A stretch of 64,000 bases of DNA. It comes from an uncultured Clostridia bacterium (lineage in GTDB: Bacteria > Bacillota > Clostridia > TANB77 > CAG-508). Made by a program: the position numbers and the translations under genes. Numbering within the stretch: the stretch's first letter is position 1; each line of letters opens with the position of its first letter. The notes under the pieces are model-generated. The model made no database searches. It was not told where the DNA came from and was given only the letters and a program-made list of their open reading frames with translations. The stretch is from positions 1 through 64,000 of the forward strand of contig CANQPY010000001.1 in the NCBI GenBank assembly GCA_947625835.1, read 5' to 3'. Positions 1 to 64,000 of the stretch are shown piece after piece.

Positions 1-1
1 A

Positions 2-1540
2 AAAAGACCCACAGCACCTGAAGAAATTGAAGATTATGAAGAATTAAGAGATACCTATGGTAAGACAGTTGAAATTATAAGTTGCTCTATTTTCATTAAA
101 GGGAACAGTCCTATAGATACATTTGATAAATCATATTGGGAAGTTGAATTTAATGATGGTACAGAGATGTCAGGTGTAGGTGGCTACAATATTGATCTCT
201 ATGATTTCTTTAATGGTAGACTTAATATCGATAAACCTCTTTATGAAGATACGGTTAAGACAAAGAAAGGATGGGTAAATAAAGGTAAAGCAGGTACCCA
301 TGGAACATTCAAAACCAAGAAAGCAGCAGACGCACAGAGAAGAGCAATGTTTGCTTCAGGATATAAAGGTGAATCACTAGAAGAAGATCTTGATGAACCA
401 GATATTGCAATTGAAGAAGATGACTACACTCTAGATGAAAAAACAGGTAATATTTCGGTAGATAAGCAAGTATTTGATGATTTTGTAAAAGATAGTTATA
501 TTAGGATTCATTTTACTGACGACAATGATGATGACAGTTACATTGAGTACAAAATGATTGATGAGACAGAAGACGCAATTATCATGGAATATCTAGGTGG
601 TCCTTATGGCCAAATGGACGAATCAATGGACACCAATTTAACTATCGAAGTTACAGAAGATGATATCAACTTCTTTGACGAAGAAACAGGTGATATAATT
701 GTCGATAAAACAAAATTCATCGATAAAGAAATCAAAGAAGGCGACTATATAACCATCAAATTTGTAGATGAAACTGAAGATACAGATACTCAAGATTACA
801 AGTTCATAAGAGAAACAAATGATGGATTTCAGCTTGAATGGATTGGGACTAAAGAACTTCATGAAGACTTCCAAAAAGCAACAGTAGAAACAGGTGAATC
901 AATTTTAAGTATGGAATCTGATGATAGCGGAAAAGTTACAGTAACTTCAGAGCCTCGCAAAATTGAAGAAAGTGGAGATGAGATGATAGTTCCAGTTTCA
1001 AATGGGACAAAAACAGAGATTGAAATAAATAATTCTGAAGAAGAAGTTACAGACGAAACCGAAGAAACCTCTGAAGAAACAGCAACAGAGGAAGAAGTTG
1101 TAGAAGAAGAACCTACATCAGAAGAAGAAACAGCTGAAGAAGAGACGTCATCTGAAGTAGAAGTTGATGAATTTGAAGAAAGCTATTTTAGCACTTTAGG
1201 TAAAAAGTATCTTCAAGAAGTTTACAATAATGTAGATGATTTTATCACTACAAAAGGTGCAATTGATGGTAATAAAATTAAATTAGAAGGAATCATTACT
1301 TTCAATTCAGGTAAGAAAGTTAAAACAAACTTTGTATTTGAAGGTAAAGAAATCACCAAGAAGGGTAAGGTCAGATTTTTAGGTGAAAATACCCAAATTA
1401 CAGCTAAGAAAAACGCATTTACATTAAGTGGAACAATTAAACAAGGTAAACTTTTTGTAGAATCTCTCAATTACAATTACAGAGCAAAAGATGCAGTTAC
1501 AGGAAAAGTTGTAAGAGAATATGGTACAGTTAAGAGATAA
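2..1540 (+). CDS. Acidic phage structural/head-associated protein, 5'-truncated by window edge
   Basis: Frame of the listed ORF (167..1540) stays open to base 2 (KRPTAPEEIEDYEELRDTYGK...), so ATG167 is probably not the true start. Contains two similar ~70-aa acidic repeats and an E-rich linker. Confidence 0.6.
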   Translation, partial: KRPTAPEEIEDYEELRDTYGKTVEIISCSIFIKGNSPIDTFDKSYWEVEFNDGTEMSGVGGYNIDLYDFFNGRLNIDKPLYEDTVKTKKGWVNKGKAGTHGTFKTKKAADAQRRAMFASGYKGESLEEDLDEPDIAIEEDDYTLDEKTGNISVDKQVFDDFVKDSYIRIHFTDDNDDDSYIEYKMIDETEDAIIMEYLGGPYGQMDESMDTNLTIEVTEDDINFFDEETGDIIVDKTKFIDKEIKEGDYITIKFVDETEDTDTQDYKFIRETNDGFQLEWIGTKELHEDFQKATVETGESILSMESDDSGKVTVTSEPRKIEESGDEMIVPVSNGTKTEIEINNSEEEVTDETEETSEETATEEEVVEEEPTSEEETAEEETSSEVEVDEFEESYFSTLGKKYLQEVYNNVDDFITTKGAIDGNKIKLEGIITFNSGKKVKTNFVFEGKEITKKGKVRFLGENTQITAKKNAFTLSGTIKQGKLFVESLNYNYRAKDAVTGKVVREYGTVKR

Positions 1541-1593
1541 TGAATATCTCTTTTTCAAATTAGTATAAAATATAAAAAGGAATAATTTCTAAT

Positions 1594-4071
1594 ATGGCAA
1601 ATTTATATGAATCAATGAATAAATATTTCGAGAACAAATATGGTGAAAACCTCGATAATATTGAGAAAGTAGAGAAAAAATCTCTTAACGAATCTAAACA
1701 AAAACTTGGCGCTAGTAAAGCTGCAATGCAAGAAGGTATCAGATCCCGTAAATCAATGAAAGAAGCACGTGGTCGTACCTCTGGTAAATTTACAGTTCAG
1801 AAAGCACTTTTAGATGCACATCTTGATTTACCTTCAGATCTAAGCCCTGAATCTCAGAAGACAGCTGTTAAGAAAGCACTTGATGTTCTTAAAAAGGCTC
1901 AAGCAGCTGCAGAAACAGATGCTGAAAAGAAACAATATGACAGAGCAATTAACATTTTAACAAATAGACCTACCCCTGTGGCTTTCAATTCCCTTGGTGC
2001 TTGGTATAGTGGTATTTCCATGGCTGAGCAGATGGCTAAGAAAAAGAGAATCGTAAAGGAAAGTATCAGATCCCGTAAATCAATGAAAGAATCTGTAGAA
2101 GACTGGGAAGATAGAGTTGTGAAAACGGCCGAGGATGTAAGAGATTTATTCCATGAAATCACTGCTGTAGATGATGATTATGATGATGTTTTCGACCAAT
2201 TATTAGACCTTCATAAAGATCCAAGTGAAGATCATATCTGGGGTGAAGGCTATAGATTGTTCTTAAAAGATATGGGTTATGGCGATGATTACAGAGATTA
2301 CGATAATTGGGAGGATGAAGATGATGAAGACGAAGATGTTGATGAATCCCTCAAACGCACTCCTAAATTCAGAGTCAATCGTAGAAAAGTTGAATCCCTC
2401 AAATCAGCCCCTAAACGCCATAAATTAGGAGAATCAAAGAAAATTGTTTCCCGCAAAGCAATGAAAGAAAGCCTTGGTACCGATATCGATAGATATCAAA
2501 AATATGTAGATTATGATATGAAACACTTTGGTAAAATTTCAGATAAAACCCAAGCTTTCATTGATAAAGCAGGTCTCCAAGTAATTAAAGACAAATACGG
2601 TGATTATGAAGTTACAGCAGGCCATTACGATGAAGATATCAGATCCCGTAAAGCAGTAAAGGAAGATCCCGGTAGTGATATCGATAAGTATCAAAAATGG
2701 GTTGACTACGATATGAAGAGATACCACAGAATCTCTGATATTACCAATAAAGAACTTAAAAAAGCAGGTCTTACGGTTGTCAAAGATGATCATGGTGATT
2801 ATGAAGTAATTACAGAAGCTTGCGGGCAAAAAAAAAGAGTTGAGATAATAGAAGCTGCAACTCCCAGAAGCGAAGAAGAAGAAAAATACTACAGTGCCAT
2901 CAAAGAATATGTAAATGGCGATTCTAAAGCCGCAGATATTCTATATAAGTGGTACCGTGATTGGTTCTATGATACAGATCTTTCAGTAGTTGCAGCTGGG
3001 GATGAAGACTTTGATTTCAATAGCCTAGATGAATTTAAGAAATATATTAGAGAAAACACCAAAGAACTATTCCTAACAGGTGATGACTATTACAGCGAAA
3101 AGGAAAAGAAAATAGTTAGAAAGGCTCTTGGTAAGAAAGATCTTTGGGAAGTTGTATATTCAGAACTAACAGAAGATGGTTCGCAATATATAGCTCCAGA
3201 AACAGGCAAACCCCGCATTAACAAAGGCGCAGGATATGCTTACGATACCCAAGTTGGTATAGATAGAGAAGGAAACATAGTAGTAAAAGCAGCAACAGAG
3301 GAAGAACTTGAATCTGCAAAAACAATCGCACAGCGCCATAAAGATGCAGGAGATAAAGTTGATTTTTCAATAGTTAGAGACAAATACGATTCTAGATATC
3401 CCTTCCATCTAACTATTAAAATTGAACTAGATGAAACTCTTGATGAAGGTTTTTCAAATATAAATGATTTTATAGTCAGTATTAAAGATGAAGCTAAGCA
3501 GGTAGAAGACCTTGCAAAACAACTCGAAGGGACTTATCGTTGGCATGGAGAATACCCAAACGCCGTAAATGAAAAAGTAACTTACACCTTTGAAGGTATG
3601 GATTATGATATTAAGAAAGGTGTGCGCGCAATTATTACAAGAGATTTGTGGGAAATTGGCGATAAAGATAAGCATTCAGTAATGAAGGGCAAATTAAAAT
3701 TTACTCTCCCTGAACTTCAAGACTTCATTTCAAGAGCAACTAAAGAAGAAGATAGAGTAAACGAAACTCTTGATGAATCTAAATTAACAGAGAAACGCTG
3801 GGCGTATAATGTAAGTGATGCAGTGGCTAAAGAATTTCATGATGCAATTGAAGCAGAAGATGAAGATTATGAAAGAGTTAGAAATGCGATGATTGCAGTC
3901 TATGATGATATTCATGAAAATGCTCCTGAACTTCTTGACGACGATGATTATGAAAGTTGGGTTACAGAAGAACTAGTAGTAGTTGATTTTGATGATGAAG
4001 ATGATGTTAACTTTGAGCTTACCCAACTTTATGATTTCTGTGATAATGCTGGCGTTTGGCTTGGAATTTAA
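1594..4071 (+). CDS. Large modular head/internal protein with repeated (I/V)xSRKxxKE linkers and duplicated domains
   Basis: 825-aa ORF; motifs GIRSRKSMKEA, SIRSRKSMKES, IVSRKAMKES, DIRSRKAVKED; tandem domain 'DIDxYQKxVDYDMK...GDYEV'. N-terminus resembles ORF 44438. Confidence 0.55.
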   Translation: MANLYESMNKYFENKYGENLDNIEKVEKKSLNESKQKLGASKAAMQEGIRSRKSMKEARGRTSGKFTVQKALLDAHLDLPSDLSPESQKTAVKKALDVLKKAQAAAETDAEKKQYDRAINILTNRPTPVAFNSLGAWYSGISMAEQMAKKKRIVKESIRSRKSMKESVEDWEDRVVKTAEDVRDLFHEITAVDDDYDDVFDQLLDLHKDPSEDHIWGEGYRLFLKDMGYGDDYRDYDNWEDEDDEDEDVDESLKRTPKFRVNRRKVESLKSAPKRHKLGESKKIVSRKAMKESLGTDIDRYQKYVDYDMKHFGKISDKTQAFIDKAGLQVIKDKYGDYEVTAGHYDEDIRSRKAVKEDPGSDIDKYQKWVDYDMKRYHRISDITNKELKKAGLTVVKDDHGDYEVITEACGQKKRVEIIEAATPRSEEEEKYYSAIKEYVNGDSKAADILYKWYRDWFYDTDLSVVAAGDEDFDFNSLDEFKKYIRENTKELFLTGDDYYSEKEKKIVRKALGKKDLWEVVYSELTEDGSQYIAPETGKPRINKGAGYAYDTQVGIDREGNIVVKAATEEELESAKTIAQRHKDAGDKVDFSIVRDKYDSRYPFHLTIKIELDETLDEGFSNINDFIVSIKDEAKQVEDLAKQLEGTYRWHGEYPNAVNEKVTYTFEGMDYDIKKGVRAIITRDLWEIGDKDKHSVMKGKLKFTLPELQDFISRATKEEDRVNETLDESKLTEKRWAYNVSDAVAKEFHDAIEAEDEDYERVRNAMIAVYDDIHENAPELLDDDDYESWVTEELVVVDFDDEDDVNFELTQLYDFCDNAGVWLGI

Positions 4072-4089
4072 ATACTAATTAAATTTAAT

Positions 4090-4118
4090 CCTCTCCTCTC
4101 CTTTATGGGGAGGAGGGG
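4090..4118 (+). promoter_or_regulatory. 12-bp GC-rich hairpin between genes (terminator or translational control element)
   Basis: CCTCTCCTCTCC-TTTAT-GGGGAGGAGGGG pairs fully (2 G-U); no immediate long U tract. Confidence 0.5.
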
Positions 4119-4143
4119 AATTAATATATTTTGGAGGAGTTAA

Positions 4144-4941
4144 ATGATTGCCTTACATGAAGATAGGCGAAATGAACTCATCTCCAGAGGCCGTAGAGGT
4201 GAAAAGGAGAAAGGAGATGGAAAAAACCGTTACGAAAAACGAGTAAATTCCCATGTAGCCTCAACGGTAAAAGAATTTAACCAAATAGATATGGAATCTC
4301 TATTTAAGTACAGTATATTAACAGTTAATGTTCCTGTACAAGGGGAAACAGATAACTATTTGGTAAGGATTAAATTTGGTGGTTTTTTAGATGAGCTCCA
4401 TAACCAAATTAGACAAATAGGGAAGTTTGAATTAAGAACAGTTGTAAAAGCATTAACAAATTCCTTTGATAGGGATGATGTATATATTTCATGTTCTTGC
4501 CCTGATTGGAAATACAGAATGGGGTTTTGGGCATCAATGAGTAAAATTACAAGTAGTGCTCCAGAAAACAGACCATCAAAAATAACTAATCCCCATAATG
4601 CTTTAGGGCCTGGTTGTAAGCACGTAATGCTTGTATTATCCAATAATAAATGGGTAATGAAAGTAGCCTCCACAATATTTAATTACGTTAATTACATGGA
4701 GAAGAACAGAAAGCAGCAATATGCAGATATAATATATCCTGCAATATATGATAAAAAATATATAGAACCTGTTCAGCTATCTATTGATGATAAAGATACA
4801 CTTGATAATGATACCGAATTAATAGATACAGCAAATATTCAGGGTAGGACAAGAGGGCAATTTAAACCAGGCAATCCTTACAGATACCAAAGAAAACCTG
4901 GACCAGGAATAGGCCAAATTCCTATCCAGGGAGAAGAATAA
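4144..4941 (+). CDS. SWIM-type zinc-finger-like phage protein
   Basis: CSCPDWKYRMGFW...GPGCKHVMLVL fits a CxC...CxH SWIM-like pattern; upstream RBS GGAGGAG. Confidence 0.55.
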   Translation: MIALHEDRRNELISRGRRGEKEKGDGKNRYEKRVNSHVASTVKEFNQIDMESLFKYSILTVNVPVQGETDNYLVRIKFGGFLDELHNQIRQIGKFELRTVVKALTNSFDRDDVYISCSCPDWKYRMGFWASMSKITSSAPENRPSKITNPHNALGPGCKHVMLVLSNNKWVMKVASTIFNYVNYMEKNRKQQYADIIYPAIYDKKYIEPVQLSIDDKDTLDNDTELIDTANIQGRTRGQFKPGNPYRYQRKPGPGIGQIPIQGEE

Positions 4942-4965
4942 ATTAAGTTATCAGGGAGATAGAAA

Positions 4966-5472
4966 ATGGATATAGAGTTTCCAGGAAATAAATACGGTTT
5001 TTTACTATCTCCAGATATAAAAATTTACAGAAAATATTTTGAAGAAATGGTAAAACTAATGGGTATCCAGGTAGTTTATTATGCTCCTAGACCAGGGAAA
5101 AGATATACCACTTACGATGAAGTTAAAGATAACTACCAACAACCAGAAGTAGTTGGTGTAATATTTGAAGACCACCCAGACCAAAAATCGATGAAAAAAA
5201 TGGGGTGGGCAGCAGAATTACAAGAAAGTTCTTCCCTAATCCATGTCCCATATGATTTACACGATATTCAAAAAGACGCATTATTTGCAATTCCCAGCGG
5301 ATTAGACCATACAAAGGGCAGATTGTTCAGAGTAACCCAATTAACAAATACAATGGTATATCCAGCTTCAATAGCTTGTGAAATTGTACCAGAATATGAA
5401 AATACATTACCTTCAAGTAAAATAGTAGATCAAACCCATTACGATTTTAATTTACTTAGGGAGGAAGACTAA
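4966..5472 (+). CDS. Putative head-tail connector/neck protein
   Basis: 168-aa ORF in head-to-tail gene order; no diagnostic motif. Confidence 0.35.
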   Translation: MDIEFPGNKYGFLLSPDIKIYRKYFEEMVKLMGIQVVYYAPRPGKRYTTYDEVKDNYQQPEVVGVIFEDHPDQKSMKKMGWAAELQESSSLIHVPYDLHDIQKDALFAIPSGLDHTKGRLFRVTQLTNTMVYPASIACEIVPEYENTLPSSKIVDQTHYDFNLLREED

Positions 5473-6428
5473 TGAGATTAAAATTAGTAGAAGCAGATGA
5501 TGAAGTAACTGCGGAAACAGAAAGTGAAGAAACAGCGTCCGAAAACGCTGAAGAAACTGGAGAAAACCAAGAGGATAAAAAACCTGCAGGTATAACTCAA
5601 AATTGGGATGATCTAAATACAGCTCAAAGAATAGAAAGATTTAACACATACTTTAAGACAAACTCTCCTATGAAGGGTGGGGTAAAACCTGGAAATGAGA
5701 GTTCCAGAGATTTTAATAGAAATAATACAAATGATATTAATACATATATTGATAATGTATTTCCGGCAACTAAACTTAAAAGTGGCCTTACCCTAAGTAT
5801 TAAAGAATATGGTATAGATCCAAAAGATAATTCATTTATTGAATATGTTAAAGGTTTATACGCTGCTAATAATCCAAATGCACCTCAATTGGACGTAAGC
5901 AGTGAAAAAGCGGATTTAATTAGAAGAAACCTTAAGGACAATAAAGTAGATCCAGAGGCAGCAAAGGAATGGTTGTTTAAAGAAGAAGCATATAATACAG
6001 GAAGTAGATATAAAGTACAAGCGTTACTTTTACTTTCTGATAAAAGAACTGTAGATGATTATATGGATTGGAAGGATGCTAAAGCATTAATACCCAAAAT
6101 CTTAGAATTAAAAAATGATCAAGAGATTGCAGATACATTAGATAATGCCCAAACTAGACATGGGGATAATGTAAGGTATTCTAATAATGATGAACCAGTG
6201 GGAAATACGCAAGAAGCAGCAGATAAAACAAAACAAAGATTGCTTGCCATGTTTAAGGGAACCCATGGTAAGTCAGATGCAGAGATAAATAAGGCAATAA
6301 ATAAAATATTTAACCCAAGAAAAAGTGAGACAATTTTAATAGATGCGCTAGCAAAAGAACTAGCAAAATCTTCAGGTGTAGATTTAGATAATCTACAACC
6401 AACAAAAGAACAAACATCTACTAAGTAA
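5472..6428 (+). CDS. Hypothetical virion-module protein
   Basis: 318-aa ORF, start overlaps previous stop; position only. Confidence 0.4.
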   Translation: MRLKLVEADDEVTAETESEETASENAEETGENQEDKKPAGITQNWDDLNTAQRIERFNTYFKTNSPMKGGVKPGNESSRDFNRNNTNDINTYIDNVFPATKLKSGLTLSIKEYGIDPKDNSFIEYVKGLYAANNPNAPQLDVSSEKADLIRRNLKDNKVDPEAAKEWLFKEEAYNTGSRYKVQALLLLSDKRTVDDYMDWKDAKALIPKILELKNDQEIADTLDNAQTRHGDNVRYSNNDEPVGNTQEAADKTKQRLLAMFKGTHGKSDAEINKAINKIFNPRKSETILIDALAKELAKSSGVDLDNLQPTKEQTSTK

Positions 6429-6455
6429 CACAATAAATTAGCGGAGGCAAATAAA

Positions 6456-6896
6456 GTGTTCTTACAAATTTTAAATCCAGATAATTTGGATTTACAAGAT
6501 TTTTGTGAGTGGCTTATTCCTAAAATTAAAGAATATGCTAATGATCAAAATAATTGGAATCAAGATTTAGTAAAAGAGTGGATAAAATATTTTAACGAAT
6601 ATGATTTTGGGTGGCAGAAAGATGCAGCTAACCAAAGTATTGTTCCTTCTTTTGCTTTTATAGTAGATAAATATTTTTCAAATCTGGGTATATACAAAAC
6701 AAACGGCTCATATTACATCTTAGCTGATGAAAATATTTTGCTAAATTATACGAATATAACTATTGAGTCCTTAGCTAGCATGATAAATAATGGGACGGTA
6801 GATAAAAAAGGATACCCATTTTTTGAAAATACATTTGAATATTTTGCAACTAACCTAACAAATTATCATAAATTATATTTGGATAGTGTTGATTAA
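6456..6896 (+). CDS. Hypothetical virion-module protein
   Basis: 146-aa ORF with GCGGAGG RBS; position only. Confidence 0.4.
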   Translation: MFLQILNPDNLDLQDFCEWLIPKIKEYANDQNNWNQDLVKEWIKYFNEYDFGWQKDAANQSIVPSFAFIVDKYFSNLGIYKTNGSYYILADENILLNYTNITIESLASMINNGTVDKKGYPFFENTFEYFATNLTNYHKLYLDSVD

Positions 6897-6910
6897 GGAG
6901 GCTAAGAGTC

Positions 6911-7597
6911 ATGTCAGTAGCCTTATATGATAGAATGGTAAAGGATAAAATAGCAGGATGGGTAATTGACCCAGATATGCTAATATTTGGGCCTGACGAA
7001 ACAGCCGAAGCATTTAAGCATCAAATAGATATAAAAAATGATAAACCAATTCAATTACCATTAATAACAATAAGTAGAGATAGAGACATTGATATAGACC
7101 TTACAGCTAAAAGACCTCTTACATACATGGGTAAGACATTTAATGCGAATGGTAATTTTGCAGATCATCTAAATGCAGTCCCAATAGTATTAAGATATCA
7201 ATTAGATATTTATACAAGATATCAAACTGATGCACATGAATATGTAAGAAACTTTGTATTTAATATAATAAATCACCCATCAATGGAATTATTAATCCCA
7301 TATAATGGATCCAATTTAAGTTATATATCTTATATGTCTTTAGTATCCCCTATAAGTGATAATAGCGATATACCTCAAAGATTGATTCCAGGCCAATTTA
7401 CAAGAATGACACTCCATTTCAATCTTAACGATGCCAACCTATTTTCTTATAGTAATAAAACCATACCTAAGATTACTCAAATTCAAATTGTACCTGAATT
7501 AAAATATAAAATGGAAATAGATATAGAAGACATAAAAGCCAAATTAAACAAACCAAAAACCAAAAATAAGGTATCTGTAAAGATACTTGATGATTAA
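6911..7597 (+). CDS. Putative tail completion/terminator protein
   Basis: 228-aa ORF immediately upstream of sheath; syntenic inference. Confidence 0.4.
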   Translation: MSVALYDRMVKDKIAGWVIDPDMLIFGPDETAEAFKHQIDIKNDKPIQLPLITISRDRDIDIDLTAKRPLTYMGKTFNANGNFADHLNAVPIVLRYQLDIYTRYQTDAHEYVRNFVFNIINHPSMELLIPYNGSNLSYISYMSLVSPISDNSDIPQRLIPGQFTRMTLHFNLNDANLFSYSNKTIPKITQIQIVPELKYKMEIDIEDIKAKLNKPKTKNKVSVKILDD

Positions 7598-7610
7598 AAG
7601 GAGTTTATAG

Positions 7611-9095
7611 ATGCCTAAAATACGAATTTTTGAACAAGATAATACAGGTGCTGATTATGCAGGAGGTGAGACAGTAGTATTTGTACCTGGTCCAGTTGAA
7701 ATACAGACAGATAGTAATGGTAAAAGTCTTGCAGATGATAATAGTTGCGTCTATATTAGCACCACAAATTATAATAATATAAATAAATTTTTAAATACAA
7801 CTATAGGTAGTGGTGATAGCTTAAGTAAGTTGGATGAATTAAAATTAAAAACTATAGCATTTATACAGACATGTCTTTCTCATAATATGGATGTTATCTA
7901 TTGCTATATTAAAGATTTTGGTACTCCCATACATGTAGGAAGCATCCCAAAAGGCACATATGAAAGTGAAGGGAGGGATGCAGCCATTGCAGCACTACCT
8001 ACTGTAACAGTAATATTTCCAGGCTCATTAAGTACAGCTTTAGACGAAGGACAGGAAAATTATATTATTTCATATAATACTGATAGTAGTTTCTTTAATT
8101 TTCTTCAAGATAAAGATAATTATAATATTAAATTTCTTACTACAGGTTGTATCAATGCAATTAGTTGTGTTTTAGAACCCGATCAAATTTTACAAGATTC
8201 AAGCAATACTGTAAATGCTAAGTTTGATTTTAGTATTGTAAATATATTAAATCAAATAGCATTTGATCGTAAAGATTGTGTAGTTTTATTAAGTGTGGAT
8301 TATGATACCGATAAAGTAAAGAATGGTAACGTGTTTGCAGGACAATTAAGTAATGCAATAAATGCTGGAAGCAATAATGTACAACAAGGCAAAGAATTAG
8401 TAACTACAGAGGGCCAAGAAAGTTATGGTGCCATCTTCCTTCCCAACCTTACAGCTACACTTAATGTAGAATCGCACACAATATCAACTACTATGCCTAG
8501 TGTTTGGGGTTACTTAGCAGATTATGGTACATGTTTAGGTAATGGTCAAGAATGGTTACCCATTGCTAACTCTACAAGAGGTAGCGTAGAATCCTTAGGT
8601 ACTCCTGATTTAACAGTTACTAAGTACTATATGGATAATGAAATCATAAAAGATGAAAATGGATCCAGCTTTAATGGCATAGTTAATTTAAGACCCTATG
8701 GTAGTGTAATTTGGGGTGATAGAACATTGCTTAAACTTACCACTTCAGTTAAAGCAACAGCCTATCTAAGTTTAAGAGCCCTAGTTTGTGATATTGCTAA
8801 GCGTGCATATCAATCAGCCATTAAAAATACTTATGAATCAAATAATGATGTTACATGGTTTAACTTCAAAACAAGAATTGTAGACTTACTAGGTGAAATG
8901 GTAGCAGCAGGAGTATTAAGTAATTATTCAATTACCAAGCAATCTCCTACCAGCATATCAGGAGATAATAAACCAGTATCTCTCAATACAATTATTTGTA
9001 AAATCACTATATATCCTAATCTACCTGTTGAGAATTTTGATATCTATATTAATCTTGAAAATGCCGAAATTAACGCAACAGCAGGAAACGCATAA
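7611..9095 (+). CDS. Tail sheath protein
   Basis: 494 aa; sheath-like order (sheath then tube), sheath-like C-terminal region 'WFNFKTRIVDLLGEMVAAGVLSNYSI... VENFDIYINLE'. Confidence 0.75.
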   Translation: MPKIRIFEQDNTGADYAGGETVVFVPGPVEIQTDSNGKSLADDNSCVYISTTNYNNINKFLNTTIGSGDSLSKLDELKLKTIAFIQTCLSHNMDVIYCYIKDFGTPIHVGSIPKGTYESEGRDAAIAALPTVTVIFPGSLSTALDEGQENYIISYNTDSSFFNFLQDKDNYNIKFLTTGCINAISCVLEPDQILQDSSNTVNAKFDFSIVNILNQIAFDRKDCVVLLSVDYDTDKVKNGNVFAGQLSNAINAGSNNVQQGKELVTTEGQESYGAIFLPNLTATLNVESHTISTTMPSVWGYLADYGTCLGNGQEWLPIANSTRGSVESLGTPDLTVTKYYMDNEIIKDENGSSFNGIVNLRPYGSVIWGDRTLLKLTTSVKATAYLSLRALVCDIAKRAYQSAIKNTYESNNDVTWFNFKTRIVDLLGEMVAAGVLSNYSITKQSPTSISGDNKPVSLNTIICKITIYPNLPVENFDIYINLENAEINATAGNA

Positions 9096-9113
9096 GGGAA
9101 ATAGGAGATAAAA

Positions 9114-9728
9114 ATGACACCCAAATCAACACCAACAGCCAATAATCCTAGTGCTTATCATATATCCCAAAATAAAGTAGAATATAACCCTCAAAGAAAA
9201 AATAACTTTATTCTAGTTGTAAACTTTGAGGATGATCTCCCAAGAGTAGGTAGTGATGATGGTACTACAAACAGTGAAGACATAATTTCAGCATCCGAAG
9301 CCCAAAATCAAGTTATCCTAACTCTAAGAAGCTGTACTACACCAAATGTAACTTTAGGAAATTTACCAGTTAACAGGGGTAATTCAGTTATTAAATTTGC
9401 AGGCAAACCCGAATTTGGTGATATTACATTTGAGGCTTATGATTATATAGGAGCCAATATAAAAGATACCTTACTTGCATGGCAAAACCTAGCATATAAT
9501 AGTAAATATGACTATATAGGTAATGCAAGGGGATATAAAAAACATTGCCAATTAATACAGCAAACACCAAATGGTACAATGGTTAGGTATTGGGATATTG
9601 AAGGCGCATGGCCTAAATCAGTAGAGCCAGGTGATTATGACTATACTAGTGAAGACCAGCAAACAGTCAGCTGTACCCTTTCCATTGATTGGGCAGAAAT
9701 GCACACACCTGAGGACTTTACAGTCTAA
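9114..9728 (+). CDS. Tail tube protein
   Basis: 204 aa, directly after sheath; 'KHCQLIQQTPNGTMVRYWDIEGAWPKSVEPGDYDYTSEDQQTVSCTLSIDWAEM' is tube-like. Confidence 0.7.
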   Translation: MTPKSTPTANNPSAYHISQNKVEYNPQRKNNFILVVNFEDDLPRVGSDDGTTNSEDIISASEAQNQVILTLRSCTTPNVTLGNLPVNRGNSVIKFAGKPEFGDITFEAYDYIGANIKDTLLAWQNLAYNSKYDYIGNARGYKKHCQLIQQTPNGTMVRYWDIEGAWPKSVEPGDYDYTSEDQQTVSCTLSIDWAEMHTPEDFTV

Positions 9729-9735
9729 GATATAT

Positions 9736-9777
9736 AAAAAGGCTGACTACTTAACAATGGATGTAGTTAGCCTTTTT
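9736..9777 (+). terminator. Rho-independent terminator after tube gene
   Basis: AAAAAGGCTGACTAC...GTAGTTAGCCTTTTT. Confidence 0.9.
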
Positions 9778-9798
9778 CATTCTTAAATTAAAAAAAAA

Positions 9799-10572
9799 AT
9801 GGAGGCAAAAATGGCAGATTATACTATTGCCGAATTTGGTGAATTACCAAGTAAAGGTAAAATATATAAAGAAAACATTAATCCAGTGGTACATCTTCGT
9901 ACAATGACTACAGAAGAAGAAATGAGAAGATTATCCCCTACAGATTACCCCTATAAAGTACTTTGTTCTATAATAGATGATTGTCTTGTAGAACCTATAG
10001 GTATTTCTTCTTATGATATGTGTTTAGGAGATTACCAATATTTATTACATAGACTAAGAGTCGTTACTTATGGTAGTGAATACCCAAGTTCTTCTTTTTG
10101 TCCTGTTTGTGGTAGAATAAATAAAGTAATACTAAATTTAGATGAACTTAAAATACTACCTTTTGATGAACAAGAAATTGAAGATATTCTTAATTTGGAA
10201 CTCCCTGTAAAAGGCAGTAAAATTAAATTAAGATTTACCACACCTAGGGATCTTGATGAAATAACCAAAGAAGAAAAAGAGTTTCAAGAAGCCAACCCAG
10301 ATAATGAAGTCAATATAAACTATCTACTTCAATTAAAACATTCTATTGATACAGTAGATGGCCGACGTTTAGATAAAATAAAATTAGATGTATTTCTCCG
10401 CCAACTAGCAATGAAGGATACAAATGCAATTTATCAAAATATGATAAAAATAAATGAAAAGGTAGGCATAGATACACACATTCAGAATGTTTGTACCAAT
10501 CCTAAGTGTGGCGCGCGTTACGCGACTACCTTTCGCATCACAAATGAATTTTTTGGACCCACAATTAACTGA
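9799..10572 (+). CDS. Tail/baseplate assembly protein with zinc-binding Cys pairs (T4 gp26-like)
   Basis: GELPSKGKIY...; CPVCGRINKV and CTNPKCGARY cysteine pairs; located between tube and tape measure. Confidence 0.5.
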   Translation: MEAKMADYTIAEFGELPSKGKIYKENINPVVHLRTMTTEEEMRRLSPTDYPYKVLCSIIDDCLVEPIGISSYDMCLGDYQYLLHRLRVVTYGSEYPSSSFCPVCGRINKVILNLDELKILPFDEQEIEDILNLELPVKGSKIKLRFTTPRDLDEITKEEKEFQEANPDNEVNINYLLQLKHSIDTVDGRRLDKIKLDVFLRQLAMKDTNAIYQNMIKINEKVGIDTHIQNVCTNPKCGARYATTFRITNEFFGPTIN

Positions 10573-10777
10573 AGAGGGTGAACCTTACGGCCCTGCAAAA
10601 TACAAAGAAATAGTAAGAGAAAGGTTCTTCATATCCAAACACAGTAATATTTCTTATTCAGATACAGGCAAAATGTCACCTACAGAAAGAGAATATATAA
10701 AGGGCTTTATAAGAGACGAATTAAAAGAACAGCAAAAAATAATTGATAAAATGAATGAAAGATCAGGGAGGAAGTAA
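10544..10777 (+). CDS. Small tail assembly protein overlapping previous CDS
   Basis: Listed from 10487; more plausible ATG at 10544 (MNFLDPQLTEEGE...). Overlaps upstream gene by 29 nt. Confidence 0.45.
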   Translation: MNFLDPQLTEEGEPYGPAKYKEIVRERFFISKHSNISYSDTGKMSPTEREYIKGFIRDELKEQQKIIDKMNERSGRK

Positions 10778-10780
10778 AGA

Positions 10781-12745
10781 ATGGCAACAGGCAGTATTAG
10801 CAGAGCAGCCGCTGATGAAGGTACTGGACAAACTTCAAGAACTGATTTAGCTGAAAAACAATTTAAAAGAAGAGAAAAGTTAGAATTAGCCCTTCAAGAA
10901 AAACTAACCAAATTAAAAGAAAAAGGCGATAAAAACGCTGAGAATAAGATAGCAAAAGAAAGAGAAAAACTACTCAAGTATAATCTTGAATATGAAGAAA
11001 AAGAAAGAACACAACTAGAAAAAAAGCTTGCAGAAGAAAGACAAAAATTAGAAGATGAGATAAACCAAAGAAGCATAGCCAGTTTAAATAAGCGTGGTGA
11101 AGAACTAGGTAAAAAAATGGGGGACGCTCTAAATAAATATGTCCCCGGTGTAGGTAAAGCATTAAATGCCCTTGGTGGGAGTGTAGAAAAGTATTTATCC
11201 ATTTATACTCAATATATGACATCAATCAGTACAAGAATTCAAGGAGCAGGTGCTGGGTTTACTTTTCAATCTATAAATGAAACCATAAGAAAGAATACAG
11301 CTTTTAATCCTTTTATTAGGTATGAAGATACTTTGGATAAGTTGAGTGAATTGGTAGATGCAGGTATTGCAGATAATCTAGTTCAAAGGGCTTTCTTAGC
11401 CACTATTTCAGATAAAATTGCAACCACATTTGATGCAGCAGAAAGTAGTTTGTTAGAGATAGTTCGTATTCAACAAAGAGACACAACTGCAGCTCGTTTA
11501 GGTATGGAAGCAGGCTTAACAAGACTATTCAACTATTATTTTAGTGATACAAGTTATCTTAGTAATACGTTCGATGCAGTACAAGAAGCCATGATTGATC
11601 TGAGTGCACAATTAGATGAAAAAACATCAGTTGAATTAGAATATATAGTGCAGAAATGGTTAGGTTCTTTAGGTTCAGTTGGTGTATCTAGTAATGTACT
11701 TCAAAACTTAGCTCAAGGTATTACCTTTTTAGGTACAGGTAACGTGGATGCACTAAGTAGTAACCAGTCATTACAAAATCTATTAGTAATGGCTTCTAGT
11801 AGGGCCGGTTTAGATTACAGTGGAATGCTAACAGGGGGTATTACATCTGCACAAGCAAACACATTATTGGCAAGTGTAATTTCATATGTGCAAGAAATTG
11901 CAGGTTCTAGTAATAATGTAGTTAAGCAACAGTATGCTCAATTATTTGGTTTATCCATGGCTGATATGGTAGCCTTCCAAAATATTAGTAATGAAGTATT
12001 AGATAGTCTCCTTCAAAATGGAATGACATATAGTAATACATTACAAGAATTAAATAGTCAGATAAGTCAAATAGGTAGTAGAATGCACTTATCTACAATG
12101 ATTGACAATGTATTAGATAATGCAATGGCATCTGTAGGTGTTAGTATATTAAATAATACTGGACTTTATAGTATGTGGAAAGCAGCAGATATGCTGGAAT
12201 CATTAACAGGGGGTATAGAATTGCCCTTCATTTCCGCATTAGGTACAGGTATAGACTTAAATATGTCTCTTGAAGGATTAATTAAAGGGGGCATTGTGGG
12301 TATTGGCGCTATTGGTACATTAATATCAGGAATAGGTGCATTAGGTAGAGCAGCAAATGGAGGAATACTAGGCACATTTAGTTCAGAAGGTGTATCAAGT
12401 TTATGGAATGTAGGACTTAATAAAGGTACAGGTTTTTCAGGTTATCAAAATGCAAGTCAATTATCAACTACAGCTTCCTCTACCGCATATGTTTCTTCAG
12501 GTAGTGAGTTAGGTATACAGCAATCCTTAAGTGATGAACAAAGAAAAACAGGAGAACAAGTATCGGGAGAAGAAGATTCGCTTAGTGCAAGCGAAACATC
12601 TGAAATATTGAAAGCACTGGATAAAAACCTTGAAGCTATTTTGGACTATTTTGAGCACGACAATATGGCCAACCCTCTATCTGTTAGGTTTGCAGATAAT
12701 TCCCCATTTAGCTACACAGGGACAAGTGGTTTACATGATATTTAA
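10781..12745 (+). CDS. Probable tape measure protein
   Basis: 654 aa, charged coiled-coil N-terminus then Gly/Ile/Leu-rich hydrophobic segments; position after tail assembly genes. Confidence 0.5.
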   Translation: MATGSISRAAADEGTGQTSRTDLAEKQFKRREKLELALQEKLTKLKEKGDKNAENKIAKEREKLLKYNLEYEEKERTQLEKKLAEERQKLEDEINQRSIASLNKRGEELGKKMGDALNKYVPGVGKALNALGGSVEKYLSIYTQYMTSISTRIQGAGAGFTFQSINETIRKNTAFNPFIRYEDTLDKLSELVDAGIADNLVQRAFLATISDKIATTFDAAESSLLEIVRIQQRDTTAARLGMEAGLTRLFNYYFSDTSYLSNTFDAVQEAMIDLSAQLDEKTSVELEYIVQKWLGSLGSVGVSSNVLQNLAQGITFLGTGNVDALSSNQSLQNLLVMASSRAGLDYSGMLTGGITSAQANTLLASVISYVQEIAGSSNNVVKQQYAQLFGLSMADMVAFQNISNEVLDSLLQNGMTYSNTLQELNSQISQIGSRMHLSTMIDNVLDNAMASVGVSILNNTGLYSMWKAADMLESLTGGIELPFISALGTGIDLNMSLEGLIKGGIVGIGAIGTLISGIGALGRAANGGILGTFSSEGVSSLWNVGLNKGTGFSGYQNASQLSTTASSTAYVSSGSELGIQQSLSDEQRKTGEQVSGEEDSLSASETSEILKALDKNLEAILDYFEHDNMANPLSVRFADNSPFSYTGTSGLHDI

Positions 12746-12778
12746 TAAAAAAACAACCCTGATTGAGGAAGATAAACA

Positions 12779-14260
12779 ATGTTTAAATATAATGAAAGTT
12801 CTCAAACCTGTAGTTTCATACAAAATCTACTAAGATCAAAAAATGTTCCTATGCTTCCCATTTTGAGAGATCCTGAAGGGTTATTTAGTTCTAAGGGCAC
12901 TACTAATGATTCGATAATCCCAAAAGGATTTTCATATATACACGATGGCTATTTTTATTTAGGGCAAGGTGATATAGAGGGTAAGCCTATACCACCACTA
13001 AGAAAAGAAAAATACATATTTGGAAATAAATATCCGAATATGACCAATAATTATATCCCAAAAGAAAGTTATTACAGTTCGGAATTACATGAATATCTTG
13101 GAGAATACTTAAGGGCATATAGAGACACTTATAGAGTAGACTTAATGGGTCTATATAATTGCTTTTCAAATAGACTAATCTCCAAAGTATCTCTTCCAAT
13201 GATTAGAAGAGAACGCGATAGTTCCAGCGAAGCGGATGCGGGGCAGAAAACAACCTCTCTATTTACCACATGGTATAAATTCAATGAGCCCAACAATAAT
13301 TATAAAGTTACATGCTTTCCTATTAAATTTAATATGGAATATAAAATTAAAATATACGGTAGTATAAATGGTAATATCATTATTCAACCTATATTTTATT
13401 TTAATGGAGACTACCTAAGTTTATCCCCAGAAGGGGGAAACCCAGAAGCATCAAAAATCACTAAGCCCATAGTATTTGAACCACAAACACGTATCTATAC
13501 TAACAGTATGACTTATGAATTAAATTTAAAAGATACTGCAGGTTATATTCTTCGAGATATTCAAAGTGCGGGAGATTTAACTGAAAGGGAATTAACTAAA
13601 TATTTATTAGAGAATGAAAAGTATTTATATTTATTTATCCAGGTACCTCAATCACAAGAACTCCAGATAAGTGTTATTGAAGAAGCAGAATACTTTCAAG
13701 TAGTAAATAATACGCTCTTAAATTTAAAAGTAAATTATAATGTACCTTTTAGTGATAGACTACTGGAATTTCTTACAGAGAATGTAATTACTCCCTATGA
13801 TAGTATAAATCAAAATATAACAAGAATACAAACTATATTACTATCAAGCGATTTCAAAAAGAAATATTATAAAGAACTCATAGATAACCCCTTATATGTT
13901 CCTATATATAGCAGAACAACAGAGGGAAATAATCCTTATACAGAAGCTGAAAAACAGGATGCAGTTATAAGAGGGCATTATAAAAAATTAAAAAGACTTA
14001 TTAACCCAAGTATTGAGGAAAAACAAAACAACGAGGGCGAAGATATTCAAGTTCCCCCTTTCAATATAATAGTAGCAAGTAAAGATGAAATTTACTCACC
14101 AATTCCAGGGGAATATGATGATACCATGAGAGTTCTTTTATATTTTATATTTACAAATATGGGCATTCCAGATTTTACAGGCTATGTGGATAAAGATGTA
14201 GAAGACTTATTATTAAGATGTGTGGGAGACAACTTAAAAGTAAAACTAAAGGAGATATAA
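12779..14260 (+). CDS. Hypothetical tail/baseplate protein
   Basis: 493-aa ORF inside the tail block. Confidence 0.4.
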   Translation: MFKYNESSQTCSFIQNLLRSKNVPMLPILRDPEGLFSSKGTTNDSIIPKGFSYIHDGYFYLGQGDIEGKPIPPLRKEKYIFGNKYPNMTNNYIPKESYYSSELHEYLGEYLRAYRDTYRVDLMGLYNCFSNRLISKVSLPMIRRERDSSSEADAGQKTTSLFTTWYKFNEPNNNYKVTCFPIKFNMEYKIKIYGSINGNIIIQPIFYFNGDYLSLSPEGGNPEASKITKPIVFEPQTRIYTNSMTYELNLKDTAGYILRDIQSAGDLTERELTKYLLENEKYLYLFIQVPQSQELQISVIEEAEYFQVVNNTLLNLKVNYNVPFSDRLLEFLTENVITPYDSINQNITRIQTILLSSDFKKKYYKELIDNPLYVPIYSRTTEGNNPYTEAEKQDAVIRGHYKKLKRLINPSIEEKQNNEGEDIQVPPFNIIVASKDEIYSPIPGEYDDTMRVLLYFIFTNMGIPDFTGYVDKDVEDLLLRCVGDNLKVKLKEI

Positions 14261-14261
14261 A

Positions 14262-14855
14262 GTGAAATTTAATCTAATAGATAATTATATTTATATCTAT
14301 CAATTAAATAAATATGTAATAATCCCAACATATCCTGAACAAATAAGTGACAGTTTAGGCTCAAACTTTGCCCAAACTAACATATTATCACGTACAGCTC
14401 CTATATATTCATATTCAGGTTCAGGGCCTCGTAGAATTCAATTTAATATAGGTTTACATAGAGATATGATGACCCAGTTTAATAAAAATAATAGAGCATT
14501 TATTGAGGGTGTAGATATTGGAGACGATTATGTAGATACACTAGTTAGGTATTTACAAGCAATGGCTCTACCTTCTTATAAAGTAGGGCAAGTGCAGTCA
14601 GCTATAAATTCAGGTAAGTTAGTTAATCCACCAGTAATTGCAGTGAGGTTTGGAAATACACTATTTATAAAAGGTATAGTAGATGGAGTTGTAGGCGTAG
14701 ACTACTCAGGTCCAATATCAAAAGATAATAAATATCAATTAGTTAATGTAAATTTTACAGTAGCTGAAACTGAGCCTCAAGATGCAGAGACATTAGCTAA
14801 GTGGGGAAGTTTTAGAGGTCTTGAAGCCGTGATAACAAAAGGCCTATATAAATAA
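14262..14855 (+). CDS. Putative baseplate-associated protein
   Basis: 197-aa ORF immediately before LysM/gp53-like gene. Confidence 0.4.
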   Translation: MKFNLIDNYIYIYQLNKYVIIPTYPEQISDSLGSNFAQTNILSRTAPIYSYSGSGPRRIQFNIGLHRDMMTQFNKNNRAFIEGVDIGDDYVDTLVRYLQAMALPSYKVGQVQSAINSGKLVNPPVIAVRFGNTLFIKGIVDGVVGVDYSGPISKDNKYQLVNVNFTVAETEPQDAETLAKWGSFRGLEAVITKGLYK

Positions 14856-14870
14856 TAGGGAGCTATAAAT

Positions 14871-15188
14871 ATGGCAAATGCAGTTAAAAACTATAAGCAA
14901 TATGACTATATAAGCAGATACGAGAGCTTCCCTTACTATTACGATCCTGTAAATAACAGATATTACTATGGAATTACATCTTCATTAAATACAGATACTT
15001 CTTATTCTTTATATGAAGTAAAGGCTGGAGATAGTTATGACAGTATAGCCCTTGACTATTATGGGTGTGCTTTATTTTACTGGGTTATTTGCGACTATAA
15101 TGAAATATTTGATTCCCTTGAACCCCCAACTATTGGAACCAAAATCAAATTACCTGCGCTTAATAATATAAGATTTGTGCAGAAATAA
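14871..15188 (+). CDS. LysM-like baseplate wedge protein (T4 gp53-like)
   Basis: YEVKAGDSYDSIALDYYGCALFYWVICDYNEIFD...GTKIKLP resembles a LysM/gp53 segment. Confidence 0.6.
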   Translation: MANAVKNYKQYDYISRYESFPYYYDPVNNRYYYGITSSLNTDTSYSLYEVKAGDSYDSIALDYYGCALFYWVICDYNEIFDSLEPPTIGTKIKLPALNNIRFVQK

Positions 15189-15211
15189 CACAGTGTTTGG
15201 AGGCACTCAAT

Positions 15212-16480
15212 ATGGCAACATCTTTAATTTCAACTACAACTAGGGTAGAAGTGCCTTATATATCTGTTCAAATAGGCGAATACTCTTTTGGTTTATACAA
15301 CAGGACTAAAGAAAATATACTAGTTAATGGGAAATATTATTCAGCTATAAAAGTCAACTACCCCAATTTTGTTCAAAGATTAACTGTACAAAAAATAAAT
15401 GGTAAATTAAATAATTACGCTCTTACTCTTGAATATCAGATTACAGAAAATGATGATCCAGACTTAATTAACAAAATATTAAGCTCAGTCTCTAAAAGCA
15501 GAAAGATAATATTTACCTATGGTGATTGCGCTACTCCTGCGTTTATGTATAGATGTGAAGAAGCCTTAATAACTAAGGTAACATCAAATATGGATATTTC
15601 AAATTCCAAAATTACCTACACTATTAACGCCGTAAGTTCAGCAATGGGGTTACAAGCAGGGGTTAAAGATTTCCCCAGATACACTAGTAAAAAACCAAGC
15701 GATGTAATAAAATCATTATTGGCTGATAAGACATCAGGGCTTCAAGAAATATTTTATGGGATGCATGATTTAGAAGCAGTTGCACAGCTGGGACTTATTC
15801 CAGGTGATGATCGTGCGGTAACACTTCAAGCAAAAACAAATATGTCTGTATTAGATTATCTAAATTATCTTATCGAAAATATGTCAAGTATAAACGATAC
15901 AGTAAACGGGGTAGCAAAAACTATCAGATATGTAATGACTATAAATGATGATATTTCAGGTATCCTTGGAGGCCCATATTTTAAAATATCCAAAGCATAC
16001 AATTCAGTTCAGGCTAATACCTCTATTGATTATTATAATATAGATATAGGCTACCCTAACAAGGACTTAGTTATAAGCTTCTCAGTAGATGATGATGAAG
16101 CCTATTCTATACTTTATGATTACTCTAAAAAATTAGATTTCTCAGATTATGTATATCGTATTGGAGATGAAGGTACTGTAAATAAGATATATTCACCAGC
16201 ACTAATTAATTCTAAGCAATATTTACAAATGACAGGGGTAGATAGAAACTGGTGGTCTCAAATGACCCAGTATCCAATTACTGCAACCTTGAGAATAAAA
16301 GGCTTATTAAGAGCAGCCATATTAATGAGTTATATAAGAATAAACATTTATTTCTATGGTAAAAAACACAGCGCTAGCGGTGTTTATATTATAACTAAAC
16401 AAATAGATGAGATAAGTAGTAGTGGCTACAGTACAACTCTATCATTAGTAAGGGTTCAAGGAGTAGACTATGCTGACTAG
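15212..16480 (+). CDS. Baseplate hub-like protein
   Basis: Listed from TTG 15197; ATG15212 has GGAGG RBS. ~422 aa, hub position before OB-fold spike protein. Confidence 0.5.
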   Translation: MATSLISTTTRVEVPYISVQIGEYSFGLYNRTKENILVNGKYYSAIKVNYPNFVQRLTVQKINGKLNNYALTLEYQITENDDPDLINKILSSVSKSRKIIFTYGDCATPAFMYRCEEALITKVTSNMDISNSKITYTINAVSSAMGLQAGVKDFPRYTSKKPSDVIKSLLADKTSGLQEIFYGMHDLEAVAQLGLIPGDDRAVTLQAKTNMSVLDYLNYLIENMSSINDTVNGVAKTIRYVMTINDDISGILGGPYFKISKAYNSVQANTSIDYYNIDIGYPNKDLVISFSVDDDEAYSILYDYSKKLDFSDYVYRIGDEGTVNKIYSPALINSKQYLQMTGVDRNWWSQMTQYPITATLRIKGLLRAAILMSYIRINIYFYGKKHSASGVYIITKQIDEISSSGYSTTLSLVRVQGVDYAD

Positions 16481-16964
16481 GGCTATTGTTGTAGAAGTAG
16501 GTGAAATAGGGACCGAACATGAATATAAACTTAAAGTAAGGATGCCTATAATTAACGGTATAGTTGATGGAAAGGGATCAACTGCAGACGCAGACCTAAG
16601 TTGGGCTTCTATAATGTATATTCCTGGTCTAAATGTTCAATACCGCAAAGAAGATATAGTGATAGTAGGATTTGAAGATAATAATCTAGACTATCCTTTA
16701 GTATTGGGCCATTTAAGAGCAAAAGGGAACGATGTAAATAAAGGTGCGAGAATATCGGGAGATGTACAAACCCTCATGGTGGAAGATAGGTTTGTAGCTC
16801 CTACAGATGTTATATTAGGTAAAACAGCCTATTCCGCAATATTCGATAATATTAATGATGGGTCCGGCACAATATCTAAAGAAGACCAAGCTAAATTAGA
16901 TGGATTCAAAATACAAAAAGTCGGGGATACCTATATTATAAGTTATAAACCACAAGCACAATAA
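16470..16964 (+). CDS. gpV/gp5-like baseplate spike OB-fold protein
   Basis: 164 aa; LKVRMPIINGI...YRKEDIVIVGFEDNNLDYPLVLGHL is the OB-fold spike pattern. Confidence 0.6.
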   Translation: MLTRAIVVEVGEIGTEHEYKLKVRMPIINGIVDGKGSTADADLSWASIMYIPGLNVQYRKEDIVIVGFEDNNLDYPLVLGHLRAKGNDVNKGARISGDVQTLMVEDRFVAPTDVILGKTAYSAIFDNINDGSGTISKEDQAKLDGFKIQKVGDTYIISYKPQAQ

Positions 16965-16988
16965 TTATAAAATTTAAGGAGTAGTTTT

Positions 16989-17360
16989 ATGAATGCGATA
17001 GGTTTTCCAGATATGATATCGTCCAATAAGGCAGTAATTATCAAAGACATAGATGCAACTAGACAAAACCTTAATCTTCTCCTTACCTCATATAAGAAAA
17101 CAATGCTTGGTGATCCTTATTTTGGAACCAATCTTCGTAAATTGTTTTTTGAAAATAATAATGCAATACTAAGAGATCTAGTAATTGATGATATATTTAC
17201 TACAATAAATACTTTTATGCCTCAAATACGTGTATTAAGAAAAAATATAGAAGTAATATCAGATAGGAACTCAGTTTATGTAAATATAAAAGCACAAAAT
17301 TTACTAGACTTTAGTTTCAATGAATACAATATTAAATTATTAGAAGTGGAGGAAATCTAA
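16989..17360 (+). CDS. gp25/W-like baseplate wedge protein
   Basis: 123 aa, between spike and gpJ/gp6-like gene; 'LLTSYKKTMLGDPYFGTNLRKLFFE'. Confidence 0.65.
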   Translation: MNAIGFPDMISSNKAVIIKDIDATRQNLNLLLTSYKKTMLGDPYFGTNLRKLFFENNNAILRDLVIDDIFTTINTFMPQIRVLRKNIEVISDRNSVYVNIKAQNLLDFSFNEYNIKLLEVEEI

Positions 17361-20300
17361 TGGATTTTAATATTAATAACTATTTAAGTAATTTATCTAC
17401 TATAAATAAAGATTTCAACTCCATATGGGAAGAAATAATAACTACAGTACCCAAATTAACTAATAAAATTACACCCGCAGAGGCAAATGAATCAGATCCT
17501 CTTATAGTATTATTAAAAGAACTAGGTATAATAAGCGATAAACTCAATTATAATATTGATAAGAATACACTAGAAAACTTTCCAGACCTTTTAACTCAAT
17601 TACGTACAGCATATAGTGTATTTAAATCCATGGGTTATAATCCTAATTGGTATAAAAGTGCATTAACTAAAATTACATTAATTTACAATGGCGGGGTTGA
17701 TGATGTATTATCTTCACAAATTTCAAGTACTGGAAGTAAAGGATTTACCCTTCCTAGATTTACTCAAGTAAGTGATGAGAACAATACAGATATATACACA
17801 CTACTTGAAAGTGCAGATTTCACTCCCGGAGAAGCAAAACAAGTATCTTTAATAGCAATTGAAGGTACGATTAATGATTTTGAAGTTAACGGGGATACAC
17901 AAATAAAAATAAACAACCTTGATGCACAAAATAAACTATACTTTGTACAGCCCAATATAGCTCAAAACGGTATTTTTATTGATTTTAATCCGGAATTCAG
18001 CAATATTTATTTGAAGCTGACAGGGTCTAACCAATTAGAAAATGATACAAGTATAGACACTCAAGACAATCTAAGATTATGGAAGAGAGTAGATAATCTT
18101 TACCAATACTTACCAGGTAATTACATTTACAAGTTTGGTATAGACCCAAGTACGGGAACCAATTATATTCAATTCCCAGACGACATAGGTACACTAATTG
18201 ATAAGGGCATTTATATAAAATATATTTTATCCTCCGGTGAAGCAGGTAATATAAAAGCAGGAACAATTGCTCAACTTTATAATGATCCTAATATTTCGGT
18301 TACTTACAGATCAAATGTATCTTCTTCAGGAGATGCAGCAGCAGCCACCAATGAAGGCACTATTACTAAATCAAACTTTACAGTACGTAATTTAGCCTCT
18401 ACTCAAAACGGGCAGGATCCTGAAACTATAGAGGAAATGCAAAGAAACTATGAGAGAGTAGTAGGTACATTTGATACATTAGTTACATTAAGAGACTATA
18501 ATAACTACATTTACAACGCAACAGATGATGCGGGTAGAAATTTAGTATCAAATATCAAAGTAAGTGATCGTGGCAACGACTTATATGATTACACTCCCTG
18601 TAGAGTATATAAGGCAACAGGTATAGAAGATACCATCAATGTTACTGCAGATGTTACTGCAGGAAATATGAATGCTTATCAACTTAGACTATTTCCTCTT
18701 AAAAATACTGCAGATGGGAATATAAATAGTTGGAGTGATTTTAATCAAACTTTTACATATAGTAACATAAAGGGTAAACTAGCAACATTTGATAGTAATG
18801 CATGGCTTAGGCAGATTGAGGATTCTATTAAGGATGTTAAGTCTATAAACCATGACTTTATGGGTACATGTGGTGCCCCAGTATTTGTGGATTATGATAT
18901 TAGTGGCCAAATATACTTACAAAAAGTAGTATCAAATTCTGAAGCACTGGAGATAAAGCAGGCTATAGATTTAGCCATTTATAGAAATTTCAACTCCAGA
19001 GAATTAAATTTTGGTGAAAAAATAAATTATCCCAAATTAATTGAGGTTATAAAGAATGCAGATCCTCGTATTCAATACGCCGCAATTAACCCTATAAACT
19101 ATACTGGGGTGGAACTTCCACAATTTAATGAAGTTAATAATGGTTATGATATTACGGCAAGATCTATACTGAAGGGTACTACCCCCTGGGCAATCCAGAC
19201 AGATAACAAAGGTACCCCTATAAGTACAGGATTTGATACTTTTACATACCATTATGGTCAAACAGAAACAAACTTTTATGGTGATGCTAATAATCCCATA
19301 ACATCTATATCTCCCCAAGTGTCTGAATTCCATAAAAGAGATATAACCGAAGATGAAAGTGGGATAGAAGTATATAAAAATGAAACTTACTCTATTTTAG
19401 TACCATCATATATTACTCAAATCACATATACTAATTACCTTTATGTTAAAGTTTTTGGTACTGAAGATGGTAATGACCCTAAGGAAGGTGAATCTAAGGA
19501 TCCCTTCATTCTTTACAAGGATAACCCTGTTAAGCTAACAGGAAACCAAATGGTAAAGATATATGAAACTAAAGACTCTTACATTTATGGTTATGACCCT
19601 GAGCAGTCAAATGAAAAAGTAACAGTAGATAATCCTACCTATGTTCTAAAAGCAGATGATATTGTATTGTTTGCAAGTTCAGATAGTAAAATAAAATTAA
19701 GTGCATCAGATCAAACCCTAACAAGTATGGGTACTAAACTTTCAATTTCAGTATTAGTACCGGATGAAAATAATATTCAAAACTCCAAATTTATATCAGA
19801 AGAATACGCAGATGTAACCAAATACCAAATAAGAATAGCTTCAAATTCAAGTGGTTTAGCAGATTACTTAACAAAGACTCCTTCAGCAGATGGTTATACT
19901 CTCAATATAGGGGAGTATTTATTATTCGCAGATTACAATACTGATACAGATACTGCAGATACCCCAGTATTAGAAGTAGGCATTATAGGTGAAGGAAATA
20001 CTATAACTAATACTACAAAATCAGCACTGCTTGTTAATGACCCTGAAGGCCCCCAAGATCCTATTCCCTTCAATGCTGTATCTAACTTTATAATATCTAC
20101 AGCCGACATAACATCTGGTAATTTCAGCGACGCTAAATTTGTCCCTATAAACAGTAAAAATCTCAAATACACTGCTAATACCATTTATAACTTTGGAGAA
20201 GGGTACCTACTTAAGGGAATAACTAACCCAGCAGAAAAACCCGCATCAACTACTCAGGTTTTCCCTATTACTGTCCAAGATGATGGTATTAAATATTATA

Positions 20301-21622
20301 AGGGTACGCCCAATCCTGATGACGGAGGTTATGATTATAATACCGCTGCTACAGGGACAATCCCTAAACCCATAGATAATGAAGGCTATAAGATGTCTTG
20401 TCAATTATCATTACTTCTCACTCCCAATAATGAGCAAAAATTAGAAGAAGGCCAGCAAGTTGTATTAAATGGTAATCCTCCACTATCTTTAGATAAGAGT
20501 AATTTTACTAATATTAATTCCACTATTACAGATTATAGTGAAGAAAAAATTAAGGGGATAAAAGTTACAGGGTTTAATGGGAATGATTTTATGTATCTAA
20601 ATGAAGATAAAGACATTTCTAACCAAGGTGGTTATATCCAAATGCGGGTTTATAATCCCAATAGTTTTGACATTGCTTTATCTATAGGAAAAAAAGAAGA
20701 CAATTCTACCCAATACATTATAAAAACAAAAGATATTAAACAATTATTAATTCCAATCAATTCTATTATAGGAACTACAAATCATAATGGTGAAAAAATT
20801 GAAAACCTCAAAAATATAAATGGATTAATCTTTTCTGTTTTAAAAGCAGAAAATAGTGAGGTTCTTTCCCAGGATGACAGTTTAATTATTTCCATCCCTA
20901 TATATATTGGAGGTATAATAATAACAGAAACTTCAACTATTCAATCTAATACTACTCTTGTCTATAGTGGAGGACAAGCACTAAAACTATCAGAAACTGA
21001 ACAAAATACTCTAAGATTAATGAGTTATAATACCTCAGATAATACAAATGTTTCTACAGACATTAAGTGGAGAAGTGATCTTCCAGTTGCTTTACCTAAA
21101 TTGGGTGATGAAGCTAGAGTAGAAGCATTTTTGGTTTCCTATATTAATGCAGGTAATAATTTAGTATCTTATGTAGTTGCCGATGCAAATGCTGATATAA
21201 CCATTAATAGTGATGATAAAAATAATACAACATCAGCAATTAATAAAGTAACTTCTGTAAATAGTAGGATATTAGGTATATTAAAGGGAAGTAAATATTA
21301 TTCTAAAAATAATTCTAGCTATGAAAAAATAAGTGGGCTTATTTCAAGTGGTGAAAATAATTATAAAGAATTAAAAGATGAAGATTCACTTCTCTATGTC
21401 TACTTTGATAAACCAGAGCCTAATAAAGGGGATCCACCAACGCTTAGCTACAACCCAACATATACCTCAACTTCAAACGCAATAATTAATCCTAATGATC
21501 CTGATAGTTTCTTTATATCCACTCATCCCTGCAATCCATACGTAATCCCTAGACTTATAGGTAAAGATGGTACTATGCCTTTACAAGAATTGCAAATTAG
21601 TTCCCTCTCTATAAGGAGTTAA
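17360..21622 (+). CDS. Baseplate J/gp6-like protein, giant
   Basis: 1420 aa; 'GQDPETIEEMQRNYERVVGTFDTLVTLRDYNNYIYNA' is the baseplate J signature. Confidence 0.75.
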   Translation: MDFNINNYLSNLSTINKDFNSIWEEIITTVPKLTNKITPAEANESDPLIVLLKELGIISDKLNYNIDKNTLENFPDLLTQLRTAYSVFKSMGYNPNWYKSALTKITLIYNGGVDDVLSSQISSTGSKGFTLPRFTQVSDENNTDIYTLLESADFTPGEAKQVSLIAIEGTINDFEVNGDTQIKINNLDAQNKLYFVQPNIAQNGIFIDFNPEFSNIYLKLTGSNQLENDTSIDTQDNLRLWKRVDNLYQYLPGNYIYKFGIDPSTGTNYIQFPDDIGTLIDKGIYIKYILSSGEAGNIKAGTIAQLYNDPNISVTYRSNVSSSGDAAAATNEGTITKSNFTVRNLASTQNGQDPETIEEMQRNYERVVGTFDTLVTLRDYNNYIYNATDDAGRNLVSNIKVSDRGNDLYDYTPCRVYKATGIEDTINVTADVTAGNMNAYQLRLFPLKNTADGNINSWSDFNQTFTYSNIKGKLATFDSNAWLRQIEDSIKDVKSINHDFMGTCGAPVFVDYDISGQIYLQKVVSNSEALEIKQAIDLAIYRNFNSRELNFGEKINYPKLIEVIKNADPRIQYAAINPINYTGVELPQFNEVNNGYDITARSILKGTTPWAIQTDNKGTPISTGFDTFTYHYGQTETNFYGDANNPITSISPQVSEFHKRDITEDESGIEVYKNETYSILVPSYITQITYTNYLYVKVFGTEDGNDPKEGESKDPFILYKDNPVKLTGNQMVKIYETKDSYIYGYDPEQSNEKVTVDNPTYVLKADDIVLFASSDSKIKLSASDQTLTSMGTKLSISVLVPDENNIQNSKFISEEYADVTKYQIRIASNSSGLADYLTKTPSADGYTLNIGEYLLFADYNTDTDTADTPVLEVGIIGEGNTITNTTKSALLVNDPEGPQDPIPFNAVSNFIISTADITSGNFSDAKFVPINSKNLKYTANTIYNFGEGYLLKGITNPAEKPASTTQVFPITVQDDGIKYYKGTPNPDDGGYDYNTAATGTIPKPIDNEGYKMSCQLSLLLTPNNEQKLEEGQQVVLNGNPPLSLDKSNFTNINSTITDYSEEKIKGIKVTGFNGNDFMYLNEDKDISNQGGYIQMRVYNPNSFDIALSIGKKEDNSTQYIIKTKDIKQLLIPINSIIGTTNHNGEKIENLKNINGLIFSVLKAENSEVLSQDDSLIISIPIYIGGIIITETSTIQSNTTLVYSGGQALKLSETEQNTLRLMSYNTSDNTNVSTDIKWRSDLPVALPKLGDEARVEAFLVSYINAGNNLVSYVVADANADITINSDDKNNTTSAINKVTSVNSRILGILKGSKYYSKNNSSYEKISGLISSGENNYKELKDEDSLLYVYFDKPEPNKGDPPTLSYNPTYTSTSNAIINPNDPDSFFISTHPCNPYVIPRLIGKDGTMPLQELQISSLSIRS

Positions 21623-21626
21623 TTAT

Positions 21627-22505
21627 ATGTTTCTGCAGTTAGAACACAATACACCAGAAGTATATAGTGAAAAATCAAGAGATTTTCAATTATTTTGTAG
21701 AATATTCAATATTTATTTAAACGCACTAATAGAACAATCTAACAAAATAATCTATAATACTGATGTGGATAGCCTAAATGAAAATCTACTATATCTGAAA
21801 GCAAGAAGGCTTGGTTTTACAACACATAAATATTTTCCTCCTAATATTCTTAGAAACATATGTGAAACTTTCCCATCATTAATAAGAAGAAAAGGCACAG
21901 AACAGGCGATAAAAGATGCAGTCTATACAATATTATCAGTTAACAATTTAGTTACACTACTAGGTATTGATAGATTAAATCCAGATGATAAAAACGAAAT
22001 TAGTATTATAAGTAATGTAGAAGATGCAGAAATAGATTACATTTCAGAATTATTATCCTTTATAGTACCTGCGGGTGTAAAATGGAACTACGTAGCAAAC
22101 GTTACTAAGGAAGAGACTCGCAAACTACCCATTGAATTTGTAGATACTATAGTTAGATTTAGGGGGATTGGTAATACCATTGCTAGAATAATGAGTACAC
22201 CATTCCCTGGAGCTAACAACAACAATTATACCCCAGCAAGAGGCATAGATTGGGATTATCTGTATGATAATGGGTATAATAGGGACTGGGGTGAGGAAAA
22301 AGAAAACTTTAAAAAGCCGGGTGGGGATGATGCTAAAACCCAACCTTTCTATAGTAAAATAAATGTGGTTAAAATTGTGCGTAATATGACCACTGATGGT
22401 GGCATTGCTATTGAATGTATTAGAAATGAGATAAATAATAAGGATAATACAATTACAGTTGATAAAGATGCAACACCCCTTAAAATCACTAATGGAGGTA
22501 ATTAA
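21627..22505 (+). CDS. Tail protein I-like baseplate protein
   Basis: 292 aa, follows gpJ-like gene; 'LLYLKARRLGF...IRRKGTEQAIKDAVYTIL'. Confidence 0.5.
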   Translation: MFLQLEHNTPEVYSEKSRDFQLFCRIFNIYLNALIEQSNKIIYNTDVDSLNENLLYLKARRLGFTTHKYFPPNILRNICETFPSLIRRKGTEQAIKDAVYTILSVNNLVTLLGIDRLNPDDKNEISIISNVEDAEIDYISELLSFIVPAGVKWNYVANVTKEETRKLPIEFVDTIVRFRGIGNTIARIMSTPFPGANNNNYTPARGIDWDYLYDNGYNRDWGEEKENFKKPGGDDAKTQPFYSKINVVKIVRNMTTDGGIAIECIRNEINNKDNTITVDKDATPLKITNGGN

Positions 22506-22507
22506 TC

Positions 22508-23119
22508 TTGAACATATTACAATATAAAGGGAGAGTAATTATCTCCAGATTAAATTCCGAAACTCTACAGCCTATAGCAGATAGTATTACAGAACTAACT
22601 AATAGTGGAACCAACTATTTATGGGAATTACTTTGTTACTTGTTATATAGGGGTACTCAGGGAGATGCAACGGATGATAGCGTAAAAATACCTGGTGCTA
22701 TAGATATTGGGTATTTTAAGAATAATATCAATACTGAGAGTATTAATGATATAGATGAAGCGGGCTTTACTTCTATATTATCAAGTGGAGGTAACTTATT
22801 TGTATCAAGTAAATTAACTATAGCGGATCCAAAAACTTCTAAATCTATACCCACTGCATTGCTAGAGGTGGAATCTTACTTCACAAAAGCCAATTTCACC
22901 CAATATTCTAATGACAAAGGGAGTATTTACATAGTATTAAAAGATAAAGAAGTAAGAAATAATCTTGTAGGAGTAGGAAATCACATATTAGCTGTAGTAA
23001 ATACAGGTAGTACAAACTATGATATAGAAGAAACAGAAACCCAAGCTATCAAATGGCAATTAAGTTTCCAAAATGGAAACCCTGAATCAAGCAAAACATC
23101 ATCAGTGCAAAAGGAGTAA
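22508..23119 (+). CDS. Hypothetical tail protein
   Basis: 203-aa ORF between baseplate and fibre genes. Confidence 0.4.
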   Translation: MNILQYKGRVIISRLNSETLQPIADSITELTNSGTNYLWELLCYLLYRGTQGDATDDSVKIPGAIDIGYFKNNINTESINDIDEAGFTSILSSGGNLFVSSKLTIADPKTSKSIPTALLEVESYFTKANFTQYSNDKGSIYIVLKDKEVRNNLVGVGNHILAVVNTGSTNYDIEETETQAIKWQLSFQNGNPESSKTSSVQKE

Positions 23120-23125
23120 TAGATC

Positions 23126-24433
23126 ATGGGATATGTAGTAAGCAATGCCATAAGAATATTTCCTACATCTAATAGAAGCCTAGGCCCTACAGGCACTAAC
23201 TGGGTTACTGAGCATAATCTAGCTGGGATTATTGCCAACTTAGCAAACAAAAAAGGATTTGTTGTCTCTGACACTGATAATGGTTTCAATAAAAGTTGGG
23301 GTGCAGCTAATAATACCGATTTTGAATTTTATATAAAAGGATATTATGTAAAAGCTAAGATAAGTGCTATTTATGCAGCAGTTGGAGCAGCAACTGAAGT
23401 TTATGCAAAAGTAGACTTTATAGACTCAATAAATGGGGATGAATCATTTAAATATTTAAATGGTTCAGATAATGATTCTAGCAATAATGGTAAATGTACA
23501 CTTATCTCCTTTAATAATACAGGCAGTTCTGGAGATTCCAATGCCCTTAAGTTATTTGACATAGTAGACAATAGCAATATTAGCGTACCAGATAGTTCCA
23601 GAATAAACTTTGTACATCTTCTTCTAGATGGTGGTGTGATTGGTACAAAGGGGGAAATAAATGTTCGGAAAGATGGTAAGATTACAATAGATAATAATGG
23701 TACAATAGATAATAATGGTACAATAGATAATAATGGTACAATAGATAATAATGGTACAATAGATAATACTAATGGTAAGATTACTGGTGGTAGTCTTACG
23801 CACGTTAATATTGGACCTGAAGAAAAAAATGAAAGTAGTTTTGCAGGTAATATTGGAATATCCAACATTACAGATAGTCTAACTATCGAAGAAAGTGCAA
23901 CTCTTCATAATCTGGGTACTATTGATAATAGTGCGCACTCGGGTATTATTAAAGGTGGCCTATTACAAGGTGAAATTTCAGGAGGAGAAGATACTGGTAT
24001 TCTTAATGATACTAGCGAAACCACTACCAATACTAATGCTTGCATATCAAATATACAGGTGTCAAATATTGTACTTAAAAATACCAAAATTGCTGCTGGT
24101 GCTATTAGTATGGGTGTAAAAAGTAATAATGCGATACTATATGGTACATTTAATTTTGGAGACACCAGCAGTGCACCCTACAATAAAAAAGCAACAATAA
24201 AAATTAATGATTTTAGCATAGTGGGAGGAGATGCGAATGGCTCAAATATCCCCGCAGCCGTAAGTGGTACGTTGAAATGTAGAGAATCAGGAAAAACTTT
24301 TACCATAGATACCGTAACTCTAAAAAGTTTCACTCTAACTAATAGTAGTGGGGGCATCTCAGTAAAATCAGATGGGGATGCAGCAGCCAGAAATCTAGCA
24401 AAACTCTTCACCTTTGATGATGGCACACTTTAA
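23126..24433 (+). CDS. Repeat-containing tail fibre-like protein
   Basis: 435 aa, Asn/Gly-rich, TIDNNG hexapeptide repeats typical of beta-solenoid/fibre proteins. Confidence 0.6.
   Translation: MGYVVSNAIRIFPTSNRSLGPTGTNWVTEHNLAGIIANLANKKGFVVSDTDNGFNKSWGAANNTDFEFYIKGYYVKAKISAIYAAVGAATEVYAKVDFIDSINGDESFKYLNGSDNDSSNNGKCTLISFNNTGSSGDSNALKLFDIVDNSNISVPDSSRINFVHLLLDGGVIGTKGEINVRKDGKITIDNNGTIDNNGTIDNNGTIDNNGTIDNTNGKITGGSLTHVNIGPEEKNESSFAGNIGISNITDSLTIEESATLHNLGTIDNSAHSGIIKGGLLQGEISGGEDTGILNDTSETTTNTNACISNIQVSNIVLKNTKIAAGAISMGVKSNNAILYGTFNFGDTSSAPYNKKATIKINDFSIVGGDANGSNIPAAVSGTLKCRESGKTFTIDTVTLKSFTLTNSSGGISVKSDGDAAARNLAKLFTFDDGTL
23684..23773 (+). repeat. 18-bp in-frame tandem repeat ACAATAGATAATAATGGT (4 perfect + 1 partial)
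   Basis: Read directly; encodes (TIDNNG)n. Confidence 0.95.
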
Positions 24434-24457
24434 TAATATTAATATTTAATATACTAA

Positions 24458-24494
24458 CGCAGATCTTTTTTTTTTAAGATCTGCGCTTTTTTTT
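24458..24494 (+). terminator. Rho-independent terminator at end of tail module
   Basis: CGCAGATCTT-T8-AAGATCTGCG followed by a T run. Confidence 0.95.
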
Positions 24495-24543
24495 ACCTTC
24501 AATAGTGTATAGAATAATGAATAACTAATGTTGGAGATTATAT

Positions 24544-24873
24544 ATGATAATTAAAGATAAAAAAGAGCCAGTAATTATATGCCCCAGATGTGGTAGGGAA
24601 TATCTCCCAGCAGAGATATTTATACCTAAAGCCTTTTTTGGTCATCCTGAAGATATTGAAAGGACACCCGCAGGAAAAATAGATGTATATGAAGGATCCC
24701 CAATGTGCCTAACAGAAGAATATAAATGTGATGGATGTGACCTGTCTTTTGAAGTTACGGCAGATATTAAATTTAAGGTAAAAGAAAAAGTAAAAGAAGA
24801 ATTTAATTCAGTTTATGCATCTTCAATTCCTCAAAAGATAGCATTATTTGAGGATATAAATGATGTTAATTGA
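24544..24873 (+). CDS. Zinc-ribbon protein
   Basis: CPRCGREY...CDGCDLSFE. Confidence 0.55.
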   Translation: MIIKDKKEPVIICPRCGREYLPAEIFIPKAFFGHPEDIERTPAGKIDVYEGSPMCLTEEYKCDGCDLSFEVTADIKFKVKEKVKEEFNSVYASSIPQKIALFEDINDVN

Positions 24874-26539
24874 GGAAAAAATTTCAAGAAAGGTACCAGG
24901 AGAAACTTCACTTTTTCTTTCTTTTGAATATAATAAAGAGTACCTAGAAATTATTAAACAATGTGAGGGGGCCCATTTTGATAAAAAATCTAAAACTTGG
25001 GAATTACCCCTTTCTAATCTTGCTAAACTCTTAGATAATTTTTGTTTATATGAAGATATAGAGCTAAAATTATTAAAACATCAAGAGGAAGACAAAACTA
25101 TAAAAAGTCATCCCTTAAGTAAATATAAACTATCCTTATATAACCACCAGATAGACGCAATAAATTATGGTCTAGATCATAATAAATGGTTATTACTAGA
25201 TGCACCAGGATTAGGTAAAAGTTTCAGTATAATAGCACTAGCTCAAGAATTAAAATTGAAACAAAATATAAATCACTGCTTATTAATATGCGGACTTAAT
25301 GTACTAAAAAACAATTGGCGAAAAGAAATCCAAAAATGCACTGACCTAGATTGTATTATATTGGGAGAGAAAATAAATAGAAAGGGAAGAAGAATTATAG
25401 GGTCTATCCCTGAAAGAGTAGCCCAGTTAAACAATCCAATAAATGAGTTTTTCATCATCACTAATATTGAAACCCTAAGAAATGACAACATACTTAAAGC
25501 GCTACTTAATGGTCCTAATAAGCCAGATATGTTAGTAATAGATGAAATGCAAACATGTCTCAACCCTTCAGCTCAACAAACATCCAATTTACTTAAACTT
25601 AATAAAACCCCATATATTGTAGGGGCCACTGGAACCCCTATAATGAATTCCCCATTAGATACTTATGTACCCTTAAAATTAATAGGTGCAGATAGAAGCA
25701 CATTTACAAATTTTAAATACTATTATTGTTCTTTTGGTGGTCCTTTCCATAATATAGTATGCGGTTTTAAAAACATGGAAATATTAAGGGATATTTTTGG
25801 AAAATACTCTTTAAGACGCACAAAGGATCTACTTGATTTACCTCCAAAAACCATTATAAAAGAATATGTAGATATGGAAGAAGACCAAGCCCAATTTTAC
25901 GATAATATAAAACAAGGGGTAAAAGAACAGGTAGATAAAGTTGAATTAAATACGACTTCACTATTTGCAATCCTAACCAGATTAAGGCAAGCAACAGAAT
26001 GTACTTCCATCCTAACTACAGAAACTATAAGTACAGCAAAAATAGAAAGAGCTTGTAGTTTAGCTAAGGAGTTAATATCAAATGGTGAAAAAGTAGTTAT
26101 CTTTTGTAATTTTAAAGAAACAGTAAAAAACCTAGCCGAAAGGCTTAGAGAGTATAATCCTCTAATCAATACTGGAGACATTCCAGATACTATAATTAGT
26201 GAGAATGTGGATAAATTTCAAAAAGAACCCAAATATAAGATATTTATAGGAACTTATGCTAAATGCTCCACAGGATTAACTCTCACAGCAGCCTCAAACA
26301 TGATTTGCCTATCACAGTGTTGGACAGCTTCTCAAAATGAACAGGCACAAGATAGAATCCACAGAATAGGTACCCCAAACAAAGTTACAATATACTATTT
26401 AATCACTTCAGAAACAGTGGATGAAAAAGTAGATGAAATAGTTGAAGATAAAAGCGCTATAAGTGATTATCTAATAGATGGAGAGAAAATGTCAGAGCAA
26501 GCTTTGAAAAAACTTCAGAAGTATTTGGAAGACTTGTAG
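24860..26539 (+). CDS. SNF2/SF2-family helicase
   Basis: Walker A-like DAPGLGKS, DEMQ box, GATGTP, C-terminal QAQDRIHRIG. Confidence 0.85.
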   Translation: MMLIEEKISRKVPGETSLFLSFEYNKEYLEIIKQCEGAHFDKKSKTWELPLSNLAKLLDNFCLYEDIELKLLKHQEEDKTIKSHPLSKYKLSLYNHQIDAINYGLDHNKWLLLDAPGLGKSFSIIALAQELKLKQNINHCLLICGLNVLKNNWRKEIQKCTDLDCIILGEKINRKGRRIIGSIPERVAQLNNPINEFFIITNIETLRNDNILKALLNGPNKPDMLVIDEMQTCLNPSAQQTSNLLKLNKTPYIVGATGTPIMNSPLDTYVPLKLIGADRSTFTNFKYYYCSFGGPFHNIVCGFKNMEILRDIFGKYSLRRTKDLLDLPPKTIIKEYVDMEEDQAQFYDNIKQGVKEQVDKVELNTTSLFAILTRLRQATECTSILTTETISTAKIERACSLAKELISNGEKVVIFCNFKETVKNLAERLREYNPLINTGDIPDTIISENVDKFQKEPKYKIFIGTYAKCSTGLTLTAASNMICLSQCWTASQNEQAQDRIHRIGTPNKVTIYYLITSETVDEKVDEIVEDKSAISDYLIDGEKMSEQALKKLQKYLEDL

Positions 26540-26547
26540 AAAAATAG

Positions 26548-26574
26548 TTGACCATTTTTTATTTTTATTATAAT
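26548..26574 (+). promoter_or_regulatory. Promoter: TAGTTGACC ... TATAAT
   Basis: TTGACC at 26548, TATAAT at 26569 (15-nt spacer); shared with five other sites. Confidence 0.6.
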
Positions 26575-26676
26575 ATTACTAATGATAAGAAATAGTCACT
26601 AATATAAAAATAAAGAAGAGAAGTGGCTTATATAAAAGGTCAACTTCTCTTTGTTTTTCTTTTACAGGAGGCAACA

Positions 26677-27516
26677 GTGTTAAATACTTATAAGAAATCA
26701 TACGAAGAATGTGCAGATTTATTTATAACAGAGAATTGGCGTAAAATGAACAAAAATACCCTTGTTAATAAATATATCGAGGTGGAAAACAATCCTAAGC
26801 TAGCCAATGCTTATATGAGTGCAATTATTTGCAGATATTGGGGAGTATTAAGTAAATATTATAATTCCAGTTACAATAGTGTAGATAAATTTACATGCCA
26901 TGAATGGTTAGTAGGAGCAATTCTAAGAGCTATAAAACACAGGAAGTGGCTAGATCCAAATAATAAGCTGTATGGGGACCCAAATGGTCCAGATAAAGTA
27001 ATTAATAGATGTCTTGCAAGCGAAAGATTAGGTTTCTTTCAAAGTTCAAATACCTATAAAAGAAAACAAAACTATGGCATTGAAAGTATAGATAAAATTC
27101 AAGAGGATAATTCAGAATCTTCCCAAATTCCGCTGTATTTACCAAAAGATTTAGATGAAGGAACATTAAGTATCCATCAACTTATAAGTAATTCTTTTGA
27201 TAATAAAGATTACATTACATCATTTTTAATTGATGGTATAATTAATTATGATGTATTTGAACCTGCAAATAGTCCAAAAACCAAACTAGATTATAGCGTA
27301 TTTAGTGAGAAAAAATTACTAAGGCATTTAAGAGCCCTAAGCATACAATATATTAAAGATTTTGCGGATCTATTTAATAAACCTATAGATGAAGTTAAGT
27401 TAGCGGTGCAAGAATGTACATCATTAACAAGAACAAAGCTTAAAACCGCTGTAAATAAAAGCATAAAAAATTTAAGTAAACAATACACTAAATTATTAAA
27501 AGAATATAATAATTAA
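26677..27516 (+). CDS. Putative phage sigma factor-like protein
   Basis: GTG26677 preceded by CAGGAGG; CHEWLVGAILRAIKHRKWLDP...INRCLASERLGFFQSSNTYKRKQ resembles phage sigma-70-like proteins. Confidence 0.4.
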   Translation: MLNTYKKSYEECADLFITENWRKMNKNTLVNKYIEVENNPKLANAYMSAIICRYWGVLSKYYNSSYNSVDKFTCHEWLVGAILRAIKHRKWLDPNNKLYGDPNGPDKVINRCLASERLGFFQSSNTYKRKQNYGIESIDKIQEDNSESSQIPLYLPKDLDEGTLSIHQLISNSFDNKDYITSFLIDGIINYDVFEPANSPKTKLDYSVFSEKKLLRHLRALSIQYIKDFADLFNKPIDEVKLAVQECTSLTRTKLKTAVNKSIKNLSKQYTKLLKEYNN

Positions 27517-27528
27517 CAGGGGCGCTAA

Positions 27529-28251
27529 ATGGTTCTTGATCTTTTAAGCACAGATATGTATATTAGTTTTAATGTAAAATTAGCCCACAGAATTGGGCTA
27601 CAAGCTGCTATTTACCTTGGAGAGCTCCTCAATATTAATAAGAAAGCAATTCAAAAAGAAAAAATTATAGATGGTAATTTTTTTAAGCTAAATAGAGATT
27701 ATATAGAACAACGAACAACATTACAAAAGCAAGAACAAAAAGAATTAGACAAATTATTGGAGGAATTATCTATAGTCTCTATAGGTACTAATAAAGACAC
27801 ATTAAGCATAAATACAAATGCGATTACAGGTCTCTTATTAGATGATAATGCAGAATTGGTAGATAAAATATTGCAGCCTGTTAAGAAAAAAAGAATGACC
27901 AAACAGGAAGTAATAATCGCAAACTTAAAAAACAATATTCGTACGGATAATAGTGAATTAAAAAAGGCGTATGAAGAATGGATAGAAGCTGTAATGGCAA
28001 GGCAAGGATGGATGTCAGCTGCAAGTGTAAGAGATGGTCAAGATATTGTAGATAGATACACAAATAAAGATTTAGATGTGGCATTAAAAATAGTTGAAAT
28101 AGGCGCAATTAATGGACTTAGAGACTTAACATGGGCTATTAATACGTATGAAAAACAACTTAGAGAAGAAAGGGGTAAAAGATTAGGCTCAATTTCAACT
28201 TCTTCTTATACTGCTAGAGTTCCTGCACTTGCGGAAGACGAGGTGTTTTAA
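27529..28251 (+). CDS. Replication initiator/DnaD-like protein
   Basis: 240 aa upstream of DnaC-like loader; N-terminal winged-helix-like region and C-terminal 'MTWAINTYEKQLREE'-type tail. Confidence 0.45.
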   Translation: MVLDLLSTDMYISFNVKLAHRIGLQAAIYLGELLNINKKAIQKEKIIDGNFFKLNRDYIEQRTTLQKQEQKELDKLLEELSIVSIGTNKDTLSINTNAITGLLLDDNAELVDKILQPVKKKRMTKQEVIIANLKNNIRTDNSELKKAYEEWIEAVMARQGWMSAASVRDGQDIVDRYTNKDLDVALKIVEIGAINGLRDLTWAINTYEKQLREERGKRLGSISTSSYTARVPALAEDEVF

Positions 28252-28958
28252 TGATAGATTTAGAAAATTGTCCATATAAAACCAAATGTAAGAAATATAA
28301 TAATTCTCAATGTCCTATTCAAGATTTATCACAGCCTCAATTTTGTATTAAATTATTTAAGATAAATGAATTACAAGAGAAGGCATTGCTTACAGACAAA
28401 CAAAAGCAATATGTCCCTCTAAGATTAGATATTGATGGTTCAGATAGAGAAGCCTTTATTAGATTAAAACAAATAGAACAAAGCATAGAAAATTATATTG
28501 AAGGGGGAAATAACCTTTACATCTTTTCCAATAATACAGGCAATGGCAAAAGTTCCTGGGCTCTCAGATTACTTAATTCCTATTTTGAAGCCATTTGGTA
28601 TAAATCAGACATCACATGTAAAGGCCTATTTATAAATGTCCCTAAATTTCTTATTTCTTTAAGAGATAATATATCACAAAAGAATGATTATATCCAGCAT
28701 ATTAAAGAAAATGTATTATCTGCAGATGTTGTGATTTGGGATGATATTGCAACTAAGGGATTTACCACATTTGAAATGGAGAATATTTATAATATAGTAA
28801 ATAATAGAATGGATGAAGGAAAATCAAACTTCTACACTTCAAACCTTGCTGGAAAGGAATTGCAAGAAGCAATGGGAGATAGATTGTATAGTAGAGTAAT
28901 GAACGCCTCAGAAGTGTTAGAATTTGTGGGTGCAGATAAGAGAGGACTTAATAAATGA
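28251..28958 (+). CDS. DnaC-like helicase loader ATPase
   Basis: NNTGNGKSSWALRLL Walker A, VVIWDDIATKG Walker B, YTSNL sensor. Confidence 0.75.
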   Translation: MIDLENCPYKTKCKKYNNSQCPIQDLSQPQFCIKLFKINELQEKALLTDKQKQYVPLRLDIDGSDREAFIRLKQIEQSIENYIEGGNNLYIFSNNTGNGKSSWALRLLNSYFEAIWYKSDITCKGLFINVPKFLISLRDNISQKNDYIQHIKENVLSADVVIWDDIATKGFTTFEMENIYNIVNNRMDEGKSNFYTSNLAGKELQEAMGDRLYSRVMNASEVLEFVGADKRGLNK

Positions 28959-30235
28959 TTATTCAACCTCAATTTATTAACTATTTATTAAAATCTAAGG
29001 ATTCATCTCTAATTACAGTAAATAATCTAACAGATGATTTCTTTTCAGATTACAAAGATGAGTTTAATTATATAAGAAACCACCTACAACAATATGGTAA
29101 AATCCCAGATACTGAAACTTTCATAAGTATATTTCCCTCATTTGATTTATTTGATGTAGAGGAAAGCCCCAAATATCTTCTTGATGCTTTATATGAGGAT
29201 AGAAATAAAAGATACTTAGTAAAAAGTTTCAATTTAATCAGAGATGCAATCAATAATAATAATGTTGATAAAGCATTGAAAATCCAGAAAGAAACAAATG
29301 ATAAATTAGTCCAGGCAAAACATATTGAATCTGTAGATATCTTTAAAGATATAAGTAGATACAATGTTTTCCTTGATAAAATGACCGACTTTAATAAATA
29401 TTATGTCACTACAGGATTCCCAGAATTAGATGAAGTAATTGGGGGATGGGATAGAAAAGAAGAATATGCAACCATTATTGCAAGACCTGGTAAGGGTAAA
29501 TCTTTCATACTATTAAAAACAGCATTAGCAGCGGCAGAAAAAGGACTTAAAGTTGGATTATATTCAGGCGAAATGACAGCGAATAAGGTAGGTTACAGGT
29601 TAGATAGTTTAATATCCCACATTTCTAATACTAAATTAAATCATGGTAATGCAGATGTACAAATAGATTATCAAAAATTTATTGACAATATTAAACAAAA
29701 TATTCCGGGAACCATTGTAATATTAACACCCGCAATGGTTGGTGGACCTGTGGGGGTAGGTACCTTAAGAGCATTTATTGAAAAAGAAAAATTAGATATG
29801 CTTTGTGTTGACCAACATTCATTATTGTCAGATGATAGAGGTGCTAAAAATAATATTGAAAGAGCTGCCAACATATCTACAGATTTGAAATTACTTCAAA
29901 CTCTAACAGGCATCCCAATTATTACAGTATCACAGCAAAATAGGGAAAGAGTAGAAGAAAATGGTGCAGATACAAGAAATGTATCTCAAAGTGATAAAAT
30001 TGGTCAAGATAGTACCATTGTAATAGCATTGGATAAAAAAGATAATGTGCTTACTCTTAATTTAATCAAGACAAGAGACGGTGGGGAAGGAAACCACCTA
30101 AGGTATCTAATCAATCTTGATAAAGGATCATTTACATTTATTCCAGATGAAGAAGATGCAACTAAGGGATCAAAATGTGAAGACCTTAAAAATGAGTTTG
30201 AATACGAAACAAATATCATGGAGAATCCTTTTTAG
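28955..30235 (+). CDS. Replicative DNA helicase, DnaB family
   Basis: ARPGKGKS Walker A, LCVDQHSLLSDDRG, VSQQNRERVEE, DKIGQDSTIVIAL. Confidence 0.85.
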   Translation: MIIQPQFINYLLKSKDSSLITVNNLTDDFFSDYKDEFNYIRNHLQQYGKIPDTETFISIFPSFDLFDVEESPKYLLDALYEDRNKRYLVKSFNLIRDAINNNNVDKALKIQKETNDKLVQAKHIESVDIFKDISRYNVFLDKMTDFNKYYVTTGFPELDEVIGGWDRKEEYATIIARPGKGKSFILLKTALAAAEKGLKVGLYSGEMTANKVGYRLDSLISHISNTKLNHGNADVQIDYQKFIDNIKQNIPGTIVILTPAMVGGPVGVGTLRAFIEKEKLDMLCVDQHSLLSDDRGAKNNIERAANISTDLKLLQTLTGIPIITVSQQNRERVEENGADTRNVSQSDKIGQDSTIVIALDKKDNVLTLNLIKTRDGGEGNHLRYLINLDKGSFTFIPDEEDATKGSKCEDLKNEFEYETNIMENPF

Positions 30236-31233
30236 TGGAACTTATAATTAAAAATAAAACCATAAATGGTAATATAAGAACAATTCTTGAAAAACTTAAG
30301 GTTGATTCCAAAAAATTCAATTTATTAAGAGAAATGAAGGATTCAGGTGATGAATTAATTGTTACTTGTCCTTACCATGCTAATGGTATGGAGAAACATC
30401 CTTCAGGGGGCTTTTTAAATACAAGAAAAAATTCTAAAACCCCCTTTGGTTTTTTCCACTGTTTTGCTTGTAATCATAGTGCTTCATTACCTCAATTAGT
30501 TGCAGATTTTTTTGATAGTGATTTAGAAGTAGGTGAAGAATGGTTAATCAATAATTTTGGTGGGGATGTAATTTCAAATGTACTATCTTCTCCAATAGAA
30601 CTAAAACCAAAAGAAAATAATAAACCGCCCCTAGATGAAGCCATATTAAGGGAATTTGATTATTATCATCCATATATGTGGCAAAGAAAACTTACAAAGA
30701 AAATAGTTGATGATTTTAGAATTGGGTATGATCATATCCGTAATGCAATTACTTTTCCAGTATGGGATGAAAAAAACAATTTAAGATTTATTACAGCAAG
30801 ATCAGTAACATCAAAACACTTTTGGATTCCTAAAGATGCAAATAAACAAATATTATACTTACTTAACTTTGCAATTCAACAAAATGTAACTATATTAGGT
30901 ATTACAGAAGCTCAAATAGACGCATTAACATCTTGGAGTTATGGTTTTCCTTGTTGTGCTACATTAGGCAGTGTTTCAGATGAACAAATAGAAATACTAA
31001 ACAAATCAGGAATAAGAATATTTATCACTATGTTTGATAATGATGAATATGGAGAAAAATTCACAAACCACTTTAATAAAAAAATTAGAAAAGATGTTTT
31101 AGTATATAATTTAAAATTACCAAAAGGAAAGAAGGATATAAATGATCTTTCTTTAGAAGAATTTAACAAATGCCTAAATGAATTAGGTATAGAATATCGA
31201 ATAGAAGAAAATAAATTTGGAGGTGTCCAATAA
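30235..31233 (+). CDS. DNA primase, DnaG-like
   Basis: Zinc-binding CPYH...CFAC and Toprim-like 'GITEAQIDALTSW...FDNDEYGEK'. GTG start. Confidence 0.75.
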   Translation: MELIIKNKTINGNIRTILEKLKVDSKKFNLLREMKDSGDELIVTCPYHANGMEKHPSGGFLNTRKNSKTPFGFFHCFACNHSASLPQLVADFFDSDLEVGEEWLINNFGGDVISNVLSSPIELKPKENNKPPLDEAILREFDYYHPYMWQRKLTKKIVDDFRIGYDHIRNAITFPVWDEKNNLRFITARSVTSKHFWIPKDANKQILYLLNFAIQQNVTILGITEAQIDALTSWSYGFPCCATLGSVSDEQIEILNKSGIRIFITMFDNDEYGEKFTNHFNKKIRKDVLVYNLKLPKGKKDINDLSLEEFNKCLNELGIEYRIEENKFGGVQ

Positions 31234-32025
31234 ATGGGACAAGTAGATTATAGTAGTTTTAAGCAAAGAACAGCACAGAATAATTCAAATGGAAATAACA
31301 GTAACAGAGGTCCCAGAGTTGGGTATTTTACTCTTAAGCAAGATAGGGATCAAGCCATTGTAAGATTCATGATTGATTCACCAGACGATTTTGATATTGT
31401 TGCTGGTCACAGAATGATGATTAATGGATTTAATAGAATGGTAAATTGTGTTCGCGATATTCATGATCCAGTAGAAAGTTGTCCTCTTTGTACAGCAGGA
31501 AAGAAGTTAGAATATAGAATTTATATTCACCTTATTGAATATACAAGAGATGAAGAGGGTAAGATTGTAGCTACACCCAAGGTATGGGAACGCTCAACAG
31601 CTTACATTAATACACTAACAAATCTTCTTAACGAATATGGCCCACTTTCTGATAATGTTTTCAAGATTACAAGAAATGGCGCTGCAGGTACAACAGGCAC
31701 AACTTATGATATTACTTATTGTAGACCAGAGGTATATAAGCCTGAACTTTATGTTAAGGATGAATCACTTTTTAACGGATATAAGGCAGTAGGCAATGCT
31801 GTATTAGATTATGATGTAGATAAACTTGCAGAGCTTGTAAGTGGGACCGCAGAAGCACCAACTACAAAGAAGGAAGAACAGCCCGTGCAGGATTGCGCTC
31901 CTAGAACAGCTCCAACTACAGAAGCTCCCAGGACAGCTCATTCCGCAACTACTCCTCGTTCTGCTCCTACATATAGTGATCAGGATACATCCCAGCCTAA
32001 CATGCCAGGTAGAAGATTTTATTAA
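31234..32025 (+). CDS. Single-stranded DNA-binding protein
   Basis: Zn-binding CPLC, acidic/low-complexity C-terminus, primase-SSB-Pol order. Confidence 0.6.
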   Translation: MGQVDYSSFKQRTAQNNSNGNNSNRGPRVGYFTLKQDRDQAIVRFMIDSPDDFDIVAGHRMMINGFNRMVNCVRDIHDPVESCPLCTAGKKLEYRIYIHLIEYTRDEEGKIVATPKVWERSTAYINTLTNLLNEYGPLSDNVFKITRNGAAGTTGTTYDITYCRPEVYKPELYVKDESLFNGYKAVGNAVLDYDVDKLAELVSGTAEAPTTKKEEQPVQDCAPRTAPTTEAPRTAHSATTPRSAPTYSDQDTSQPNMPGRRFY

Positions 32026-32039
32026 TAAAGCAATAAACT

Positions 32040-32070
32040 TAGGGGTTGGTGTAACAGCCAACCCCTTTAA
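32040..32070 (+). terminator. Hairpin after SSB gene
   Basis: AGGGGTTGG..CCAACCCCT then short T tract. Confidence 0.5.
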
Positions 32071-32093
32071 TAAAATAAAAATGGAGGAAATAA

Positions 32094-33743
32094 ATGGGTA
32101 GGAAACCTAAACAAATACCTCAAGAATCATTATGGGGTGAAGAATTTAATTTACCACCACCTCAAGAAGAAGTAAAAAAAGTATTGAAAAAAGTAAATGA
32201 TAAAACAGATGCCCAAAAAATCAAATCTAAATTAACACCACTATCAGAGAAAATAGAAATTATTTCCCAAAATGTACATAAAGTATTAGGCCATTACAAA
32301 GACCAAATGGTAGTAATTAGGGATAAAGAAACCTTCCATAATTACATTAGTGCGGCTATTGAGCAAGGAATAATTGCTATAGATACTGAAACAGACAATA
32401 CAGTTGATACAGTGGCTTGTACTTTAATGGGTTTGGTTATATATACTCCAGGCCAAAAAAATGGATATGTGCCTGTACACCATGTAGATTATGTAACAAA
32501 TGAACTACTCCCAAACCAACTAACAGAAAAAGATATAAGAGAAGAACTAAACAGATTATTAGACAATAACACATATATAATAATGCACAACGCGATATTC
32601 GATATTCAAGTTATTTATACTACATGTGGTGTTTTCCTTCCATGCCACTGGGATACAATGGTGGGCGCAAGATTATTAAATGAGAATGAAAAATCATCAG
32701 GCTTAAAATATCAATATATAGATAAAATTGACCCTAACCAGCAAAAATATTCGATTGAGGAACTATTTGAAGGCTTATCATATGCTATTTTTCCTCCAGA
32801 ATTGTTTGCATATTATGCCTCAACTGATGGATATATGACCTATAAACTATATGAATATCAGGTAGAAGCATTTAAGGACCCAGAACAAGCAGGAATGTTT
32901 AGGATATTCAGAGAAACAGAAATGAATATCATTCCTATCTTGGCCAAAATGCAATTAAAAGGTGTAGCTTTTGACCACGATTATCAAGCACGACTATCTA
33001 AAAAATATAATAAAATATATGAAGAATGTGATGCTTTAGTAATGGAAGAACTACACAAATTTGATGATATAGTAGCCAAATGGAGATTAACACCAGAGGC
33101 TAATTACAAACCTCTCAATAGAAAGGGGGATGGGTTTAATAAATCCAAAAATGAGCAATTAGAAGATCCAATTAGTGCAGATTCACCCACGCAACTAGCA
33201 ATATTGCTATATGACATATTAAAAGCACCTGTAGTATCTAAAGATAAGCCAAGAGGTACAGGGGTAGAAGAACTAAAAGCTTTACAAGCCAAGCTAAATT
33301 TACCTCTAATAGATCTCATATTAAAGAAAAGAAATATTCAAAAATTACTAAATACATTTGTAGATAAACTACCTGGAGATGTAAGTAAAGTGGATGATAG
33401 AGTTCATGCAAGCTTCGGTTCTGTCATGACTGACACGGGCCGTTTCAACTCTTCATCGCCTAATTTGCAAAATATTCCCGCTAAGAATAAAGAGATTCGT
33501 TCAGTTTTTTGTGCAGGTAGAGCACAAGAAATAGAAAAAATATTTGATGGTTTCTTACATCTATATGATTATGATGAAGTAGAAACCCAAAGAGGTTGGG
33601 TAAAAGCAAAAGATCTAAAAACAACAGATTCATTGGTAGTAGAAGATGGCATCCTTAAAATTGCGTCTATTAGAGATCTAAATGGTATAATTCAAGTGTT
33701 CCCAGAAGAGGAAGAAAATAAAGGAGTGGAACATGCAGCATAA
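32094..33743 (+). CDS. DNA polymerase I (family A), N-terminal polypeptide: 3'-5' exonuclease and part of polymerase domain
   Basis: GIIAIDTETDNT...IIMHNAIFDIQVI exo motifs; SFGSVMTDTGRFNSSSPNLQNIPAKNKEIRSVF polymerase region; ends before motif A. Confidence 0.85.
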   Translation: MGRKPKQIPQESLWGEEFNLPPPQEEVKKVLKKVNDKTDAQKIKSKLTPLSEKIEIISQNVHKVLGHYKDQMVVIRDKETFHNYISAAIEQGIIAIDTETDNTVDTVACTLMGLVIYTPGQKNGYVPVHHVDYVTNELLPNQLTEKDIREELNRLLDNNTYIIMHNAIFDIQVIYTTCGVFLPCHWDTMVGARLLNENEKSSGLKYQYIDKIDPNQQKYSIEELFEGLSYAIFPPELFAYYASTDGYMTYKLYEYQVEAFKDPEQAGMFRIFRETEMNIIPILAKMQLKGVAFDHDYQARLSKKYNKIYEECDALVMEELHKFDDIVAKWRLTPEANYKPLNRKGDGFNKSKNEQLEDPISADSPTQLAILLYDILKAPVVSKDKPRGTGVEELKALQAKLNLPLIDLILKKRNIQKLLNTFVDKLPGDVSKVDDRVHASFGSVMTDTGRFNSSSPNLQNIPAKNKEIRSVFCAGRAQEIEKIFDGFLHLYDYDEVETQRGWVKAKDLKTTDSLVVEDGILKIASIRDLNGIIQVFPEEEENKGVEHAA

Positions 33744-35160
33744 AATAAAAATTAGAAAACCAGAAAAGAAACTAGTTGGGGGTGATTAAATGAAGTCCCT
33801 ATGTGTAGAGATATGCATAGGTATCCCATTGAATTGCTGGAAACTCCTAACGTAAAGCCGAGGACAACCAGCAGCCAAGCCTCTTTACTGAGGAAGGTTC
33901 AACGACTATCTCGCAAGAGAGTAGAAAGTAAGTACTTTCGAAGTGGTGGGTATCCATAATAAATGGATAAAGATATAGTCTAAACACCTGTGAAAATAGG
34001 TGGGGATAAAAATAATTATCCCATTATAGTGTAACGAACTATAATAAATGCATGTGTTCTCTCAACTAGAAGTAAAAACTGCAGTCTATAGTTCCAATGA
34101 TCCTGACATGCGTAAGACATATGAAGATGGTCTAGACTTGTATTCATTAGTTGGTTCCATGGCATATAATAAAAAATATGAAGAATGCTTGGAATTTTAT
34201 CCTGAAGGAACTGAACTAGAAATAGAAGGTAAAAAAATAGTTTGCGGGCGAAAAGAAATAACTAACGAAATTGGAAAAAAATATCGTCAATCTTCAAAAT
34301 CTATTCTGATAGGTAGTATATATCAAAGAGGTGTTCCCTCTATTGCTGAACAAATAAAGAAAACCCCAGAAGAAACAAAAGAAATAATGGATAATTTCTA
34401 CAAGGGTTTTCCTACCATGACTAAATGGTTTGAGGATAGTAAGAAATTTGCTTTAAAATATGGATACATGGATAATGCGGTTGGCAGAAGAAGAAGACTG
34501 CCTGCAGCATTGCTCCCCAAATATTCCATTACTACCTCAGTAACATCAGGTTCAGAAGGTTTTAATCCATTACTAGGGTGCAGCAACAAAATAGATACCA
34601 CTTTAATTGATAAATATAGAAAAAAATTAGAAGAAAGAGAATTCATATCTGCTAAAGATTATGAAGAGATTAAAAAGCAGGCAAAAGCTGAAGGTGTGGA
34701 GATTCACAATAATGGTGGACTGATAGCACAGGCGTTGAGGCAGTGTGTAAATTTCCAAGCTCAGAGCTTGGGCGCGGATATAGTCAAATTCGCAATGATT
34801 TTAGCAGATAAAGATCCAATTCTTAAAGATCTTGGTTTTGAAATGTTAATCCAAGTCCATGATGAGCTGATTGGTGAATGCCCTGCAGAAAATGCAGATA
34901 AAGTAGCAAAAAGATTATCAGAATTAATGTCCTCAACTGCGGAAAAAATGACAGATAATATTCCTTTTCCGGTAGATTGTTATGAAGTAAATAATTGGTA
35001 TGAAGATGAATTAAATACTTCTCTTCAAACACTGATGATGCATCATAAAGAACTATCTCAAGAAGACTTATATAAATTAGCATGTGAAGAACACCAAGAA
35101 TTACTTCCAGAAGCTATCCATGATGTAATATTTGAGGGAAAAGAATTAAGAATTTCTTAG
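33733..35160 (+). CDS. DNA polymerase I, C-terminal polypeptide, join(33733..33786,34057..35160)
   Basis: AAAGGAG-N6-ATG33733 gives MQHKIKIRKPEKKLVGGD|FSQLEVK across the intron; then FYKGFPTMTKWFEDSKKFA, VNFQAQSLGADIV, IQVHDELIGECP. Confidence 0.75.
33787..34056 (+). ncRNA. Group I self-splicing intron (270 nt, no ORF)
   Basis: Core-like elements AATTGCTGGAAACTCC, GGTTCAACGACTAT ... AAGATATAGTCT (P7 strands), terminal hairpins CACCTgtgaaaatAGGTG, GGGATAAaaataaTTATCCC, TATAGTgtaacgaACTATA; U before 5' site, G at 3' end; splicing restores GGD|FSQ. Confidence 0.88.
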
Positions 35161-35175
35161 TTTCTTAGAGAAATA

Positions 35176-35198
35176 TTGTGCTAGATTACATGTACAAT
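35176..35198 (+). promoter_or_regulatory. RHH operator-like motif TTGTGCTAGATTACATGTACAAT
   Basis: GCTARATTA core 39 nt before RHH start, shared with the other two RHH genes. Confidence 0.55.
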
Positions 35199-35218
35199 AA
35201 TTTAACAAGGAGTTATCT

Positions 35219-35380
35219 ATGGATAAAAGACTTATTAATTTTGAAATAGATGAGGAACTAAGAAAGAAAATAAAGAAAGAAGCGTATGATTTAGATTTAT
35301 CTATTTCTGCAGTACTTAGGCATATCATAGAAAATTATTTTAATGCTAAGGAAGAGAAAGATGAGAGTGTCAGGATTTGA
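35219..35380 (+). CDS. Ribbon-helix-helix (Arc/CopG-like) protein, 53 aa
   Basis: MDKRLINFEIDEELRKKIKKEAYDLDLSISAVLRHIIENYFNAKEEKDESVRI; AAGGAG RBS; not in ORF track because short. Confidence 0.75.
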   Translation: MDKRLINFEIDEELRKKIKKEAYDLDLSISAVLRHIIENYFNAKEEKDESVRI

Positions 35381-37301
35381 AGCGCTTGTAGATAGGATAA
35401 CCAAAGAAGAATTATACCAATATGTAGTGGTAGAACGCCATACCAATAGAGAAGCAAAACAACATTTTAATATTGGGTCTAGTGATACTCTTCTGAAACT
35501 TTTAAAATATTATGGGTTAAAAAAACCCACGAAGAAAGAAATATTACTTACCAAGGCATCAAAGGAAGAACTTTACCAATATTATATAGTTGAAAACCAT
35601 ACATTTAAGGAGTGCATAGAAAAATTCAATTTGGGTAGTTTCCCACAACTTAAAAAACTATGTAACTACTACAATATTGTTAAAAATGAGCCTATAGAAG
35701 AGATAATAAAAAGAGTACCTAAAAATGAAATAATTAGATATTATATAGAAGAAAAACACAGCCATGATGAAACTCTTGAATATTTTAATTTAGGTGCTGA
35801 TGCTTTTTATTATCTTTTAAAGCTATATGATATAGTTAAAGAAAGATTCAATTGGGGAAAATTTCAAAATAAACCCACAAAAGAAGCATTATATAATTTA
35901 TATGTTGTACAAAATAAAACAGCGATAGATATATCCGCAGAATATAACATAAGTAAAGGATTAATTATTCGACTTCTCAAAGAATATGGTATAAGCTTAA
36001 AAACCATGTCAGAAAATGTCAGGTTGGGTAGAGAAAAAGTTTATAAATTATATGGATCTAAAGAAAATTACTGTAAAGCAACAAACAATAAAGTACAGCA
36101 AACTATGCTAAAAAAGTATGGTTTTAATACATATTCTCAGATGCCTGATTATAATGATAGAGTTAAATCAACTAACTTGAAAAAATATGGCGTAGAGTAC
36201 TATACCCAATCTCAAGAGAATAGAGATAAAATTAGTGAAAAACTAAAAGAAAAAATTAATGAATTAGGGTATGCAAAACTAAGTCAAGCCTCATTAGATG
36301 AAAAATTGCTCAAATTACTATATAATGAAGAGGAATCTGTAAAATTCCTAAATACATTTAAAGAACCCCCCACACCATTTCAACTTCAACAACAATTTAA
36401 TTGTGGACAAACAGTTATAAGCCATTGGATAGAAAGATGCAATTTACAACCCTATGTAAGCTATGTGGTAAGCAACCCTGAAAAAGAAATAGAAGAATAT
36501 CTAAAATCCCTAAATGTTTGTTACCAAATGCACAGTAGGCTTACTTTAGATAGTAAGAAAGAGCTAGATTTTTATCTGCCCGACTACAATATAGGTATCG
36601 AATTTAATGGTACTTATTGGCATTCAAGTTTGATTAAAGATAAAAATTACCATTATAATAAATCAATAGAGGCTGAAACTAAAGGAATAAGAATAATTCA
36701 TATTTGGGAGTATGAGTGGGAAGATTCAAAACAACGTGAGAAAATATTATCTCTCCTAAAGATAGCATGTAATAAAGTAAATACAAAAATTTACGCACGT
36801 AATTGTACAATTAAAGAAATTACAAATAGAGAAGCAAAACCTTTTAACGAAGCCAACCATTTACAGGGGCATAGAAATGCCCAAGTAACCTATGGTTTAT
36901 TTTATAATGATAGATTAGTACAACTAATGTCCTTTAGTAGAACTAGGTATAATAAAAACCTAACTGGTGGTAATGATTGGGAAATAATCAGAGGATGTCC
37001 GGCAAGCAACAACATAGTTGTTGGTGGTGTAAGTAAGCTATTTAAACATTTTCTTAAAGAATACAATCCAGATCATGTTTTTAGTTACTGTGATTTCAAT
37101 AAGTTCGATGGTAGAGGCTATGAAGCAATTGGTATGAAATTTGCAGGGTATACTGGACCAGATATGAAATGGTTACTACAAAATGGCCAGGTAGTTTCTA
37201 GACAGCCTTCAAAGCATAAAGAACTGAAAGAGATCTCTAAAGCTCAGCTTTGGGGGGCAGGCAGTAAAAAATATATGTGGGAGAAACCTACGCAGAACTA
37301 A
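35361..37301 (+). CDS. Homing-type endonuclease: HTH-repeat array + KYG motifs + Vsr/PD-(D/E)xK nuclease
   Basis: Four ~45-aa repeats (KEELYQYYIVENHTxxE..xFNLG), two LKKYG..xxSQ motifs, KELDFYLPDYNIGIEFNGTYWHSS nuclease motif. ATG35361 overlaps RHH stop. Confidence 0.75.
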   Translation: MRVSGFEALVDRITKEELYQYVVVERHTNREAKQHFNIGSSDTLLKLLKYYGLKKPTKKEILLTKASKEELYQYYIVENHTFKECIEKFNLGSFPQLKKLCNYYNIVKNEPIEEIIKRVPKNEIIRYYIEEKHSHDETLEYFNLGADAFYYLLKLYDIVKERFNWGKFQNKPTKEALYNLYVVQNKTAIDISAEYNISKGLIIRLLKEYGISLKTMSENVRLGREKVYKLYGSKENYCKATNNKVQQTMLKKYGFNTYSQMPDYNDRVKSTNLKKYGVEYYTQSQENRDKISEKLKEKINELGYAKLSQASLDEKLLKLLYNEEESVKFLNTFKEPPTPFQLQQQFNCGQTVISHWIERCNLQPYVSYVVSNPEKEIEEYLKSLNVCYQMHSRLTLDSKKELDFYLPDYNIGIEFNGTYWHSSLIKDKNYHYNKSIEAETKGIRIIHIWEYEWEDSKQREKILSLLKIACNKVNTKIYARNCTIKEITNREAKPFNEANHLQGHRNAQVTYGLFYNDRLVQLMSFSRTRYNKNLTGGNDWEIIRGCPASNNIVVGGVSKLFKHFLKEYNPDHVFSYCDFNKFDGRGYEAIGMKFAGYTGPDMKWLLQNGQVVSRQPSKHKELKEISKAQLWGAGSKKYMWEKPTQN

Positions 37302-37418
37302 CCCCAGAACAAATAAGGGGAGTGTTAAGCGGAGAAATAAATGGTCTCTGGAATGGATTGTCTTAAAAACAAATAATAGAAGGACTTAAAAAACACCTCA
37401 AGCCCAATTTTTATAATT

Positions 37419-38264
37419 ATGCAGATAACAGACGATGATCTTTACTTCTATTATGGAAGCAAATATTTAAACCTAAATAGTAGATATAAACAAGCGCCAG
37501 ATTTATTTAATGAGGAAAGAAAAAAGCTATCTAAGGGAGGAGGCTCTAGAGAAGACATAATAGCATATGCTAAAAAATCTCTAAGGGCCCCGCTGCCCAA
37601 TGAACAAGAATATATTAAGAGGGAAGATTGGCTTCCCTTTGAAGATTTAACTGGTGAAAGACAAGAAGTATTAGATAACCCTATTTGGAATAAAACTCAA
37701 AAATTTATATTTGAAAATTTTAAACCCTCATCTACTTCTCTTATTATTCAAAGATGCAGCAGCAGAAAGCCTTATATAGATAATGGTAATTACAAATATA
37801 CCAAATTATTGCAGGAACACAAACTATGCGACCTTGCTGTTGCTTCATTAGAGATAATTCCTATAAATTTTACCATTTATTATCCATTTAGGCAGTATGA
37901 TTGGAATGATAAATTTGAAACTCCAGAACTGACAGAATATGCTATAAATAGAAAGACAAATAGAATTATCCAATTTATAGATCATTTTGGGTATCAAAAG
38001 ATACTTATTCTAGGGCCAGGGTTTGAACATGACACTTATTATAAAACCATTACAGATAAACTAAAAGAACATTATGGAACTTCAAAGGAAATTCATTTTG
38101 TAATGGATGAAGAAACGACAAATAAGTGTATCGAAACTATGAATGGGTACAAAGGATTAGCAAAAGTCAGATACCCCAATCTTAAACCTACTCAAGAAAG
38201 AATTTGCAGTTTGTTAGGGGTAGAAAACCCTCAAAAGAAGATTGAGAAGGTAAAATTATGGTAA
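37419..38264 (+). CDS. DUF5591/ArcS-like protein, possible 7-deazaguanine-related
   Basis: LIIQRCSSRKPY...LAVASLEIIPINFTIYYPFRQYDW recalls the CSxxKPYS...S..G.vPrE...YP..hYD pattern of ArcS/ArcTGT-associated domains. Confidence 0.5.
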   Translation: MQITDDDLYFYYGSKYLNLNSRYKQAPDLFNEERKKLSKGGGSREDIIAYAKKSLRAPLPNEQEYIKREDWLPFEDLTGERQEVLDNPIWNKTQKFIFENFKPSSTSLIIQRCSSRKPYIDNGNYKYTKLLQEHKLCDLAVASLEIIPINFTIYYPFRQYDWNDKFETPELTEYAINRKTNRIIQFIDHFGYQKILILGPGFEHDTYYKTITDKLKEHYGTSKEIHFVMDEETTNKCIETMNGYKGLAKVRYPNLKPTQERICSLLGVENPQKKIEKVKLW

Positions 38265-38274
38265 AAAAAAATAG

Positions 38275-38303
38275 TTGACTCTTTTCCATACTTCTATTAT
38301 AAT
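38275..38303 (+). promoter_or_regulatory. Promoter TTGACT-N17-TATAAT
   Basis: ATAGTTGACT ... TATAAT. Confidence 0.8.
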
Positions 38304-38334
38304 ACTGGCAGAAATTAAGTGAGAGGTATAAGAA

Positions 38335-39093
38335 ATGGAAAAGAAAGAGCTGAATGAGCAAATTGAGATTTTCAGGTCGAGGATTGAAAATGAAGAGAAT
38401 GTAATTGCTAATAAATTTGTAAATATTTTTTATCATTTTCTCCCCGAAGGAATTAACATTACAGGTTATAAATACAGTAGAAATCTTGGATTTACAGCAT
38501 ATGTTGAAGCTAACAAAGTTGCAAATCTTGCCATTACTTGGGACAACTTTACCAAGGGTTTCCATACCCGTTTGTGCGGTATGGATATTACCAAAGATAA
38601 TTGTATAAATGTTTTCATAATGAATGACCTTTGGAAGCACCAAGAAGAAATTGAAGCTGAAGTTGCTGAAAAGATCAATTATGATTTGATAGATGCCCTG
38701 ATAAATAAATTTGAAGAATTGAAACGTGAATTACTTGTAATTGAAGCACAAGAGGAAGAGGAACTTAAAGATAAGCTGTTTACTGTAGGTAATGTATTCC
38801 ATCAAGGCGATGCGTCCTATCAGGGCGATAAGATTAAAACTGAAAAGGGACTTCTTGGGTTGTTTGCAGGTAATTGGTATGTTCTTCACCACAATGTTTG
38901 GGATGTTGAGGTTAGAGTTATAGCCAGTAAACCCAATGCCAAGAAATTCCAATATAAGGTCACTTGGATGGAAGATGGTGATGAAATGACCAAAGAAGGA
39001 TGTTTGAAAAAAGAACACGTTGTAGATTTTGTCCATTGGGAAAACAGATGCAATAAAAGGGACGACAATGATACCAGTTGGTTCATTAAATAA
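38335..39093 (+). CDS. Hypothetical protein
   Basis: 252-aa ORF behind a strong promoter and RBS. Confidence 0.5.
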   Translation: MEKKELNEQIEIFRSRIENEENVIANKFVNIFYHFLPEGINITGYKYSRNLGFTAYVEANKVANLAITWDNFTKGFHTRLCGMDITKDNCINVFIMNDLWKHQEEIEAEVAEKINYDLIDALINKFEELKRELLVIEAQEEEELKDKLFTVGNVFHQGDASYQGDKIKTEKGLLGLFAGNWYVLHHNVWDVEVRVIASKPNAKKFQYKVTWMEDGDEMTKEGCLKKEHVVDFVHWENRCNKRDDNDTSWFIK

Positions 39094-39112
39094 TTAAAGA
39101 AAATGTATGAAC

Positions 39113-39138
39113 AGGTGGTAGTAAAAACACTACCACCT
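39113..39138 (+). terminator. Intergenic hairpin
   Basis: AGGTGGTAGT-aaaaac-ACTACCACCT; no U tract. Confidence 0.5.
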
Positions 39139-39180
39139 ACATACTAATCAAAATAAATAAATTAAAAGGATAGTATTTAT

Positions 39181-39657
39181 ATGGCAGTAGAAAAACATAT
39201 TCCTAAAGATGCAGAAGGCTATATTACACCAAACCATTATTACGGGCAAAATTATCAATTGCTTGACGTAATTGAAGATCAGCTATCCCCAGAGGGTGTA
39301 AGAGGATTTACAAAAGGCTTAATTTTCAAATATCTATATGGATGCGTAGATGATACAACATTGCGCAGATGTACAAAGGCAAAATACTATCTTGATGAAT
39401 TAATTATTTATTGTAAGAATCATGGGGAAACAATCCCTGAAGATAATAACCTTAAACCCAAATATTATAATAAGGGAAAAATTGAAGTTATTGATATCCT
39501 TGAAGACCAACTATCAAAAGAGGAATTAAAAGGTTTCTATCTTGGTATGGTGATTAGATATCTTACAAGAGAGGGAAAAAAGAACGGTTTGGAAGATCTT
39601 CTAAAAGCAAAATACTATCTTGATAGATTCATTACAAACTTGGAAGGTGGTTTATAA
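39181..39657 (+). CDS. Tandem DUF3310-like protein
   Basis: Two copies of (H)YY..xIxVIDxxEDQLSxE...GF..GxxxxYL......LxxxxKAKYYLDxxI. Confidence 0.6.
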   Translation: MAVEKHIPKDAEGYITPNHYYGQNYQLLDVIEDQLSPEGVRGFTKGLIFKYLYGCVDDTTLRRCTKAKYYLDELIIYCKNHGETIPEDNNLKPKYYNKGKIEVIDILEDQLSKEELKGFYLGMVIRYLTREGKKNGLEDLLKAKYYLDRFITNLEGGL

Positions 39658-39905
39658 TGAATCCCATTGAAATTGCAGGTATTATAGCATCCCTATTTAT
39701 TGTTGTTTCTATGTGTTTTAAGACAACAACATTTAAGGGTACTATCATTATGAGAATTATAAATGGTTTAGGTAGTATAGTATTTGTAGTTTATGGGGCT
39801 TTACTTCCAGCACTTGCAACACTTATTACTAATGCTTGTGCCTTTGTAATAAATCTATTTTATCTAATAAAGGAAATTAAAGATCATTATAAAAACAATC
39901 AATGA
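39657..39905 (+). CDS. YgjV-like small membrane protein
   Basis: EIAGIIASLFIVVSMCFKT..FKGTIIMRIINGLGSIVFVVYGALLPALATLITNACAFVINLFYLIKEI; multiple TM segments. Confidence 0.55.
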   Translation: MNPIEIAGIIASLFIVVSMCFKTTTFKGTIIMRIINGLGSIVFVVYGALLPALATLITNACAFVINLFYLIKEIKDHYKNNQ

Positions 39906-40010
39906 ATATTGCATAAATAGATGAACAATCATAAAATTGGATTTAAAAAGTCCAGGGACGTGTTACACTAACCTTACTGTCCATAAACCTAAAGGTGGCT
40001 TAAACGATTC

Positions 40011-40048
40011 AAGGTCGGCCACTGTATCTTTAGTGGTCGACCTTTTTT
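40011..40048 (+). terminator. Strong terminator hairpin upstream of queC
   Basis: AAGGTCGGCCACT-gtatcttt-AGTGGTCGACCTT-TTTT. Confidence 0.9.
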
Positions 40049-40138
40049 AATATATGTATATAAGGGTATTTTCGATATCTTCATACCCATAATAATTCTT
40101 CTAAGATATAATGATTATTTAGGAGACAAAAAAGTAAA

Positions 40139-40936
40139 ATGAAGTGTGTAGTAAGTTTAAGTGGTGGTAGAGATAGTGCTACCTGCCTTGGTGTTGCAGT
40201 TGATAAATATGGTGCAGAGAATGTGTATGCCATGGGATTTGAATATGGTAGTAAACATCCTCAAGAACTAGAGCATGCAAAGAAAATTGCAGCCTATTAT
40301 AATGTACCTTATCAAATTGTTACTATCAACCCAGAAATTTTTAATGGTTCCACATGTACCTTACTTCAAGGATCAGAAAAAGAAGTACAAAAAGGTAAGA
40401 CATATACTGAAATACTAGCAGAAAAAGAAGGTAAAGTTGATACATATGTACCCTTCAGAAATGGTTTATTTTCAGCATATGTGGCAGCTAAAGCGGAAAG
40501 TTTAGTACAGCAATTTGATGAAGATGTAGTAGTTATGTTAGGGCAGCACGCAGATGATAGTGGCTATTACATTGATGAACATGGTAATGAAATGTTAGAT
40601 GAATCAAAAGCTGCCTATCCAGATTGTACAGTTTCATTTGTAAAAGCATTTGAAAAAGTGGTGGAAGTTAGTTCAGTAGGTAGAGTTCATTACGAAGCAC
40701 CCTTTGTTAAGATGCACAAATGGGAACTAATAAAAATGGGGTTAGGGCTTAAGAAGAGGGTTCCATATGAACTGTGCTTTAGTTGTTACGACCCTGTTTA
40801 TGAAAATGGCGAATGGGTGGAATGTAAGAACTGTGCTACTTGTTTAGATGTAAAACAAGCAATGGATAAAACACTTGATAAAATTCAAAGTGAAAATCCA
40901 GAACTATATGAAGAAGTAAAATATTTAAGAAATTAA
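40139..40936 (+). CDS. queC: 7-cyano-7-deazaguanine synthase
   Basis: VSLSGGRDSATCLGVAV PP-loop; C-terminal CFSCYDP...CKNCATC Zn motif. Confidence 0.85.
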   Translation: MKCVVSLSGGRDSATCLGVAVDKYGAENVYAMGFEYGSKHPQELEHAKKIAAYYNVPYQIVTINPEIFNGSTCTLLQGSEKEVQKGKTYTEILAEKEGKVDTYVPFRNGLFSAYVAAKAESLVQQFDEDVVVMLGQHADDSGYYIDEHGNEMLDESKAAYPDCTVSFVKAFEKVVEVSSVGRVHYEAPFVKMHKWELIKMGLGLKKRVPYELCFSCYDPVYENGEWVECKNCATCLDVKQAMDKTLDKIQSENPELYEEVKYLRN

Positions 40937-40961
40937 AATTTGGAGGCAAAATAAATAAATT

Positions 40962-41759
40962 ATGGAAAAGGTAAAGAACTTTTTTGTAAGCGTAGGAAGA
41001 AAAATCAAGCAGGGCTTCTACAATGAATTTGTAGGTACGTGGAAGGGAATTACGAAGGAAAAGATCAGTTTTTCCATTGTATTACTTGTAATTGCTAATA
41101 TTTTCTTCTTATTAATTAGTAATATTATTGCGGTTAAGACAATAGTATTTGGTAGAGTAAATGGGTTACAGTTTTCTGTGCCCTGCGCCGTATTATGCTA
41201 TAGTTTTTCGATTATTATCAGTGATTTGTTAGCAGAGTTAGATTTCAAATGGACACGTCGTAGTTGCCATATAGGTTTCTTTTTGAACCTATTAATGGTC
41301 GCTATTTTCGAACTTTCAATCGTAATTCCAGGCGAAGTAGGTGGTTTCCAAGAAGGTTTAGGGGTATTAGGTACTACTTGGTTTATGCTCATCGGAAGCG
41401 TGCTCAGCTTCTACATTGGTGATTTGGTGAACGATAATGTATTTAAGAAACTTAGGAATAAAGATGGTGAAGGTAATGGTAAATTAATTAAACGCTGTAT
41501 GCTAAGTACAGTATTTGGTCAATTATTGGATGCTACAATTTTCATTTTCTTAAGCCTTCAACTTCTTCCAGGCTTATTTATGGAAAGTGGGCCATTTACA
41601 GCACTTAATTCATCACTTGCAGATCCTATTAGCTGGGCTAATATGGGAGTTATGATTGGTCTACAATGGGTAATAAAGGTACTTATTGAGTTTATAGTAT
41701 CACCCCTTGTAATTCTTATTTGTAATAAGTATAAGAAATCTCATCAGGAAGAACTCTAA
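40962..41759 (+). CDS. yhhQ: Queuosine precursor transporter-like (YhhQ/VUT family)
   Basis: Hydrophobic; LLVIANIFFLLISNIIAVKTIVF...CAVLCYSFSIIISDLLAE...GQLLDATIFIFLS. Confidence 0.75.
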   Translation: MEKVKNFFVSVGRKIKQGFYNEFVGTWKGITKEKISFSIVLLVIANIFFLLISNIIAVKTIVFGRVNGLQFSVPCAVLCYSFSIIISDLLAELDFKWTRRSCHIGFFLNLLMVAIFELSIVIPGEVGGFQEGLGVLGTTWFMLIGSVLSFYIGDLVNDNVFKKLRNKDGEGNGKLIKRCMLSTVFGQLLDATIFIFLSLQLLPGLFMESGPFTALNSSLADPISWANMGVMIGLQWVIKVLIEFIVSPLVILICNKYKKSHQEEL

Positions 41760-41782
41760 TTTAATATTAATAAATACATAGA

Positions 41783-41813
41783 GGGCTCCTATATTATTAA
41801 GTGTAGGAGCCCT
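41783..41813 (+). terminator. Intergenic hairpin after yhhQ
   Basis: GGGCTCCTA..TAGGAGCCC then AT-rich. Confidence 0.6.
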
Positions 41814-41860
41814 AATTTATAAAAGAAAACTAAAGAAAATAAGAGAAGTCAAAAGGTAAT

Positions 41861-41878
41861 GTGCTAAATTAGATGAAA
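41861..41878 (+). promoter_or_regulatory. RHH operator-like motif GTGCTAAATTAGATGAAA
   Basis: 40 nt before RHH ATG41903. Confidence 0.55.
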
Positions 41879-41902
41879 ATGCCTTTTGAAGGAGATAATA
41901 AA

Positions 41903-42064
41903 ATGGATAAACATGCAGTAAACTTTGAACTTCCCGAAAATATTTTCCTTCAGCTTAAACAATTAGCAGAAGATAATGATAGAAGTATCGCTTCTCAAAT
42001 AAGAACAATCATTATCTCCTACTTGAAGGAGAATAATAGTGACGCACCAGGAATTCAAAACTAA
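41903..42064 (+). CDS. Ribbon-helix-helix (Arc-like) protein
   Basis: MDKHAVNFELPENIFLQLKQLAEDNDRSIASQIRTIIISYLKENN; GGAG RBS; listed ORF starts upstream at 41873. Confidence 0.75.
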   Translation: MDKHAVNFELPENIFLQLKQLAEDNDRSIASQIRTIIISYLKENNSDAPGIQN

Positions 42065-42107
42065 ATTATCAGAAACAAAAACCATTTTAAATGTAATGAA
42101 GGTTTAG

Positions 42108-42136
42108 TTGATTCTTTTTTAGATTTATCTTATAAT
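42108..42136 (+). promoter_or_regulatory. Promoter TTGATT-N17-TATAAT, 6 nt before ATG
   Basis: TTTAGTTGATT...TATAATAGAGCCATG. Confidence 0.8.
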
Positions 42137-42142
42137 AGAGCC

Positions 42143-42445
42143 ATGAAAAAGATAATCAAGATTGAAGGCAATAAGAAAGAAGTAATTAAGATAAAAAATC
42201 TTAATCAGCTGGTTGATCTTTATCCTGATGAAGCTTGGGTAAATAGTTACGGGGTAAAAAGAACCATAAATGGAATGATTGTAATAATTTATAATGATGG
42301 GCTATGGGGAGAAAATACCCATCCTATTACCACCCCATTTCAAAATCAAGAATGGGTAGGCCCCATATTCATAGTCAAAATTTCCAAATATTCTCATTTA
42401 TACAACCTTACAAAGAAAGAAATAAAGGAATACATGAATGGATAG
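42143..42445 (+). CDS. Hypothetical protein, possibly leaderless mRNA
   Basis: 100-aa ORF beginning at predicted transcription start. Confidence 0.5.
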   Translation: MKKIIKIEGNKKEVIKIKNLNQLVDLYPDEAWVNSYGVKRTINGMIVIIYNDGLWGENTHPITTPFQNQEWVGPIFIVKISKYSHLYNLTKKEIKEYMNG

Positions 42446-42923
42446 TGATTCATCCCAAATTTGGGAAAAACTTAAAAAATTAAACGAGACGCATTATGCA
42501 GATGCTGATTATAGGAACCAACACTTTAGAAAACATGCCAAGCAATTTAAGGGAGATCGCCAGCGAGAAATTAATGCTGGCCTTTTTAATCTCTTTGATG
42601 TAATGTCTGAAGAAGAGTATGATGAGAAGGGCCATCAGTTATCTCTTCAACCAGTAACTTCCTCCGAAACTAATTCTACAGATGATGTTATTGGGTATAT
42701 TACAAAATATGAAAATAGAATTATAAAATACAATAAGAAAACAGGTGAGCTAATTGTATATAAGGCTAATTCTTCTCCCGGGGCTACAATTTCCTATTAT
42801 ATGGTAACTGGCAATTCAGAAAGTGCAAGAAATAGAGTCTATAATCAAATGAAAAATGGTAATGGCAAATATGCAATGAAACGCAAATATGTACCTGAAG
42901 ACGATATGTATAATACACCCTAG
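42438..42923 (+). CDS. BECR-fold (PBECR-like) nuclease candidate
   Basis: IWEKLKKLNE...NQHFRKHAKQF...DDVIGYITKYENRIIKYNKKTGELIVYKANS..ATISYY. Confidence 0.45.
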   Translation: MDSDSSQIWEKLKKLNETHYADADYRNQHFRKHAKQFKGDRQREINAGLFNLFDVMSEEEYDEKGHQLSLQPVTSSETNSTDDVIGYITKYENRIIKYNKKTGELIVYKANSSPGATISYYMVTGNSESARNRVYNQMKNGNGKYAMKRKYVPEDDMYNTP

Positions 42924-43012
42924 TGATTAATATCCCACATTGTAATTATGAAAAACAAAGATATAGGAAATGATAACGATGATGATAAGCACTAATAATA
43001 GAGGTAAATAAA

Positions 43013-43189
43013 ATGGGCAATAAAAATAAGAAACAACTAACTGAAGATGAACAGCTCGAGTTAGATTTTGAAAGGGCATTAAAACTCCTTCCCCATATAA
43101 CTATTCTTCCTAAAGAATGGGATGTTCCAGAAGATGACATTTATGATGAGGTTTACGGGGACGATGACGATGACGGGGCGGAGGACTAA
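43013..43189 (+). CDS. Small acidic protein, antitoxin candidate
   Basis: MGNKNKKQLTEDEQLELDFERALKLLPHITILPKEWDVPEDDIYDEVYGDDDDDGAED; immediately before PemK-like ORF. Confidence 0.45.
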   Translation: MGNKNKKQLTEDEQLELDFERALKLLPHITILPKEWDVPEDDIYDEVYGDDDDDGAED

Positions 43190-43192
43190 CTA

Positions 43193-43603
43193 ATGCAAAA
43201 ATGGGATGTATACTTAGCAAAAGTAAGATTTGAAGAAGATCACCGCAGATATAAAAGAAGACCTGTACTTATCTTAAATCCTTCCACAGTACTTGTATTA
43301 TCTTTTAAAATAACCTCTCATGAGCCCCGTACAAATTTTCCAGGAGAATACCAAATTATTAAATGGAGAGAAGCAGGATTACTTAGACCTTCTGTAATAA
43401 GATGTTCTCAAATTATTGATTTGTCTCGTAGAGATATTAGAAGATACTTAGGTAAATTACAACCAGAAGACATCAGAGGAGTACAAGAAATAGTAAGAAG
43501 AGAACTGCCAGAATATTCTCATTTGGTAGAGAAATTTCAATTATCTGATGATGATTCTTTTATCCCAGATGATAATCCAATGTTTGATAGAAGTATATTT
43601 TAA
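43193..43603 (+). CDS. PemK/MazF-like protein (toxin family)
   Basis: WDVYLAKVRFEEDHRRYKRRPVLIL...VLSFKITSHEPRTNFPGEYQIIKWREAGLLRPSVIRCSQIIDL. Confidence 0.7.
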   Translation: MQKWDVYLAKVRFEEDHRRYKRRPVLILNPSTVLVLSFKITSHEPRTNFPGEYQIIKWREAGLLRPSVIRCSQIIDLSRRDIRRYLGKLQPEDIRGVQEIVRRELPEYSHLVEKFQLSDDDSFIPDDNPMFDRSIF

Positions 43604-43653
43604 CTAATTCCTTTATTATATAATATAAAAATACATTCTTTTTCTCCGCTTTT

Positions 43654-43678
43654 GTTGCTAAATTATACGAGATATAAT
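43654..43678 (+). promoter_or_regulatory. Fourth GTTGCTAAATTATACGAGATATAAT motif
   Basis: Matches RHH operator core, with TATAAT; no RHH gene follows. Confidence 0.45.
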
Positions 43679-43720
43679 CTAAAGAACTTGGGTAGTGAAT
43701 ATATTAAAAAAAAAATAGCT

Positions 43721-43767
43721 CTCCTATGTCCCCCTATTACTTTTATAATGGGGGGGGGGCATAGGAG
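43721..43767 (+). promoter_or_regulatory. Hairpin with G10 tract sequestering the RBS
   Basis: CTCCTATG-CCCCC-ATTA...TAAT-GGGGG-CATAGGAG; AGGAG is in the 3' arm, 9 nt before ATG43777. Confidence 0.6.
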
Positions 43768-43776
43768 ATAATAATT

Positions 43777-44370
43777 ATGATTCTTAGAAACAATGAAGAT
43801 TTAAAAAAACTACTTTGTAGTAAAGAGAGAATCCCTGTAAACAAAATCACATTTGAACCTTTCCGTAAAGCATTTGCTGATGTTACACATAGCATGTATG
43901 ATGATATTTTTGACTACTATGAGGATGATGCTTATACTTACGATGGTGATCTTAGAGCTGCATATAAATTTAAAGAAGAAGATTTTGACATTAACAAATT
44001 TGTTATTCATTGGGAAGATGAAGATGAGGGGTTGTTTATGTACCCCAAATACACTACAAGTAGAAGATTAATAGTCAACTTTCTTGATGATTGGCTTGAT
44101 GAAAACTACTATGTAACAGATTATGAGTTTAGTGTAGGTAATGGAGAATATGAGGATGCTGGTATAGTATTTGATACCGGTTATCATAAGTGGTTTTCAG
44201 AAGAGGGAAAATTCGATATTGATGATGAGAGTATGTTTTTAAATAATGTGAAGTATCTCAAATCTAATCCTGATCTTCTTACAGTGTTTGGATTAAAATC
44301 TTCTGACCTCCAACTAAGTGTAAGCGAATATTACAGAGAACAACTAAGCAGAAGAAGATATTTAAAATAA
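43777..44370 (+). CDS. Hypothetical acidic protein
   Basis: 197-aa ORF behind hairpin/RBS. Confidence 0.5.
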   Translation: MILRNNEDLKKLLCSKERIPVNKITFEPFRKAFADVTHSMYDDIFDYYEDDAYTYDGDLRAAYKFKEEDFDINKFVIHWEDEDEGLFMYPKYTTSRRLIVNFLDDWLDENYYVTDYEFSVGNGEYEDAGIVFDTGYHKWFSEEGKFDIDDESMFLNNVKYLKSNPDLLTVFGLKSSDLQLSVSEYYREQLSRRRYLK

Positions 44371-44395
44371 AAAAAAATTAAAATTAACCTCCCTA

Positions 44396-44419
44396 TGCCC
44401 CTTCTATGGGGGGGGGGCA
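44396..44419 (+). promoter_or_regulatory. Second G10 hairpin before the next gene
   Basis: TGCCCC...G10...GGGGCA then AAGGAG. Confidence 0.45.
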
Positions 44420-44437
44420 CAAGGAGTTATATATAAA

Positions 44438-45712
44438 ATGAATTTATATTCAGAAGCAAACAAATATTTCGAAGAAATATTAAAAGAAGAAAATGCTAAG
44501 CTTAATGAAAGCTTAAAGAAAAAGAAGCTGAAAGAATCTATTGGGTCTCGGAAGAAGTTAAGAGAGACTGCCATTGAAGATCCTTACTATCTTGCACTAG
44601 ATACTACAAACCCTTATTATAAAGTATTATTAGGCATTTTAAAAAACAATAAAAAGATAGCTAATTCAGTATGGGAAGAATATATAAAAGATTATCTTCC
44701 TGATGAGGGTACAGATTCACCCGAAGAGTTCAAACAAAATCTTTTAGACTCTTTCTTTTATGATATAATAGAAGAAATGGTAGAAGAAGGTGATGATGAT
44801 TTAGCAAGAAAGGTAATTGATATTTTAGGGTGGAAAAAACATTTTTCAGGTTATGAATATGGATTATATGATGATACTATTCCTTCAGTTTGGTATTCTG
44901 TTTATGAATTGGACAAAGATGGTAATGAACTCGATGAGGTAGATAGCTTCGATACTCCAGAAGAAGCAATAGCTTTTGCTAAAAAACAATCATTTCCTAC
45001 TCATGTGGTCTTTGTACCTGAAGCAGACCCTGATGATGATCCTGAATATAGAAGATATCTTAGAGACCATTATGATTATGAACCCTTTGAGATTGTTTGG
45101 GAGAGTGTAGTTGATGAATCTTTTAAGTATGGTAGATCAGGTAAAAAGAAATTAAAAGAGGCAGAACATTATAATATTGATGATCTTCATTTTATATACA
45201 CTGTACGTGCACTAGATGAGGATGGAGAAGTTGAAGATAACATTAGATCATTTAAGAACAAAGAAGATGCAATTAAATGGGCAAAAACTCGTAACTATTT
45301 TGTTGATGTATGTTCAGACGTCGAAGAAGAATTAAGCTACAACGATTTACTCGAGTTAGAAAACAATGGAAAAATCTACGACGTAGTATGGACTAACTAC
45401 GAATCCCTTAGTGACGTACTGAAGAGAACCATCCCAAAAAATCGGGCAAAACTTCTCTCTTATATTGAACAAAATCTAAAAGACTCTGGCGATTACTACG
45501 ATGATCACGGCAGTGTTAAAGACATAGCTTATTACGAATTTGTAGAGGGCGGGGGTATTGATATTATCATCCCTGATGCCTATGTACTTTCTGAGGGAGG
45601 TGATCCAGACAATGTTAGCGATGACATTGTAGACGATTATTTTGATGAGCTCTGGGATAACAGGCTTAAGAAAAAAATAGAAGACCTACTTAAAAAGTAT
45701 AGCAGAAAATAA
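44438..45712 (+). CDS. Modular internal-head-protein candidate
   Basis: N-terminus MNLYSEANKYFEEILKEENAKLNESL..KLKESIGSRKKLRE resembles ORF 1594; two copies of a VWYSVYELDKDG/HFIYTVRALDEDG domain. Confidence 0.5.
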   Translation: MNLYSEANKYFEEILKEENAKLNESLKKKKLKESIGSRKKLRETAIEDPYYLALDTTNPYYKVLLGILKNNKKIANSVWEEYIKDYLPDEGTDSPEEFKQNLLDSFFYDIIEEMVEEGDDDLARKVIDILGWKKHFSGYEYGLYDDTIPSVWYSVYELDKDGNELDEVDSFDTPEEAIAFAKKQSFPTHVVFVPEADPDDDPEYRRYLRDHYDYEPFEIVWESVVDESFKYGRSGKKKLKEAEHYNIDDLHFIYTVRALDEDGEVEDNIRSFKNKEDAIKWAKTRNYFVDVCSDVEEELSYNDLLELENNGKIYDVVWTNYESLSDVLKRTIPKNRAKLLSYIEQNLKDSGDYYDDHGSVKDIAYYEFVEGGGIDIIIPDAYVLSEGGDPDNVSDDIVDDYFDELWDNRLKKKIEDLLKKYSRK

Positions 45713-45739
45713 AACAAACTTAATAAAAACACTACCATC

Positions 45740-45771
45740 AAAGGAGCAGATTTGTTTATCTGCTCCTTTTT
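45740..45771 (+). terminator. Rho-independent terminator
   Basis: AAAGGAGCAGAT-ttgttt-ATCTGCTCCTTTTT. Confidence 0.95.
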
Positions 45772-45783
45772 GTTATCTTTTAG

Positions 45784-45812
45784 TTGATTTCTCTTTCATT
45801 TTATATTACAAT
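45784..45812 (+). promoter_or_regulatory. Promoter TTGATT-N17-TACAAT
   Basis: TTAGTTGATT...TACAAT. Confidence 0.75.
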
Positions 45813-45845
45813 AATCATGATAAAAAGGTGAGGTAAAATCCATAT

Positions 45846-46493
45846 ATGGACTACTTTGAATATTATAATCCCAACCCTAAGGGCAAATTAGTTTCTGACT
45901 GTGTTAAGAGGTGTCTTTCAAAAGCAACAGGTGAAGCTTATATTTATATTCAAAGACAGCTCAATGCTATTCACAGGGAATTTCACACAACAGATTACCG
46001 TGCCAAGAAAGTGTGGTTAACATTTATAGAGAGACACGGATATGAGAAATTCCCAATTCCGGTTGAAAAAGGAAAGCCCAGAACTACAGTTGCAGATCTT
46101 GCAAGGCAACAGGCAGCAAATGTAAACGGGCTTGCTAACTACAGGATTATCTGCAGGTGTGCAAAACATCTAGTGTGCGTAGCTGAGGGTAAATATTGGG
46201 ATACTTGGGATAGTGGCGACTGTTGTGTTTATACTTCCTGGCTTGTTCCTATTCATGAAGAAAAGAGAGTAACCGAGAATGACGAAATTACAAAGCTGGA
46301 ATCAGAGATTGAAGCCAAAAGAAGGGCGCTTAAGGAACAGGAAAAAGAGCTTAAGAAGCTAGAGAGAAAACTTAACAAGCTTAAAGGTGTTCCTACTAAT
46401 GCTCAACTTAGAAAAGATTTTGACGTTATTGAGCCCATTGGAAAATATGATCCTTATGGGTCTTGTTGGTTTAGGCCCAAGAAAACAGTATAA
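45846..46493 (+). CDS. Cysteine peptidase-like phage protein
   Basis: SDCVKRCLSKATGEAY ... CAKHLVCVAEGKYWDTWDSGD gives Cys/His/Asp order; coiled-coil C-terminus. Confidence 0.4.
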   Translation: MDYFEYYNPNPKGKLVSDCVKRCLSKATGEAYIYIQRQLNAIHREFHTTDYRAKKVWLTFIERHGYEKFPIPVEKGKPRTTVADLARQQAANVNGLANYRIICRCAKHLVCVAEGKYWDTWDSGDCCVYTSWLVPIHEEKRVTENDEITKLESEIEAKRRALKEQEKELKKLERKLNKLKGVPTNAQLRKDFDVIEPIGKYDPYGSCWFRPKKTV

Positions 46494-46508
46494 ATGAGGT
46501 AAAAAACT

Positions 46509-46652
46509 ATGTATGATGATGAAAAAACTTATGAAAATGATGGAAAAGCTAAAGTAGGCGTATATCCGGATGAGGTGGGCATGTGCCCGGAAAATTGTAG
46601 CTCCTGCAAGTGTTGCCCTTGGTTTATTCTTTGCTATGATGAGGATGAGTAA
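46509..46652 (+). CDS. Small Cys-rich protein (47 aa)
   Basis: MYDDEKTYENDGKAKVGVYPDEVGMCPENCSSCKCCPWFILCYDEDE. Confidence 0.45.
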   Translation: MYDDEKTYENDGKAKVGVYPDEVGMCPENCSSCKCCPWFILCYDEDE

Positions 46653-47213
46653 ATGAACTACTACACTTCAGACACGCACTTCTTTCACAAAAATATCATC
46701 AGGCTGTGTAATAGGCCTTTTGGCAGTTTGGAAGAGATGCATCAAGAGATCATCAAGAGGTGGAATAGTAAGGTTAGCCCAGAAGACACAGTGTACTTCC
46801 TGGGCGATTTTGCGTTCACTTGTAAAGATATTCAGGGAATCAAAGATATCATCAGTCAGCTGAATGGGCAGAAAGTGATCATTAAGGGAAACCACGAGTT
46901 TGGCTTTGATGATTATAGTGTTAGAAAAGCTGGCAATGTCCTCTCCGTACAAAACTACCTTGAAATTAGCGATAATGGTAGAAAGGTTGTCCTATTCCAT
47001 TATCCTATTGAAGACTGGGATGGCAGATGGAGAGGTTCTTATCATCTTTATGGTCACATTCATAATAACCAACACTGTATAGCGCTTCCCGAACACATTC
47101 GTAGATTCAATGTTGGGGTCGATGTTCACAACTTCTATCCAGTTACATTGAACGAATTGATTGCCAGTCGCAAAGGCAAAGAGAATCAGTATTACGAGGG
47201 GGAGACCAAATGA
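46653..47213 (+). CDS. Calcineurin-like metallophosphoesterase
   Basis: YYTSDTHFFH, FLGDFAF, IKGNHE, HYP, YGHIHNNQH. Confidence 0.85.
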   Translation: MNYYTSDTHFFHKNIIRLCNRPFGSLEEMHQEIIKRWNSKVSPEDTVYFLGDFAFTCKDIQGIKDIISQLNGQKVIIKGNHEFGFDDYSVRKAGNVLSVQNYLEISDNGRKVVLFHYPIEDWDGRWRGSYHLYGHIHNNQHCIALPEHIRRFNVGVDVHNFYPVTLNELIASRKGKENQYYEGETK

Positions 47214-47839
47214 TCATTAACCTTCATGACTACTACAGTATCTACAATGGTATCAAGCAGGTAGATCTCAAGCCTGGCATTACATTTGTTACTGGATGTA
47301 ATGGCGCAGGTAAGTCTAGCTTCATTAGAGAAATTGTGGAGGTCTTCAAACAGCAAAACCTAAAATACCAACTTCTTGACTGCAATAAAGATTTTCATAT
47401 TCAGGATGTTGATAGCCTTAGTAAGAGATATAGTGTTGAAGACCTTGTTAAAGGGGCTTTTAGTAGTGAGCATGAGCATTATGAAAACATGTTCATGTCG
47501 TGGGTCAGTAACTGCAGGTATGGAGACAACTATAGAGGACAGGAAGTAGGAATCTTTATTGATGGTCTGGATAGTGGCGGAGATGTAATCTTCTATAAAA
47601 ATCACATGGAATTGTTTAAGCTCATGGAAGAAGATTGCAGATCAAGAGGAATCACCCTTTATTTGATCATTAGCTGCAATAACTTTTACTATCTCTCTCA
47701 CGGCTGTGGTGCAAACGCAAGAACTTTGTTCTTACCTCAATTCAAAGAATATGAACATCCTGTGTATAGAGCAGATGAATTTGAGATATATGTACAAAAC
47801 ATCACTAATTGTGCAAAAGCTAGAGGGTTTAAATTATGA
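47210..47839 (+). CDS. Small AAA/ABC-type ATPase
   Basis: GITFVTGCNGAGKSSFIREIV P-loop; VGIFIDGLDSG Walker B-like. Confidence 0.7.
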   Translation: MIINLHDYYSIYNGIKQVDLKPGITFVTGCNGAGKSSFIREIVEVFKQQNLKYQLLDCNKDFHIQDVDSLSKRYSVEDLVKGAFSSEHEHYENMFMSWVSNCRYGDNYRGQEVGIFIDGLDSGGDVIFYKNHMELFKLMEEDCRSRGITLYLIISCNNFYYLSHGCGANARTLFLPQFKEYEHPVYRADEFEIYVQNITNCAKARGFKL

Positions 47840-48030
47840 GTTTGTTTGAATGGTTTAAGAATATTTTTCTTCCTAACGCTTCAGATGGAACACTAGCGAT
47901 TCTTTTTTATCTTTATGATAAATACTATGGAGATAGGAAACTAAGCTGTGAGGAGATAGATTTTATTCGGGAGGAAATGCATTTAATTAAAACACTTCCT
48001 TACAAGGGCAATGATTTATGGAAGAATTAG
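47836..48030 (+). CDS. Hypothetical protein
   Basis: 64-aa ORF overlapping upstream stop (ATGA). Confidence 0.45.
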   Translation: MSLFEWFKNIFLPNASDGTLAILFYLYDKYYGDRKLSCEEIDFIREEMHLIKTLPYKGNDLWKN

Positions 48031-48497
48031 ACGAAGAGTTGTTATATGAAGAACTAATGTATGAAATGGCAAATGTCAGGAGAGATAGACGAAATGACTT
48101 CATGTTAATGGCTATTAATCCTGATTCGAACAGAGTTGGAGATCCTTATTTCAAGGTGTATAATGCAGACAGTTGGAGAAAGGCTACTAAAGTAGCGAGA
48201 TTAGCATTTTTTGAACCTAAACTAATTATTCATAAAAGCGAGGGGGTGCAACCCTGGAAAACATTGACAAAAAGAGATATTGAAGATATAGAAGATTTCC
48301 TTGACTCCCCAGCACGTGGAGATATAAAAGCTACCGTGTGGGATGTACTTAAATACAGGTGGAATGATGAGTATGGGTTCTATATGAGATCTTTTGCGGA
48401 TTATATTAGGGGAGAATATAATGAAGAGTATGAAGATGATCCTTCATATGTTCCCTCCTATCTTGATCCCCCGGATTACAGAAAATTAGCGAGGTGA
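48018..48497 (+). CDS. Hypothetical protein
   Basis: 159-aa ORF. Confidence 0.45.
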   Translation: MEELDEELLYEELMYEMANVRRDRRNDFMLMAINPDSNRVGDPYFKVYNADSWRKATKVARLAFFEPKLIIHKSEGVQPWKTLTKRDIEDIEDFLDSPARGDIKATVWDVLKYRWNDEYGFYMRSFADYIRGEYNEEYEDDPSYVPSYLDPPDYRKLAR

Positions 48498-48503
48498 TAC
48501 TTA

Positions 48504-48806
48504 ATGTATTACAAGAGCCCTGAGCAGGTAAAAGAAGAATATGGCTCCATAAATAGCATGTGTCTAGAGATTTGCAACTGCTATACAGCTGTTCCTGATG
48601 ACTACTGTACAGGTGGTTGCCTCACTCTTGATAAAATGAAAACAACTGGATTTGGCCAACTTGCCAATATTTATGCCAAACATGATGGTAACCTTTTGAA
48701 AGTTTTGAGGTATATAAAAACTACAAAGAAAGGAATAAAATCCCAACATATAACGCTTGAAAAATTGTATAACCATATAGAGAACAACAAAAAAGAGGCA
48801 AATTAA
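48504..48806 (+). CDS. Hypothetical protein
   Basis: 100-aa ORF. Confidence 0.45.
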   Translation: MYYKSPEQVKEEYGSINSMCLEICNCYTAVPDDYCTGGCLTLDKMKTTGFGQLANIYAKHDGNLLKVLRYIKTTKKGIKSQHITLEKLYNHIENNKKEAN

Positions 48807-49556
48807 ATGAATCTAATTAGTATTAACCCACGCAATCTTTGGAAAGAGATGTATGACCAACCACAAGTTATGTTACTTACCCATTTATTTGACAGATACC
48901 CAGATGAATATGGTAAATTAGCTTTGGAACACCCAGAAGTATATAAAATCCAAGATAACAGCATTATAGAAATGGGTAGTACATTTAAGATTGATCATAT
49001 GGTAGAGGTTGCGGATAAATACCATACACAAGAACTAATTTTGCCGGATGGCTTTCCCAGTGGTCCGCGCACGGTACAATTAGTAGAAGAAGCACTTAAT
49101 TGGATGGTAAAACATGGTAGAATTGGTGATTATAAGTTAATGGGCGTTTGCCATGGTGAGAACATTAAAGATTTTACCACCACATTTAACTATTTAAATT
49201 CCATCAAAGAAATTGATGTAATTGGTATTCCCAAAGTACTTCAAAGATGGTTACCTACAAAGAGTAGAGATGAATTAGCCCCTATTTTTACTAAAACAAA
49301 TAAGGAACTTCATTTTCTTGGTGAATGGCTTTCACTTGAAAATCTTATCAAGATGCCTAAGGAATTAAAAAATAAAGTTAGAAGTTGCGATACTTGCCTT
49401 CCATGCCTATCTATCGTGGAAAATAAATCAATCTTTGATGATAGAGATGGTACGCTTGATTTGGAAAAGGAATACCCAGAAATCACTCTTGATTTATATA
49501 ATTCAGCACTAGGCAACTATACTGTTTTTAGTAAAATCCATGATATTGAGGGATAA
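48807..49556 (+). CDS. dpdA: DpdA-like DNA/tRNA guanine transglycosylase
   Basis: IQDNSIIEMGSTFKIDHMVEVADKYHTQELILPDGFPSGPRTVQLVEEALNWM resembles phage TGT/DpdA; located near que genes. Confidence 0.65.
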   Translation: MNLISINPRNLWKEMYDQPQVMLLTHLFDRYPDEYGKLALEHPEVYKIQDNSIIEMGSTFKIDHMVEVADKYHTQELILPDGFPSGPRTVQLVEEALNWMVKHGRIGDYKLMGVCHGENIKDFTTTFNYLNSIKEIDVIGIPKVLQRWLPTKSRDELAPIFTKTNKELHFLGEWLSLENLIKMPKELKNKVRSCDTCLPCLSIVENKSIFDDRDGTLDLEKEYPEITLDLYNSALGNYTVFSKIHDIEG

Positions 49557-49934
49557 ATGAATATTTTCTATACCCATGTAAACCAAACAGATCCTTTATT
49601 GCTTGAAAAAGCAAAAATAGGTGAATTTTATACCTATCAAATATTTATTTACGGGAATGAAGGTCCTGTACCTCATTTTCATTTTGAAGGTTTAGATGGT
49701 ACAATTAGTGGAGCTATTAGATTAGATAAACCTGAATATTTTAAACACACAGGATCTGGTAGTGATAAGATTAGTATTCCTGTATTTTTAGATTGGATTA
49801 GATCCCCTCATTGGCGTATGGGTAAGCATGGGTTAACAAATTATCAACTTATGTTATATTATTGGAATGATAGTAACCCAGATTACAAAATAGATGAAAC
49901 TATGAATATGCCAAACTATGAAGGATTGAGGTAA
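49557..49934 (+). CDS. Hypothetical protein linked to dpdA
   Basis: 125 aa; GPVPHFHFEGLDGTISGAIRLDKPEYF; starts directly after dpdA stop. Confidence 0.45.
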   Translation: MNIFYTHVNQTDPLLLEKAKIGEFYTYQIFIYGNEGPVPHFHFEGLDGTISGAIRLDKPEYFKHTGSGSDKISIPVFLDWIRSPHWRMGKHGLTNYQLMLYYWNDSNPDYKIDETMNMPNYEGLR

Positions 49935-49939
49935 ATTAG

Positions 49940-50302
49940 ATGATAAACTTATTAGAACATAAAGAAATTCAAAAGTTTCTATATGACAACAACCTTGAAG
50001 TACATTTTGATGTTGTTAAAGATGAAGAAAAGTTCCCACGTATGTGGCGTTGTTGGTTTTACCATTCAAAGTTAATGCGCCCCCATCTAATGTATGATGA
50101 TGGTGCGATGGTTGGCAACTACGGCAGAGGCAGCACGACAGTAGAAGCTTTCAATGGCTTGTGCTTTAAGCTATCTGGTAAACTTCTTATTTTTGATACT
50201 GCTTCGGAACGGGAAAGAGTTCAATTTCCCATTATCATTCCAGAGCTTACTTATGAAGAAAAGCAACAATTGAGAAATAGCGTTATTGGGGAGAGTAGAT
50301 AA
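49940..50302 (+). CDS. Hypothetical protein between dpdA and queD
   Basis: 120-aa ORF. Confidence 0.45.
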   Translation: MINLLEHKEIQKFLYDNNLEVHFDVVKDEEKFPRMWRCWFYHSKLMRPHLMYDDGAMVGNYGRGSTTVEAFNGLCFKLSGKLLIFDTASERERVQFPIIIPELTYEEKQQLRNSVIGESR

Positions 50303-50860
50303 ATGGTAATTAGAAAATTATATAGAATTGAATCAGCACATACAGTAAGAAATGCAGTGTCACAGAGATGTTCAGAAAATTATCACGGACATAGCGGTGT
50401 TATTGAAGTGTTTCTAAAATCAAACCACCTTGATAATGCGGGAATGATTTATGATTTTGGTGCATTCAAAAACACTATTGGTTCTCTTATAGATATGTTT
50501 GACCACAGTGTTCATCTTTGGAAAGATGATGGTCCTGAATGTATTGAATTTTTCAAGAAATATAATAAAAGATGGATTATGCTCCCTTGTAATCCTACTG
50601 CAGAAAATTATTGTATTTTATTTAGAGATCTTATTAATGAAGTCCTTTTAGAGCTTCATATGCTAAATAATTTTCAAAATGGAGAAGGTGCAGTATATTG
50701 CAGTGGAGTCAGATATCATGAAACTACTACTGGATATGCTGAAAGTGATGAAAGTGATCCTGTATTATTTCATTTCAAGGATGTTGAATTTTCACATCAA
50801 ACGCTTATTGAATGTTCTCCAGAAATTTCCTATATAATTAGTCTGGCTAAGGATCTTTAA
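50303..50860 (+). CDS. queD: 6-carboxytetrahydropterin synthase-like
   Basis: FRIESAHTVRN..RCSENYHGHSGVIEVFL...GMIYDFGAFKNTIGSLIDMFDHSVHL...NPTAENYC. Confidence 0.85.
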   Translation: MVIRKLYRIESAHTVRNAVSQRCSENYHGHSGVIEVFLKSNHLDNAGMIYDFGAFKNTIGSLIDMFDHSVHLWKDDGPECIEFFKKYNKRWIMLPCNPTAENYCILFRDLINEVLLELHMLNNFQNGEGAVYCSGVRYHETTTGYAESDESDPVLFHFKDVEFSHQTLIECSPEISYIISLAKDL

Positions 50861-50929
50861 TTGAATGTTTAATTATATAAACTAAGCTTTGAGGACAGTA
50901 TAATAGAATTATAAATCAGAGGTTAACGA

Positions 50930-51322
50930 ATGAGCAGTGAATTAGTGTTTAGAAAAGGCAATGCAGAACTACTAAGCTATGTAGGAAGCAGTAAAATATA
51001 TGAGGCTTTAAATAATTATGCGCCATATGATAAGTGGTCTTCAGTACCAGAAAATGCTTTAAGATGGGGGTTGGAAAACCTACAAGAAAAAGAAGAATAC
51101 TTTAATTCCCAAATAACCAAATATAAGGAAGCCCTCAAATATTTTAAAGAATCTGAAGATATATATAATGCTCTCGATAATATAGAGGAAATTGAAGGTG
51201 AATTAGAAGAAGTAACCACAGCAATTACCGAACTGAAACTAATAAAAGCAATTCAAGATTATTTACAGTGCGATGATGATGGGAAAGAAGTGAATTTTCC
51301 TTTAGAGTGGATGGTATGTTGA
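50930..51322 (+). CDS. Hypothetical coiled-coil protein
   Basis: 130-aa ORF. Confidence 0.45.
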   Translation: MSSELVFRKGNAELLSYVGSSKIYEALNNYAPYDKWSSVPENALRWGLENLQEKEEYFNSQITKYKEALKYFKESEDIYNALDNIEEIEGELEEVTTAITELKLIKAIQDYLQCDDDGKEVNFPLEWMVC

Positions 51323-51323
51323 A

Positions 51324-51683
51324 ATGGACAGAATATTCGTAAGTTGGGATCAAGTAGAACAATACATAGCAGACTTAAAAGAGCTTAATAACAAGCAGCA
51401 CTGGGCAGGTGTGTATGGTATTCCAAGAGGTGGGCTTGTTCTTGCAGTTATGATTTCTCATAGATTACATATCCCATTTTTAGGTGCCCCATGCGAAGGT
51501 TGCCTTATTGTAGATGATATTGCTGATACAGGTAGAAGTTTATATCATTACACAGAGAATGAAACTCAACATAACAAATACTATCTTAGTACTATGTACT
51601 ACCAGGAGAGAAGTATTGTAGAGCCTGATTATTGGTACTTACAAAAGCATGATAATTGGATTGTATTCCCGTGGGAGGAGTAA
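51324..51683 (+). CDS. Phosphoribosyltransferase
   Basis: WAGVYGIPRGGLVLAVMISHRL ... CLIVDDIADTGRSL PRPP motif. Confidence 0.75.
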   Translation: MDRIFVSWDQVEQYIADLKELNNKQHWAGVYGIPRGGLVLAVMISHRLHIPFLGAPCEGCLIVDDIADTGRSLYHYTENETQHNKYYLSTMYYQERSIVEPDYWYLQKHDNWIVFPWEE

Positions 51684-51685
51684 AT

Positions 51686-51880
51686 ATGAGAATTTTAGAT
51701 AATACAAACGATAAGTTTGAGAGAGATTTTGAATTAAGGATGTTAGAAGGCAATATAAACAGAATCTGTGTCTCAGATGATCCTCTCGAAGTTACTAGAA
51801 TGGTAGGATTTGCATGCGATAGAATTAACATGTTGGCTCAGTACAGGATGTTGCAACTACAGGAAAGGGAGGTTAAATAA
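51686..51880 (+). CDS. Hypothetical protein
   Basis: ATG51686 with GGAGGAG RBS (listed from 51656). Confidence 0.5.
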   Translation: MRILDNTNDKFERDFELRMLEGNINRICVSDDPLEVTRMVGFACDRINMLAQYRMLQLQEREVK

Positions 51881-51882
51881 AA

Positions 51883-52581
51883 ATGCTAATCAGTGAAATT
51901 TTTTCTAGTATTGATGGAGAAGCAAAAAGGGCAGGTGAACTTGCAACTTTTGTAAGAACCATCGGATGCAATCTCAAATGTGAATATTGCGATTCAAAAT
52001 ATACCTGGATAAAAGAGCCCACTAGTAAAGAGATGACAGTGGCTGAAATTGTAAAGGAATGCAAGAAACTAGGCAATCATAATATTACATTTACTGGGGG
52101 TGAGCCTCTCATCCAGAAAGATGCTGATGAACTCATTATGAGATTGGCAGAAGAAGGGTTTGATGTTAGTATTGAAACAAATGGCGCTGTGGATTTTACT
52201 ACACGTCCTTGGTTTAAACCAGATGGTGAGGTAGAATATGATAGTCTCTTTTCTCATATTTGGGTATGTGCTGACTATAAAGGCTATGCAAGTGATATGA
52301 CCTCCTACATGCTGTCATTTTCAAAATTTGCCCAACTTCGTTCAAATGATGTTCTTAAATTTGTTGTAGGATCCCAGGAAGATCTTGAACTTGCATTTGA
52401 AGTAACCAAATATATTAGGGAACACGGCTGTAATTGTTATGTTTATTTATCTCCAGTATTTGAACAAATTAAACCTGTAGAGATTGTAGATTTTATGAAG
52501 GAACATAATATGCAGGGTAAAATTAGAGTTCAACTCCAGCTACATAAAATCATTTGGGATCCTCAACTTAGAGGAGTATGA
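51883..52581 (+). CDS. queE: 7-carboxy-7-deazaguanine synthase
   Basis: IFSSIDGEAKRAGELATFVRTIGCNLKCEYCDSKYTW radical SAM CxxxCxxC and TGGEPL. Confidence 0.9.
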   Translation: MLISEIFSSIDGEAKRAGELATFVRTIGCNLKCEYCDSKYTWIKEPTSKEMTVAEIVKECKKLGNHNITFTGGEPLIQKDADELIMRLAEEGFDVSIETNGAVDFTTRPWFKPDGEVEYDSLFSHIWVCADYKGYASDMTSYMLSFSKFAQLRSNDVLKFVVGSQEDLELAFEVTKYIREHGCNCYVYLSPVFEQIKPVEIVDFMKEHNMQGKIRVQLQLHKIIWDPQLRGV

Positions 52582-52620
52582 TATTGCAAGGGCAATTGCA
52601 GAGAATATGGAGGTAAATAA

Positions 52621-53448
52621 ATGCTAAAGACAAACGATAAAGAATTAATTGAATTTGTCAAGGAAAGATATTTTAAGAGGTTCCCAAATCATACTCTAAA
52701 ACAATTTAAGAGTGATTACGCACAATGGGAACTGATGCCTGTATTTAAAGCATGTGAAAATTATTACGAAATCAATACAGATTATTCTGATAGATATAAA
52801 TTAGCAGATGTTGAGGGTAAAGATGTTGTCCCTAAGATTCCAGACTTAACCCCAGAGGTTCACTGGATTATGAGAATATCAACTCAATACTTCTTGACCA
52901 AGGCATTTGAGGCAATGAAAATTGATCTGGATGATCCTAACCTTAAAGAAGAAGTAGTTGGTAAAGGTACACCTGGACGAGTAGCAAAGATTTGGACTGG
53001 GAATGACCCTACAGATACAACTGAACTTTTAAGTGGAAGGTATAATAAGGAACCATATATTGCAACTTTCCCTAATGAAGGTAAATCAGAAATTATTACT
53101 AAAGAAGTAGATTTAACAGCAGTATGCTCACACCATTTTCTTCCATTTACTTCACTTGAAGGTGGTAAATGTATTATTAAATATAAACCAGATAAATTTA
53201 TCCTTGGTATTTCTAAACTTGGTAGGTGGGTTCATTGGGCAGCAACACGTGCATGGCTTCAAGAAGATCTAACAAAATATATTGGAAAGGGTCTTTGTAG
53301 AATCACAGGTACAAAAGATGTTTATGTAAGACTTGAAAATATCCAGCACTCTTGCGAGAGATATAGAGGTGCACATCAATACCAGGGTAATTTAACCACA
53401 GAATTTAAGTCAGGAATTTTTGAAGGAAATCCAGATTTGTGTAAGTAA
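52621..53448 (+). CDS. folE: GTP cyclohydrolase I-like
   Basis: VDLTAVCSHHFLPF...IKYKPDKFILGISKLGRWVHWAATR..LQEDLTKYI...IQHSCERYRG. Confidence 0.85.
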   Translation: MLKTNDKELIEFVKERYFKRFPNHTLKQFKSDYAQWELMPVFKACENYYEINTDYSDRYKLADVEGKDVVPKIPDLTPEVHWIMRISTQYFLTKAFEAMKIDLDDPNLKEEVVGKGTPGRVAKIWTGNDPTDTTELLSGRYNKEPYIATFPNEGKSEIITKEVDLTAVCSHHFLPFTSLEGGKCIIKYKPDKFILGISKLGRWVHWAATRAWLQEDLTKYIGKGLCRITGTKDVYVRLENIQHSCERYRGAHQYQGNLTTEFKSGIFEGNPDLCK

Positions 53449-53483
53449 TATAAAATTAATTTTTAAGGATCAGCTAGAAATAG

Positions 53484-53512
53484 TTGATCCTTTCTCTTGC
53501 TTATATTATAAT
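53484..53512 (+). promoter_or_regulatory. Promoter TTGATC-N17-TATAAT
   Basis: TAGTTGATC...TATAAT; its -35 overlaps the 3' arm of hairpin AAGGATCAGCTA-gaaa-TAGTTGATCCTT (53465-53492). Confidence 0.75.
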
Positions 53513-53547
53513 ATTGGTAAGAATAAATTGATAAAAAGGTGAAATGG

Positions 53548-53994
53548 ATGAAAAGAACAAATTTGAATCTTAAAAGAGCCAACATTGCTTGTGAATCGGG
53601 TGCTTATGATGGTTATGAATGGTTAAAAGAACAAGTTCTTGCAGATGCAGAATTAAAAGACCTTACAAAAGATCTTGTAAATTTTCTGCTTTATGAGGCA
53701 AATATAGATAAGGAAGCACTTAAAAATTGGATCAATGCAGAAAAACACAATGAGCATTTTGGTAGGGATAGAAATAAAGCCCTTAGTGATAAGGACTATC
53801 TTATGCCTGAATTTATTGCTCTTTTCAATATTGAAGATGAAGCAAATGAAGCAAGAGAAGCCCTTAGAAAAATTTGGGAGCTCAGCTTTAAGAATGCTGG
53901 GTGCAGATGGCATTGCAGAGCAGATTGGGCCATTAATTCCCAGCTTGCAAGTGCCATGAAATCAAAGAGATACCAGAAAAAATATGTAGCTTAA
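53548..53994 (+). CDS. Hypothetical protein
   Basis: ORF with AAAAAGG RBS. Confidence 0.5.
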   Translation: MKRTNLNLKRANIACESGAYDGYEWLKEQVLADAELKDLTKDLVNFLLYEANIDKEALKNWINAEKHNEHFGRDRNKALSDKDYLMPEFIALFNIEDEANEAREALRKIWELSFKNAGCRWHCRADWAINSQLASAMKSKRYQKKYVA

Positions 53995-54021
53995 TACTAA
54001 TTAATTTTGATTAAATATTAC

Positions 54022-54052
54022 GGGAAGTCTTATTAAGGACTTCCCATTTTTC
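54022..54052 (+). terminator. Rho-independent terminator
   Basis: GGGAAGTC-ttattaag-GACTTCCC-atttttctc. Confidence 0.85.
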
Positions 54053-54098
54053 TCTCATTTTCAATTATATAAAATTGTATATACTATTGGAGGTACAT

Positions 54099-54638
54099 AT
54101 GTTAAAAAGCGCAAATTATATATACGAAAATAATATTATAGCAGATGAAACAAACACAACCAAACAGCATTGTAAAAAAGCTCAAGTTGGGGTAGATTGT
54201 ACATTAAAAGAAGTGTACAAAATTAAAGGATTTGGTAGAATATATAGTGACAAATCTGTCATTCCAGATTATACACTGGTAGATAAAATAAGTATTGGTT
54301 GTGATAAAACAGGTTGGATTCTTGACCAAGGTACATACATTGTAAAACTAAACGAGGGGGTTCAATTTGGTCCAAACGATACAGGTTGGTTCTATCAAAG
54401 AAGTTCCCTAAACAGAAGTGGTGCAGAAATAATTTCTAGTGTTTGGGATCCTGGATTTACAACACAATTTGGGGATAAAATTGAAGCACCCACTCTTCGA
54501 CTTAATGTACATGCAGATAAAATTATAATTGAAGAAAATGCCAGAATTGCCCAATTAGTAGTATTTGAAAACGAAGATACAACCCAATATGATGGACAAT
54601 TCCAAGGTGGAAGAACTAAAAGTAAATTGGAGGATTAA
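54099..54638 (+). CDS. dCTP deaminase/dUTPase superfamily protein
   Basis: QVGVDCTLKEV...GWFYQRSSLNRSGAEIISSVWDPGFTT...RIAQLVVFE. Confidence 0.65.
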   Translation: MLKSANYIYENNIIADETNTTKQHCKKAQVGVDCTLKEVYKIKGFGRIYSDKSVIPDYTLVDKISIGCDKTGWILDQGTYIVKLNEGVQFGPNDTGWFYQRSSLNRSGAEIISSVWDPGFTTQFGDKIEAPTLRLNVHADKIIIEENARIAQLVVFENEDTTQYDGQFQGGRTKSKLED

Positions 54639-54639
54639 C

Positions 54640-55083
54640 ATGTTTGAAGGTGACACAGGTTGGCCACAAGATAATAATGTTGCAGATTTAACAGAACTTA
54701 AAAATGAAATGAACAAAAAGGACAATAAACAAACCGTAAAAAATATTGTAAATAAAAAATTGACAATAACTGACAAACCAATAAGCTATGATGAAATTTT
54801 TAGTCCAGAAGATATAGTGGGCCATCCTGAAATGATAAATCACCCAAAACATTATGGTGGTGAAGAAAACCCATATGAAGCAATAAAAATTATAGAAGCA
54901 CTGAATCTAAACTTTAATCTGGGGAATTGCCTTAAATATATATGCAGATTAGGGAAAAAACCAAGCGGCAATCTTTCAAACGATGAAAAAACGCTAGAGG
55001 ACTTAAAGAAAGCCGCATGGTATATGCAAAGAGAAGTTGAAAGATTCCAAAAAGAATTGGAGGCAAAGAAGAAACAATGTTAA
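54640..55083 (+). CDS. DUF3310 protein
   Basis: INHPKHYGG..NPYEAIKIIEALNLNFNLGNCLKYICRLGKK..NLEDLKKAAWYM-type pattern. Confidence 0.7.
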   Translation: MFEGDTGWPQDNNVADLTELKNEMNKKDNKQTVKNIVNKKLTITDKPISYDEIFSPEDIVGHPEMINHPKHYGGEENPYEAIKIIEALNLNFNLGNCLKYICRLGKKPSGNLSNDEKTLEDLKKAAWYMQREVERFQKELEAKKKQC

Positions 55084-56198
55084 TCAAAACCAAAGATCTA
55101 AATAAAATAGCAGAAAAACTTCTAAAAGCAGTTGATACAAATGAACTAACCCAACTTAGTACTGCTTTAGAAATGGAAGTAACTGATGGTTCTTTACTTC
55201 TCTCTGTATCTAATAAGGAATATTTTGTTACTGTAAAATTAAGGGATAACCACTATAATGAAGTTTTCCATGCTTCGGTAAATGCAAGTCTATTCCTAAA
55301 ACTAATTTCACAAATTACAACAGATGATATTGAATTAGAATGTACAGATAAATATCTTCAAGTTAAAGGAAATGGTTCTTACAAGATACCTTTAATATTC
55401 AAAGATGAAAGTCTTTTAGTGCTTGATAAAATTGAAATTAACAACCCCACAATTTCTATGGTTATTCCTAATGCTGTATTTCAAAGCATCAATAAATACA
55501 ATAGTAAGGAACTTACAAAGGGGTACATTTATAAACCAGTACAAAAATATTATTATGTAGATGAAAAGGGATGTATTACATTTACCACAGGAGCATGCGT
55601 AAATAAATTCAATCTTGACCAACCTGTCAGAATGTTATTAAATAGTAAATTAATAAATCTTCTTAAACTTTTTGATGATGAATCAATTAATTTCACTTTA
55701 GGGTATGATTCATTAAGTAATAATATTATACAGACAAAAGCTAAATTTGAAACACCCACAACATCTATTACAGCTATTTTACAATGTGATGATACGATGT
55801 TAAATTCCGTACCAGTAAACAATATTAGGGGAATGGCCGAGGCTTCTTACCCTTATTCAGTCACTGTAAATAAGGAATTAATTATTCAAGCAATAAACAG
55901 GATAATGTTGTTCAATAAATCAAGCAAAGATAATAATGTTGCCACGTTTGTATTTGGAAAATCAAATTTAATTATAAAAGATAGAGGAGATGAAAATTCA
56001 GAAGTAATCACTTACCTATCTGATTGTCAAGAATTAGAAAATAACCAATACGAAGCAATGTTGGATCTTAACGATTTGAAGGCAACATTGCAACTGTGCG
56101 ATGAATCCCATCTTACATTAAAGTTTGGTGCAGCAAGAGCATTTATTATTGCTCGTACAAATATTATAAATGTTATCCCACAATGCGTGGTTAGTTAA
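55077..56198 (+). CDS. DnaN-like sliding clamp
   Basis: 373 aa; LNKIAEKLLKAVDTNELTQLSTALEMEVTDGSLLLSVSNKEYFVTVKL...FHASVNASLFLKLISQIT. Confidence 0.7.
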   Translation: MLIKTKDLNKIAEKLLKAVDTNELTQLSTALEMEVTDGSLLLSVSNKEYFVTVKLRDNHYNEVFHASVNASLFLKLISQITTDDIELECTDKYLQVKGNGSYKIPLIFKDESLLVLDKIEINNPTISMVIPNAVFQSINKYNSKELTKGYIYKPVQKYYYVDEKGCITFTTGACVNKFNLDQPVRMLLNSKLINLLKLFDDESINFTLGYDSLSNNIIQTKAKFETPTTSITAILQCDDTMLNSVPVNNIRGMAEASYPYSVTVNKELIIQAINRIMLFNKSSKDNNVATFVFGKSNLIIKDRGDENSEVITYLSDCQELENNQYEAMLDLNDLKATLQLCDESHLTLKFGAARAFIIARTNIINVIPQCVVS

Positions 56199-56225
56199 AA
56201 TAAAAAAACTATGAGGTAAATAAAA

Positions 56226-56609
56226 ATGAGATACGAAAAAATGAAAGATTTTCCCTTTGTAGCTGATCCAGATCTAATATCACCTGAAAAGATAATAGAT
56301 GTGGGCAATGGTTATTTATTGCAGCAAGTTGTAGAAAATGGGTTTGTTGCTTCAATCTTCCAAGCCTATGATGGCAATGAAAAATTAAAAAATGAATATC
56401 TTTACCTTGTTTACCCAGATGATGATAGCGAAGAAGTTGATATAGAAGGTGCTGCAGAGTCTCGTCTTTTAGGAGAAGTAGAGATTGAGAATGGGGATAA
56501 AAAGACTGCATGGACTAAAACAGTAAATACCATCAATGAAAGATTTAAGACCATGTGCAAAGCCATAGAAGAAGCATATATTGCAGTTACTAGCAAAAAA
56601 GTTAGTTGA
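56226..56609 (+). CDS. Hypothetical protein
   Basis: 127-aa ORF. Confidence 0.45.
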   Translation: MRYEKMKDFPFVADPDLISPEKIIDVGNGYLLQQVVENGFVASIFQAYDGNEKLKNEYLYLVYPDDDSEEVDIEGAAESRLLGEVEIENGDKKTAWTKTVNTINERFKTMCKAIEEAYIAVTSKKVS

Positions 56610-56634
56610 TTCTTTCCCACGCCTCTATTATAAT
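56606..56634 (+). promoter_or_regulatory. Promoter TTGATT-N17-TATAAT
   Basis: TTAGTTGATT...TATAAT. Confidence 0.85.
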
Positions 56635-56666
56635 ATAGGAAAGAAATAAAAGGAAGAGAACTAATT

Positions 56667-57101
56667 ATGGAAGAAGATGGCCCGTCGTTTCCGTCGACGC
56701 TAAGCAAAACTAGAAGAGCCTATTTTAAAGCTGCAGAGAGTATATCTACTCTTAGCAATCACAGGTGCAGAGTAGGATGTGTAGTGGTTAATAAGCACAA
56801 GATTATCAGTTCTGGACACAATAGTGCAAATAAGACCCATGCATTCCAAGCTAGACTAGATAAAAGAACCTTTGGGTGCGAATGTGCAGGATTTCTCCAT
56901 GCAGAAACAGATGCTCTTCTCCCTCTAATTAAAAATAGAGTTGATCTTTCTAATGCATCTATTTATGTGTATAGAGAGAAAAAAGACAATACTAAGGGCA
57001 TGGCCAGGCCATGCCCTAGATGTATGTCCATAATAAAAAGTTGTGGTATCAAATATATTAATTATTCTACAGCAGATGGATTTGCAGAAGAGGTAATTTA
57101 A
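56667..57101 (+). CDS. CMP/dCMP deaminase family protein
   Basis: FLHAETDALL (HAE) and RPCPRCMS Zn motifs. Confidence 0.75.
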   Translation: MEEDGPSFPSTLSKTRRAYFKAAESISTLSNHRCRVGCVVVNKHKIISSGHNSANKTHAFQARLDKRTFGCECAGFLHAETDALLPLIKNRVDLSNASIYVYREKKDNTKGMARPCPRCMSIIKSCGIKYINYSTADGFAEEVI

Positions 57102-57103
57102 AA

Positions 57104-57628
57104 ATGTTTAGAAAAAATAAGAAAGAAATTGTTAAGTTAGGAGTGCTTGAAGGTACAGATTGTGACCACCTTAAATGGAAGAGCAAAAACAAAGCAATGA
57201 GTTGGAATTTTGCTTATTATATGCCTGTACTAATGAGAGATGCCCTTAGAGAAATGGCTTCAAACCTTCATAGTTGTCCTAGTTGGCTAGCAGAAGAATT
57301 TGATGATGATGTAGATGCTGCGTGTGTAGAGTGGAGTAAAATACTAAATAAAATTGCAGATAAATTTGATTATGCTTCCAGAATATGTAATACTTTAGAT
57401 TTTCTATCTAAGGAAGATCAAATGAAATTGGATGAATACTATTCAAAAGATCACTATGTTGACTATAAAGAAAATAAAGATGGAAGTGTTCAATATTCTT
57501 TAGAACCTATTCCTGATTATATAGAAGAAATCCATAAGAAAGAAGATGTAATTGCAGAAGATATGCAGAATAAATTAAAAGAGGCGCTCCAGGAACTTGG
57601 AGAAATTTGGTACGACATATGGGATTAA
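57104..57628 (+). CDS. Hypothetical protein
   Basis: 174-aa ORF. Confidence 0.45.
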   Translation: MFRKNKKEIVKLGVLEGTDCDHLKWKSKNKAMSWNFAYYMPVLMRDALREMASNLHSCPSWLAEEFDDDVDAACVEWSKILNKIADKFDYASRICNTLDFLSKEDQMKLDEYYSKDHYVDYKENKDGSVQYSLEPIPDYIEEIHKKEDVIAEDMQNKLKEALQELGEIWYDIWD

Positions 57629-57771
57629 ACAATATTGTAATTGTTGGGGGAGGCCCAGCAGGTATTTTTTGCGCATACGAATCAGTACAGCAGGGGTATA
57701 GTGGAAAAATCACAATCCTTGAAATGGGCAACCTAATTGAAAATAGAAAATGCCCCAAGGATAGAATATGA
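57619..57771 (+). pseudogene. Truncated FAD flavoprotein N-terminus
   Basis: MGLNNIVIVGGGPAGIFCAYESVQQGYSGKITILEMGNLIENRKCPKDRI* aligns with first ~48 aa of ORF 59400 and stops. Confidence 0.75.
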
Positions 57772-57810
57772 AGAAAAATTAAGAATTCTTAATAAAAATG
57801 AAGAAATTTA

Positions 57811-57832
57811 TTGCTAAATTATGTGTAATAAA
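57811..57832 (+). promoter_or_regulatory. RHH operator-like motif TTGCTAAATTATGTGTAATAAA
   Basis: 39 nt before RHH ATG57852. Confidence 0.55.
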
Positions 57833-57851
57833 TTTCTGAAGGAATACTAAA

Positions 57852-58010
57852 ATGAAAAAAATATTAAATTTTGAAGTAGAAGAAGAAGTCATCCTTCAGT
57901 TAAAGAAGATAGCGAAAGAAGATGAAAGAAATCTTTCAGCAGAAATTAGATTTATTATTCTTTCCTATCTAAAGGACAGAATGAAGAATGGCAAATTTGA
58001 AGAACAATAA
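57852..58010 (+). CDS. Ribbon-helix-helix (Arc-like) protein, 52 aa
   Basis: MKKILNFEVEEEVILQLKKIAKEDERNLSAEIRFIILSYLKDRMKNGKFEEQ. Confidence 0.75.
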   Translation: MKKILNFEVEEEVILQLKKIAKEDERNLSAEIRFIILSYLKDRMKNGKFEEQ

Positions 58011-59403
58011 AAACATACCAAGGCTAATATCTATAATAAGTGAGCAGGAACTATTTAATTACTGGATAAAAGAAAAGCACACCCCAAAAGAAACCCAAGA
58101 GCATTTTAATATAAGCTGTTGGGAGTTTAATCTATTATCTAACTATTACCATATAAAACAAAGAGGAAATTCTCTTAATAATTATATAAGATCAGTATCT
58201 AGAGAAAATTTATATAGTTACTATTTTGAAGAAAACCACTCCGCAACAGATACCATGAAATATTTTAACATAGATGAACACATCCTTGAACAACTATGTA
58301 GATATTATGATTTACCAGATAAACGATCCTACAATAAAGATAAAATTTTAAAAGATTTAGATGAATTAGAAGTAGTTAATTACTATAAAAACCACTCCTA
58401 TTATAACACTATAGATCATTTTAATTTACGTACATGCTCGCATGTACTAGATACAATTATCGCAAAGTATGGTATACATAAAAGAGATGTTAAAAAGAAA
58501 AAATTTGAATCTTTTGATGAAATTATTGCTAGAGTATCTAAAGAAGAATTTTACCAATATTATATTGTAGAGAATCATGGTTATAGTGAAACTATAAAGC
58601 ATTTTAATCTCGGCAATCTTGATAAGGTACGTAATTATTATGGACTACATAAAAGACAATTTACTAAACATAATTTTATAAATATTGAACAATTTAAAAA
58701 ATTATATACTAAAGAAGAATTTATAAATTATTACATAATCCAAAACCATAGATTATTTGAAACTGCTGAACATTTTAATATATCTCAAGATACTTGTAAA
58801 TTATTAATAAGAGAATATGATGTAAGTAAGAAAAAGAAAGAATATTCCCATCTTTCTATGGTAAATTATAAACAAACTTGTCTTAACAAATACGGGGTTG
58901 AAAATTCTCTACAACTTAGAAAATGTAGAGATAATAATGAGCCATACCAAAGCGAACCCAATAAAAAATTTCAAAAATTATTGGAAGTTAAAGGATTGAC
59001 AAAAGATGAAACATTTATTTCAGAATTTGCATTAGAGGGCAAAAGATATGATTTTAAAATAGGTAATTATTTAGTAGAAGTTAATCCTTGGGCTACACAT
59101 AATATTACTTGGAAAAAATACTGTTTATCAAATAAAAATAGCTGGTCTAATTATATGTATAAAGAATACCATAGAGAAAAATCTTTATTAGCTCAAAAAT
59201 ATGGTTATAAATGCATATGTGTATGGGATTGGAGTGATAAAGAAAAAATAATAGAAAATATACTAAACAATACATTAAATATTAAAGATACTGGAGAAAT
59301 AAAACTACACTTATTTAATTATAAAACAAAAGAGATAGTATCAAGTACTGGTCCGTATGTTGTAGAAATTTGGGATGATGGGTTTGAATTGGAGGTAATA
59401 TGA
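57988..59403 (+). CDS. HTH-repeat array + PD-(D/E)xK-like endonuclease
   Basis: Five repeats of the same type as ORF 35361; CLNKYGVENSLQ motif; KRYDFKIGNYLVEVNPW nuclease-like segment. Start overlaps RHH gene. Confidence 0.7.
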   Translation: MANLKNNKNIPRLISIISEQELFNYWIKEKHTPKETQEHFNISCWEFNLLSNYYHIKQRGNSLNNYIRSVSRENLYSYYFEENHSATDTMKYFNIDEHILEQLCRYYDLPDKRSYNKDKILKDLDELEVVNYYKNHSYYNTIDHFNLRTCSHVLDTIIAKYGIHKRDVKKKKFESFDEIIARVSKEEFYQYYIVENHGYSETIKHFNLGNLDKVRNYYGLHKRQFTKHNFINIEQFKKLYTKEEFINYYIIQNHRLFETAEHFNISQDTCKLLIREYDVSKKKKEYSHLSMVNYKQTCLNKYGVENSLQLRKCRDNNEPYQSEPNKKFQKLLEVKGLTKDETFISEFALEGKRYDFKIGNYLVEVNPWATHNITWKKYCLSNKNSWSNYMYKEYHREKSLLAQKYGYKCICVWDWSDKEKIIENILNNTLNIKDTGEIKLHLFNYKTKEIVSSTGPYVVEIWDDGFELEVI

Positions 59404-60785
59404 ATAATATAATAATTGTTGGCGGTGGGAATGCTGCACTATTCTGTGCTTATGAACTAATTGAAAAAGGATTTAAGGGACAAGTCTCTATATTTGAAGA
59501 AGGAAAAGATTTAAAATATAGAGATTGCCCAAAATCTAAAGCTGGCAAATGTATTCATTGTAATATATGTAATATCACAGCTGGAGTGGCAGGTTGTGGT
59601 CCCAAAACGGATGCCAAGGTCTCATTATCTACAGCAGTGGGTGGTTATCTTCCCGAAATTTTAGGTGAAGAAAAAACCCAATCACTTATTAATTATATGG
59701 ATTCTATATTACTTAAGTTTGGAGCAGACCCTAAAGTTGAAGGCCTTGAAGATAATGAAGAAATAAGAGATATTAAGAGAAAATCAATTGCTGCGGGTCT
59801 TAAATTAGTAGATGATCCTATCAGGCATTTAGGTACAGAAAAATCTACAGAACTATACCAACGCCTTGAAGAATATTTAATATCAAAGAATATTAATATT
59901 ATACCCAACTCTAAAGTAACCGATCTAATTATTAAAAACAATAAATGTTCTGGGATGATTGTAAATGGTTCTACTGCCTATGTTGCGGATAAAATAATTG
60001 TAGCTGTGGGTAGAAGAGGCGCTTCATGGTTGGAAAATCAATGCAAATTACACAACATAAATAAATTGCCAGGTACTATGGATATTGGTGTTCGTGTAGA
60101 GTGCAGAAATGAGATTATGGAAAAAATTAATAAGTATTTTTACGAGGGAAAATTTATTGGCTATCCAGCCCCCTTTAGGGACAAAGTAAGAACATTCTGC
60201 CAAAACCCAGGGGGCTTTGTAGCGCAAGAGAACTATGAGGGAAACCTTGCTCTAGTTAATGGGCATTCTTATAAGGAATTAAAATCAAAAAATACCAACC
60301 TCTCAATTTTGGTAAGCCATAGTTTTACTACGCCTTTCGATCAACCTCTTCTTTACGCCCAGAAAATAGGTGAATTGACTAACATGCTGGCAAATGGAAG
60401 CATATTAGTTCAAAGATATGGTGATATCATATCTGGTAAGAGAACTTGGCAAAATGAGCTAGATAAATCCAATATTAAACCCACATTAATAGATGCTGTA
60501 GCAGGCGATATAACAGCAGCAATGCCTTACAGAACAATGACTGATATTGTAAATTTCATTCAAATGTTGGATAAAGTAGTTCCCGGGTTTGCTGCATATG
60601 AAACTCTCCTTTATAGTCCTGAGATAAAATTCTATTCAAATAGAGTAGCAATGGATGAACATCTAAATACAAATATTCAAAATCTTTATTGTATAGGGGA
60701 TGGCGCAGGAGTTACAAGAGGAATAGCTCAATCTGCAGCTAATGGAATTCAATGCGCTAGAGAAATTATGGGTGAGGTAGAATAA
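59400..60785 (+). CDS. FAD-dependent dehydrogenase/oxidoreductase
   Basis: IIIVGGGNAALFCAYEL; CPKSKAGKCIHCNICNITAGVAGCG; C-terminal YCIGDGAGVTRGIAQSAANG. Confidence 0.8.
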   Translation: MNNIIIVGGGNAALFCAYELIEKGFKGQVSIFEEGKDLKYRDCPKSKAGKCIHCNICNITAGVAGCGPKTDAKVSLSTAVGGYLPEILGEEKTQSLINYMDSILLKFGADPKVEGLEDNEEIRDIKRKSIAAGLKLVDDPIRHLGTEKSTELYQRLEEYLISKNINIIPNSKVTDLIIKNNKCSGMIVNGSTAYVADKIIVAVGRRGASWLENQCKLHNINKLPGTMDIGVRVECRNEIMEKINKYFYEGKFIGYPAPFRDKVRTFCQNPGGFVAQENYEGNLALVNGHSYKELKSKNTNLSILVSHSFTTPFDQPLLYAQKIGELTNMLANGSILVQRYGDIISGKRTWQNELDKSNIKPTLIDAVAGDITAAMPYRTMTDIVNFIQMLDKVVPGFAAYETLLYSPEIKFYSNRVAMDEHLNTNIQNLYCIGDGAGVTRGIAQSAANGIQCAREIMGEVE

Positions 60786-61321
60786 TGGATAAAAATTGCT
60801 ATGGTTTGATTATTACTGTAGATGGTAAACAAGAATATCTTTATGAGAATCCTTATGATTATATTGAGAGAATAGGGTGCAAACCTATTATTGATGATTA
60901 TTTTAAAGTAGAATATTATGACGAATTACTACCTATTAATAATCCAACTTTCATAAACTCATTAAAAATCAATTTTAATATCATGTTTTACAGTAGGGAT
61001 GGTGAAAAAAGCGAAGAAAAAGAAAACACTCTAATGACCCAGTTCTGTAATATATATGCTTTTAATTCGCCTGTACAACCTTTAAGTTGTATAGATTATA
61101 TAGAAGGGTTAGTATGTGATAATGCAATTATATTACCCAAAAATGATAGATTTATGTACGAAGAAGATAAAGAATATTTACAGCATCTATTGAACAACAT
61201 GGATGAATATTTACCTAAAGATAAAGAAAAGTACATGCTTGAAAACATGAATGATGAAGAGCTTGAAAATATGGGAGTAGATGCAGTTAAATACCACGAA
61301 TTAATTGGAGATAAAGAATGA
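60785..61321 (+). CDS. Family A protein (copy 1)
   Basis: MDKNCYGLIITVDGKQEYLYENPYDYIERIGCKPI; paralogue at 61926. Confidence 0.6.
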   Translation: MDKNCYGLIITVDGKQEYLYENPYDYIERIGCKPIIDDYFKVEYYDELLPINNPTFINSLKINFNIMFYSRDGEKSEEKENTLMTQFCNIYAFNSPVQPLSCIDYIEGLVCDNAIILPKNDRFMYEEDKEYLQHLLNNMDEYLPKDKEKYMLENMNDEELENMGVDAVKYHELIGDKE

Positions 61322-61863
61322 TATATGATGAAGTTTGGGAGGCATTAAAACAATTAGATGAAAATGCATATTTTAACCCAGAAGGTTTAATATCTCATGA
61401 TAAACATGGGCCCAGATTGAATGCAAGAAACTCGCAGGAATATAATGAAATAACAAACGAAATAACTAGTAGTCCTGCTACTTATATTCAGGGAGACTTA
61501 GGAGAAACTGTTCAGGGTTACATTACCCAAGGTGGTATAAAAGTTAAATTTAAACAATATGGAGATTCCTATATTATTGGTGCATATTCAGGTGATGCTG
61601 TTACAGGAACTGCAATTACTTGTTATAGTAAGAAATTAAAAAACATTCTTCAAGATGCAGATCCTTATAGATTTTATAGAAAATCAAATAAAGATGATGA
61701 TTACAGATATAGATGTGATTTAGATGGTAAATTCAGAGGTTTAAAATATTTTAATGAGCACCCCGAACTTCACGAAGATACATCCGAAGAAAGAATAAAA
61801 GAAATTAAAAGAAAATTATATAAAAGAGAAAAACTCGGTAGATTCAACACTGATAAGGAGTAA
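61318..61863 (+). CDS. Family B protein (copy 1), BECR-fold nuclease candidate
   Basis: ISHDKHGPRL...VQGYITQGGIKVKFKQYGDSYIIGAYSGD..TAITCYSKK; paralogue at 62377. Confidence 0.5.
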   Translation: MIYDEVWEALKQLDENAYFNPEGLISHDKHGPRLNARNSQEYNEITNEITSSPATYIQGDLGETVQGYITQGGIKVKFKQYGDSYIIGAYSGDAVTGTAITCYSKKLKNILQDADPYRFYRKSNKDDDYRYRCDLDGKFRGLKYFNEHPELHEDTSEERIKEIKRKLYKREKLGRFNTDKE

Positions 61864-61925
61864 ATACGATATATTATATAAATGAATTTTAATCTATTAG
61901 AAAACTACACATTGAGGATAGAATA

Positions 61926-62366
61926 ATGAATAAGAAATGCTATGGACTAGATATCCCAGTAAAGGGTAAGCCTCATTATATTTATGAAAATCCTTATAGA
62001 TATATTGAAAATTCGGGATGTAAACCAATTAATGACTATTTTGGTTTTCAAAGTTTTGATGAAGATGAAGGAATTGCTTTAAGAAATCCTTTATTTGTTT
62101 TTGAAATGAATGATATAGATTACAATATGTTGTTTTATAGCCCTAGTGGAGAGCGTTGGTGGGATTCGAAGGTTACAGTTAAAAATAAACTTGCAAGTGC
62201 TTTTTGTAATGCTTATTTTCTTGAGGTTCCTCCTTATGCAGAAGAATTTGAAAAAGAATGTGTAGAAGTAGGCTTAATTCTCCTACCTAAAAGAGATAGA
62301 TTTTTTACTAAAGAAAATAAATTACAATTAAAAAATTATTTAAAAGACCTAGATTGGTTTATGTAG
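61926..62366 (+). CDS. Family A protein (copy 2)
   Basis: MNKKCYGLDIPVKGKPHYIYENPYRYIENSGCKPI. Confidence 0.6.
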   Translation: MNKKCYGLDIPVKGKPHYIYENPYRYIENSGCKPINDYFGFQSFDEDEGIALRNPLFVFEMNDIDYNMLFYSPSGERWWDSKVTVKNKLASAFCNAYFLEVPPYAEEFEKECVEVGLILLPKRDRFFTKENKLQLKNYLKDLDWFM

Positions 62367-62376
62367 GAGATACTAG

Positions 62377-62925
62377 ATGATAGATAGTAAAATATGGGAA
62401 GAATTAAAAAGGTTAAATGAACTTGCAACATTTTCACCAGATAATCTTGGGGATCATAGAAAGCATGAACCAGAATATGGTCTTGAGAATGATAAGCAAT
62501 ATCAGGAGTTTACTGATACTTTAACAAAATATCCTGCAGTTCCTATTGGGAAAGGAGACATTACGGATATTCAAGGGTATGTGGCTCAAAGTGGAGCTAG
62601 GGTTAAATTTGTTCAGATTAGAAATGATATTTATGCTTTGGCCGCATATAAAGGAAAAATAAATGGTCAAACAGCCCTTACTAACTACCCGAAAAAACTT
62701 TTTAATATATTAAAAGATGCAGATCCTTACGCTTTTTATATGCAAAGCGAAAAAGAAGATGACTATAGATATAGGAGTGATTTGGATGGTAGGTTCGAGG
62801 GTCTCAAATTCTTTGATATCCACCCTGAATACCATAGAGGTACTTCAGAAGAAAAAATAAGAGAGATCAGAAGAATGTTATACAAAAGAGAAAAACTTGG
62901 CAGATTTAACACTGATAAGGAGTAG
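62377..62925 (+). CDS. Family B protein (copy 2), BECR-fold nuclease candidate
   Basis: GDHRKHEPEYG...IQGYVAQSGARVKFVQIRNDIYALAAYKG...; C-terminus LYKREKLGRFNTDKE identical to copy 1. Confidence 0.5.
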   Translation: MIDSKIWEELKRLNELATFSPDNLGDHRKHEPEYGLENDKQYQEFTDTLTKYPAVPIGKGDITDIQGYVAQSGARVKFVQIRNDIYALAAYKGKINGQTALTNYPKKLFNILKDADPYAFYMQSEKEDDYRYRSDLDGRFEGLKFFDIHPEYHRGTSEEKIREIRRMLYKREKLGRFNTDKE

Positions 62926-62929
62926 CCAT

Positions 62930-64000
62930 ATGGAACGTATAGCTTTTATAGGTGCAGGCCCAAGTACTATAGGTGCTGCATTAAAATTAATAGATAATAA
63001 ATATGATGGCGAAATTATAATTTTTGAAAAGGGAAATTCCTTAGACAATAGATTACCTTCAGAAGTTATAGAAGGATTTGCCGGTGCTGGATGTTTTTCA
63101 GACTGCAAACTCTCTAGTTCTCTTACCACAGGTTCTGTAATTCCCAATTTAACCCAAGAAGAATTAGAAAAATATGAGCAAGAGATTTTAGATTACTTTA
63201 ATAGATTTTCGCCAGATAAATTAGAATGGTCTCATACATCTTCTTTTGACACCCATACAACAAACTTAACTTTTGATATCCATAAAACACTACATGTGGG
63301 TTCAGATAAGGGAAGAGAAATTTTCCACAAAATGGAGAAATTTATTACTTCCCAACCCAATGTTAGGATTTTATTTGGGGCAGAAGTTGAAGATGTTGTA
63401 GATATTCATGATTTTTCAGGATTTAAACATCCCTTTATTGTTTATTATTATAGTAAAGAAAATAAATGGTCTATTGAAGTAGATAAAGTAATTGTAGCTA
63501 CAGGACAAAAAAATACACTGCCTGGCAAATTAATTAAGAGATTTAAATTAGCTACAACACCCAGAGCATTACAATTAGGCGTAAGAGTTGTAGATGAAAT
63601 GAATTCCCAATATGAAGAGATAATTAAGGCAAATTATGACTTTAAGTTTGTAAAAGAATATAATTACAAAAATGATGTAAAAGTTAAAGTAAGAACGTTT
63701 TGCTGTAACTCAGGTAATGCCCATGTGTGTGCTGAAAAAGCTTCAGAAGGGTTTGTTTGTTTTAATGGGCATGCTTATAAAGTACCAGACCCTAATAACC
63801 ATAGTGTTAATTATGGGATTATGTGTGAAGTATCAGGGTTAAAAAAGTACAATTCTAAAGAAAAACAAATAGAGTTGATGAAAAATATCAACAATAAAGA
63901 ACATTGGGCTGAAGATAATTTTAGTAATAATGATGAAGTAAGACCTGTTAGAGAATTACTAAAGGGATTCAAACATCTTAAAGGATATTACCCCAAGGTA
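62930..64000 (+). CDS. Second full-type FAD flavoprotein, truncated by window end
   Basis: MERIAFIGAGPSTIGAALKLIDNKYDGEIIIFEKGNSLDN...; open to window end, hence absent from ORF track. Confidence 0.75.
   Translation, partial: MERIAFIGAGPSTIGAALKLIDNKYDGEIIIFEKGNSLDNRLPSEVIEGFAGAGCFSDCKLSSSLTTGSVIPNLTQEELEKYEQEILDYFNRFSPDKLEWSHTSSFDTHTTNLTFDIHKTLHVGSDKGREIFHKMEKFITSQPNVRILFGAEVEDVVDIHDFSGFKHPFIVYYYSKENKWSIEVDKVIVATGQKNTLPGKLIKRFKLATTPRALQLGVRVVDEMNSQYEEIIKANYDFKFVKEYNYKNDVKVKVRTFCCNSGNAHVCAEKASEGFVCFNGHAYKVPDPNNHSVNYGIMCEVSGLKKYNSKEKQIELMKNINNKEHWAEDNFSNNDEVRPVRELLKGFKHLKGYYPKV

Follow-up and report, generated by a model that had tools for sequence, protein, structure and literature searches.

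How does a phage make a family A DNA polymerase from a gene that is broken in two just before the catalytic motif A? This question is raised by a gut-phage polA gene in the 64,000-nucleotide stretch of DNA analysed here (the window). The first-pass annotation described the gene as two overlapping ORFs and proposed a two-subunit PolA, with a single +1 frameshift or a one-nucleotide assembly indel as the alternative. That picture holds in part: the split itself and the two separate starts are supported, the motif A peptide is not contiguous as had been assumed, and an intron, a Hint-like tail, a downstream endonuclease and a wider family of similarly broken genes had been missed. We consider it very probable that the phage makes PolA in two pieces as the outcome of an endonuclease-cassette insertion, and that these pieces would assemble after splicing of the intron.

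The broken polA gene of the window

Pfam matches on both halves bear out the assignment to the family A DNA polymerases (Table 1). The N-terminal ORF (DNA_pol_A_exo1, 1.6e-12; DNA_pol_A, 2e-25 over residues 348-478; PHROG DNA polymerase, 4.7e-61) contains the 3'-5' exonuclease, the thumb and the palm as far as IRSVFCAG, followed by the Hint-like tail, and it ends, as annotated, with EEEENKGVEHAA and a stop codon. The C-terminal ORF was rightly placed at ATG33733, in a different frame and with AAAGGAG 6 nt upstream, and it does overlap the N-ORF stop, as ATGcagcaTAA. The catalytic Asp is residue 18 of the C-ORF (GAT, 33784-33786), as had been noted; the start-to-Asp distance is thus 17 codons, and split C-ORFs in the family start 14-17 codons upstream of this residue. 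The second exon of the C-ORF (DNA_pol_A, 2.3e-34) aligns with the PolA proteins of the Streptococcus phages Dp-1 and MS1, the nearest named phages, in which polA is a single unbroken gene. The window PolA aligns with both, HDE motif included, and has the DNA_pol_A and exonuclease domains and the motifs A, B and C of a phage PolA.

The peptide MQHKIKIRKPEKKLVGGD/FSQLEVK had been read as one piece, but a TAA lies directly 3' of GAT and FSQLEVK begins only at 34057. The interval is a group I intron that interrupts the motif A codons GAT/TTC (RF00028, 89.1 bits, E 1.9e-21, span 33774-34002 including flank). Its splice sites, GAT^TAA...GTG^TTC, are supported because the IGS GAAGTC (33792-33797) is complementary to the ligated exons GAU/UUC, the 5' site showing the customary U-G pair. 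At the sequence level the intron has the conserved core, the P1 U-G at the 5' site, P10 and the terminal G of its class. Motif A must, on this prediction, be restored by splicing (GAT/TTC), and the spliced C-ORF has 18 + 367 = 385 aa. When sequences closely akin to the beginning of the intron were sought, only unrelated ones came up, and no near relative carrying the same intron was found.

Table 1. Features of the polA locus in the window, and candidate stop-hop sites of related loci
Feature	Position	Strand	Basis or content
PolA N-terminal ORF, 549 aa	32094..33743	+	Pfam and PHROG matches
Hint/intein-like tail, ~75 aa	33519..33740	+	tail alignment, profile, AF2, Foldseek
Shine-Dalgarno AAAGGAG of the C-terminal ORF	33720..33726	+	sequence; duplex energy -8.3 kcal/mol
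C-ORF exon 1, MQHKIKIRKPEKKLVGGD, overlapping the N-ORF stop	33733..33786	+	final codon encodes Asp of motif A
Group I intron, 270 nt, without endonuclease ORF	33787..34056	+	RF00028; IGS pairing
C-ORF exon 2, remaining PolA palm and fingers, 367 aa and stop	34057..35160	+	
Free-standing homing endonuclease, 652 aa	35343..37301	+	phrog_3339 3.8e-83, phrog_559 1e-61
Candidate stop-hop loci (motif A)			L001, L021-L025, L031, L035, L036, L038, L043, L063, L064, L067
Candidate stop-hop loci (motif A), continued			L070, L102, L104, L105, L107, L108, L111, L115-L117, L120, L130
Hop site of L043			GAC UUU UCU UAG UCU CAA CAA
Hop site of L070			UCU UAG UCU GCG
Hop site of L022			UCG UGAGU UCG CAA
Hop site of L036			GAA UAGCCU GAG CCA

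Recurrence of the break in related phages

Searches of IMG/VR and GTDB yielded 94 related loci. With the window C half as a single protein, the IMG/VR search found no relative; a four-row alignment (A1) used as the query recovered relatives that this search had not. Nearly all host-family matches were short and resembled cellular PolI, the strong ones being two (G122 and G289). In many loci polA is plain, with 34 nt from IRxxF to motif A, and other loci carry an insert, either contiguous or split. The conservation check suggested by the first-pass annotation came out in favour of the split: more than 20 independent metagenomic phage relatives show the same break with a strong Shine-Dalgarno sequence (SD), the break is therefore not a product of chance, and several broken loci were assembled identically in different metagenomes. 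The C-ORF SD averages -9.9 kcal/mol in broken loci, compared with -8.3 in the window and -0.1 to -5.8 in unbroken genes; one broken locus, L031, has no standard start codon at the C-ORF start position. As in genes split by endonucleases, there are two independently startable ORFs, and unbroken homologues exist. Such homologues had been named beforehand as a reason to abandon the split. They do not refute it, because broken genes are mixed with unbroken ones across the tree, a pattern that a mobile cassette would be expected to leave. In a quickly built tree of the C halves, where the window sits on a long branch, the window is the sister of a plain gene (L006, support 99), the split L105 is the sister of the plain L051 (support 100), and the combination of split and bypass requires at least seven changes, on the starred branches.

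Relative to plain PolAs such as those of Dp-1 and MS1, the tail of the N half is an insert of about 75 codons after IRSVFCAG. A profile of 21 tails compared with PDB chains matched an intein-like domain first (E 0.001) and then the gp41-1 intein (0.02); the AF2 model of the tail has a confident all-beta core (pLDDT ~90 over residues 21-70), and its top nine Foldseek matches are all inteins (E 0.05-0.27). The resemblance covers the first ~55 residues of Hint domains. Each of these lines is weak by its E-value, and together they are consistent with a Hint/intein-like tail. No conserved intein Cys1 (Cys or Ser at position 1) was found among the 21 aligned tails. In L014, an unbroken gene that keeps the insert, the model shows the insert (~501-572) as a domain rich in beta structure immediately ahead of motif A (mean pLDDT 87). 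It should also be mentioned that another intein-like element lies close to the TGR motif, 5' of the split, in the polA genes of L130 and L117, and that this insert is large in L130.

An endonuclease region lies between the halves in eight relatives. Four carry a GIY-YIG endonuclease (L024, L064, L067 and L115; Pfam) and L001 a LAGLIDADG one (a Pfam match slightly below the cut-off), and the regions of L021, L031 and L116 were judged by eye from the sequence. The window has no endonuclease at this place. Its only one is the free-standing gene that begins 182 nt downstream of the C-ORF (DUF7487, HTH and MTES_1575-like REase domains); it may be a partner in the split, though nothing ties it to the break.

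Candidate stop-hops in motif A

In 23 split relatives, counted as distinct by sequence difference and not by event, a stop codon stands immediately 3' of the motif A residues DFS/DYS (21) or SAQE (2); the coding sequence picks up again 2-9 nt further on, at the next expected residue and usually at a re-pairable codon (Table 1). Several of these sites recur identically in separate contigs. The parts of a T4 gene 60-type bypass are all present at the 23 loci, namely a take-off codon, an adjacent stop, a gap and a matching landing codon, and the relatives also have an RNA stem-loop at the take-off, in the form of a covarying hairpin. The sites have the following features: (i) the stop directly adjoins the take-off codon in every case; (ii) where the take-off codon encodes Ser, the landing codon is UCN in 15 of 21 sites (p ~1e-16 against base composition), the others mostly matching at positions 2-3, and the third base of the landing codon suits the tRNA of the take-off codon (permutation, p 3e-4); (iii) the Ser take-off codon is UCU, UCG or UCC in 21 of 21 sites, compared with 17 of 52 unbroken genes (p 3e-8), and 35 of the 52 unbroken genes have UCA or AGY at this position; and (iv) the bases just 3' of the start codon pair with GAC UUY UC, forming a hairpin that ends in the take-off codon. 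The pair adjoining GUC/GAC is formed in 20 of 21 hairpins, by A-U, U-A, C-G, G-C and G-U types (p<5e-6), native arms are more stable than swapped ones (-11.0 vs -7.5 kcal/mol, p 5e-5), and in the two loci with a GAA take-off codon (L021 and L036) the arms shift along with that codon. The permutation tests make no correction for relatedness, but the sites are divergent. No genuine PolA site turned up in control scans that looked for stops 3' of a motif A with GAT or 3' of Ser codons of the AGY type; the Ser take-off hop sites are therefore specific to GAC plus UCN, which fits the hairpin.

A reading of the motif A stops as TAG=Q was rejected. It would add at least 2 residues in the in-frame cases, and it fails where the frame changes; moreover, two phages that appear to read TAG as Q (L035 and L063, with 4 and 5 in-frame TAG codons in their PolA C-ORFs) have TGA (UGA) or TAA (UAA) as the motif A stop. 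In the stop-bearing relatives whose C half could be traced, the downstream frame is open. The 23 elements are thus strong candidates for natural stop-hop bypass, and we infer from their sequences that a short ribosomal hop over the hairpin-plus-stop probably takes place in most of the cassette-bearing relatives. The window lacks this element: its sole stop in motif A is intronic, and the spliced motif A is open. In other words, in the window the intron stands in place of the stop-hop element found in relatives.

The hop element is present in 8 of 8 endonuclease-bearing loci, compared with 13 of 24 without endonuclease (p 0.03), as self-protection predicts. Two near relatives, L064 with both endonuclease and bypass and L044 with neither, differ in motif A by exactly 12 nt, a clean insertion of TCCTAGCGGAAA in L064.

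Origin of the split and its place among known systems

For the window, we suppose that a homing-endonuclease cassette at some time entered the palm hairpin, just before motif A, where it would have left the Hint-like tail and a stop on the N half and provided the C half with a separate SD and start. The endonuclease would subsequently have been lost from the break. The N and C pieces would be translated independently, the group I intron would be spliced out, joining GAT/TTC, and the 549-aa and 385-aa polypeptides would assemble into one active enzyme. A broader reading also seems to us likely, although well short of certain: a mobile cassette, made up of the Hint-like tail, stop, endonuclease, SD and start, and hairpin with stop-hop, would have split phage PolA repeatedly at its active site, and would give the first natural stop-hop family. 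Ribosomes would hop 5-12 nt over the stop by re-pairing of the peptidyl-tRNA, guided by the hairpin refolding behind them; the hop sequence would shield the allele from the endonuclease; and the window would represent a derived state, a break without endonuclease and with a group I intron in motif A.

Two separately initiated polypeptides are the best-supported reading of the locus, given the recurring split, the strong SDs and the endonucleases between the halves. The short overlap, its +1 offset and the upstream SD, an element able to stimulate frameshifting (PMC5009743), might instead suggest that ribosomes pass from one ORF into the other where ATG and TAA overlap (33733-33743), by a programmed +1 frameshift or by a hop, and so make a single fused polypeptide. 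However, homologous junctions without endonuclease show all three offsets (0, +1 and +2), so that no single frameshift explains the junction, and in some loci an endonuclease region of ~0.7-1 kb separates the halves. A single programmed frameshift was rejected on these two grounds; the SD is also positioned for initiation and the start-to-Asp distance is conserved, and we regard fusion as improbable. The window rests on one MAG contig, which leaves room for a sequencing or assembly indel, or for decay of an ordinary PolA into a pseudogene. This is very improbable, because the identical architecture occurs in many independent assemblies, the N-ORF reads across its own SD as other broken genes do, the intron core is undamaged and each half is still conserved enough for Pfam to recognise it. 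The +1 frameshift or one-nucleotide indel raised by the first-pass annotation becomes unlikely once the break is seen to be conserved across relatives, and the scattered distribution on the tree, which is what a mobile cassette would give, likewise argues against sequencing error or a single frameshift.

In fractured genes that carry split inteins the order is gene, endonuclease, gene, which the present layout recalls, and the tail resembles the first part of a Hint domain. Protein trans-splicing of the two halves by a split intein is nevertheless hardly credible: besides the missing nucleophile at position 1 in the 21 tails, no more than ~10-14 residues precede the extein on the C side, where a His-Asn block and a +1 nucleophile are also lacking, and contiguous insert-bearing PolAs hold the domain in frame without splice junction residues. 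Intein splicing was accordingly rejected, neither the position 1 nucleophile nor the block B TxxH, the C-terminal His-Asn or the +1 nucleophile having been found. As for the stop-bearing relatives, their stop and extra bases might be dead-allele mutations or insertion remnants with no ribosomal hop. The landing Ser codon could then copy the original codon, and an insertion of a few nucleotides would guard against the endonuclease even if it killed the gene. We consider this unlikely in view of the open downstream frames, the invariably adjacent stop, the UGA or UAA in both TAG-recoded phages, the restricted take-off codons, the third-base compatibility and the covarying hairpin pair described above.

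In phage T4, gene 39 is split by a homing endonuclease and gene 60 is left with a 50-nt bypassed insert, which may be a degenerate intron and may protect from cleavage (PMC5009743). As at T4 gene 39/mobA/gene 60, an essential replication gene would here have been split by an endonuclease insertion, with a new downstream gene that has its own start; in the relatives, as in gene 60, the take-off codon lies shortly behind the new start and has a stop directly after it, with a stem-loop upstream and a landing codon that allows re-pairing. By this analogy the PolA family would display the same trio of split, endonuclease and bypass. The T4 gene encodes a topoisomerase and has a 50-nt gap, whereas the present family involves a family A polymerase, several endonuclease families, a Hint-like tail, gaps of 2-9 nt and one hairpin that includes the take-off codon, and the window has an intron, not a bypass. 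Enzymes in pieces with an endonuclease insertion are likewise known from gene 43 (43A/43B) of Aeromonas phages 25/44RR and nrdA of Aeh1, and the split 43A/43B PolB of phage 25 and NrdA of Aeh1 remain active; these are a family B polymerase and a reductase, with no Hint-like tail, hairpin or stop-hop described (PMC2988022). Self-splicing group I introns occur in conserved DNA polymerase genes of phages, e.g., in Bastillevirinae (PMC11878797), whereas the window intron lies inside motif A of a PolA already split into two ORFs. Stop-hops have been seen in synthetic Escherichia coli constructs and mitochondrial byps, imperfect matches being tolerated in mitochondria, and a 2016 review knew of no natural in-frame stop hops (PMC5009743). 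The PolA candidates share with them the matched codons flanking a stop and the short gaps, but are natural, phage-borne and located in a split PolA, with a covarying hairpin. A literature search of partial coverage found no earlier description of the PolA cassette. The split polA would be a natural two-piece family A polymerase, and the cassette supports the generality of endonuclease cassettes that carry a bypass sequence for self-protection.

To our knowledge, programmed bypassing in bacteria and phages has been studied well essentially in T4 gene 60 alone, with a few other candidates known. With 23 divergent candidates that combine variable gaps, matched codons and a covarying hairpin, the rules of bypassing could be read from evolution and tested by small reporters.

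Other insertions were observed in the polA genes of relatives. L048 (2262-2510), L079 (~3866) and L094 (~4637) have inserts directly 3' of DFS, with a common start ending in GTTGGCTGAAGT. Rfam at the gathering threshold called no introns in these three; in a permissive scan the L048 insert is a group I intron exactly after DFS (E 5e-9), at the position of the hop point in other phages, and the L094 insert gave a weak match. A second insertion point is the motif GRFSSSxPNL/QNIP, where L001 has a group I intron (Rfam, 1060-1293) after PNL; L042 and L063 have an insertion upstream of QNIP, in L042 with a LAGLIDADG-like ORF. Finally, the PolA C-ORFs of L102, L107, L115, L120 and L130 stop ~76-84 codons past motif A, which suggests a further intron or insertion downstream.

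Follow-up and report, generated by a model that had tools for sequence, protein, structure and literature searches.

The experimental precedent for collaborative homing is the F-CphI/psbA pair of cyanophage S-PM2, in which a free-standing endonuclease lies beside a group I intron-bearing gene (PMC6083498). In the 39-mobA-60 region of phage T4, an essential enzyme gene is fractured by a homing endonuclease gene, and gene 60, the second part, carries soon after its start a protected, recoded insert (a 50-nt bypass); it has been proposed that this insert is a protective intron that degenerated (PMC5009743). Of the T4 homing genes, segC shares 20 bp with the gene upstream of it and mobA shares 23 bp, an arrangement thought to limit their translation (PMC2988022). 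Hef of phage U5, which has Hef-like counterparts in jumbo and Campylobacter phages, targets nrdB (PMC2988022). Finally, I-Bth0305I and the other EDxHD endonucleases are phage-borne members of a homing family that combine a Vsr-like core with helical DNA-binding modules.

The window analyzed here, 64,000 nucleotides long, is the beginning of a 198.9-kb contig that carries a dozen group I introns and that, judged from its genes, is probably a phage. The locus of interest contains a nuclease ORF overlapped at its start by a gene for a ribbon-helix-helix (RHH) protein (Table 1), as described by the initial annotation. That annotation had missed that the nuclease is a homing endonuclease with a C-terminal Mom-like GNAT domain, and also the gene upstream, which encodes a family-A DNA polymerase split into two parts, polA-a and polA-b. 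Since the endonuclease ORF begins 183 nt after polA-b, which holds an RF00028 intron, the locus has the arrangement expected for collaborative homing. As in F-CphI/psbA, a free-standing endonuclease adjoins a group I intron-bearing gene, but the nuclease is of the EDxHD rather than the Endo VII type, the gene is polA rather than psbA, and it is also fractured. The Vsr-like core, helical DNA-binding modules and phage setting are those of I-Bth0305I and its family, from which the window protein differs in being free-standing, in its longer array of helix-turn-helix (HTH)-like repeats, in an additional Mom-like GNAT domain and in the RHH gene overlapping its start. It shares its nuclease and C-terminal region with Hef and Hef-like proteins, whereas its N-terminal repeats differ and its likely target is polA rather than nrdB. 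The polA genes of other phages resemble T4 39-mobA-60 in that an essential enzyme gene is fractured by a homing gene and its second part has, close to its beginning, a protected, apparently recoded insert. They differ from T4 in having gaps of 4-10 nt and homing genes that mostly belong to the GIY-YIG family, and the insert in the window is a group I intron.

Table 1. Features of the polA-endonuclease locus (positions in the window) and loci of other phages with a motif A stop insert.
Feature	Coordinates	Strand	Basis
polA-a: 3'-5' exonuclease and start of polymerase domain, ends in part of inserted beta-domain, then stop	32094..33743	+	Pfam DNA_pol_A_exo1, DNA_pol_A
polA-a tail (~74 aa): most of ~80-aa beta-domain inserted before motif A	33519..33740	+	contiguous in L033, L042, L064
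polA-b exon 1, MQHKIKIRKPEKKLVGGD: leader (inserted domain's last strand) to motif A aspartate	33733..33786	+	sequence; homologous leaders in relatives
Group I intron without ORF, interrupts motif A between GGD and FSQLE	33787..34056	+	Rfam RF00028
polA-b exon 2: rest of polymerase domain	34057..35160	+	Pfam DNA_pol_A, E 2e-34
53-aa RHH protein, possible Arc/CopG-like repressor	35219..35380	+	Pfam RHH_1, PHROG
Homing endonuclease ORF (predicted)	35343..37301	+	HTH-like repeats, DUF7487, EDxHD/Vsr-like nuclease, C-terminal Mom-like GNAT domain
Motif A stop insert: L005, L006, L034-L036, L044, L047-L049, L056, L066, L069, L071, L074, L079, L080, L094, L096, L098, L101, L111, L185-L212			

Read from position 35343, the endonuclease ORF encodes 652 aa. 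The alternative ATG at 35361, which would give 646 aa (~650 aa with either start), is the likelier one, as it has a better Shine-Dalgarno sequence, AAGGAAGAG, and leaves a 20-bp overlap with the RHH gene. The ORF has homologs and no interruptions, and is therefore not a chance frame. The two LKKYG motifs and the nuclease motif LDFYLPDYNIGIEFNGTYWHSS reported by the initial annotation are all present. Of the four ~45-aa repeats also described there, three are strong (residues 18-62, 71-116, and 124-168; pairwise z 12-18 against shuffles), whereas the fourth, at ~186-230, is degenerate and was judged by eye. As assessed by AlphaFold, using 46 relatives as input (mean pLDDT 81.9 overall), the repeats are three-helix HTH-like units with pLDDT mostly 75-90. 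Together with the profile matches, this model agrees with the proposed HTH-like array joined to a Vsr-like nuclease.

The nuclease domain spans residues 378-475, in which D409, E420, G423, H427, H437, and K440 are invariant among the 46 relatives, the residues being placed by this alignment rather than residue by residue on 3R3P. A profile of the same relatives matches PDB 3R3P, annotated as a mobile intron protein (E 2.5e-5), which we take to be the catalytic domain of I-Bth0305I. When the single nuclease/C-terminal sequence was used, by phmmer or structure search, 3R3P was not matched and only noise was returned. The protein also falls in PHROG 3339, "homing endonuclease", over residues 84-630 (E 4e-83), and tblastn with its second half retrieved homing endonucleases of the Hef/EDxHD kind from phages of Klebsiella, Campylobacter, and Bacteroides. 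With genes annotated as hef, the similarity (31% over residues 170-628) covers both the nuclease and the C-terminal domain, as in other Hef-like proteins. With its conserved active-site residues and a Vsr-like core homologous to I-Bth0305I, the window protein is almost certainly, on the strength of its sequence, a homing endonuclease of the EDxHD/Hef kind.

The C-terminal domain (residues 481-650) has a GNAT fold, for which phage Mu Mom is the best structural match (8BV8, E 2e-5). Pfam Mom matches 11 of the 46 family members, with a best E of 3.7e-8; when the domain is compared directly with Mom alone, the match is weak. This GNAT domain may provide self-protection by DNA modification, e.g. 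of the phage's own target.

In the polymerase gene, polA-b starts at ATG 33733, overlapping the polA-a stop, with a Shine-Dalgarno sequence (AAAGGAG) upstream. The intron matches RF00028 at 33774-34002 with 89 bits (E 2e-21; fold z -7.0). Joining GAT (33784-33786) to TTC (34057-34059) restores the catalytic motif A, the best-conserved spot of the polymerase, without a gap, LVGGD being followed by FSQLEVK. From this protein continuity and a short P1/P10 we infer the intron boundaries, which predict a spliced polA-b junction of GGGGGTGAT joined to TTCTCTCAA. The polA-a tail has no Pfam match. It looked Hint-like by eye, but a split intein was rejected, as there is no Pfam intein/Hint match and three phage loci (L033, L042, and L064) carry tail and leader as one uninterrupted domain.

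The same fracture recurs in many phage relatives, with ~30 split genes among 84 loci having both polA parts. Split and unsplit genes are orthologous, since the primase-SSB-polA synteny upstream is kept in ~80-100 loci. Where the gene is split, polA-a ends in a tail of ~70 aa and polA-b begins with a leader that is short and basic; tail and leader together correspond to the single inserted domain of the three loci above. For L042, AlphaFold predicts this domain as a confident beta-domain (pLDDT mostly >90 there) in which the leader is the last strand, so that the fracture point is the hairpin turn of an accessory domain. In this model, the position of the fracture suggests a way for the two halves to assemble although they are made as separate chains. 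Most ORFs found inside the fracture encode GIY-YIG endonucleases; LAGLIDADG, HNH-like, and EDxHD enzymes also occur there, and motif A appears to be a hot spot, i.e. a repeated homing target. Two further interruptions of polA were seen. In L005 (7700-8000), the same polA has a second fracture, located at motif B and accompanied by a tail and an insert of its own, CTT[TAGCG]CTA. In L022 (3068-5413, minus strand), a fractured polA without motif A insert has an intein-like insertion after RQCVN in polA-b.

Among the closest IMG/VR matches of the window endonuclease, two lie between polA-a and polA-b (L005:5371-7200 and L111:3412-5235), and the L005 protein shares 66% identity with it over the nuclease/C-terminal region. 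In a tree of this region, the window endonuclease forms one clade with those of L005, L111, L107, L108, and L110 (support 99/91); the last three adjoin tail, terminase, or other structural genes. Linkage to insertion sites, on which the original proposal had been staked, is thus seen in the relatives inside polA and in the group I intron interrupting the neighboring polA. Because relatives lie inside fractured polA, polA is the likely target. The window endonuclease itself is 1.3 kb downstream of the intron, not in the fracture. Among the records covered by the searches, no close relative of the window phage was found, with or without this gene (best polA identity 43%), and no empty site for it was seen.

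We consider it reasonably probable that this is a polA-targeting endonuclease with intron protection, i.e. collaborative homing into polA. The endonuclease family, its domain anatomy, the fracture, the intron, and the relatives inside polA were computed directly; the inferred steps are that motif A is cut, that the intron protects it and is spliced out, and that the polymerase reassembles. In brief, the RHH-nuclease pair would be a free-standing homing cassette parked behind polA, in which the HTH-like repeats would read a long target and the Vsr-like EDxHD domain would cut it, most likely at motif A, a conserved site, in polA alleles that lack the intron and belong to co-infecting phages. If the break were repaired from the window genome, the fractured polA with its intron would be transferred along with the neighboring endonuclease gene. 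The motif A intron would shield the phage's own polA and splice out of the RNA, and the two polymerase halves would assemble via the inserted beta-domain that holds the fracture.

A possible, clearly less probable explanation is that the endonuclease targets its own insertion site (the junction between polA and the gene at 37419) or another gene, the intron-bearing polA being nearby incidentally. Its target may indeed differ, because its N-terminal DNA-binding part is unlike that of the polA-inserted endonucleases of L005 and L111, and because its closest relatives by path include endonucleases that adjoin structural or terminase genes, several with no intron or polA nearby. However, polA hosts two of its five nearest relatives, the window endonuclease adjoins polA, and motif A appears to be repeatedly targeted, all of which argue for homing into polA.

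The RHH protein scores just below the cut-off with Pfam RHH_1 (18.5 bits), and its PHROG match consists of Arc-like repressors. The overlap between its gene and the likelier endonuclease start resembles those of T4 segC and mobA (PMC2988022). A second RHH gene (57852-58010) precedes, with a 23-bp overlap, the nuclease of another cassette in the window (57852-59403), which has five HTH-like repeats and a diverged nuclease. This second cassette is flanked by a truncated copy of the start of an FAD oxidoreductase gene (57607-57771) and by a full oxidoreductase gene (59400-60785). A third RHH gene (41873-42064) overlaps no nuclease. In L063, an RHH gene precedes an HNH/NUMOD3 nuclease directly after polA. 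When a profile of the three RHH proteins was used to search upstream of the endonuclease's relatives, none was found. The suggested RHH partnership hence recurs in the window phage and in L063 but is not a general rule, and the RHH protein is not conserved with the endonuclease family in the way that the partners of a type II toxin-antitoxin system are. It is improbable that the pair is a phage-competition or defense nuclease restrained by the RHH protein (a toxin-antitoxin-like or anti-competitor module) instead of a homing element: RHH genes overlap nucleases twice in the window phage and once in L063, and homing endonucleases are able to exclude rival phages, but the RHH gene is missing upstream of the relatives and the nuclease falls in homing endonuclease families. 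Least probable of all is a decayed, inactive endonuclease left over once the intron was fixed since, although decay is common in homing endonucleases and the window intron has no ORF, the frame is open over 652 codons with all conserved catalytic residues.

Collaborative homing into polA, our preferred reading, can be set beside what is seen at motif A in other phages. In most split polA genes, motif A is further broken by a 4-10-nt insert that begins with a stop codon and has matching flanking codons, e.g. TCT[TAGG]TCA, TCG[TGAGT]TCG, TCT[TGAATGG]TCT, TCT[TAAA]TCA, AGT[T]AGT, and GAA[TAGCCT]GAG. Such an insert is found in at least 22 non-redundant split genes (Table 1) and in none of 49 unsplit ones, and on the polA tree it requires no fewer than 11 changes of state. 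Among the 17 inserts retrieved through protein similarity, the stop comes first in every one and the landing codon is synonymous with the take-off codon in 14. An empty and an occupied site can be compared in L090 (unsplit) and L096 (split, with a GIY-YIG gene and an insert), which are ~80% identical in DNA. These polA relatives have the form of T4 gene 60, i.e. a stop after the take-off codon, a matching landing codon, and a fractured gene, and the inserts are apparently candidate natural ribosomal stop-hops, as predicted from their sequence. Inserts of the Glu class are predicted to pair with the sequence preceding them, forming a hairpin that buries the take-off codon and the stop (z -2.2 to -4.0); this hairpin is not found in L034 or in the Ser example L074.

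Other explanations of the inserts were rejected. Pseudogenes or assembly errors are contradicted by the invariably leading stop, by landing codons that are synonymous in most cases yet frequently not exact copies, by polymerase ORFs that continue, and by the repeated changes on the tree. Constant-step frameshifting is ruled out by insert lengths that span all three frame classes, and stop reassignment fails to explain the frame-changing inserts of 4, 5, 7, 8, and 10 nt. Reassignment may account for the extra in-frame TAGs of L048 and L066, which occur at glutamine positions of polA-b (SQ*EPRL) and suggest TAG=Gln recoding. No group I intron was detected by Rfam in L034, L047, L057, L086, and others. 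Insertions in or near motif A of L057 (2286-2540), L086, and L020 are structured-intron-like with no Rfam family match, and may be introns that Rfam does not model.

The window polA has no such bypass insert, its place being held by the group I intron, at nearly the same motif A position. Endonucleases and motif A inserts are linked through the fracture, with which both co-occur, and several split genes have an insert but no homing endonuclease. On balance we favor the idea that motif A of phage polA repeatedly hosts a mobile cassette, in which a homing gene would fracture polA in the accessory domain and bring a protective insert, either a group I intron, as in the window, or a 4-10-nt element at which ribosomes would be programmed to hop across a stop from one matching codon to the other.

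Efficient ribosomal bypassing has so far been described in very few natural cases, T4 gene 60 and yeast mitochondria; according to the same 2016 review, shorter versions, in which the take-off and landing codons match, have long been presumed to exist, and no natural in-frame stop-hop was known (PMC5009743). The polA relatives offer dozens of candidate stop-hops, which cover three frame classes and come with an unsplit control that is closely related (L090 versus L096), and if hopping is true, a long-predicted kind of decoding becomes directly testable. These genes would then be a large natural stop-hop family, generalizing the T4 mobA-gene 60 cassette. The presence of an intron and a candidate bypass at nearly the same position in related polA genes, reminiscent of the degenerate-intron idea for T4 (PMC5009743), would support bypass elements replacing or deriving from introns. 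Relative to the open-access literature, the window endonuclease would add a new gene to collaborative homing, as well as an endonuclease carrying a Mom-like domain.

Group I introns are also clustered elsewhere. At least ten are found in ~9 kb of probable structural genes at locus L023 (G000:C1:183000-192300), together with EDxHD and GIY-YIG-like endonuclease ORFs. The window also contains, at 40139-41759, a phage-borne QueC gene and a Vut_1 transporter-like gene, which suggest a queuosine-type pathway.
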